Shown: positions 1 through 27,269 of the stretch, in pieces
How positions within the stretch are numbered: the stretch's first letter is position 1
How the letters are laid out: each line of letters opens with the position of its first letter
From: a virus
Strand: one strand, 5' to 3'
Length of the DNA: 27,269 nt
IMG/VR virus record: IMGVR_UViG_3300025806_000160
Location: 1 to 27,269 of that record
Program-made: the position numbers and the translations under genes
Notes under the pieces: generated by a model
The model's input: only the letters and a program-made list of their open reading frames with translations
Told to the model about the DNA's origin: nothing
Databases searched by the model: none

Positions 1-2
1 AC

Positions 3-311
3 ATTTACGACACAGCACAAGCACCAGAGCAACTATTAGGAATGTATCCTCACGCTGCTACATACGACACAATTACATTGTTTGTATCCGGTGCTAATAA
101 CCCTCCCGCAGTAGTTGACATAGCATCGCTTGGCTTTAATCATCCTTATAATGAAGAGGGCACAGGATTAACAGCAGAAGAACTTGATGCCATGGTTGAT
201 GGGTTGCTTGCACCAGAGCCACCACCAACAGACTCAGAAGTGTGGATAAGTAAGGCTCAGGCTTCTTATCTATACGACACTAGGTTTAAACCAGATGATG
301 GTGGGGTATAA
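3..311 (+). CDS. C-terminal end of an unidentified protein (partial)
   Basis: An open frame runs in from the left edge and stops at TAA 309-311, giving about 102 residues. The first ATG (position 42) has no good ribosome binding site and the frame is open upstream, so this is the tail of a longer protein. It is acidic, with a Pro/Glu-rich stretch (APEPPPTDSE) about 30 residues from the end. In T4 the gene before 67 is the portal gene 20, and position suggests the same here. I do not recognise portal C-terminal sequence in it, so the product is left unnamed. Confidence 0.6.
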   Translation: MYDTAQAPEQLLGMYPHAATYDTITLFVSGANNPPAVVDIASLGFNHPYNEEGTGLTAEELDAMVDGLLAPEPPPTDSEVWISKAQASYLYDTRFKPDDGGV

Positions 312-363
312 TGACATAGCGTAGCAGTCATGAATATAAGTAAGTTCTTAAGTTAGTAAACTA

Positions 364-371
364 TATAAATA
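364..371 (+). promoter_or_regulatory. T4-type late promoter (TATAAATA) for the prohead block
   Basis: There is an exact TATAAATA box 22 bases upstream of the gp67 start. This is the T4 late consensus recognised by the gp55 sigma factor, and gp55 is encoded in this window. It lies in the only gap before the prohead core genes and would express gp67, gp68-like and gp21 late. Confidence 0.8.
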
Positions 372-393
372 TAATTTTAAACGGGGTAAAATC

Positions 394-564
394 ATGGAAT
401 CAAGAAATCTAATTGACGCAATAATCAGTGGTGATAAAGCTGCAGCAAAAGCCGAGTTTAGCGATATTATGCAAGGTAAAATGTTTGACGCTGTAGACAC
501 GTTAAAAACTAGTGTAGCCCAACAAATGTTTAATAAGGCGAATATTGCAGATGAAAACGTATAA
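394..564 (+). CDS. 67: Prohead core protein, gp67 (PIP)-like
   Basis: This 56-residue protein begins MESRNLIDAIISGDKAAAK. That matches the remembered start of T4 gp67 (M-E-G-L-I-E-A-I-K-S-N-D) closely in pattern and position. gp67 is a small internal core protein of the prohead, processed by gp21. The long acidic tail of T4 gp67 is missing; the protein ends soon after the helical N-terminal part. The start is supported by a GGGG-containing purine run at 382-386 and by the late promoter just upstream. Its 3' end overlaps the next gene by 14 bases. It is first in the 67-68-21-22-23 order of T4. Confidence 0.75.
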   Translation: MESRNLIDAIISGDKAAAKAEFSDIMQGKMFDAVDTLKTSVAQQMFNKANIADENV

Positions 565-757
565 AGATTTAAAAAAGCTATTTACAGAAGAAAAGCTCGT
601 TAAGTGGTTTAAAGTTTTAAAAAACAGCGAAGCAAAAATCGCTAAAGACGGGAATATGTTTGTTGCGTATATCGACAACGAAGTATTAGACGAATTCAAA
701 AGTCAGAAAGATGCCGAAAAGGGTATTGCTGATTTTATCAAATTAATAGGAAAATAA
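551..757 (+). CDS. 68: Small prohead core protein, gp68-like
   Basis: This 68-residue Lys/Glu-rich protein starts at ATG 551, overlapping the end of gp67. An in-frame TTG lies 6 bases upstream, but ATG is preferred. The call as gp68, a minor prohead core protein, rests mainly on position between gp67 and gp21. T4 gp68 is about twice as long, so this would be a reduced version. The sequence is lysine-rich in its first half (KTYKDLKKLF) and ends KLIGK. No domain is recognisable. It may be a lineage-specific core protein rather than a true gp68. Confidence 0.5.
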   Translation: MKTYKDLKKLFTEEKLVKWFKVLKNSEAKIAKDGNMFVAYIDNEVLDEFKSQKDAEKGIADFIKLIGK

Positions 758-758
758 C

Positions 759-833
759 ATGGCAGCAGCCATTAAACCAATCGGCTTGACTGGCCGAAGC
801 ATTGCTAACGGCGTTAGCTCAAACAAAGGTTAA
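759..833 (+). CDS. Possible 24-residue peptide between gp68-like and gp21
   Basis: An ATG one base after the gp68-like stop opens 24 codons, rich in Ala, Gly, Ser and Asn (MAAAIKPIGLTGRSIANGVS). It ends 6 bases before the protease gene. It fills the gap exactly and has AATAGGAAAA just upstream as a plausible binding site, so it may be translated by coupling. No homologue comes to mind. It could equally be non-coding filler. Confidence 0.35.
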   Translation: MAAAIKPIGLTGRSIANGVSSNKG

Positions 834-839
834 TTCAAA

Positions 840-1481
840 ATGAAGTTAATAACCGAACATAATGATCAGCAGCTTGAGTATATTACTGAAGGCGCTGGAG
901 GTAAAAAAGATACTTATATTAAAGGTATCTTTATGCAGTCTGAAAAACAAAACCGTAATGGGCGGATTTATCCAAAGGTCATTATGGAAAAGGCGGTTGC
1001 CCAATACGACGAAAAGTATATCAAAACTAAACGTTCGGTTGGTGAATTAAACCATCCCGATGGACCGACTATCAATCTTGATAAAGTCTCGCATATTATT
1101 ACTGAGCTATCATGGCAAGGTGATGACGTCATAGGTAAAGCAAAATTGCTAAACACCCCTATGGGTTTAATTGCAAAGGGATTAATTGAAGGCGGCGTTC
1201 AGTTAGGTGTATCTTCACGTGGCATGGGTTCGTTAGTTTCAAAAAATGGAAAGAACTATGTTGGTGAAGATTTCGTATTAGGTACAGTTGATATTGTACA
1301 AGATCCATCGGCTGATAATGCGTATGTAAATGGTATTATGGAAGGTGCTTCTTGGATATACGACGCCGCAAAAAGTTCGTGGGTCAAACAAGAAATGATA
1401 GAAGATCTTGTTAGAGGAGCCAAGAAAGGAAAGATTAATGAAGAATTGCTAGTTAAGCAATTCAAGGATTTACTGTTTTAA
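840..1481 (+). CDS. 21: Prohead core maturation protease gp21
   Basis: At 213 residues this matches T4 gp21 in length. gp21 is a serine protease assembled in the prohead that cleaves scaffold, core proteins and the gp23 N-terminus at (L/I)-x-E sites. The family pattern is visible: NRNGRIYP (38-45), GELNHP (68-73) with candidate catalytic His72, and GVSSRGMGS (123-131) with candidate nucleophile Ser125/126. VQDPSADNAY follows, with Asp155 a possible third residue. The C-terminal region is Lys/Glu-rich, as expected of the self-cleaved tail. It sits between the core genes and gp22, as in T4. A matching cleavage site is present in gp23 here. Confidence 0.93.
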   Translation: MKLITEHNDQQLEYITEGAGGKKDTYIKGIFMQSEKQNRNGRIYPKVIMEKAVAQYDEKYIKTKRSVGELNHPDGPTINLDKVSHIITELSWQGDDVIGKAKLLNTPMGLIAKGLIEGGVQLGVSSRGMGSLVSKNGKNYVGEDFVLGTVDIVQDPSADNAYVNGIMEGASWIYDAAKSSWVKQEMIEDLVRGAKKGKINEELLVKQFKDLLF

Positions 1482-1499
1482 AAGTCGGTTTAAGATTTT

Positions 1500-1507
1500 T
1501 ATAAATA
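1500..1507 (+). promoter_or_regulatory. Late promoter (TATAAATA) for scaffold and capsid genes
   Basis: There is an exact TATAAATA in the 142-base gap between gp21 and gp22. A short inverted repeat follows (AGTGG 1515-1519 with CCACT 1528-1532), so the late transcript would start with a weak stem-loop. The leader to the gp22 start is about 110 bases and holds no other recognisable element. Confidence 0.8.
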
Positions 1508-1623
1508 GTATTAAAGTGGATTAAACACCACTGTGTATTTTATGGGTATTATGATTTAATGGGACTGAGATTATCAATTAAAACTGGATTTCCTCTCAAA
1601 CTTTAACTTACTGGAGTATGAAT

Positions 1624-2598
1624 ATGAAACATGATCAAGAAAATATACTCCAAGATGAACTCGTTGAAGATGTTGAAGCTCTTGACGAGGAACTTTTGGA
1701 AGATGACGCTCTTGAAGAAGCGCTAAAAATGGATGACGACGAAGACGAAGACGAAGATGAAGTCGAAGAAGGTAAAGAATTCGACACATCTGAAGACGAC
1801 GGAATCGAAGGCAACAAAGCAGATAAAGATCCTAAGAAAACTTCTGTCAAAAAGGCCAAGCCGCCTATGAAAGAAGACAACTTCAAAGAAGACTTAAATG
1901 CATTAGTTGAGTCTGAAGCCACACTTAGCGAGAATTTCCGTAATAAAGCAAGTCTAATTTTTGAATCTGCACTTCGCGCCAAGGTTGCCTCTAAGGTTAA
2001 TCAATTGGAAGAAGAGTATAACGAAAAATTAGATGAAGCTGTTGAAACTGCCAAAGAAGGACTAGTTCAGAAAGTTGATAGCTATCTTGCCTATGTTGTA
2101 GAGTCTTGGGCTGTTGAAAACAAAATTGCTTTGGAATCTGGCGTACGTGCCGATATTGCTGAAAGCTTTATGTCTAACCTTAAGAATGTGTTTGAAGCCC
2201 ATTATGTTTCGGTGCCTGAAGGCAAAGAAGATTTGGTCGATACGCTTTCTGCTGAAGTTGAAAAACTTAAAGAAGACTATAATGCTGAAGTCGATAAGAA
2301 TATGGCGTTACAGGAAAGCACTAACGAATTGTCCCGTGTAGGTATTATTGCTGAAGCTGCTACTGATTTATCAGTTGCTCAAGCTGATAAGTTGAGTTCT
2401 TTGCTTGAAGGCGAAGATTTCGACAATGTTAAAGCTTTCACCAAAAAGGTAGAAACTTTAAAGCAATCTTATTTCAAGAAAGATAGCGTAATTTCAGAAG
2501 ATGTTAATACTCCTGACGAAACTTTGAAAGAAGAAACCGTTGAAGTATCTGGCACAATGGCTACGTACCTTTCTGCACTAAAAAAATTAAATCAATAA
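1624..2598 (+). CDS. 22: Prohead scaffold protein gp22
   Basis: The scaffold core protein nucleates head assembly and is degraded by gp21. Its position directly before gp23 and its composition support the call. The N-terminal ~90 residues are very acidic, with Asp/Glu runs around residues 36-50. After this come long Ala/Glu/Lys/Leu-rich helical and coiled-coil stretches (for example LEEEYNEKLDEAVETAKEG). Several (L/I)-x-E tripeptides could be gp21 sites. An ATG at 1618 is in frame, but GGAG (1613-1616) is only 1 base from it and 7 bases from ATG 1624, so 1624 is chosen (324 residues). T4 gp22 is somewhat shorter (269). Confidence 0.88.
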   Translation: MKHDQENILQDELVEDVEALDEELLEDDALEEALKMDDDEDEDEDEVEEGKEFDTSEDDGIEGNKADKDPKKTSVKKAKPPMKEDNFKEDLNALVESEATLSENFRNKASLIFESALRAKVASKVNQLEEEYNEKLDEAVETAKEGLVQKVDSYLAYVVESWAVENKIALESGVRADIAESFMSNLKNVFEAHYVSVPEGKEDLVDTLSAEVEKLKEDYNAEVDKNMALQESTNELSRVGIIAEAATDLSVAQADKLSSLLEGEDFDNVKAFTKKVETLKQSYFKKDSVISEDVNTPDETLKEETVEVSGTMATYLSALKKLNQ

Positions 2599-2618
2599 TA
2601 ACTAGGAGATAAACAAAT

Positions 2619-3944
2619 ATGTTTAATTCAGAAAACCTTATGGAAAAATGGGCACCTGTCCTTGATAACAAAGATGCTGGCGCCTTTCAAGATGCTCATC
2701 GTAAATCAGTAACAGCTGTAGTATTAGAAAACACCGAGAAAGCCCTTGCTGAAGAGCGTGGACAAAATCAAATGTTATCTGAAGCTGCTCCTTCTAACTC
2801 AGTAGCTGGCGGTGGCGTTGTAAATTGGGATCCAATCCTAATTTCATTAGTACGTCGTGCTATGCCTAACCTTATCGCATATGACCTATGTGGTGTTCAG
2901 CCTATGACTGGTCCTACTGGTTTGATCTTCGCGATGAAATCTAGATACGGTGCCCAGGATGGTACTGAAGCGTTCGTTAACGAAGCCGATTCTGGTTTCT
3001 CTCAAGGAGCTGCTTTAGCTGCTGCACATGGTGCGGATTCGTCTTCTTTAGGCGGTACAGATACAACGCCAGCAGATACAGTGAACGATGCTTTTGACTT
3101 CGGTACTGGTTTGGCAATTGGTGCTGGTGAAGATTTCGGTGGTGATGCAACATTCAACGAAATGTCATTCAGTATCGAGAAAGCAACTGTTACTGCTAAG
3201 ACTCGTGCGCTTAAAGCTGAATATACAATGGAACTTGCTCAAGATCTTAAAGCCGTTCACGGCCTAGATGCTGAAAGCGAATTAGCTAATATCCTTTCTG
3301 GTGAAATCCTTGCTGAAATTAACCGTGAAGTTGTTCGTACAATTAACTCACGTGCTAAGCTTGGTTGTCAACAGGCTGATCTTGCTAATGCCGGCGATTT
3401 CGATCTTGATGTTGATGCTGATGGCCGTTGGTCTTTAGAGAAATATAAAGGTCTATTGGTTCAGATCCAACGTGAAGCTAATGTAATTGCTTTAGAAACA
3501 CGTCGTGGAAAAGGTAACTTTATCTTAGTATCATCTGATGTTGCAGCTATTCTTTCTGCTTCAGGTATGCTTGATAATACTCCTGCTTTAGCCGCAAATG
3601 CTAACATCAGTTCTGATGTTACTGGTACAACTATGGTTGGTACTTTGTCTGGTGGAATCAAGGTTTATCTTGACCCCTATGCAACTGTCAACTTCGTAAC
3701 TGTTGGTTTTAAAGGAACTAATCCTTATGATGCTGGTTTGTTCTATGCACCATATGTTCCTTTAACTATGGTTCGTGCTGTTAACGAAGCTACCTTCCAG
3801 CCTAAAATTGGCTTTAAGACTCGTTACGGTATGGTTGCTAACCCATATGTTGGTGGAACTCCCGGCGATAATGCTGGAGCAGTTCGTGCAAACCAGTACT
3901 ACCGCATATTCAAAGTATCTAACATCCTTGGTGTTGCAGGTTAA
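2619..3944 (+). CDS. 23: Major capsid protein gp23
   Basis: The 441-residue HK97-fold capsid subunit is shorter than T4 gp23 (521), as in many marine T4-like phages. Family segments include VVNWDPILISLVRRAMPNLI (about 68-87) and, near the C-terminus, GFKTRYGMVANPYV. A gp21 processing site is visible as LSE before Ala56 (residues 53-56), so the mature protein should start at Ala56. The binding site AGGAGA lies 9 bases before the ATG. Codon use is even and well adapted, as expected for the most abundant phage protein. A strong terminator follows the gene. Confidence 0.97.
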   Translation: MFNSENLMEKWAPVLDNKDAGAFQDAHRKSVTAVVLENTEKALAEERGQNQMLSEAAPSNSVAGGGVVNWDPILISLVRRAMPNLIAYDLCGVQPMTGPTGLIFAMKSRYGAQDGTEAFVNEADSGFSQGAALAAAHGADSSSLGGTDTTPADTVNDAFDFGTGLAIGAGEDFGGDATFNEMSFSIEKATVTAKTRALKAEYTMELAQDLKAVHGLDAESELANILSGEILAEINREVVRTINSRAKLGCQQADLANAGDFDLDVDADGRWSLEKYKGLLVQIQREANVIALETRRGKGNFILVSSDVAAILSASGMLDNTPALAANANISSDVTGTTMVGTLSGGIKVYLDPYATVNFVTVGFKGTNPYDAGLFYAPYVPLTMVRAVNEATFQPKIGFKTRYGMVANPYVGGTPGDNAGAVRANQYYRIFKVSNILGVAG

Positions 3945-3984
3945 TTAAAAAATCCTAATATGCTACCTTAGGACAAAGTGAATT

Positions 3985-4012
3985 GGGGATCTTAATTGAT
4001 CCCCTTTTTTTT
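3985..4012 (+). terminator. Rho-independent terminator after gp23
   Basis: A perfect 7-bp stem (GGGGATC 3985-3991 with GATCCCC 3998-4004) closes a 6-base loop and is followed by eight T. It ends the capsid transcript just before a new late promoter. Confidence 0.93.
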
Positions 4013-4015
4013 GCT

Positions 4016-4023
4016 TATAAATA
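4016..4023 (+). promoter_or_regulatory. Late promoter (TATAAATA) for the tube-fold protein, uvsY and uvsW
   Basis: An exact TATAAATA begins 4 bases after the T-tract of the gp23 terminator and 38 bases upstream of the next ATG. Terminator and promoter together separate the capsid unit from the tube-uvsY-uvsW unit. Confidence 0.8.
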
Positions 4024-4053
4024 ATTGGTATGTTTAACACGATGGGGTAAATC

Positions 4054-4563
4054 ATGCCATACGAAACTGATATAGATTTAAACGGCGCCAATGGACGTAA
4101 TGACCAAGATAATTTCCTTGCTCCAAACGGCTTCCGATTAGTAGTCGATAATACAGTATATGCTGATGTTCAATATAAAGTACAGCAAGTAAGTATACCT
4201 TCTATTAATGTCGATGCTACGCCAAGTCCATATGGCGGTGGCACATCATATACAATTGGTGATCGTGCTAATTACGAACCACTTGAATTGACTTTTTTAG
4301 TAGACGAAAACTTAAAAAATTATAAAGAAATACACAATTGGATTATGGGCGCGTTAACTAATCCAGATGCTGCAGTAGACGGCAAATTCAAAGATATTAC
4401 ATTAATGATCTTGTCATCACACAATAACGTAATTCAAGAAATACAATTTATTGGAGCGTTTCCAACAGGACTTTCTACATTGCAGTTTGACTCGTCAGCT
4501 AGCGATATTGAATACTTAACAGCTAACGTAACATTCCAATACCAATATTATAAATTAAAATAG
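4054..4563 (+). CDS. Tail tube-fold protein, gp19 family
   Basis: This 169-residue protein has the length and layout of T4 gp19 (163), which stacks as hexamers to form the inner tail tube. Shared pattern: an N-terminal strand region (NGFRLVVDNTVYADVQYKV), a central conserved GDRANYEPLELTFLVDE, and a C-terminal LWPT-like piece (GAFPTGLSTLQFDSS) followed by alternating beta residues ending QYQYYKLK. In T4, gene 19 lies upstream of gene 20. Here a tube-fold gene lies after gene 23, so it may be a second family member or a relocated gene 19; the window does not extend far enough left to tell. The binding site is GGGG at 4045-4048. Confidence 0.75.
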   Translation: MPYETDIDLNGANGRNDQDNFLAPNGFRLVVDNTVYADVQYKVQQVSIPSINVDATPSPYGGGTSYTIGDRANYEPLELTFLVDENLKNYKEIHNWIMGALTNPDAAVDGKFKDITLMILSSHNNVIQEIQFIGAFPTGLSTLQFDSSASDIEYLTANVTFQYQYYKLK

Positions 4564-4576
4564 AGATTAAATTATT

Positions 4577-5023
4577 ATGATACCATTGACTACCATTCTT
4601 AAAATGTGGGAAAAGGACTGTGTAATTGACGAAGTGAATTTAGATAACGCTTCTTTAGACGGTGCAAAACTGCATGCAAAATATTTAGAACTCCATTCAG
4701 TTTATAAACTGCAGGCACGACGTAAAGACATGGAGTTTAAAGTACTTCTTAAAAACAAGTACCTATGGTTTGCCGGTAAATTAACAAGAGATGAAATTGA
4801 TGAACTTGGTTGGGGATACGATCCCTTAAATGGATTAAAAGTTCTCAAAGGCGATATGGATAAATTCCTTGAGGCTGATAGAGACATTCAAGAAATGCAA
4901 GCTCAAATTGAATACAATAAAGTAGTAACAGAGACTCTTGACGAAATTATTGGTAATATCCGATGGAGAAGCTCTACAATAAAAAATGCAATCGAGTGGA
5001 GAAAATTCACTAGCGGAGTATAA
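4577..5023 (+). CDS. uvsY: UvsY recombination mediator
   Basis: UvsY loads the UvsX recombinase onto gp32-coated single-stranded DNA in T4 recombination-dependent replication and repair. This 148-residue protein matches T4 UvsY (137) in size and pattern: an early DxxxLDxAS segment, then KYLELHSVYKLQARRKDMEFK, an aromatic turn (KYLWFAGKLTRDEIDELGWGYDP) and a helical C-terminus ending IEWRKF. It is followed closely by uvsW (stop 5023, ATG 5029), a pairing also seen in T4 with the order reversed. It would be transcribed from the late promoter at 4016. Confidence 0.85.
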   Translation: MIPLTTILKMWEKDCVIDEVNLDNASLDGAKLHAKYLELHSVYKLQARRKDMEFKVLLKNKYLWFAGKLTRDEIDELGWGYDPLNGLKVLKGDMDKFLEADRDIQEMQAQIEYNKVVTETLDEIIGNIRWRSSTIKNAIEWRKFTSGV

Positions 5024-5028
5024 GGATC

Positions 5029-6531
5029 ATGACCGAAGTTGTTCAAGTTAGGCTTAAAGATTATTCGCAGTTGCTAATTGAAACTGATCATAGCACTGGT
5101 GCCGAGTTGACCGACTTCTTCTCGTTTTTTGCTGAAGGTTATAAGTTCCATCCTGCATATCGTAACAAACAATGGGATGGACTCCTGCGCCTTTATAACC
5201 ATCGTGATAAACAATTACCAATTGGGTTATATGCGTACTTACAGAATTTTTGTGAGGCCCGTGGATACATTCTAGAGGTTTTAGATAACCAACTGTATGG
5301 ATTACCAATAGCCGATAACAAAGTCCCACCATCGCTTGATTACCTTAACAGTCATACTTTTACTAGCCGCGGTAAACCTATCGAACATCGTGACTATCAG
5401 CTAAGGGCAATAACCACAGCCATTACAGAGCATCGGACATTATTATTGTCTCCAACGGCATCTGGAAAATCGCTCATCATATATTCCATTATGTTATATT
5501 ACATGGAGAATTATGATAAAGATATTCTAATAATCGTCCCTACTACGTCATTAGTGAACCAAATGTACGGTGATTTTGCTGATTATAGTGAGTTTGACCA
5601 AGCGTTTTCTGCTGAAGACAGTTGTCATATGATTTACTCAGGTAAAGAGAAAAACACAGGGAAGCGCGCGGTCATCTCAACTTGGCAATCAATATATAAA
5701 TTAGGTAGTGCGTGGTTCAAAAAGTTTGGTATGATAATCGGTGATGAAGCACATACGTTTAAAGCAAAGTCTTTAGTATCAATAATGGGGAAGTCAACCG
5801 AAGCACAATTCAGAATTGGAACGACTGGCACAATTGATAATATAGCAGTAAATAAACTGGTCCTAGAAGGTTCGTTCGGTCCTGTCTATAGAGTGACATC
5901 AACAAAGGCGCTAATGGACGAAGGTTCACTTGCGGCTCTTGACATAAAAATACTAGCACTTAAATATCCTGACGTTGAAAGCAAGATAGTTTCAAAACTC
6001 AAATATCCTCAGGAAATGGACTATATCGTTACCCATGAGAAACGAAATAACTTTATAGCAAATTTAGCAATAGCACAAACAGGTAACACCTTAATATTAT
6101 TTCAGTTTGTTGGTAAACACGGCAAGCCATTACATGAACTGATAAATACAAAGGTAGGCGACGATCGTGAAGTCTTTTATGTATCAGGTGAAACTGATGC
6201 AAATTTACGAGAAGACGTTCGACGAATTACTGAAACAAAATCAAATGCAATATTGGTATGCTCACTCGGAACTTTTAGTACTGGAGTGAATATAAGAAAC
6301 CTACACAATATTATATTTGCATCACCGAGTAAGGCACAAATAAAGATCTTACAATCAATAGGAAGAGGATTAAGAAAAAGCGATAATGGTCAGGATACCA
6401 AGTTATTTGATATTGCCGATGATTTCCATTGGAAAAGTAAAAAGAATTATACATTAAGACACGCTGCTGAACGTGTAAAGATTTACGCATCCGAGAAGTT
6501 TAATTTTAAAATTCACGAGGTAAAGATGTAA
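5029..6531 (+). CDS. uvsW: UvsW DNA/RNA helicase
   Basis: At 500 residues (T4 UvsW 503), this superfamily 2 helicase unwinds R-loops and branched DNA, and in T4 it drives the switch from origin- to recombination-dependent replication. Visible motifs: Walker A SPTASGKS (141-148), DEAH (239-242), motif III GTTGT (264-268), and motif VI QSIGRGLRK (442-450). The N-terminal ~110 residues correspond to the small DNA-binding domain. The gene is six bases from uvsY and overlaps the next ATG by one base (TAATG). A consensus promoter at 7008-7036 points back into it on the minus strand (see findings). Confidence 0.94.
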   Translation: MTEVVQVRLKDYSQLLIETDHSTGAELTDFFSFFAEGYKFHPAYRNKQWDGLLRLYNHRDKQLPIGLYAYLQNFCEARGYILEVLDNQLYGLPIADNKVPPSLDYLNSHTFTSRGKPIEHRDYQLRAITTAITEHRTLLLSPTASGKSLIIYSIMLYYMENYDKDILIIVPTTSLVNQMYGDFADYSEFDQAFSAEDSCHMIYSGKEKNTGKRAVISTWQSIYKLGSAWFKKFGMIIGDEAHTFKAKSLVSIMGKSTEAQFRIGTTGTIDNIAVNKLVLEGSFGPVYRVTSTKALMDEGSLAALDIKILALKYPDVESKIVSKLKYPQEMDYIVTHEKRNNFIANLAIAQTGNTLILFQFVGKHGKPLHELINTKVGDDREVFYVSGETDANLREDVRRITETKSNAILVCSLGTFSTGVNIRNLHNIIFASPSKAQIKILQSIGRGLRKSDNGQDTKLFDIADDFHWKSKKNYTLRHAAERVKIYASEKFNFKIHEVKM

Positions 6532-6890
6532 TGAATGATCTAGTAAAAGAAGCTGCTGCAGGATTAGATGTAAAACAATTTAAATTAATGAACGGTGAAA
6601 CTGTGTTAGGTATCGTTAAAGAAGAGACTCGTACAACATTAATAATCGAATCTCCGATTGAGCTTTTGGAATCTTATGAAGATGATACTTACAGATATGG
6701 TTTTAAACACTGGTTTGAATTTAGTGTTAATGATGAAGCCACACTTTTTAAATCTAGTTTAGTTGCGTTGAGTGATATAAATAACAATATTAAAGAATCA
6801 TATCTAAAGGTTATTATCAGTAATGGTACAGATGAAATATCTAATGAATCAATATCTGATAATAATACTAGTAATATGACTTGTCATTAA
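6531..6890 (+). CDS. Sm-like (Hfq-fold) phage protein, paralogue 1
   Basis: This 119-residue protein is translationally coupled to uvsW (shared A of TAATG). Residues 17-50 read VKQFKLMNGETVLGIVKEE and then a hydrophobic strand plus ESPIELL. This is the strand-GE-strand layout of small Sm/Hfq-like proteins seen in marine T4-like phages. A second family member lies at 22061-22351. The C-terminal ~25 residues are Ser/Asn-rich and probably disordered. RNA binding is inferred from the fold resemblance only; no function is established. Confidence 0.55.
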   Translation: MNDLVKEAAAGLDVKQFKLMNGETVLGIVKEETRTTLIIESPIELLESYEDDTYRYGFKHWFEFSVNDEATLFKSSLVALSDINNNIKESYLKVIISNGTDEISNESISDNNTSNMTCH

Positions 6891-7007
6891 TATTGTATTC
6901 TATCCCTGTCCAGTAACAACTGTTTATCTATACTAGTTTTTACAAGGTATCAAATAATACAGTAAATTAATATCTGTATATCTACTCACTCCCCGATTGA
7001 CTAATCT

Positions 7008-7036
7008 ATTATAACAAGAAACAGGACATCTGTCAA
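7008..7036 (-). promoter_or_regulatory. Leftward sigma70 consensus promoter, antisense to uvsW
   Basis: On the minus strand TTGACA (7036-7031) and TATAAT (7013-7008) are separated by exactly 17 bases. The flanks CTA before the -35 and AG after the -10 are shared with the rightward early promoters of this window. No minus-strand gene follows: reading left there are only very short frames, then the antisense strand of the Sm-like gene and uvsW. Confidence 0.75.
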
Positions 7037-7070
7037 TAGGAAACACAAAATAAATACATAAAAATTTCTA

Positions 7071-7099
7071 TTGACATGAGGCTCAATTTAGTTTATAAT
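7071..7099 (+). promoter_or_regulatory. Sigma70 early promoter for gp55-gp47-gp46
   Basis: TTGACA (7071-7076), 17 bases, TATAAT (7094-7099), a full consensus match 29 bases upstream of the gp55 ATG. The remainder of the 6891-7127 gap holds only the opposing promoter at 7008-7036; I see no other gene or terminator in it. Confidence 0.92.
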
Positions 7100-7127
7100 A
7101 GTTTACTATACCAATGGAGAAATAAGC

Positions 7128-7709
7128 ATGACAAAAATCAAACCTAAAGATAAGCCACACTACGTGAACAATAGGGATTTTTCTGAAGCTGTATATGACC
7201 ACGTTTTAGCGTTAAACGAAGCAAAAGCAAACGAAACTCCCCGTCCTCAAGTCTCAACGTATATTGGAAAGTGTTTTCTACGTATATGCGAAGGATTAGC
7301 CCATCGTTCTAACTTTATACATTATCCTTTTCGAGATGAAATGGTTATGGATGCGGTTGAGAATTGCCTTAAAGCAATTAATAACTATGATATATCAAAA
7401 GTTACAAGAACAGGCAAACCTAATGCCTTTTCATACTTTACTCAGATATCATGGTTTGCATTCTTAAGACGTATTGCAAAGGAAAAGCGACAGCTTGATA
7501 TAAAAACTCGATTGGTCGAAAGATCTGGATATGACGAGTTCTTTGATGGTGACGACGATGCAAACGGCGCATCAGGCGCAGTTGATAGGCTACGTTCTAA
7601 TTTTACTCACGTACAAACAGGTGACAATGTTAAACCGGCAGCAGAAGCTGAACTAGTAAAACCTAAAAAACCAGTTGGTCTTGAACACTTTATTGGCGGT
7701 GATGATTAA
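7128..7709 (+). CDS. 55: Late-transcription sigma factor gp55
   Basis: gp55 directs host RNA polymerase to TATAAATA late promoters and binds the sliding clamp gp45. At 193 residues (T4 185) it shows the family pattern: YVNNRDF near the start, ICEGLAHRSNF (about 53-63), the region-2-like helix RDEMVMDAVENCLKAINNYD (69-88), then NAFSYFTQISWFAFLRRIAKEKR. The C-terminus GLEHFIGGDD occupies the place of T4's clamp-binding tail (SLDFLYEANDE), with a short hydrophobic core. The binding site is GGAG at 7116-7119. Its 3' end overlaps gp47 (TAATG). Exact TATAAATA boxes across the window are its expected targets. Confidence 0.92.
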   Translation: MTKIKPKDKPHYVNNRDFSEAVYDHVLALNEAKANETPRPQVSTYIGKCFLRICEGLAHRSNFIHYPFRDEMVMDAVENCLKAINNYDISKVTRTGKPNAFSYFTQISWFAFLRRIAKEKRQLDIKTRLVERSGYDEFFDGDDDANGASGAVDRLRSNFTHVQTGDNVKPAAEAELVKPKKPVGLEHFIGGDD

Positions 7710-8767
7710 TGAAAATTGCAATCATTTCTGATACACATGCAGGTTGTAGAAATTCTTCTGACATTTTTATAAACTACCAACGACGGTTTTATGAGGAAAT
7801 ATTCTTTCCATATCTAAAAGAACATAACATTGCCGAGCTTATACATCTTGGTGACTACTATGATAACCGCAAAATCGTCAACATAAAAGCTATTGATGCC
7901 AATCGCAACATGTTTCTTCAACCAATGAAAGATGCCGGTATTAATATGCGTATCATTCCAGGGAATCATGACATATACTTTAAGTCGACAAATGAAGTAT
8001 GTTCTCTAAATGAATTAATGTGGGGATACGATAACATTGAAATAGTTTCTAAACCAGCTGAAGTCGATTATGACGGCTGTAAGATTGCTTTAGTTCCTTG
8101 GATCAATAATAACAATTATGCTGAGTTTATGTCTTTCATCAAAAAGACTAAGGCTTCTATATTAGGCGGTCACCTAGAGCTAAATGGTTTTGAAATGATG
8201 AAAGGAATAACTAATAACCACGGAATGGAAACTGAAGCATTTGAACGCTTTGAGCAGGTATATAGCGGTCACTTTCATACAAAGTCAACTCGAGGCAATA
8301 TTACATACCTTGGGTCTCAAATGGAATTTACCTGGGCTGATGTCGATGATCCTAAGTTCTTTCATATATTTGATACTGAAACCCGTACAATAGAAGCAAT
8401 TCGCAATCCTATAACGATACATCAGAAAATTTATTATAACGATGAAAACGAATCATATGAAGACTTCCCATTTGAAGAACTTAAAGATAAGTTTGTAAAG
8501 GTTATTGTTGTTAAGAAGACTGACCCTGCATTGTTTAATGGATTCGTTGATAAAGTTCAAGATTCAGGTATTTACGAATTGAAAATAGCCGAAACCTTCG
8601 ACCAATTTGCGGGTTCAAGTGTTGGAGACGATAACATATCAATTGAAGACACTACAACCTTACTTGACTCATATGTTGAGTCGGTTGAAACTGACCTTGA
8701 TAAGAATAAAATCAAAGGCATAATGCGAAAGCTGTATGCTGAAGCAAGCAACCTGGAAATATCATAA
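7709..8767 (+). CDS. 47: gp47 recombination nuclease subunit (Mre11/SbcD-like)
   Basis: At 352 residues (T4 339), this is the metallophosphatase nuclease subunit of the gp46/gp47 complex, which resects double-strand ends for recombination-dependent replication and degrades host DNA. Metal-binding motifs are complete: SDTH (D8, H10), GDYYDN (D49), PGNHD (84-88), GGHLE (H155) and GHFH (H188, H190). It overlaps gp55 upstream and gp46 downstream, each by one base, so the three are one coupled operon. Confidence 0.96.
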   Translation: MKIAIISDTHAGCRNSSDIFINYQRRFYEEIFFPYLKEHNIAELIHLGDYYDNRKIVNIKAIDANRNMFLQPMKDAGINMRIIPGNHDIYFKSTNEVCSLNELMWGYDNIEIVSKPAEVDYDGCKIALVPWINNNNYAEFMSFIKKTKASILGGHLELNGFEMMKGITNNHGMETEAFERFEQVYSGHFHTKSTRGNITYLGSQMEFTWADVDDPKFFHIFDTETRTIEAIRNPITIHQKIYYNDENESYEDFPFEELKDKFVKVIVVKKTDPALFNGFVDKVQDSGIYELKIAETFDQFAGSSVGDDNISIEDTTTLLDSYVESVETDLDKNKIKGIMRKLYAEASNLEIS

Positions 8768-10488
8768 TGAGTGTAGCCTTTAAAACAATAAAATGGAAAA
8801 ACTTTTTATCAACTGGTGATAAGTTTACTGAAATTCAACTTGACCGTTCTCCGACTACTTTAATTGTCGGCAAGAACGGTGCTGGTAAGTCCACGATGCT
8901 TGATGCTTTATCGTTTGCGCTGTTTGGCCGGCCGCATCGATCAATCAATAAACCTCAACTTGTAAATTCTGTAAACGAAAAGCAATGTGAAGTACACGTT
9001 GAATTTACTATAGGTATACATCAATTTAAAATCATTCGTGGTATTAAGCCTAACATATTTGAAATTTATCAAGATGGCGTGATGATTAATCAAAATAGTG
9101 CAGTTCGTGATTATCAGCATTATCTTGAGCAAAACGTACTAAAGCTTAATCATAAATCTTTCCATCAAATTGTAGTCTTGGGATCTTCATCTTTTATTCC
9201 TTTCATGCAATTGCCTGCTCATCACAGACGAGATATTATTGAGGATCTTCTTGATATTAATATCTTTTCTAAAATGAACGGCATTCTTAAAGAGTCTATG
9301 GGTAAACTTCGAGAGTCTTTATCTGATTTTAATAATCAAATCGATACTATAAAAGACAAGATTGAACTTCAAAGAAAGTATGTTACTGATATTTCGCTTT
9401 TGAATGAAGAACATCTTGAATATAAACGAAGTATAATTGTTACGTCTAAATCAGAATTAGATATGATAACCGGTGAGAACTACAGTTTGCAAAATTACAT
9501 TAGTGAACATAGCGCGGCAACATCTGCAAAACACTTGACTATTGAAAAGATTAGCAAAAAGCTAGGTAAGTATGAATCGACATTTAAGACTGAAATTCGC
9601 GGAGTAGTAAAAGAAGCAAAGTTTTATGACGAACATGAAAATTGTCCGACATGTTCCCAGGACATTGACGAACAGTTTAGAGCTGAACGTAAAGCAAAAG
9701 CGACTTCACGCGCTAAAGATCTTAAAGATGGTATTAATAAACTTACTATTGAAATTACTGAAACTGATATGGCATTGGCTGAGTCGCAAATTGCTTTAAA
9801 CGATATTACAGCAAAAAGCAATAGCATTATTGCTAATGACAAGTTGATTAAAAAAATAAATAAGTCAATTGACACAATTCAGGTCGAAATTGATGACATT
9901 TCTAAAACTAATAATGATGTTAATAACGAAAAGTCAAAGCTTCAGGAAATGATTGAATTGAAAGTAGAGCTTCTTAATAAAAAGATTGAAGTTGTTGAAG
10001 ACCAGCGTTATTCAACAGTTGCACAAGAAATGTTAAAAGACACTGGTATTAAAACTAAAATTATTAAACAGTATTTACCTGTTATGAATAACTTAATCAA
10101 TCAATATCTCCAAACAATGGATTTCTTTGTATCTTTCAATCTTGATGAAAACTTTAATGAAACTATTAAGTCTCGCCATCGTGATCAGTTCAAATATAGC
10201 TCTTTCAGCGAAGGTGAAAAGGCAAGGATAGATCTTGCATTACTGTTTACATGGAGGCAGATTTCTACCATGAAAAACTCTTCATTAACTAATTTGTTGA
10301 TACTTGACGAATCATTTGATTCTTCTATGGACGGCGAAGGTATTGGTCATCTTACAAAGATACTTCAAAGCACGTGTGCCGATACTAATGTGTTCGTTAT
10401 CAGTCACCGCGAATCTTTAGAAGATAGCTCTTTGTTCAAATCAAAGATTGAATTCGTCAAAGAGGGCAACTTTAGTTCAGTCGCGTAA
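8767..10488 (+). CDS. 46: gp46 recombination ATPase subunit (Rad50/SbcC-like)
   Basis: This 573-residue protein (T4 560) is the partner of gp47. The ABC-ATPase head is split by a coiled coil. Walker A GKNGAGKS is at 35-42, a zinc-hook CPTC at 293-296 is at the tip of the coiled-coil arms, the signature SFSEGEKAR is at 479-487, and Walker B LLILDES carries D514/E515. Coiled-coil sequence fills the arms on both sides of the hook. The operon from the promoter at 7071 ends here; a short gap follows before the accessory island. Confidence 0.96.
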   Translation: MSVAFKTIKWKNFLSTGDKFTEIQLDRSPTTLIVGKNGAGKSTMLDALSFALFGRPHRSINKPQLVNSVNEKQCEVHVEFTIGIHQFKIIRGIKPNIFEIYQDGVMINQNSAVRDYQHYLEQNVLKLNHKSFHQIVVLGSSSFIPFMQLPAHHRRDIIEDLLDINIFSKMNGILKESMGKLRESLSDFNNQIDTIKDKIELQRKYVTDISLLNEEHLEYKRSIIVTSKSELDMITGENYSLQNYISEHSAATSAKHLTIEKISKKLGKYESTFKTEIRGVVKEAKFYDEHENCPTCSQDIDEQFRAERKAKATSRAKDLKDGINKLTIEITETDMALAESQIALNDITAKSNSIIANDKLIKKINKSIDTIQVEIDDISKTNNDVNNEKSKLQEMIELKVELLNKKIEVVEDQRYSTVAQEMLKDTGIKTKIIKQYLPVMNNLINQYLQTMDFFVSFNLDENFNETIKSRHRDQFKYSSFSEGEKARIDLALLFTWRQISTMKNSSLTNLLILDESFDSSMDGEGIGHLTKILQSTCADTNVFVISHRESLEDSSLFKSKIEFVKEGNFSSVA

Positions 10489-10534
10489 AGTCTCTCCTTA
10501 TAACCTAATGATCTATTATATTCTTTTTAATTAT

Positions 10535-10563
10535 TATACATTTCTAATTAAAATGGATATAAT
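10535..10563 (+). promoter_or_regulatory. TATACA-type early promoter cassette, copy 1
   Basis: TATACA (10535-10540), 17 bases, TATAAT (10558-10563), followed by AGTACCATAAATTGA. The -10 and the 15 bases after it recur identically at 11942-11962, and a relaxed form recurs at 14486 and 14729. This copy forms the left border of the accessory island. Confidence 0.75.
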
Positions 10564-10610
10564 AGTACCATAAATTGATAACAACTATAACAACTATTTG
10601 GAAAAAGAAG

Positions 10611-10898
10611 ATGAATATACACATTGAATTAGTTAAGAAATGGTTGGCTGATCCAGAATCAGTTAGTCAAGAAGAATTAAAAGCTAATGCTGATAATACT
10701 GCTGCTGCTTATGCTGCTGCTGCTTATGCTGCTGATGCTGCTGAGGCTGCTGATGCTTATGCTGCTAGTGCTGCTGATGCTGCTGCTGCTTATGCTGCTT
10801 ATGCTGCTGATGCTGCTGCTGATGCTGCTGAGGCTGCTGATGCTTATGCTGCTACTTATTGGGTAAAACGCTATGAAAAATTAAAGGAGAAAGCGTGA
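10611..10898 (+). CDS. Alanine-rich repeat protein
   Basis: The start is ATG 10611 after GAAAAAGAAG; an earlier in-frame ATG lacks a binding site. The product is 95 residues. Residues 1-29 are ordinary and helical (MNIHIELVKKWLADPESVSQ). About 55 residues follow made almost only of Ala with regularly spaced Asp, Glu and Tyr (AAYAADAAEAADAYAA units), then a charged end YWVKRYEKLKEKA. The repeat should form a long amphipathic alanine helix. I recall similar proteins in accessory regions of other marine and aquatic phages; no function is known. The next gene starts at the stop codon (TGATG), so four small genes read as one operon. Confidence 0.75.
   Translation: MNIHIELVKKWLADPESVSQEELKANADNTAAAYAAAAYAADAAEAADAYAASAADAAAAYAAYAADAAADAAEAADAYAATYWVKRYEKLKEKA
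10728..10853 (+). repeat. GCT-type triplet repeat with an exact 39-base duplication
   Basis: Within the alanine-repeat gene, a 39-base segment at 10728-10766 recurs exactly at 10815-10853, inside a longer array of GCT, GAT and TAT codons. The spacing (87 bases) is a multiple of three, so loss or gain of a unit keeps the frame. Confidence 0.9.
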
Positions 10899-11161
10899 TG
10901 AATTTATACAAAATAAGCCAGTCAGTAAACAATGACTACGACACTTATGACTCAGCAATCGTAGCAGCACCAGATGCGGAAAAAGCCCGTGTAATGCATC
11001 CTAACGGTGTTAAATCAGACCGATTGGATAGGAAAACACCTATAAGCTTTAGTATGGGAGACTGGGTCGTTTACCCAAGCGACGTAACAGTAGAACTCAT
11101 TGGAGTAGCTTCAGAAAAAACACAACGCTCAGTTATATGCGCTTCATTTAATGCAGGGTAA
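10898..11161 (+). CDS. Small conserved phage protein of unknown function
   Basis: The start is ATG 10898 overlapping the previous stop, with AAAGGAG upstream (10883-10889); 87 residues. The pattern KISQSVNNDYDTYDSAIVAA followed by a DAEKARVMHP segment is one I recall from small hypothetical proteins in many tailed phages and prophages of Gammaproteobacteria. No catalytic motif is visible. It is the second gene of the island operon. Confidence 0.75.
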   Translation: MNLYKISQSVNNDYDTYDSAIVAAPDAEKARVMHPNGVKSDRLDRKTPISFSMGDWVVYPSDVTVELIGVASEKTQRSVICASFNAG

Positions 11162-11173
11162 GGAGCAAGAGTG

Positions 11174-11587
11174 ATGAGCCTAGAACAATACAAAGATGCA
11201 AACAGAAAGGAATTGTGGGAAATATTGCAGATTCAAGTAGAACAGATTGCAGAGCTTGAGAAAGAGCGTGATGAATGCCATGCAATGGTTGTTTACATGG
11301 GTGCAATCATGGATGAGTCGGAAGGTGTTGCTGGGTATCACTTAAATGGCGATATTGCCAAGTGGGACGATTTATTTACAGTACCTTTATATGAAAATGC
11401 ACTACAAGCACACAGCCTAGAGCAGCAAGCTAAGGGATTAGAGGACTATGTAAGTAAAACTATGGACAATAGTTATATATTACATTTAGACCCCGAAGAT
11501 ATTCACCATTGTATTCTCATCGACCTAAATGCAACAGCCTTGCGTTTACTTGAGAAAGCCAAAGCACTAAAGGAGCAAGGCGAATGA
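11174..11587 (+). CDS. Coiled-coil accessory protein of unknown function
   Basis: At 137 residues, it starts at ATG 11174; AAGGAG lies just upstream, and the GTG at 11171 would be too close to it. The N-terminal part (NRKELWEILQIQVEQIAELEK) is a strong coiled coil with ERDECHAMVVYMG after it. The C-terminal part is helical with EKAKALKEQ. It resembles small accessory proteins of other phages in style, and no function can be assigned. It overlaps the next gene by 4 bases (ATGA). Confidence 0.7.
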   Translation: MSLEQYKDANRKELWEILQIQVEQIAELEKERDECHAMVVYMGAIMDESEGVAGYHLNGDIAKWDDLFTVPLYENALQAHSLEQQAKGLEDYVSKTMDNSYILHLDPEDIHHCILIDLNATALRLLEKAKALKEQGE

Positions 11588-11862
11588 CTGATACATTCAT
11601 AACTGAATATTATTTCTGGATAGCAATACCCGCACAAATTCTAGGTTTTATACTAGTGTATGCTACAGCAAGACATTTGCATGACTATCTAAACCAGCAG
11701 GCCACAGCAATGATGTTCGCATGGCTATGGCCTCTTAGTTTTATGTTAGTAATAGTCTGCATTACGGTATTTATAGCATATGCAGTACTTACTGGAATAG
11801 CATTAGTTGTTACTTGGTTAGCTGATAAAACAATTGGTAAATTAATGAAGGAGCAAGAGTAA
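11584..11862 (+). CDS. Small two-helix membrane protein
   Basis: Of 92 residues, two long hydrophobic segments (about 8-27 and 42-75) are divided by a polar turn (ARHLHDYLNQQ), with a charged Lys/Glu end (DKTIGKLMKEQE). The second segment is long enough for one extended or two short helices. It is probably an inner-membrane protein of the host during infection. It is last in the four-gene island operon. No family is recognised. Confidence 0.65.
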   Translation: MTDTFITEYYFWIAIPAQILGFILVYATARHLHDYLNQQATAMMFAWLWPLSFMLVIVCITVFIAYAVLTGIALVVTWLADKTIGKLMKEQE

Positions 11863-11891
11863 TGAACAAACACATTAAATTAGTTATATAG
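11862..11891 (+). pseudogene. Nine-codon remnant resembling the start of the alanine-repeat gene
   Basis: An ATG overlapping the previous stop (TAATG) opens MNKHIKLVI and stops at TAG 11889-11891. It aligns with the first residues of the alanine-repeat protein (MNIHIELVK), and 22 of the first 25 bases match by hand. It lies just before the second copy of the same promoter cassette. It looks like a cut-down copy left by recombination. Chance similarity over so short a stretch cannot be excluded. Confidence 0.4.
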
Positions 11892-11918
11892 ATATTCTTT
11901 TTTATTCTATAAAAACTA

Positions 11919-11947
11919 TATACATTAGTGCCAATTCTTGTTATAAT
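11919..11947 (+). promoter_or_regulatory. TATACA-type early promoter cassette, copy 2
   Basis: TATACA (11919-11924), 17 bases, TATAAT (11942-11947), then AGTACCATAAATTGA, identical to copy 1. The upstream part TTCTATAAAAACTATATACA matches copy 4 at 14692-14711. It drives the VWA-protein gene; the leader ends GTTAAGGAATAAAAT before a TTG start. Confidence 0.8.
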
Positions 11948-11977
11948 AGTACCATAAATTGAGTTAAGGAATAAAAT

Positions 11978-14200
11978 TTGAAATCACATAAATCACTACT
12001 TGCAAAGCTACTCGCGAACGAAGACGTTAATGTCGAAGTTGCTGCAGCTGCAACCGCTTCTTTTAATCCTGTTACACGCACCATCCGAATCCCTGCTTGG
12101 AAAGATATTTCAAATGATACTCATGATTTGCTTTTAGGTCACGAAGTAGGTCACGCATTATATACGCCAACTGAAGGTTGGCATGACGCAGTTCATAATT
12201 ATGACTTTCCAAAAGCATACGCAAATATCGTTGAAGATATTCGTATTGAGAAAAGCATTCAATCAAGATATCCTGGCTTACGCAATAATTTTATTGGCGG
12301 TTACAAAGAATTGCTTGAACGCGACTTCTTCGGAATCAATGGTACTGACATAAACGCTATGTCTTTCATGAATCGCTTGAACGTTAAATCAAAATGCCGC
12401 GACCTTGTCGATGTAAAATTCTCTAAAGAAGAAATGCTTTACGTTAAAAAGGTTTATGCTTGTAACGACTTCGATGAAGTAATTGATGTTTGTGTTGAAT
12501 TGCACGAATGGTTAAAAGCCAAAAACGAAAAAGCTAAAGAGCCTGAAGCACAACCTGAGCCTGAAGCTGAAGAAACTTGTGAAACTCCGGCTGAAGAAGG
12601 TGATACTGACCAGGTTGAAGAAGAAACAACTGAAGGCAGTGACACCGACGAAGAAGAGGAAACCGAAGAAGAGGCAAAAGCAGGAGTAGACGACGAAGAA
12701 TCTGAAGCCGATGCTGATGCCGAATCTGAGGAAACCGAAGAAACTGATAATACGACTGAAGAGCAAGGTGACGAAGAAACTGATTCTGACGAGTTAGGCG
12801 ACGATGATGAAGAGCCTCTTGATGAAGATTTTGATTACACTGACGCCGAAACTGATAATACTTTCCGTGAAAACGAAGAATCGTTAGGTACTGATGATAA
12901 AAATGAAATACCAACAGTTGTTAATATTCCGGTTTATTCTGAATTGAAAAAACATATCGTATCATGGGAAAGAGCTCGCGAACTTCGTGCAATAAAATTT
13001 GAAAAGTTAAAAAATACAAAAACTTATACAAAACCTGGTCATTATAACTGGTCAAACAATTGTGAAAAACGATTCGTTGGAGATTATTACGATGCTGAAT
13101 TTAACATCGCACTTAAATCTGCAAACGAAAATGCTGAAGCTTTGGTTAAAGAATTCGAGCGTAAAAAATCAGCTTGGCAGTCGCAACGTTCTCAAGAATC
13201 AAGAAAAGGCTCTTTGAATATGTCAAAACTTCATAACTATAAATTCTCTGATGATATCTTTATGTCGAATATTAACATGCCTAATTACAAATCTCATGGT
13301 TTGGTTTCGCTAATTGACTTCTCAGGCTCAATGCATGGCAATATGATTACTACAATCACTCAAGCTTATGTCCTTGCTGCATTCGCTAAAAGAGTTAATA
13401 TTCCATTTAATATCTGCAGCTTTACCTCATCGCGTTCAGCCTCTGAATGCTTTGATAGAGCTCGAGAAAAACAGCCTGAAAATGATTTAGATATGAAAGA
13501 TATTTTAATGGTTGAGCAATTTACTGACCAAATGAATAAAGCGGCTATTGTCGATACTTTCAAAACATTATGGAAAACCTATCAAGAATCTTATTATACA
13601 ATTGCTGCACCTTGTGACACTTTAGGTGGTACTCCACTTGACGGTTCAATTGCTGCGATGGTATCAGTCATTGATAACTTCAAAACTAAAAATCGACTTC
13701 AGAAGGTTTCGTTTATTACAATCAACGATGGTGATACTTCTCCAAGCATTGCTCATGGCCTGTGGGGCGGCGCTAAATCACGTCTTTATTACAAAAATAA
13801 ATTCATTGCTGAACTTGATTGGAGATCTTACAAAAAGAATTCAAGCAATGGAATAATTGATAACCTAACAAATTGCATTAAAGATCTTGGAGTTACTACG
13901 GTTGGTTTTTACATTACAAGAAACATTAGACAAGAATATTATTCAACTAATCTTGCAGCTTGTCCAAAGGCCAGAAAAACCTTTAATGAAAGCGGCATCG
14001 TAAAAGAGCTTGATAAAGACACTGAATATGACGCTTATTACTTCATGAAAGCCTTACCTAAATTAGATGATGGTGATGATTTTAGTAATATCAATGAAAA
14101 TTCTAAAAAAGCTGATTTGAATAAAGCTTTAAAAAGCATGGGTAAAAACCGAATCTTTACTCGAGTTTTTGCAAAAACATTAGCTGAGGCAATAGCATAA
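11978..14200 (+). CDS. VWA-domain protein with HExxH motif (CobT-like)
   Basis: This 740-residue protein begins at TTG 11978, 7 bases after AAGGA; no ATG is available nearby. Visible parts: an N-terminal HEVGH (55-59) with NIVEDIRIEKS about 25 residues later, a zinc-site layout seen in CobT/NorD-type VWA proteins. A very acidic Glu/Asp/Thr linker follows (about 185-300). The VWA domain has a full MIDAS DFSGSM (D447, S449, S451) and GGTPLDG near residue 550. The AAA+ ATPase at 14765 is its natural partner, as MoxR/CobS-type ATPases work with VWA proteins. In phage it may be a chaperone or protease-like remodeler; cobalt chelation is not shown. The acidic linker creates long false frames on the minus strand. 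Confidence 0.75.
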   Translation: MKSHKSLLAKLLANEDVNVEVAAAATASFNPVTRTIRIPAWKDISNDTHDLLLGHEVGHALYTPTEGWHDAVHNYDFPKAYANIVEDIRIEKSIQSRYPGLRNNFIGGYKELLERDFFGINGTDINAMSFMNRLNVKSKCRDLVDVKFSKEEMLYVKKVYACNDFDEVIDVCVELHEWLKAKNEKAKEPEAQPEPEAEETCETPAEEGDTDQVEEETTEGSDTDEEEETEEEAKAGVDDEESEADADAESEETEETDNTTEEQGDEETDSDELGDDDEEPLDEDFDYTDAETDNTFRENEESLGTDDKNEIPTVVNIPVYSELKKHIVSWERARELRAIKFEKLKNTKTYTKPGHYNWSNNCEKRFVGDYYDAEFNIALKSANENAEALVKEFERKKSAWQSQRSQESRKGSLNMSKLHNYKFSDDIFMSNINMPNYKSHGLVSLIDFSGSMHGNMITTITQAYVLAAFAKRVNIPFNICSFTSSRSASECFDRAREKQPENDLDMKDILMVEQFTDQMNKAAIVDTFKTLWKTYQESYYTIAAPCDTLGGTPLDGSIAAMVSVIDNFKTKNRLQKVSFITINDGDTSPSIAHGLWGGAKSRLYYKNKFIAELDWRSYKKNSSNGIIDNLTNCIKDLGVTTVGFYITRNIRQEYYSTNLAACPKARKTFNESGIVKELDKDTEYDAYYFMKALPKLDDGDDFSNINENSKKADLNKALKSMGKNRIFTRVFAKTLAEAIA

Positions 14201-14424
14201 TGGATATCGTGATTATAGTTTCTGGAATTTACTTCATGGGTTGTCTGATAATGGTTTTTTGTGAACCGATACTAAACAAAAATGAAGAGGCAGATTATCC
14301 GGGCATGGTAATACTGTGGCCGATTGCGGTAGCGGCAATTATAGCAGTATTACCATATGTCGCGCTACAGATACTCATCATTACGCCAGTTTCAAAGGCC
14401 GGTAAAAGATTCTTTGGAGAATAA
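14200..14424 (+). CDS. Small two-helix membrane protein
   Basis: This 74-residue protein is coupled to the VWA gene by TAATG. Two hydrophobic segments (about 2-21 and 35-60) flank a short charged loop (NKNEEADYPG), and the end is basic (SKAGKRFFGE), giving a hairpin in the membrane. No family is recognised. Its coupling with the VWA protein suggests a membrane anchor or co-expressed partner, which is inference only. Confidence 0.65.
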   Translation: MDIVIIVSGIYFMGCLIMVFCEPILNKNEEADYPGMVILWPIAVAAIIAVLPYVALQILIITPVSKAGKRFFGE

Positions 14425-14463
14425 GGCTATTCCTTTTTGTTCTAAAAATAACGCAATAAACTA

Positions 14464-14491
14464 TATACATTTGTTCTAGATTTGATATAAT
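14464..14491 (+). promoter_or_regulatory. TATACA-type early promoter cassette, copy 3
   Basis: TATACA (14464-14469), 16 bases, TATAAT (14486-14491), then AGATCTATAAATTGA and a GAGGAATAAAA leader. It belongs to the same repeated promoter family as 10535, 11919 and 14706, with a spacer one base shorter. Confidence 0.7.
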
Positions 14492-14522
14492 AGATCTATA
14501 AATTGAACTGAGGAATAAAAAC

Positions 14523-14699
14523 ATGAGATTAGCAATTGAACAAATTATGAAAGCCGCCAAGTGTACCGAAGCGCAAGCAAACACTATCGAGAATTACATC
14601 GATGATAATTGGCTTATTGATTGGTCAGAAGATTCTTTACGCAAAATCAACAAAACTGCTCGTGAAGCGGTTATAGCCTTAGAACTAAATGTTCTATAA
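14523..14699 (+). CDS. 58-residue protein of unknown function
   Basis: ATG 14523 follows GAGGAATAAAAAC (a GAGG binding site, 9 bases). The protein begins MRLAIEQIMKAAKCTEAQAN and has a Trp/Asp-rich middle (IDDNWLIDWSEDSLRKI) and a helical end. It is soluble and acidic. It has its own promoter (14464) and its stop codon lies inside the upstream part of the next promoter cassette, so it is a one-gene unit bracketed by two repeated promoters. No homologue is recognised. Confidence 0.7.
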   Translation: MRLAIEQIMKAAKCTEAQANTIENYIDDNWLIDWSEDSLRKINKTAREAVIALELNVL

Positions 14700-14705
14700 A
14701 AACTA

Positions 14706-14734
14706 TATACATTACCGAATAAAATTGATATAAT
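14706..14734 (+). promoter_or_regulatory. TATACA-type early promoter cassette, copy 4
   Basis: TATACA (14706-14711), 17 bases, TATAAT (14729-14734), then AGATCTACAAATTGAGTTAAGGAATAAA shared in large part with copies 2 and 3. It drives the CobS-like ATPase gene. Confidence 0.8.
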
Positions 14735-14764
14735 AGATCTACAAATTGAGTTAAGGAATAAATT

Positions 14765-15913
14765 ATGAATACCGAATGTTTTGATGTTATCACCGCCCGT
14801 CTTACCGCCCTTCCTGAAAAAACTTACAAGAAAGCCGATATTGTCGCTGCTTGTTCCGATGTTGAAAACCGCCATGTACAGCGGTTCATTTACCGTGCAA
14901 TGGTTCGAGTTAAAACTGGAGTTTACGCTTTACCTAACGACGGTGTCTCTGCACCCGTTAAAACCACTCCTGTCAATCCAATTGCTCAAGCTGTTGTAGA
15001 AGCAACTCAGCCTCAACTACAGACCTATATTGATGATTCCGTATATATCCCAAAGGCCGATAGCTTATATGTCCCTTGGGGCAACTCGAAGTCAGTTTCT
15101 GATGTTGTAAAAGCAGGTATATTCTTTCCAGTGTATATAAGCGGTATGTCAGGCAACGGCAAAACGATGATGGTTGAGCAAGCTTGTGCAAAACATAAAC
15201 GACAATATATACGTGTACAGATTACACCAGAAACTGACGAAGACGATCTTATCGGAGGTTTCCGTTTAATCAATGGAGATACCGTATTCGCAGAAGGTCC
15301 TGTTATCAAAGCAATGCGTAAAGGTGCAGTTCTTCTTATTGATGAAATTGACCGTGGAACTAATAAGATCATGTGTTTACAAGGTATCATGGAAGGTAAA
15401 CCTATTCTTATTAAGAAAACTGGTGAAACTGTAGTACCTGCCGAAGGATTTCAAATAATTGCTTCAGCAAACTCAAAAGGTCGCGGTTCTGAAGATGGCC
15501 GATATGCTTCTTCAATCATCGATGATGCTTTTCTTGAGCGGTTTGTTGTTACAATGGAACAGCCTTATCCTTCTGAAGCAACTGAACGTAAGATACTTAA
15601 ACTTCATGGAGATTTATATGGAGTTGACGATACCGAATTTTTTGAGAAACTTGTTATGTGGGCTCAAGCAATTCGTAAGACATTCTTTGAGACAGACGGC
15701 GCAGGTATTGGTGATCTTATTACTACTCGCCGCTTGACACATATCGTTAAAGCAGTAACAGTTTTTAAAGACCGAAAGAAAGCTGTTGAACTTTGTGTAA
15801 ACCGTTTTGATGCCGATATTCGTGATGCATTCATTGACCTTTATGGTAAAATCGATGCTGGCGAAGATTTGCAAAACGAAGACAGTGGCGAAGATACTCA
15901 TTTATCTTTTTAG
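14765..15913 (+). CDS. cobS: AAA+ ATPase of the MoxR/CobS type
   Basis: This 382-residue ATPase is of the kind annotated cobS in marine T4-like phages. An N-terminal ~65 residues resemble a small helical domain, followed by a linker and the AAA+ core: Walker A GMSGNGKT (127-134), Walker B LLIDEID (190-196), sensor-1 ASAN (233-236), and candidate arginine finger in ERF (258-260). The C-terminus is acidic. In bacteria CobS pairs with CobT in cobaltochelatase, and MoxR ATPases pair with VWA proteins in chaperone systems. The VWA protein at 11978 is the likely partner. Whether the substrate is a metal-chelation enzyme or a phage protein is unknown. It is driven by the promoter at 14706. Confidence 0.85.
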   Translation: MNTECFDVITARLTALPEKTYKKADIVAACSDVENRHVQRFIYRAMVRVKTGVYALPNDGVSAPVKTTPVNPIAQAVVEATQPQLQTYIDDSVYIPKADSLYVPWGNSKSVSDVVKAGIFFPVYISGMSGNGKTMMVEQACAKHKRQYIRVQITPETDEDDLIGGFRLINGDTVFAEGPVIKAMRKGAVLLIDEIDRGTNKIMCLQGIMEGKPILIKKTGETVVPAEGFQIIASANSKGRGSEDGRYASSIIDDAFLERFVVTMEQPYPSEATERKILKLHGDLYGVDDTEFFEKLVMWAQAIRKTFFETDGAGIGDLITTRRLTHIVKAVTVFKDRKKAVELCVNRFDADIRDAFIDLYGKIDAGEDLQNEDSGEDTHLSF

Positions 15914-15922
15914 AAAAAACTA

Positions 15923-15951
15923 TTGACACGCGAGTTATTATTTGATATAAT
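15923..15951 (+). promoter_or_regulatory. Sigma70 early promoter for gp45
   Basis: TTGACA (15923-15928), 17 bases, TATAAT (15946-15951), a full consensus match 31 bases upstream of the gp45 ATG and starting 10 bases after the ATPase stop codon. Confidence 0.93.
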
Positions 15952-15981
15952 AGCTCTATTAATTAAACAAAAGGAAAAACT

Positions 15982-16662
15982 ATGAAATTATCTAATGAAA
16001 CTATGTCTTTGCTTAAAAACTTTGCACTGATTAACTCTAACATTGTGATTGGTGCAGGTTCTAAACTTAAGACTATTAACGAAGCAAAAAACGTGATGGG
16101 ATATGCTGACATTGCCGAAACCTTTCCTGTAGAGTTTGGCATTTATGATTTAGGTGAATTCCTAAATGTTTACAATATGTTTGATGATCCTGAATTAGAG
16201 TTTGATGAAAAACTTCAGTCAGTTGTTATCAGTCAAGGTAAACGTCTTGTTCGCTATCGTTTCTCAAATACTGAAATTCTTACATCTGTTACTAAAGAAG
16301 TTAAAATGCCTAAAGCTGACTTGGCGTTCCACTTATCTTCTGATGATCTTGCTGCTATTCGCAAAGCAACATCGGTATTAGGTGTCTCTGATGTTGTTAT
16401 TACAAATAACGGTGAAGATTCGTTACTTGTTACTACAACTGATGTTAAGGATTCTAGTTCAAACCGCTTCGCTATTGAAATTCCATGTGAAGGTTTATCT
16501 GATACTGAATTTAATCTTATATTCAATGTATCAAACTTCAAAATGGTTCAAGGCGATTACGATATTGAAGTTTCATCTAAACTAATTTCAAAATTCACTA
16601 ACACTGCAGCTAATGTTAATTACTTTATCGCTCTTGAGAAGAGCTCAACTTATGGAGAATAA
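15982..16662 (+). CDS. 45: Sliding clamp gp45
   Basis: At 226 residues (T4 gp45 228), this is the trimeric PCNA-like ring that tethers the gp43 polymerase and activates late transcription with gp55. The family pattern includes MKLSNETMSLLKNFALINSNI at the start, the strand-rich core (GEFLNVYNMFDDPELEF) and the end VNYFIALEKSSTYGE. Position before the clamp-loader genes matches T4. The binding site is AAAGGA at 15970-15975. Confidence 0.93.
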   Translation: MKLSNETMSLLKNFALINSNIVIGAGSKLKTINEAKNVMGYADIAETFPVEFGIYDLGEFLNVYNMFDDPELEFDEKLQSVVISQGKRLVRYRFSNTEILTSVTKEVKMPKADLAFHLSSDDLAAIRKATSVLGVSDVVITNNGEDSLLVTTTDVKDSSSNRFAIEIPCEGLSDTEFNLIFNVSNFKMVQGDYDIEVSSKLISKFTNTAANVNYFIALEKSSTYGE

Positions 16663-16663
16663 T

Positions 16664-16939
16664 ATGTCAAACGAAATCGAAGATGTGGAATTACAGGATC
16701 TTGATGTTATAGTAGATCTTGAAGAAACTGAAGAAACTAAGTCATTCATTGATGTTAACGATTTAGTTGACTGTGTAAAGGTTATCGACTTATGTTCTAA
16801 ACGTGGTGCCTTTGAAGGAACTGAGTTACAATTGGTTGGTACGCTACGACAGAAATTAGTTGACTTCGTCAATGCAGTTTCACCACCAGAAACTGATGAT
16901 GATGCTGATTCTACTGAAGCTAACGAACCGTCGGAATAA
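16664..16939 (+). CDS. Small acidic protein of unknown function next to the clamp gene
   Basis: The start is ATG 16664 with GGAG at 16655-16658; the stop of gp45 is 2 bases upstream, so the two are coupled. The 91-residue product has acidic ends (EDVELQDLDVIVDLEETEE; ETDDDADSTEANE) around a helical core (VNDLVDCVKVIDLCSKRGAF, then LVGTLRQKLVDFV). I recall small proteins with a similar core (an xRGAFxGxEL piece) near replication genes of marine T4-like phages. No function is known; a partner of gp45 or gp44 is a guess from position. Confidence 0.7.
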   Translation: MSNEIEDVELQDLDVIVDLEETEETKSFIDVNDLVDCVKVIDLCSKRGAFEGTELQLVGTLRQKLVDFVNAVSPPETDDDADSTEANEPSE

Positions 16940-17045
16940 CTTGATACAAACGGAATAGCCTTCGGGCTATTTTGTGAATAACTTGATATAAACTGGGTAG
17001 TCTTAGGCTATTCGGTGAATATCTTAATACAAAGGTTGAACTTTT
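16933..17045 (+). repeat. Three degenerate ~42-base tandem units with hairpins
   Basis: Units start near 16933, 16975 and 17016. Each begins GAATA-x-CTT-x-ATA-x-AAA and ends in TTGTG or GGTG. Unit 1 holds a perfect UUCG hairpin, unit 2 a weakened one (TAGTC 16999-17003 with GGCTA 17007-17011, including a G-U pair). Unit 3 has AAAG (17031-17034) with CTTT (17041-17044), which covers the dsbA ribosome binding site. Confidence 0.65.
16954..16974 (+). terminator. UUCG-loop terminator-like hairpin
   Basis: AATAGCC (16954-16960), loop TTCG, GGCTATT (16965-16971), followed by TTG. It is a perfect 7-bp stem with an extra-stable tetraloop but a short T run, so termination may be partial. Confidence 0.7.
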
Positions 17046-17351
17046 GTGAATAAAGAAACTAATAATTTACGTGAATATATTAAATTTAAGGAAATGATTG
17101 AAATGATGTTATCCAACCCTAAAGATAAAGAAAGATTGAAAGCTGGTGTAAAAGAATTGTCTGACTCTATGACTCGTGTTGAGGCCGAGCGTGATCTTCA
17201 AAAAGATATCGTTGAGGCAGTATTTGACGAGATCGGTGTTGACAAAAAGATCATTAAGAAGTTTGCTTCGATGTATCATAAACAAAACTTTACCCAAGTT
17301 CAAAGCGAGTTTGAAGAAGTTACTGGTTTATACGAAGACATCTTTGGTTAA
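17046..17351 (+). CDS. dsbA: DsbA-like double-stranded DNA binding protein
   Basis: This 101-residue protein starts at GTG 17046 (AAGG 10 bases upstream). The second half (FDEIGVDKKIIKKFASMYHK, then EFEEVTGLYEDIFG) aligns well with the C-terminal half of T4 DsbA (89 residues), a small dsDNA-binding protein that enhances late transcription. The N-terminal half is a Lys/Glu-rich helix. It sits between the clamp and clamp-loader genes. A short hairpin overlapping its ribosome binding site may lower translation. A UUCG hairpin follows the gene. Confidence 0.78.
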   Translation: MNKETNNLREYIKFKEMIEMMLSNPKDKERLKAGVKELSDSMTRVEAERDLQKDIVEAVFDEIGVDKKIIKKFASMYHKQNFTQVQSEFEEVTGLYEDIFG

Positions 17352-17358
17352 TTTCTGC

Positions 17359-17377
17359 AGCGGCTTCGGCCGCTACT
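17359..17377 (+). terminator. UUCG-loop terminator-like hairpin after dsbA
   Basis: AGCGGC (17359-17364), loop TTCG, GCCGCT (17369-17374). It is GC-rich and perfect but followed only by ACTATTT. It immediately precedes the gp44 promoter. Confidence 0.7.
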
Positions 17378-17378
17378 A

Positions 17379-17407
17379 TTTACATTGTATGATTAATGTG
17401 ATATAAT
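17379..17407 (+). promoter_or_regulatory. Early promoter for gp44
   Basis: TTTACA (17379-17384), 17 bases, TATAAT (17402-17407). One mismatch to the -35 consensus; the -35 begins 4 bases after the terminator stem. Leader to the ATG at 17438 carries GGAG. Confidence 0.82.
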
Positions 17408-17437
17408 AGTTTTTTATAGTTTATGGAGTAAATGTGA

Positions 17438-18376
17438 ATGAGTGTAGAATTCCTTTGGGTAGAAAAATATCGACCAAAAACAATTGAAGACTGTATATTA
17501 CCAGAGTCTTTAAAGAAAACCTTTACTGAAATCGCCGAAGGTGGTGAATTACCTAATATGATGTTCAGTGGTACTGCAGGCGTTGGTAAGACAACTGTCG
17601 CTCGCGCATTATGTACTCAGTTGGATCTTGATCACATTGTGATTAACGGATCAGAAGAAGGCAACATCGATACTTTACGAGGCAAGATAAAACAGTTTGC
17701 TTCAACAGTGTCATTAAGTGGCGGTTATAAAGTTGTTATTCTCGACGAAGCCGACTATATGAACCCACAGTCAACCCAACCTGCACTTCGTGGTTTCATT
17801 GAAGAATTCTCGAAGAACTGCAGATTTATTCTTACATGTAACTTCAAGAACCGTATTATTGAACCACTGCATTCTCGATGTTCAGTTTACGAATTTCAAA
17901 TACAACCTAAGGAACGTCCTAAGATTGCGATGGCTTTCTTTAAACGGTTGCAAACAGTTCTTAAAGCAGAAAACGTTGAGTTTGAACCTGCTTCATTAGT
18001 AAAGCTGATTGAAAAGCATTTCCCAGATTGGCGTAGAGTTTTAAACGAATGTCAAAGATATAGCATCTCTGGTAAAATTGATGCTGGTGTTCTAACTAAT
18101 GTTAGTAACGAAAACATCAAAGCTTTGATGGGTTATCTTAAGGATAAAGACTTCAAGACAATGCGTAAGTGGGTTGTTGATAACATTGATGTTGAAGCAC
18201 AAACTATCTTCAGAATGGTTTATGATAACATGGAAGATAACGTTAAGGCCAGTTCTATACCTCAGCTTGTTTTAATCATCGCCGATTACCAACATAAAAA
18301 CGCGTTTGTTTGCGACTCAGAAATAAATCTTGTAGCAATGTTTACCGAAATAATGTCTGCAGTTGAGTTTAAATAA
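17438..18376 (+). CDS. 44: Clamp-loader large subunit gp44
   Basis: At 312 residues (T4 319), this AAA+ ATPase with gp62 opens and loads the gp45 clamp. Motifs: the N-terminal WVEKYRP box, Walker A GTAGVGKT (45-52), Walker B ILDEAD (101-106), and SRC (146-148) with the arginine finger. Helical C-terminal collar domain follows. It has its own promoter (17379), and its stop lies 3 bases before the -35 of the dexA promoter. Confidence 0.96.
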   Translation: MSVEFLWVEKYRPKTIEDCILPESLKKTFTEIAEGGELPNMMFSGTAGVGKTTVARALCTQLDLDHIVINGSEEGNIDTLRGKIKQFASTVSLSGGYKVVILDEADYMNPQSTQPALRGFIEEFSKNCRFILTCNFKNRIIEPLHSRCSVYEFQIQPKERPKIAMAFFKRLQTVLKAENVEFEPASLVKLIEKHFPDWRRVLNECQRYSISGKIDAGVLTNVSNENIKALMGYLKDKDFKTMRKWVVDNIDVEAQTIFRMVYDNMEDNVKASSIPQLVLIIADYQHKNAFVCDSEINLVAMFTEIMSAVEFK

Positions 18377-18379
18377 CTA

Positions 18380-18408
18380 TTGACATGCCGTGTGAACTGT
18401 TATATAAT
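18380..18408 (+). promoter_or_regulatory. Sigma70 early promoter for dexA
   Basis: TTGACA (18380-18385), 17 bases, TATAAT (18403-18408), then AGTTCTATAAATTTGA, related to the leader of the repeated cassettes. It lies 31 bases upstream of the dexA ATG. Confidence 0.93.
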
Positions 18409-18438
18409 AGTTCTATAAATTTGATTGAGAGAAACTAA

Positions 18439-19032
18439 ATGCCTAAAAATGTAATTTATGATTATGAAACACTGGGAACCGACACGCGTAATGCGCCGAT
18501 CCTTTCGCTTGCTATCATGAACTACGATCCTGATAGATTTATGTCTGAAAACCCATATACCTTTAAAGAACTTTGTAGTCGGGCTGCTGAATATAAATTC
18601 GATATCATGGAGCAAGTCAAATCGTTTGGTAAAGTTATCAATAAAGAAACTCTTGATTGGTGGAAGAAACAGCCTAAAGAATTGCGTGATGCTCAGCTAA
18701 CACCAACACCCGACGATTTGTCTATCACTGAGCTGAATGCCTGCTTCAAGAATCATTGCCACCAAGCTGATGCAATATTTACCCGCGGCAATACTTTTGA
18801 TCCTATGATCACTACATTTACTTTGGCTGACCAAGGTTTAGGCGAACCATATAATTGGGCAAAGGTTCGTGATACTCGTAGTTTCATTGAAGGACTATCT
18901 TATACCTCAGGTTTGAATAACAAGTTTATTCCTGAAGGTCTTGAAGATGTTTTTGTTGCTCACGATCCTATACACGACATCGCAATTGATGTAATGCGTA
19001 TGCAAAGTGTTATAAGAGAAGTATTCTTATAA
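18439..19032 (+). CDS. dexA: DexA-like 3'-5' exonuclease
   Basis: This 197-residue DEDDh exonuclease is similar to T4 exonuclease A (227). Active-site motifs: YDYETLG with D8/E10 (Exo I), TFDPM with D121 (Exo II), and HDPIHD with H175/D180 (Exo III). T4-like context residues are present (LDWWKKQPKELRDA and GLEDVFVAHDPIHD). DexA degrades DNA 3'-5' and is not essential in T4. Its place inside the clamp-loader cluster differs from T4. The gene's stop codon overlaps a late promoter box. Confidence 0.88.
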   Translation: MPKNVIYDYETLGTDTRNAPILSLAIMNYDPDRFMSENPYTFKELCSRAAEYKFDIMEQVKSFGKVINKETLDWWKKQPKELRDAQLTPTPDDLSITELNACFKNHCHQADAIFTRGNTFDPMITTFTLADQGLGEPYNWAKVRDTRSFIEGLSYTSGLNNKFIPEGLEDVFVAHDPIHDIAIDVMRMQSVIREVFL

Positions 19033-19035
19033 ATA
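19028..19035 (+). promoter_or_regulatory. Late promoter (TATAAATA) for the membrane protein and gp62
   Basis: An exact TATAAATA overlaps the dexA stop codon, 24 bases upstream of the next ATG. It gives the downstream membrane protein, and possibly gp62, a late transcript in addition to early read-through. Confidence 0.72.
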
Positions 19036-19059
19036 ATATCTTTAGCCAAGGTATTAACT

Positions 19060-19845
19060 ATGTTGTTAAACTATATTACATTCATAACAGCAATAGTAAT
19101 TGCACTTGTTGCAGCTTACTTCTCAATAGCAGGTTTGTCCGCTATCTTTGCAGGAGCTGCAATATCAGTTATAATAATGGCCAGTGTTTTAGAGCTTGGC
19201 AAATTAGTTGCAGCAACATGGTTGCATCTTGAGTGGAAATGTGTTACAATAGGTATTAAGATATACTTATTAGTTGCGGTGGTAGTTCTTATGTTAATTA
19301 CAAGTATCGGTATCTTCGGTTATTTGTCAAAAGCATATCTTGAACAAACCTCCGGTAATGCTGGTGTTGCGATTGAAGTGTCTCGTCTTGAGAAAACAAT
19401 CGGATCAGAACAAAAGCGTTTAGATTCGGTTGATTCTCAGTTAGGCGCACTTGATGCAGCATTGGATAAGTATATCGAACTTGGGTATGTTACAAAAGGA
19501 CTTCAAGCTCGTACAGCACAAAGCGAGCAACGTGTGCAGTTGGATTCGTTGAGAACAATGTCAATGGACAAACTGTTTAAACTAAATAATGAATTGTATG
19601 AATATACATTAGAAGATGCAAAGTTTGAAGCTGAACTTGGTCCCATTAAATATATCGCAGAAATGCTTTATGGTAATGATGCTGAAGACAAGTATGGCAG
19701 CGCAGTTCGTCTAATGATATTTATGCTTATATTTGTGTTTGATCCGCTTGCTGTTATTCTTTTGATTATCTCGGCTGGAAGACTGAGCAAGTCTAAAGAA
19801 GCGCCAAGCATCGTTTCGTCGGATCAGATCTTAAACTTGGAGTAA
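19060..19845 (+). CDS. Four-helix membrane protein with long coiled coil
   Basis: This 261-residue protein has hydrophobic segments at about 4-24, 26-48, 66-90 and 217-240. A ~110-residue soluble helical stretch sits between the third and fourth (LEKTIGSEQKRLDSVDSQLG, then heptad-like sequence). The conserved-looking VLELGKLVAATWLH lies between helices 2 and 3. I recall membrane proteins of this layout in marine T4-like phages, without known function. Its stop overlaps the gp62 start (TAATG). A late promoter lies upstream, which hints at a late role such as the envelope or lysis timing; that is inference. Confidence 0.72.
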   Translation: MLLNYITFITAIVIALVAAYFSIAGLSAIFAGAAISVIIMASVLELGKLVAATWLHLEWKCVTIGIKIYLLVAVVVLMLITSIGIFGYLSKAYLEQTSGNAGVAIEVSRLEKTIGSEQKRLDSVDSQLGALDAALDKYIELGYVTKGLQARTAQSEQRVQLDSLRTMSMDKLFKLNNELYEYTLEDAKFEAELGPIKYIAEMLYGNDAEDKYGSAVRLMIFMLIFVFDPLAVILLIISAGRLSKSKEAPSIVSSDQILNLE

Positions 19846-20228
19846 TGATGAATCCTTTTGATTATGTAAATTCCATTACGTTAAGCAAACGTAATATTAT
19901 GGTAACACCAGAGGATGAGAAAGGTTATGCAGCCTTTCTTATCAACCGTGGCCTTTCGCAGTTCCAAGATACTATCTTTTATGCAAATGAAATGAATCGG
20001 TATCACAAATTGGACAATAAACTGCAGTATCAGTTTCTTATTAACATTGTACGGAAACGGAAACGTTTCTCTAAATGGGCCAAGGCTGACACAGCTGATG
20101 CTGATATAATTGAAGCAATTAAGATTGTATACAATTATAGTAATGATAAGGCTAGACAAGTTGTCGGACTTTTATCAAAAGATCAAAAGTCCGCGCTGCT
20201 CGAAAAAATACATAAGGGTGGAACTTAA
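19845..20228 (+). CDS. 62: Clamp-loader small subunit gp62 with a probably replaced C-terminus
   Basis: This 127-residue protein pairs with gp44. The best match to T4 gp62 is FLINIVRKRKRFSKWAK, corresponding to T4 RGKRYGKWAK, followed by helical IIEAIKIVYNYSNDKARQVV. It is shorter than T4 gp62 (187). The start is ATG 19845 or 19848 after GGAG. From residue 66 (20040) to the end, the sequence is repeated in divergent form at 20860-21050. The stop overlaps, by 3 bases, the 3' end of the convergent HNH gene. This copy probably encodes the working protein because it alone is joined to the N-terminal half (see findings). Confidence 0.82.
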   Translation: MMNPFDYVNSITLSKRNIMVTPEDEKGYAAFLINRGLSQFQDTIFYANEMNRYHKLDNKLQYQFLINIVRKRKRFSKWAKADTADADIIEAIKIVYNYSNDKARQVVGLLSKDQKSALLEKIHKGGT

Positions 20229-20761
20229 CGGTGCTTACACTTTGCTCCGTGATAGCGCGCGTATGTTGCAAGTTGAACACTTTCGCCGCAATGTTCACAA
20301 TTGATTCTAGGACGGTTCAGCGCGGCTTGAGATTGCAGCTTTTTAGTTTCGTCTGTAGTGATAGCCCCTAATCTTGATCCGTCCTTATTAGCATACAGTT
20401 CTTTCATGGATTTTTTGAATTTGTTAGATCTTTCATCAGTCCATTTAGGAAGAGTCATGCCTTTAGTTGGCGTCGGATTTGTTTTCATTCTAGCAGCGAC
20501 ACGTTTTTTAACATGTTCTTTAGTTTGCTTCTTTCCAGTTAAAGCTGCAGAAACGGCTAGTCTTCTAGCTTCTTCGCCGCTTATTTGGCCTGAAAGAGCT
20601 TTATACGCAATTAGGTCTTGCAAACGATTATGCTTTTCGTATAGAGCAAGGTGGGCAAGAGCGTGTTGTTCTACAGTCAGTTTTATTAAATTTGACTGAT
20701 CGTCGCTACCGCCAGCATGGCGCGGGATGATGTGATGTTTGTGATATATAGTATTAGGCAT
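20225..20761 (-). CDS. HNH homing endonuclease inserted in gene 62
   Basis: This 178-residue protein is on the minus strand. The start ATG (20761) has a strong AAGGAG (20774-20769). HNH motif: KHHIIPRHAGG (8-18), N24, then EQHALAHL with H33/H37. A helical middle contains short NUMOD-like DNA-binding stretches. A C-terminal zinc-finger pattern has C155, C158, H171 and C175. HNH enzymes of this kind nick or cut phage genes and spread themselves by gene conversion. Its own late promoter and a stem-loop lie upstream on the minus strand. It sits between gp62 and an orphan gp62 C-terminus. Confidence 0.87.
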   Translation of the reverse strand: MPNTIYHKHHIIPRHAGGSDDQSNLIKLTVEQHALAHLALYEKHNRLQDLIAYKALSGQISGEEARRLAVSAALTGKKQTKEHVKKRVAARMKTNPTPTKGMTLPKWTDERSNKFKKSMKELYANKDGSRLGAITTDETKKLQSQAALNRPRINCEHCGESVQLATYARYHGAKCKHR

Positions 20762-20795
20762 GTAGCTGCTCCTTACAGTTATTGTGTTTAGGGAC

Positions 20796-20817
20796 AGAGG
20801 TTATTGGCGTAACCTCT
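20796..20817 (-). promoter_or_regulatory. 5' stem-loop in the HNH leader
   Basis: A perfect 8-bp inverted repeat (AGAGGTTA 20796-20803, TAACCTCT 20810-20817) with a 6-base loop lies between the minus-strand late promoter and the HNH start. The stem begins 11 bases after the promoter box, close to the expected 5' end of the late RNA. There is no T run, so it is not a terminator. Confidence 0.7.
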
Positions 20818-20828
20818 TGTTCTGATAT

Positions 20829-20836
20829 TATTTATA
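20829..20836 (-). promoter_or_regulatory. Late promoter (TATAAATA) for the HNH gene
   Basis: The minus strand reads TATAAATA at 20836-20829, 68 bases upstream of the HNH start. Late expression of homing endonucleases is known from T4. Confidence 0.78.
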
Positions 20837-20858
20837 ATAATATGAATTTCGGATAATG

Positions 20859-20866
20859 TATAAATA
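20859..20866 (+). promoter_or_regulatory. TATAAATA box at the start of the orphan gp62 copy
   Basis: An exact TATAAATA on the plus strand spans the first codons of the orphan gp62 segment (ATA AAT). It could give regA a late transcript after insertion of the HNH cassette. It may also be a chance result of the coding sequence at the junction. Confidence 0.45.
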
Positions 20867-21050
20867 TTGTCAGGAAGCGGAAACGTTTCTCTAAATGGGC
20901 TAAGCAAGACAAGACCAATTTAGAAATGATTGAAGTGATTAAGACGTATTACGGGTATTCAAACGACAAAGCCCGTCAAGTACTATCTCTTCTTAACAAT
21001 GAACAGTTGAATGAACTACAGCGGAAGGTTGACCATGGTGGAACAAAATA
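20860..21050 (+). pseudogene. Orphan C-terminal fragment of gp62
   Basis: An open frame without a start encodes 63 residues colinear with gp62 residues 66-127: the first 15 residues are identical (INIVRKRKRFSKWAK), and 38 of 62 match without gaps. A 23-base DNA segment is identical in both copies (20058-20080 and 20878-20900). Joining 19845-20039 to 20860-21050 restores a complete gp62 reading frame, so this is the likely original 3' end, cut off by the HNH insertion. It still carries the ribosome binding site and start of regA. An internal ATG at 20926 could give a 41-residue peptide but has no clear binding site. Confidence 0.85.
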
Positions 21051-21451
21051 AACAAGTAGAGTGGACTCCAAACACAATGTTGGAAATTACACTAAATGAA
21101 CCCGACGACTTTTTAAAAGTACGCGAAACATTAACACGAATTGGTGTTGCATCGCAACTTGATAAAAGATTATATCAGTCTTGTCACATATTACATAAAC
21201 AAGGAAGATACTTCATTGTACACTTTAAAGAATTATTCATTCTTGATGGCAAAGCATCAAACTTATTTGAGAATGATATTCAACGACGCAACACGATCAC
21301 AATGCTGTTATCAGATTGGGGATTAATTAATGTTGTAAATCCTGATGAGGCAAAAGACACTGCTCATCTAAGACAAATAAAAATCATCTCTTTTAAAGAA
21401 AAGGATGAATGGGATTTACAGCCAAAATACAATATTGGAACAAAATCCTAA
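21035..21451 (+). CDS. regA: RegA translational repressor
   Basis: RegA binds start regions of early mRNAs and blocks their translation, including those of gp44, gp45 and gp62 in T4. Residues 15 onward (MLEITLNEPDDFLKVRETLT) follow T4 RegA almost position for position, as do LYQSCHILHKQGRYFIVHFKE, LLSDWGLI and the C-terminal PKYNIGT. The T4 protein starts at the equivalent of ATG 21077, but here GGAAGG (21023-21028) points to ATG 21035, giving 138 residues with a 14-residue extension. The start overlaps the end of the orphan gp62 fragment, as gene 62 and regA are adjacent in T4. Confidence 0.93.
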   Translation: MVEQNKQVEWTPNTMLEITLNEPDDFLKVRETLTRIGVASQLDKRLYQSCHILHKQGRYFIVHFKELFILDGKASNLFENDIQRRNTITMLLSDWGLINVVNPDEAKDTAHLRQIKIISFKEKDEWDLQPKYNIGTKS

Positions 21452-21456
21452 TACTG

Positions 21457-21464
21457 TATAAATA
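21457..21464 (+). promoter_or_regulatory. Late promoter (TATAAATA) for hsp20
   Basis: An exact TATAAATA begins 6 bases after the regA stop. It precedes a 125-base structured leader and the Hsp20 gene. Confidence 0.8.
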
Positions 21465-21473
21465 AAAAGATTG

Positions 21474-21571
21474 GGGTTACTATAAGGTTTTATGGTAACC
21501 CGCAATAACCGCGATGCATCTTTGATGGTCGCACCTTAATAAAACGGATGCCGAAAGGATCCACGCACCTT
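21474..21571 (+). promoter_or_regulatory. Structured RNA leader of hsp20, possible manA-type motif
   Basis: Three successive hairpins lie in the 5' leader. Hairpin 1: 21474-21484 with 21491-21501, 11 bp including one G-U, 6-base loop. Hairpin 2: GCGA 21511-21514 with TCGC 21529-21532, enclosing CATC 21517-21520 with GATG 21524-21527. Hairpin 3: GGAT 21546-21549 with ATCC 21559-21562, enclosing CC-GAAA-GG. CGCACCTT occurs twice (21530-21537 and 21564-21571), flanking hairpin 3. The ribosome binding site AGGAGG lies after it. I recall the published manA RNA motif as a candidate cis-regulatory RNA upstream of heat-shock ibpA genes in cyanophages; identity with it is untested. Confidence 0.6.
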
Positions 21572-21589
21572 GCTAATTAGGAGGCAAAC

Positions 21590-22045
21590 ATGTCGAACTA
21601 CGATAAGTATGATTACAGCACACAAAACCCTTTAGAAAAAATCTTTTACGATTCAGGATTCCCTTCCAATCTTTTTGATACTTTGCTATCAAAAGTAGGT
21701 AATACCACAACTTCATTCCCACCTTATGACATTATAAGCGAAATAAATGAAGAAGACAAATCGTATCGCGTGATTATTTCTATGGCGTTAGCTGGCTTCG
21801 ATAAAGATGAAATTAATATCGAGCAAAAGTCGAATATCTTAACAATTTCTTCTGAAGGTAAATCGAAGAAGAAAGACGTAAAATACATTCAGAAAGGTAT
21901 TTCTAAAAGAGCCTTTGAAAATAAATTTAAGCTATCACAATACGCTGTAATTGCTAATGCAACTATGGAAAATGGTATGCTTGAAGTATTAATTGACTTT
22001 GAAATTCCTGAAGAACTGAAAGCAAACAAAATTCAAATTAAATAA
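21590..22045 (+). CDS. hsp20: Hsp20 / IbpA-like small heat-shock chaperone
   Basis: This 151-residue protein has an alpha-crystallin domain from about residue 43: DIISEINEEDKSYRVIISMA, the LAGFDKDEINIE segment, NILTISSEGK, and the AFENKFKLSQYA strand. The C-terminus holds an I-x-I-like IQI. Such chaperones are common in marine T4-like phages and are thought to help fold phage proteins. Position between regA and gene 43 is a feature I recall of marine relatives and not of T4. It would be expressed late from 21457 with a structured leader; AGGAGG at 21579-21584 is 5 bases from the ATG. Confidence 0.93.
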   Translation: MSNYDKYDYSTQNPLEKIFYDSGFPSNLFDTLLSKVGNTTTSFPPYDIISEINEEDKSYRVIISMALAGFDKDEINIEQKSNILTISSEGKSKKKDVKYIQKGISKRAFENKFKLSQYAVIANATMENGMLEVLIDFEIPEELKANKIQIK

Positions 22046-22060
22046 ATTATAGGAGTTATT

Positions 22061-22351
22061 ATGTCAGATAATGTACATGTTTTAAGATTGATCACAGGTG
22101 AAGAATTAATTGCAGTAGTTGAGTCCTTTGATGGTACTGTCTATAAGATTAATAATGTTGCGGTATTAATACCTACACAAGATAACTCTTTAGGACTAGC
22201 TCCCTTTATGGCTTACTGTGAAGATGGTCCCCTTGAATTGCGAGGGTCAGACGTCATGTTTACACGTACACCAGTCGAAGGTTTGGCAAAACAACACGGT
22301 AATATGTTCGGTAAAATAGTAACTCCTTCTAAGAAAATTATATTGGGTTAA
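22061..22351 (+). CDS. Sm-like (Hfq-fold) phage protein, paralogue 2
   Basis: This 96-residue protein lies 15 bases after hsp20 with AGGAG upstream. It opens VHVLRLITGEELIAVVESFD and continues with a hydrophobic strand and IPTQ, the same strand-GEE-strand plan as the protein at 6531-6890. The C-terminus (AKQHGNMFGKIVTPSKKI) is a helix plus basic tail. RNA binding is inferred from fold resemblance only. A strong terminator follows. Confidence 0.6.
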   Translation: MSDNVHVLRLITGEELIAVVESFDGTVYKINNVAVLIPTQDNSLGLAPFMAYCEDGPLELRGSDVMFTRTPVEGLAKQHGNMFGKIVTPSKKIILG

Positions 22352-22360
22352 ATTTAAGAA

Positions 22361-22394
22361 AGGGTATCATTTCTATTGACATGATACCCTTTTT
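22361..22394 (+). terminator. Terminator whose loop contains the next promoter's -35 box
   Basis: A perfect 10-bp stem (AGGGTATCAT 22361-22370, ATGATACCCT 22381-22390) closes a 10-base loop and continues into TTTT. The stem's final T adds to the U tract. The loop ends with TTGAC, the first five bases of the gene 43 promoter -35, which is completed by the first base of the right arm. Confidence 0.88.
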
Positions 22395-22404
22395 GTTATA
22401 TAAT
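22376..22404 (+). promoter_or_regulatory. Sigma70 early promoter for the first gene 43 fragment
   Basis: TTGACA (22376-22381), 17 bases, TATAAT (22399-22404), full consensus. It is interleaved with the preceding terminator hairpin. Confidence 0.92.
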
Positions 22405-22434
22405 AGTATTTGATTTTTACAATGGAGTACCACC

Positions 22435-23430
22435 TTGACTGAATTCTATACCTCCGTCGCCCGCTACGGCAATTCGCTTTTATATCGTGGATACAAAGGC
22501 AAGCATAAAGTACGCGAAAAGATAAAGTTCAAACCTACCTTATACCTCAAAGATAACGAAAGTGAAACAAAAGCACTTGATGGCGTTTCAGTTTCTCCAA
22601 TGCAATACTCTTCAATGCGCGATGCAAAAGAATTTATTGAGCAATACAAAGATGTGCCTAACTTTGAAATATACGGCAATCGTAATTACATAGTTCAATA
22701 CATTCAAGAAAAGTTCCCTGGTAATATTGCGTTTGATATGGACAATGTTAATGTTGCGGCTATTGACATTGAAGTTGTTGCTGATGAGTTTCCACATGCC
22801 GAACAGGCACTATATCCTATTGTTTCAATTGCAATGATGTCTACTCAAGATAGCATGCGACGTGTATGGGGATTACCTAACTATAAAAATACTCGTGATG
22901 ATGTAATTTATTATCACTGTAAGAACGAAGCCGAACTGTTAATGAAGTTCATAACACATTGGTCAAATCCTGAATATACTCCAGATATCGTTACAGGCTG
23001 GAATACTCGATTCTTTGATACACCTTATATTATCAATCGACTTGCTAAAACTTTAGGTATTGAATTTGCCAAAAAGTATTCTCCATGGGGTTTGATAAAT
23101 GAACGCATGGTTACGGTTAACGGTCAAAAGCAACAGAGCTACGAAGTAACAGGATTGCCTGAACTTGATTACATGGAGTTATTTAAGAAGTTTACTATTA
23201 ATACATTAGGCGCTCAAGAATCATATAAACTTGATCATATTGCAAACGTTGTGCTTGGCGATCGGAAATTGTCATACGAAGAAAACACACAGATGTATGC
23301 TTTACTACGCGACGCCGAAGGCTGTAACCCTGACGAGAAACTGACCAAGCTAGAAGACATGGACGAGTTACAACGCACGTGTCTTCTTCGTGATCGTGTA
23401 CGCGCCTTACGCTTGTCTCGAGGGGTTTAG
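22435..23430 (+). CDS. 43A: DNA polymerase gp43 fragment A: N-terminal and exonuclease domains
   Basis: This 331-residue protein starts at TTG 22435 (GGAG at 22424-22427; no ATG nearby). It is the first third of a B-family polymerase of T4 gp43 type. Exo I IDIE (D111, E113) and Exo II TGWNTRFFDTPY (N190, D195) are present; SYKLDHIANVVLGDRKLSYEE follows as in the family. The Exo III motif is absent and lies in fragment B. After about residue 293 the sequence no longer resembles polymerases and ends in a basic tail (RDRVRALRLSRGV). Its last 24 bases overlap the 3' end of the antisense HNH gene. It ends by a normal stop, so this is a fractured gene, not a frameshift. Confidence 0.92.
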   Translation: MTEFYTSVARYGNSLLYRGYKGKHKVREKIKFKPTLYLKDNESETKALDGVSVSPMQYSSMRDAKEFIEQYKDVPNFEIYGNRNYIVQYIQEKFPGNIAFDMDNVNVAAIDIEVVADEFPHAEQALYPIVSIAMMSTQDSMRRVWGLPNYKNTRDDVIYYHCKNEAELLMKFITHWSNPEYTPDIVTGWNTRFFDTPYIINRLAKTLGIEFAKKYSPWGLINERMVTVNGQKQQSYEVTGLPELDYMELFKKFTINTLGAQESYKLDHIANVVLGDRKLSYEENTQMYALLRDAEGCNPDEKLTKLEDMDELQRTCLLRDRVRALRLSRGV

Positions 23431-24120
23431 TTTGCAATTATCATCATGCCAGCGCTTTAAGTTAGAATATGTGGTTACTACATTACAGTGTTGACATTTT
23501 CGAGTTTTATGATTTATTTTCCCACGGGCGATTTCATCACTAAATTGGCCAAGGCTGTCGATATAAATGCCCCACCCTTTTGCCGACATCTTGACTGCGC
23601 CTTTATACGCTCTTATAAGCGAATTAATATCGTGTTGGCTAATCACGTCGGCATGCTTGGTATGGAAGTCCATACGGGTCCCTTTAAAGACGGTTGTACT
23701 GTTTTTAAACGTGTATGTGTGATCGTCATAGTTGGGATTAGCCTTTCCGCTAGAGCGTATAGAACACGCTTCTATAAACCGGCGTTTATGCGCTTCATAA
23801 ATAGTTGATGAGAATTTTAGACCTAGCCGTTGGGTATATCCAAAGTGAAAAAACGTATGAAGCGCGAATGTCATTTTACATGTGTCTTTGCCAATAGTGA
23901 ATTTAGTTAATAGCAAATGGGCGATATAATGCTCTCTAAATGTATATGGGAGCATTATTGTTCCACCAAAACTGTGGGGTAGCACATGATGATTTTCATG
24001 CTCAGCCGACGTATAAGTACGTTGTTCACTGACTATTTTATTTGCTAATGCTAAATACGCCCGATAATACTTGTTGCATTTAAAGTTATTATAATTTAAA
24101 AATTCGTTTACCATTGACAT
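23407..24120 (-). CDS. HNH homing endonuclease between gene 43 fragments A and B
   Basis: This is 237 residues on the minus strand. HNH motif: ENHHVLPHSFGG (42-53) with H44/H45, then REHYIAHLLL with H64/H68, similar in style to Mob-type endonucleases of T4-like phages. A C-terminal zinc-finger pattern has C209, C212, H225 and C229, laid out like that of the HNH gene in gene 62. Two starts are possible (24120 and 24114); neither has a strong binding site. The start region overlaps the -35 of the fragment B promoter on the other strand. No clear late box is seen upstream. Confidence 0.85.
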   Translation of the reverse strand: MSMVNEFLNYNNFKCNKYYRAYLALANKIVSEQRTYTSAEHENHHVLPHSFGGTIMLPYTFREHYIAHLLLTKFTIGKDTCKMTFALHTFFHFGYTQRLGLKFSSTIYEAHKRRFIEACSIRSSGKANPNYDDHTYTFKNSTTVFKGTRMDFHTKHADVISQHDINSLIRAYKGAVKMSAKGWGIYIDSLGQFSDEIARGKINHKTRKCQHCNVVTTYSNLKRWHDDNCKLNPSRQA

Positions 24121-24142
24121 TACATCTCTATTAGTTTATAAT
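24114..24142 (+). promoter_or_regulatory. Sigma70 early promoter for gene 43 fragment B
   Basis: TTGACA (24114-24119), 17 bases, TATAAT (24137-24142), full consensus, 28 bases upstream of the fragment B ATG. It lets fragment B be made without read-through of the HNH region. Confidence 0.92.
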
Positions 24143-24169
24143 ACTATATATAACATTAAGGATCTTACT

Positions 24170-24859
24170 ATGAACATTGATTATTTACTTAGCTCTAATC
24201 TAGATAATTTATCTGACGATGAATTGATTGCCTTAGATGCTGAGCTTACGGCAGAAGCTAATCTGCTCGCCGGATACAAAGGAATTGATTATAATATAGT
24301 CGATATTGAGTTAATTCTTCGCATGGATGATAAACTTCAATTGATTGGTCTGGCTGCGACGATGGCTTATAGCGCTGGTGTTAATTACGGTGATACATTA
24401 GGCACAACTGCTATTTGGGATGCTATCATCTATCGTGATTTGTGTTCTCGTAACATGGCTGTACCACCTAACAAGCATAAGTTCAAAGATGCGTTTGAAG
24501 GCGGCTGGGTTAAAGCTCCTAAGGTTGGTCTACATAATTGGGTAGTATCATTCGATTTGGCATCGCTTTATCCCCACTTAATAATGCAAGCAAACATATC
24601 TCCAGAAACCTTAGTTGAAGGCGATCGTATAGACGGTCTTACAGTTAATAACTTGTTGGAACGTAAAAGCTTTGAGGTACCAGACGGTCGAGCGTTATGT
24701 CCTAATGGAGTTATGTTTGATACCGAAAAGCAAGGTGTCATTCCTGCGCTAATCAAAACCAAGTATGCCGCTCGTAAACGTATCAAAAAAGAAATGCTTT
24801 CAGCGCAACAAGAATTGGTTAACGTCGAGGAGGAAATGAAACGTCGAGGTATCACTTAA
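24170..24859 (+). CDS. 43B: DNA polymerase gp43 fragment B: Exo III, palm motif A, start of fingers
   Basis: This 229-residue protein starts at ATG 24170 with AAGGA upstream. From about residue 36 it is polymerase: DYNIVDIEL (Exo III, D45), DKLQLIGLA, then the palm motif A FDLASLYP with catalytic D129, and NISPETLVEGD. It continues to the fingers helix (KTKYAARKRIKKEMLSAQQE) and stops at KRRGIT. The first ~35 residues (LSSNLDNLSDDELIALDAEL) are acidic and are not expected from T4 gp43. The stop overlaps a small downstream ATG (TAATG). Confidence 0.92.
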   Translation: MNIDYLLSSNLDNLSDDELIALDAELTAEANLLAGYKGIDYNIVDIELILRMDDKLQLIGLAATMAYSAGVNYGDTLGTTAIWDAIIYRDLCSRNMAVPPNKHKFKDAFEGGWVKAPKVGLHNWVVSFDLASLYPHLIMQANISPETLVEGDRIDGLTVNNLLERKSFEVPDGRALCPNGVMFDTEKQGVIPALIKTKYAARKRIKKEMLSAQQELVNVEEEMKRRGIT

Positions 24860-25014
24860 TGATACTTCACTTTGACTCATTGTCTAATAGCGATTTCACG
24901 GAGTATTTACGCAAAGCAAACGCTTTACATCGGCTTGGTCACTTTCGACATTTAACACCGCGTGAGTTAGCAAAACATATTTATGATACTGAAATGAAAA
25001 ATAAATGCGAATAA
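24859..25014 (+). CDS. Possible 51-residue protein coupled to fragment B
   Basis: ATG 24859 shares its A with the fragment B stop (TAATG). The product is MILHFDSLSNSDFTEYLRKA, then HRLGHFRHLTPRELAKHIYD and a Lys-rich end. It is rich in His and basic residues, and a helical piece (TPRELAKHIYD) is visible. No family is recognised. Coupling and length suggest it is real, though it could be a remnant of the endonuclease insertion. Confidence 0.5.
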   Translation: MILHFDSLSNSDFTEYLRKANALHRLGHFRHLTPRELAKHIYDTEMKNKCE

Positions 25015-25038
25015 CTGCAGTATTAAGAATGTGATATG

Positions 25039-25046
25039 TATAAATA
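25039..25046 (+). promoter_or_regulatory. Late promoter (TATAAATA) for the Vsr-like endonuclease
   Basis: An exact TATAAATA lies 65 bases upstream of the ATG at 25112, in the 97-base gap after the small protein gene. Confidence 0.78.
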
Positions 25047-25056
25047 ATAATGAACA

Positions 25057-25079
25057 GAGTGGTATTGGTAGTACCACTC
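25057..25079 (+). promoter_or_regulatory. 5' stem-loop in the Vsr-like endonuclease leader
   Basis: A perfect 8-bp inverted repeat (GAGTGGTA 25057-25064, TACCACTC 25072-25079) with a 7-base loop begins 10 bases after the late promoter box. Its layout mirrors the leader of the HNH gene at 20225. There is no T run, so not a terminator. Confidence 0.72.
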
Positions 25080-25111
25080 CATCCTCAGACATAACCAACA
25101 GGAAATTACTC

Positions 25112-25855
25112 ATGTCCATTACTATTTATCAACACCAGTTAGACACTCATTTAGAAACTGTAATATCATCATTAAAAGCAGGCGAGTCATTACTTCAGCT
25201 ATGCAAGAAATACAGCATAAACTATCATGCCTTTCGTAAAGTGATAAAGCGTGATTATCCAACGTTGTTGTCAATGAAAAAGTCAAAACAAATGCGTGAA
25301 AGAATGTCTGCTTCAACTCGGAAGTTCTCACCTGACGAAGAGCAACATATAATTGAACGCTACATGGCCGGCGAAAGCGCATATCAGATTCTTAAAGACT
25401 ATGATGTTGTAGTCAATGTTATATACAGCATTCTAAAAAGAAACAACATTCCTAAGAATAACCAGTCCAGTTATTGGACTGATGAAATGCGAGAAAAGCA
25501 ACGGCAGTTGTGCTATGATGGTATTGTTGGCATACATGCTCAAGGTGATGGTGCATATCGTTTCACTAAACCTGAGAGAGACTTTGCTAAATGGTGTGAA
25601 GATAACACCATTGCATACGAAAGACAATTCCAAATAACAAAAGGCACTCACCGTTATGATTTCATTATAAGCGATACTAATATCTTAGTAGAAATTGATG
25701 GTGAATATTGGCATAGCACACCAGAACAAACCGCAAAGGACCGTTCGTTTGAGGAATATGCAATTGACAACGGTTACGCCGTTATTCGCTTTACTGATAA
25801 AGAAATGCGTAAAACAAAAAATAATTGTTTACAAGCACTTAAAAGTTTGATATAA
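25112..25855 (+). CDS. Vsr-like (EDxHD family) homing endonuclease between gene 43 fragments B and C
   Basis: This 247-residue protein has ATG 25112 with AGGAAA upstream. Two N-terminal helix-turn-helix-like repeats (about 14-48 and 76-112) read as DNA-binding modules. The C-terminal nuclease domain (150-247) has the Vsr-fold pattern: KPERDFAKWCE (E155), YERQFQI, RYDFII (D183), EIDGEYWH (E194, D196, H201), KDRSFEEYA (D210), and GYAVIRFTDKE. I recall this fold as a family of phage homing endonucleases described with fractured genes, and as the free-standing enzyme F-CphI beside a cyanophage intron. Its 3' end contains the promoter of fragment C. Confidence 0.85.
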   Translation: MSITIYQHQLDTHLETVISSLKAGESLLQLCKKYSINYHAFRKVIKRDYPTLLSMKKSKQMRERMSASTRKFSPDEEQHIIERYMAGESAYQILKDYDVVVNVIYSILKRNNIPKNNQSSYWTDEMREKQRQLCYDGIVGIHAQGDGAYRFTKPERDFAKWCEDNTIAYERQFQITKGTHRYDFIISDTNILVEIDGEYWHSTPEQTAKDRSFEEYAIDNGYAVIRFTDKEMRKTKNNCLQALKSLI

Positions 25856-25856
25856 T
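25828..25856 (+). promoter_or_regulatory. Early promoter for gene 43 fragment C, inside the endonuclease gene
   Basis: TTTACA (25828-25833), 17 bases, TATAAT (25851-25856). It overlaps the last codons and stop of the endonuclease gene and lies 28 bases upstream of the fragment C ATG, which has a GAGGAA binding site. Confidence 0.82.
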
Positions 25857-25883
25857 AGAACATTACAATATGAGGAATACACT

Positions 25884-27236
25884 ATGGATTTAAAAACACT
25901 AAGCGACGATGAGCTGCGAGCTTTACATTATGAATACAGTAAAAAGTATTCAACGCTTGACAACCAACAAATGAGTATCAAAATCCTAAACTTATTGGGC
26001 CTCTAATCAGGAATGATTAGATGAGAATCGGGTGAACTCAGGGAAGGCTTTAATATGCTAATCCTGAGCCAAGACCTTTATTATGTAAAGGTAAGGTGCA
26101 ACGACTATCCGAAAGGAGTAGAGATCAAGTGGTCTCGAAGCGCCCGACAGCCAGACCGGCTGATGATATAGTCTGATCTTATACGAAAGTATAAGCTGGG
26201 TTCGTCCCGGGATATGATTAACGCTCGTATCCGAACATCATGAATGAACAGTTTGTATGGTGCGATGGGTTCAGCTTACTTCAGATATTTTGATTTGCGA
26301 ATGGCTGAAGGCATTACATTGTATGGTCAGTTATCAATTCGTTGGGCTGAGAAATCGTTTAACAACTTCATTAATAAAATCATGGGTACTACCAAATGTG
26401 ATTATGTTATTGCTGCTGATACTGATTCTAATTATTTAGATTTTGGCCCACTTGTCGAAAAACTCGGATTAGCAAAAACTAATGATACTAAAGGTATTGT
26501 TGATATTATCGACAAAATGTGCAGCGATCAGTTTGAACCAATGATTGCTAAATGTTATGACGATCTTGCTAAATACATGCATGCCTATCAGAACAAAATG
26601 GTTATGGAACGTGAAGTAATTGCTGATCTTGGTATATGGACTGCAAAGAAACGTTATATACTAAATGTACATAACTCTGAAGGTGTATCATTTAAAGAAC
26701 CTAAACTAAAGATCATGGGTATCGAAGCAATTAAATCTTCAACACCAGCAATATGTCGTGATGCTTTAAAGAATATCTTCAAGGTTATAATGACTGGTTC
26801 TGAGCTTAAAACCCGTAAGGCTATTACTGACTTTCAAGAGTTCTTTCATGCTCAGCCGCCTGAAGCAGTATCGTTTCCACGTGGAGTTTCTGATATTGTT
26901 AAATGGCGCGATGGTGACGGATATAAGTCAAGATGTCCTATACATGTACGCGGCGCTATAATGTATAATGTTGGTATTGAGCAGAAGAAACTTAAAAAGT
27001 ATACTGCAGTTCGTAATGGCGACAAAGTTAAGTTCTGTTACCTTAAGTTGCCTAATCCCATCAAGGAAAATGTTATTTCGTTTCCTGATTATTTACCGCC
27101 TGAGTTAAATTTGAATGCGTATGTTGATTATGATAAGCAATTCAGTAAAACCTTTATAGATCCAATTGAACCTGTACTTAAGGCTATCGGTTGGTCAGTT
27201 GAAGAGCAGTCGAGTTTGGAGGATTTCTTCGGTTAA
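25884..27236 (+). CDS. 43C: DNA polymerase gp43 fragment C: palm motifs B and C, thumb (spliced, join 25884-25987 and 26243-27236)
   Basis: Exon 1 (104 bases) encodes MDLKTLSDDELRALHYEYSK and runs to MSIKI plus two bases of Leu35; exon 2 supplies the rest, giving 365 residues. Splicing creates KILMNSLYGAMG, the motif B region (K33 corresponds to the conserved Lys). Motif C AADTDSNYLDF carries D94 and D96. KKRYILNVHNSEG and LKIMGIEAIKSSTP follow as in T4 gp43, and the C-terminus QSSLEDFFG is the clamp-binding tail. Without splicing, exon 1 ends at TAA 26004-26006 after 40 codons. An ATG at 26244 has no binding site, so expression of exon 2 should depend on splicing. Confidence 0.9.
25988..26242 (+). 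ncRNA. Group I intron in gene 43 (255 nt, no internal ORF)
   Basis: All core helices can be drawn. P1: CCU|AA (25985-25989) with UUGGG (25995-25999), placing a U-G pair at the 5' splice site. P2: 26003-26008/26015-26020. P3: 26028-26032/26143-26147. P4: CTCAGG/CCTGAG (26037/26063). P6: 26074-26080/26086-26092. P7: GACTAT/ATAGTC (26103/26168). P7.2: 26121-26126/26131-26136. P8: CAGCC/GGCTG (26148/26158). P9: a 7-bp stem with GAAA loop (26178-26195). P10: UUAUU 25992-25996 with the 3' exon AAUGA. The intron ends in G26242. The conserved GTGCAACGACTA segment and the P7.1/P7.2 layout fit subgroup IA, as in T4 td. Confidence 0.93.
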
Positions 27237-27258
27237 GGTATATCCATATATCAAACAG

Positions 27259-27269
27259 TTCTATAAAAA
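27259..27269 (+). repeat. Start of another repeated promoter cassette at the window edge (partial)
   Basis: TTCTATAAAAA at the last 11 bases equals the first 11 bases of the upstream part shared by the cassettes at 11906 and 14692. A TATACA-type promoter is therefore expected just outside the window, after gene 43. The tract 27237-27258 holds nothing else recognisable. Confidence 0.5.

Follow-up and report, generated by a model that had tools for sequence, protein, structure and literature searches.

Two mobile cassettes divide the gene 43 DNA polymerase of a T4-like marine phage into three pieces that may form one enzyme

Does a phage DNA polymerase gene that is found in three pieces still encode one enzyme, and what divided it? 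The question is raised by a viral sequence of 27,269 nucleotides (positions 1 to 27,269 of the IMG/VR record IMGVR_UViG_3300025806_000160, hereafter "the window"), in which gene 43 of a T4-like marine phage, encoding the family B polymerase (PolB, T4 gp43), occupies positions 22435-27236 as pieces A, B and C, each with a separate start. The sequence-only reading had claimed that the three parts are separately started and divide both active sites among them, that their motifs are intact, and that the third part needs splicing. The observation is confirmed at the sequence level and these claims held, including the presence of the catalytic motif residues in A, B and spliced C, with the reservation that splicing itself is inferred. 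The features of the locus are as follows.

22376-22404, plus strand: promoter-like site of A (TTGACA-17-TATAAT, 12/12)
22435-23430, plus strand: gp43 fragment A, TTG start, 331 aa; N-terminal domain and exonuclease domain with Exo I and Exo II
23284-23430, plus strand: tail of A derived from the cassette, codons 284-331 (48 codons); its last 24 nt overlap the end of the HNH gene
23407-24120, minus strand: HNH homing endonuclease gene (HNH2) between A and B (phrog_655, E 1.6e-18)
24114-24142, plus strand: promoter-like site of B (TTGACA-17-TATAAT, 12/12)
24170-24859, plus strand: gp43 fragment B, 229 aa; new head, Exo III, motif A and the first half of the fingers
24170-24277, plus strand: head of B derived from the cassette, codons 1-36
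24859-25014, plus strand: small ORF of 51 aa, function unknown, overlapping the stop of B and belonging to the second insertion
25112-25855, plus strand: freestanding DUF559/Vsr-like homing endonuclease gene between B and C (PF04480, E 2.5e-7)
25828-25856, plus strand: promoter-like site of C (TTTACA-17-TATAAT, 11/12)
25884-25987 joined to 26243-27236, plus strand: gp43 fragment C, 365 aa when spliced, with motifs B and C
25884-25987, plus strand: exon 1 of C, the second finger helix
25988-26242, plus strand: group I intron of 255 nt without an ORF (RF00028)
26243-27236, plus strand: exon 2 of C, with motifs B and C and the C-terminal end of gp43

The pieces match the PHROG family of gp43 (phrog_262) in the order A (positions 6-302, E 6.4e-86), B (309-496, E 2.1e-62) and exon 2 of C (520-852, E 1.7e-133), and therefore are collinear with gp43. 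Fragment A also matches PF03104 in Pfam, and exon 1 of C gives on its own only a weak PHROG match (phrog_1918, E 0.019). In the PDB entry 1clq, which we take to be RB69 gp43, the match of A ends at residue 306, B corresponds to residues 319-499 and exon 2 of C to residues 563-901; the A/B break falls between residues 306 and 319, inside the exonuclease domain. In the window numbering, the residues that we take to constitute Exo I (D111/E113) and Exo II (N190/D195) are located in A, those of Exo III (Y41/D45) and motif A (D129) in B, and those of motif B (KILMNSLYGA from residue 33) and motif C (D94/D96) in spliced C. D111, E113 and D195 are invariant across 53 aligned A sequences, and Y41, D45 and D129 across 45 aligned B sequences; invariance was assessed in the alignments of A and B only, with C left out. 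A, B and spliced C contain neither frameshifts nor internal stops. The locus fulfills the criterion of a T4-type gp43 (collinear gp43 sequence in which three motifs of the exonuclease and three of the polymerase are present), with activity only inferred.

The limits of the insertions are defined by a contig, L004, in which gene 43 is uninterrupted and nearly identical to that of the window (97.6-99.3% by segment; 85.7% at the amino acid level over 28 aa in exon 1 of C). The differences amount to 3/849 nt in A, all synonymous, 13/538 in B and 3/311 in exon 2 of C; of the changed codons, 18 are synonymous and one is not. Ten of the 13 differences in B are concentrated in the first 108 nt adjoining the insertion (p 2e-5, the 108-nt limit having been picked after the sites were seen). 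At the 10 sites of this co-conversion tract, another split contig, L005, agrees with the window at five, with L004 at four and with neither at one; therefore, gain of the first cassette in the lineage of the window and its loss in L004 remain unresolved alternatives, neither of which is rejected. Two further contigs (L002 and L003) are split in the same way, with 99.94-99.97% DNA identity to the window, and the A/B part recurs in a third (L006); each of the three departs from the window at only 3-6 bases in 7-10 kb, so an artefact confined to a single record can be ruled out, even though the independence of the sampling sites is unknown. A distant relative, L009, whose polymerase is 40-50% identical to that of the window, shares the A/B split, together with an HNH gene and a head that are related to those of the window. 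On a 77.9-kb contig from the phage of the window, which does not represent the complete genome, only these three polymerase matches were found.

The first cassette comprises the tail of A, the antisense HNH gene, and the promoter, start and head of B, and it is inserted between Exo II and Exo III. The five close full-length relatives of HNH2 (five contigs from three lineages, retrieved with an alignment of three members) all reside at the same position of gp43. The identity between the window and L004 ends at 23283, and the tail of A is absent from L004; its counterpart in L005 is 87.5% identical and that in L009 is only weakly similar (13/40 aligned residues identical), the latter giving no match when the tail of A alone served as the query (E 10). 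Among the fetched loci, the head of B was found only in the lineage of the window, in L005 (89% identity) and in L009 (56% over 34 aa). A search of 50,697 phage records revealed no match to the head of B (E up to 10) and no relatives of the tail of A, for which the two matches obtained, both with E 8, correspond to unrelated genes. Purifying selection acts on both segments, which have no counterpart in the unsplit gene: the dN/dS ratio is 0.10 in the tail of A where it does not overlap the HNH gene (p 0.0008) and 0.16 in the head of B (p 0.006), and the ratio for the whole tail, overlap included, is 0.30 (8.5 nonsynonymous and 7.5 synonymous changes). Between the window and L005, the first cassette has diverged much less at synonymous sites (dS 0.27-0.49) than the body of the polymerase (dS 1.42 in A, 1.65 in exon 2 of C, saturated in B); the comparison of pooled cassette pS with the body of A gives p 3e-9, and the cassette therefore has a separate, younger history.

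In a structure prediction for B alone (pLDDT 73, pTM 0.54, i.e. moderate confidence), a helix of residues 16-69 spans from the head into Exo III, a detail of moderate to low confidence; the tail of A is modelled with low confidence. The A/B break also fulfills the criterion of a gene in pieces, namely a homing endonuclease inside an essential gene with neither intron nor intein at the break, with reassembly inferred. A permissive scan for introns between A and B revealed no Rfam family reaching E 5 on either strand, and no intein family was detected in A, B or the exons of C (Pfam, E 0.1), which means that the criterion of a split intein is not met. HNH2 matches 134 phage records, and the 30 matches examined for identity are all below 30%; the first match, in Vibrio phage VH1_2019, has no annotated polymerase within 4 kb, and this is the only one of the 134 records for which the position was checked. 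Two other candidates were rejected: a 26-residue match to HNH2 in L166, a 10-kb locus without any piece of gp43, and an alignment of the tail of A to post-Exo II residues of gp43 in distant relatives (L025), which appears to be alignment run-on rather than homology.

The second cassette consists of the end of B, the small ORF, the endonuclease, the promoter and start of C, exon 1 of C and the intron; its site is the finger loop, and its right edge coincides with the 3' end of the intron. The endonuclease, which we take to be of the EDxHD type and whose PHROG matches include homing endonuclease families, lies between B and C of gp43 in 8/25 related loci (L167-L171, L179, L180 and, in antisense orientation, L173), and the small ORF was detected among the fetched loci only in the lineage of the window (E 0.05). 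The intron matches positions 1-253 of the 253 of the RF00028 covariance model (98.1 bits against a threshold of 50, E 1.7e-24) and meets the criterion of a group I intron, a covariance-model match with the catalytic core. A U precedes its 5' site and a G stands at its 3' end, and excision yields KIL-MNSLYGA, the same as in intact L004. The message of C needs the removal of these 255 nt; self-splicing is inferred from sequence alone, in the absence of RNA data. The intron core is shared with two viral contigs (L275 and L277), where it lies between ORFs that resemble, by eye, those of a capsid region and no piece of gp43 is present; these cases are uninformative on gene 43.

The three best sites of the sigma-70 type in the region end 27-30 nt upstream of A, B and C. 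In 300 dinucleotide shuffles, the mean number per strand was 0.01 for sites matching 12/12 and 0.18 for those matching at least 11/12, compared to the 2 and 3 observed. The site of A is retained unchanged upstream of the intact gene in L004, which has two internal 10/12 matches and none of 11/12 or better. The site of B matches 12/12 also in L005; on the other hand, sites of at least 11/12 are lacking before A in L005 and before B in L009. These gaps, like the weak similarity of the tail in L009, do not affect the selection test on the tail and the head. Thus, the claim of the sequence-only reading that each fragment has its own consensus or near-consensus promoter with a 17-nt spacer held for the window but not for all relatives. 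Its claim that selection seems to maintain a three-part enzyme gained support from the dN/dS values of the tail and the head, with assembly and activity still inferred, and the conditions that it had named beforehand as refuting (a second polymerase, or dN/dS near 1) were not met, the check for a second polymerase being limited to 77.9 kb.

We propose that two mobile cassettes have been stacked in gene 43 and that the three polypeptides together make one PolB. This reading appears likely (probability roughly 0.8), with splicing, assembly and activity inferred. According to this scenario, the cassettes cut the gene and three polypeptides would be expressed; the intron would remove itself from the message of C; A, B and C would bind one another, with the exonuclease site formed by A and B and the polymerase site by B and C; the tail of A and the head of B would probably assist the contact between A and B; and the endonucleases would spread the insertions by cleaving alleles of gene 43 that lack them, as in L004. 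The sequences themselves establish the cuts, the matches to promoters, the existence of an intact relative, a separate history for the first cassette and purifying selection on the tail and the head. The evidence for a three-part enzyme is confined to sequence alone, without transcript, protein or activity data. Moreover, the strong conservation of the bodies of A, B and C does not by itself show function after splitting, because it was mostly built up before the cassette spread, as indicated by their much higher dS.

Alternatively, B and spliced C could constitute the working polymerase, with A tolerated but unassembled and proofreading lost. The A/B cut indeed runs through the exonuclease domain, and exonuclease-deficient PolB enzymes can polymerise. 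However, A possesses an N-terminal domain as well, retains the invariant residues of Exo I and II and its own 12/12 promoter match, has accumulated only the 3 synonymous changes in 849 nt with respect to L004, and ends in a tail that is under purifying selection though it exists only after the cut; we regard this alternative as very improbable. It is likewise hard to believe that A and B are joined by an undetected intron harboring the antisense HNH gene, or by protein splicing, so that only the B/C break would yield separate proteins. In favor of this possibility, the tail of A and the head of B lie outside the native residues, and an inspection of the alignments by eye suggests that a protein close to the native one would result if everything between about codon 294 of A and codon 35 of B were omitted. 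The scans for intron families between A and B (E 5) and for intein families in A or B (E 0.1) were negative, A terminates at a stop codon, B starts at an ATG of its own behind a promoter match, and the tail and the head are conserved as protein.

The split gene could also be a decaying allele in a dying lineage, or one replaced by another polymerase, given the apparent cost of three insertions in a single essential gene and the circulation of an intact allele in a near-identical phage (L004). This possibility is likewise remote: A, B and spliced C remain free of frameshifts and internal stops, both cuts are present nearly identically in the window and in two other contigs, with the A/B part in a further one, the tail and the head are under selection, and the 77.9 kb contain no second polymerase. 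A second polymerase outside these 77.9 kb nevertheless remains possible.

The reading of the locus as two stacked cassettes yielding a three-part PolB finds its closest analogy in the split gp43 of Aeromonas phage 25 (Petrov, Ratnayaka and Karam 2010, via PMC2988022 and PMC2993671), which substantiates the statement of the sequence-only reading on two-part gp43 in some Aeromonas T4-like phages. The emphasis has to be corrected, however, since the B/C break, accompanied by a freestanding endonuclease and by an intron lacking an ORF, is the already known layout of phage 25, and the new element is the A/B cut through the proofreading domain by an element that apparently brings its own promoter and matching protein ends. 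The finger-loop break, after the region of motif A, is the same in both phages (the end of B corresponds to that of 43A, and the start of C to that of 43B), and phage 25 likewise has a freestanding endonuclease between the parts and, in the second part, a group I intron without an endonuclease gene. In contrast to the window, it has two parts and a whole exonuclease domain (a criterion that the window fails), an endonuclease of another type (seg, PMC2988022), and an intron about 8-9 codons further downstream, judged by where the frame leaves the gp43 sequence. Its 43A and 43B co-purify and are active (PMC2988022), providing a precedent for the reassembly of A, B and C. The two-part gp43 of Synechococcus phage ACG-2014f shares with the window the finger-loop break and an upstream Hsp20 gene, but two small ORFs (52 and 71 codons) replace the endonuclease, and A and B are fused.

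Other genes offer partial parallels. In NrdA of Aeromonas phage Aeh1 (MobE; PMC2988022, PMC3653736), a freestanding endonuclease cuts an essential gene without an intron, as in the window, and the two polypeptides reassemble into an active enzyme, an assembly in which extra ends contributed by the element are reported to mediate; the enzyme is a different one, and there is one cut instead of two. Like gene 43 of the window, nrdD of the Aeromonas phage phiAS4 is a three-part gene in a T4-like phage (three broken coding regions, PMC3653736), but it encodes a ribonucleotide reductase, its parts are overlapping or closely spaced, there is no endonuclease, and the cause is unknown. The polymerase genes of Bastillevirinae (PMC11878797) carry several insertions as well, namely two or three group I introns, but these are removed from the RNA by splicing, and a single chain results from the arrangement as reported. 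Finally, Dassa et al. 2009 reportedly described fractured genes with split inteins and endonucleases of the EDxHD type, which resemble the window in having a Vsr-like endonuclease between two gene parts and differ from it in that its parts match no intein family (Pfam, E 0.1).

In replication, B-family polymerases normally consist of a single chain. In the open-access literature searched (including PMC2988022, PMC2993671, PMC10448857, PMC11878797, PMC3653736, PMC8351571 and PMC3322345, with subscription papers largely outside the search), two-part polymerases are described and no three-part one was found; the natural gp43 splits described there keep the proofreading domain whole. If real, a three-chain enzyme whose proofreading site is divided would indicate how much cutting a replicative polymerase can withstand without losing its function, and natural split points with docking ends would serve engineered split polymerases. 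Taken with the nearly identical intact allele and with relatives in two parts on either side, the three-part form completes a ready series for studying how mobile endonucleases render their insertions tolerable.

It is tempting to go further and to regard the HNH cassette as a portable gene-splitting module that inserts into gene 43 and brings all that a cut gene needs to survive, i.e. a docking tail and a stop to close the first part and, to open the second, a promoter of the phage type, a ribosome site, a start and a docking head, so that its repeated use would turn a one-chain polymerase into a heterotrimer. For this bolder reading, the arguments on either side seem to us evenly balanced; if true, the proofreading and the polymerising sites would each be built from two proteins without protein splicing. 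The same phage would have used such modules twice in gene 43 and once in gene 62, where the companion case is located.

20084-20859, strand not applicable: second HNH cassette, in gene 62, with an HNH gene at 20225-20761 (minus strand) and a replacement 3' end for gp62

This cassette is absent from L004, and in the window the native 3' end of gp62 persists as a remnant ORF at 20926-21051.

In the window the gene for the DNA polymerase gp43 (gene 43, family PolB) consists of three separately started parts, and it is accompanied by an intron and by genes of mobile elements, with an empty allele in a close relative; all of this can be read directly from the sequence. The features concerned are as follows.

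22435-23430, open frame, gp43 piece A
24170-24859, open frame, gp43 piece B
25884-27236, gp43 piece C, open frame split by a group I intron
25988-26242, group I intron of 255 nt, preceded by U and with G as its last base
20084-21051, HNH insertion at gene 62, together with the replacement 3' end of gp62 and the native remnant; not in L004, the contig with the empty allele

On the 856-position gp43 profile phrog_262, A matches positions 6-302 (E 6e-86), B 309-496 (E 2e-62) and the second exon of C 520-852 (E 2e-133). Mapped by sequence onto PDB chain 1clq, which we take to be RB69 gp43, A aligns up to residue 306, B to residues 319-499 and C exon 2 to residues 563-901. The first break therefore lies between Exo II and Exo III, inside the proofreading domain, and the second in the finger loop, with motif A on one side and motif B on the other (motif names follow the PolB literature). 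The sequence-only reading had placed Exo I/II in A, Exo III and motif A in B, and motifs B and C in C; this assignment held, as the motif residues are present in the pieces named. Residues D111, E113 and D195 of A are invariant among 53 aligned sequences, and so are Y41, D45 and D129 of B among 45; these alignments took in A and B only, leaving out the motifs of C. That the three products assemble together is our inference.

L004 is 6.5 kb long and 97.6-99.3% identical to the window over four segments. Its gene 43 is a single open frame of 619 codons from the start to the contig end, without the HNH gene found between A and B; its counterpart of 24822-26243 is C exon 1 alone (77% identity, 78 nt), and it also lacks the upstream HNH insertion of gene 62. 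The full three-part form recurs in two separate metagenome records, L002 (6 differences from the window over 10.1 kb) and L003 (3 over 9.3 kb); L006 stops after the A|B part. Other relatives are broken once: at A|B only in L005 (protein identity 77-86%, related HNH gene 88%) and L009 (40-50% and about 51%, respectively), and at B|C only in L169, L170 and L171, which have endonucleases related to the window's DUF559 enzyme (46-50% identity). Some gp43 piece was found in 255 of 277 loci; exclusion of 18 in which one of the three pieces (A, B, C exon 2) is missing, and of 3 from annotated phage records, left 234, corresponding to 161 distinct B-region DNA sequences, the unit of our counts. Of these, 149 are open at both places. 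A double break occurs in 2, each from the window lineage, a break at A|B only in 2 and a break at B|C only in 8, one of them (L013) adjoining unread bases. These counts are not natural frequencies, because the set was assembled partly via endonuclease queries, with each list limited to at most 80 rows.

The best three sigma-70-type sites within 22300-27269 precede A, B and C (12/12, 12/12 and 11/12 matches, each with a 17-nt spacer). Dinucleotide shuffles (n=300) yield on average 0.01 sites per strand at 12/12 and 0.18 at >=11/12, compared to 2 and 3 observed. Since others among the eight sites at >=11/12 in the whole window precede replication genes, e.g. 45, 44 and an exonuclease gene, B and C probably bear the ordinary promoter type of this phage, as far as sequence matches allow such inference. 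In L004 the site before A is identical, the sequence that carries the sites of B and C is missing, and gene 43 contains no internal site at >=11/12, only two at 10/12. Among relatives such sites are patchy: L005 has 12/12 before B and none at >=11/12 before A, L009 has 11/12 before A and none at >=11/12 before B.

Besides the antisense HNH gene (23407-24120), the A|B insertion contributes A codons 284-331 (the A tail) and provides B with its promoter, its start and its first 36 codons (the B head). A search with an alignment of three HNH proteins revealed five relatives, three from the window lineage, and all five occupy the A|B position of gp43; a single-sequence search also returned L166, by a 26-residue match, a locus without gp43. 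A comparison of the window with L005 gives high dS for the polymerase (A body 1.42, B body saturated, C exon 2 1.65) and lower values for the cassette (A tail 0.27, HNH gene 0.49, B head 0.34; pooled synonymous change, cassette vs A body, p 3e-9). Thus, tail, HNH gene and head have a common history, younger than the polymerase they interrupt. The protein ends of this cassette, which has its own history, are also under selection: in the same comparison dN/dS is 0.10 for the A tail outside the HNH overlap (3 nonsynonymous, 7 synonymous; p 0.0008), 0.30 for the whole tail (8.5 and 7.5) and 0.16 for the B head (4.5 and 6.5; p 0.006). Against L009 the B head retains 56% identity over 34 residues, about the conservation of the B body; the tail is weaker (13/40 aligned residues identical), and as a lone query it did not recover L009 even at E 10. 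Because the selected sequence exists in the split form only, both split products are likely to matter. In structure predictions residues 311-328 of A form a helix (low confidence), and in B an unbroken helix of residues 16-69 begins in the head and continues into Exo III (with moderate to low confidence); we propose that tail and head may act in docking. Neither has a detectable relative in 50,697 annotated phage records. The B head (NLDNLSDDELIALDAE, within 24170-24247) and the C head (DLKTLSDDELRALHYE, within 25884-25934) share 10/16 residues, as chance helix caps or by copying of one from the other, both of which are possible.

A second antisense HNH gene (20225-20761), of the same PHROG family, follows a complete gp62 frame whose final part is unlike that of L004, and downstream of it the gene's native 3' end persists as a 41-codon remnant. 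This insertion delivered a full replacement end, which supports the view that these HNH insertions bring host-gene coding sequence that leaves the target usable.

The intron in C matches RF00028 at 98 bits. Unspliced, the C frame meets a stop after 40 codons; excision of 25988-26242 would yield K-I-L-M-N-S-L-Y-G-A, the reading of intact L004, and we infer that splicing occurs. Group I intron cores 74-83% similar to it are found in L275 (2681-2821) and L277 (1027-1167), flanked by ORFs of a different phage type.

The capsid protein is closest among phage records to that of Phage C48C1 (61%), then to those of Methylophilales and Pelagibacter T4-like phages; the window therefore derives from a T4-like phage that has marine relatives and an unidentified host. 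In Aeromonas phage 25, gene 43 comprises 43A and 43B, which flank a freestanding homing endonuclease gene, and 43B contains a group I intron; 43A ends at the finger-loop site where B ends, and the intron lies about 8-9 codons downstream of ours, as gauged by where the frame departs from gp43 sequence. The two products co-purify and polymerase activity is present (PMC2988022); the intron has no endonuclease gene of its own and is predicted to use a freestanding one (PMC2993671). Homing by the endonucleases of the window is likewise only inferred. Cyanophage ACG-2014f also has a two-part gp43 divided at the finger-loop site, phage Aeh1 has a fully functional NrdA split by MobE (PMC2988022), nrdD of phage phiAS4 is in three parts for an unknown cause (PMC3653736), and polymerase genes bearing two or three introns are described (PMC11878797). 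We found no three-part polymerase in our searches of the open-access literature, from which subscription papers are mostly missing. From these comparisons, the B|C half is of an already established kind, whereas the A|B half and the resulting three-part polymerase appear to be new, within the open-access literature and phage records searched.

Several minor observations concern the B|C region. A 51-codon ORF (24859-25014) overlapping the stop of B is confined, among fetched loci, to the window lineage, and a 13-pair hairpin (25052-25084) directly upstream of the DUF559 endonuclease gene may control its expression. In L144 (2912-3616) and L147 (951-1655) an ORF resembling, by eye only, GIY-YIG endonucleases lies between two gp43 parts at the finger-loop site. 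Highly divergent PolB genes (23-26% identity) in L179 and L180 (about 2700-6830) carry a DUF559-type endonuclease at the B|C break; in L179, the only one of the two scanned, the site also holds a group I intron (80 bits). This suggests that endonuclease and intron settled this site together more than once.
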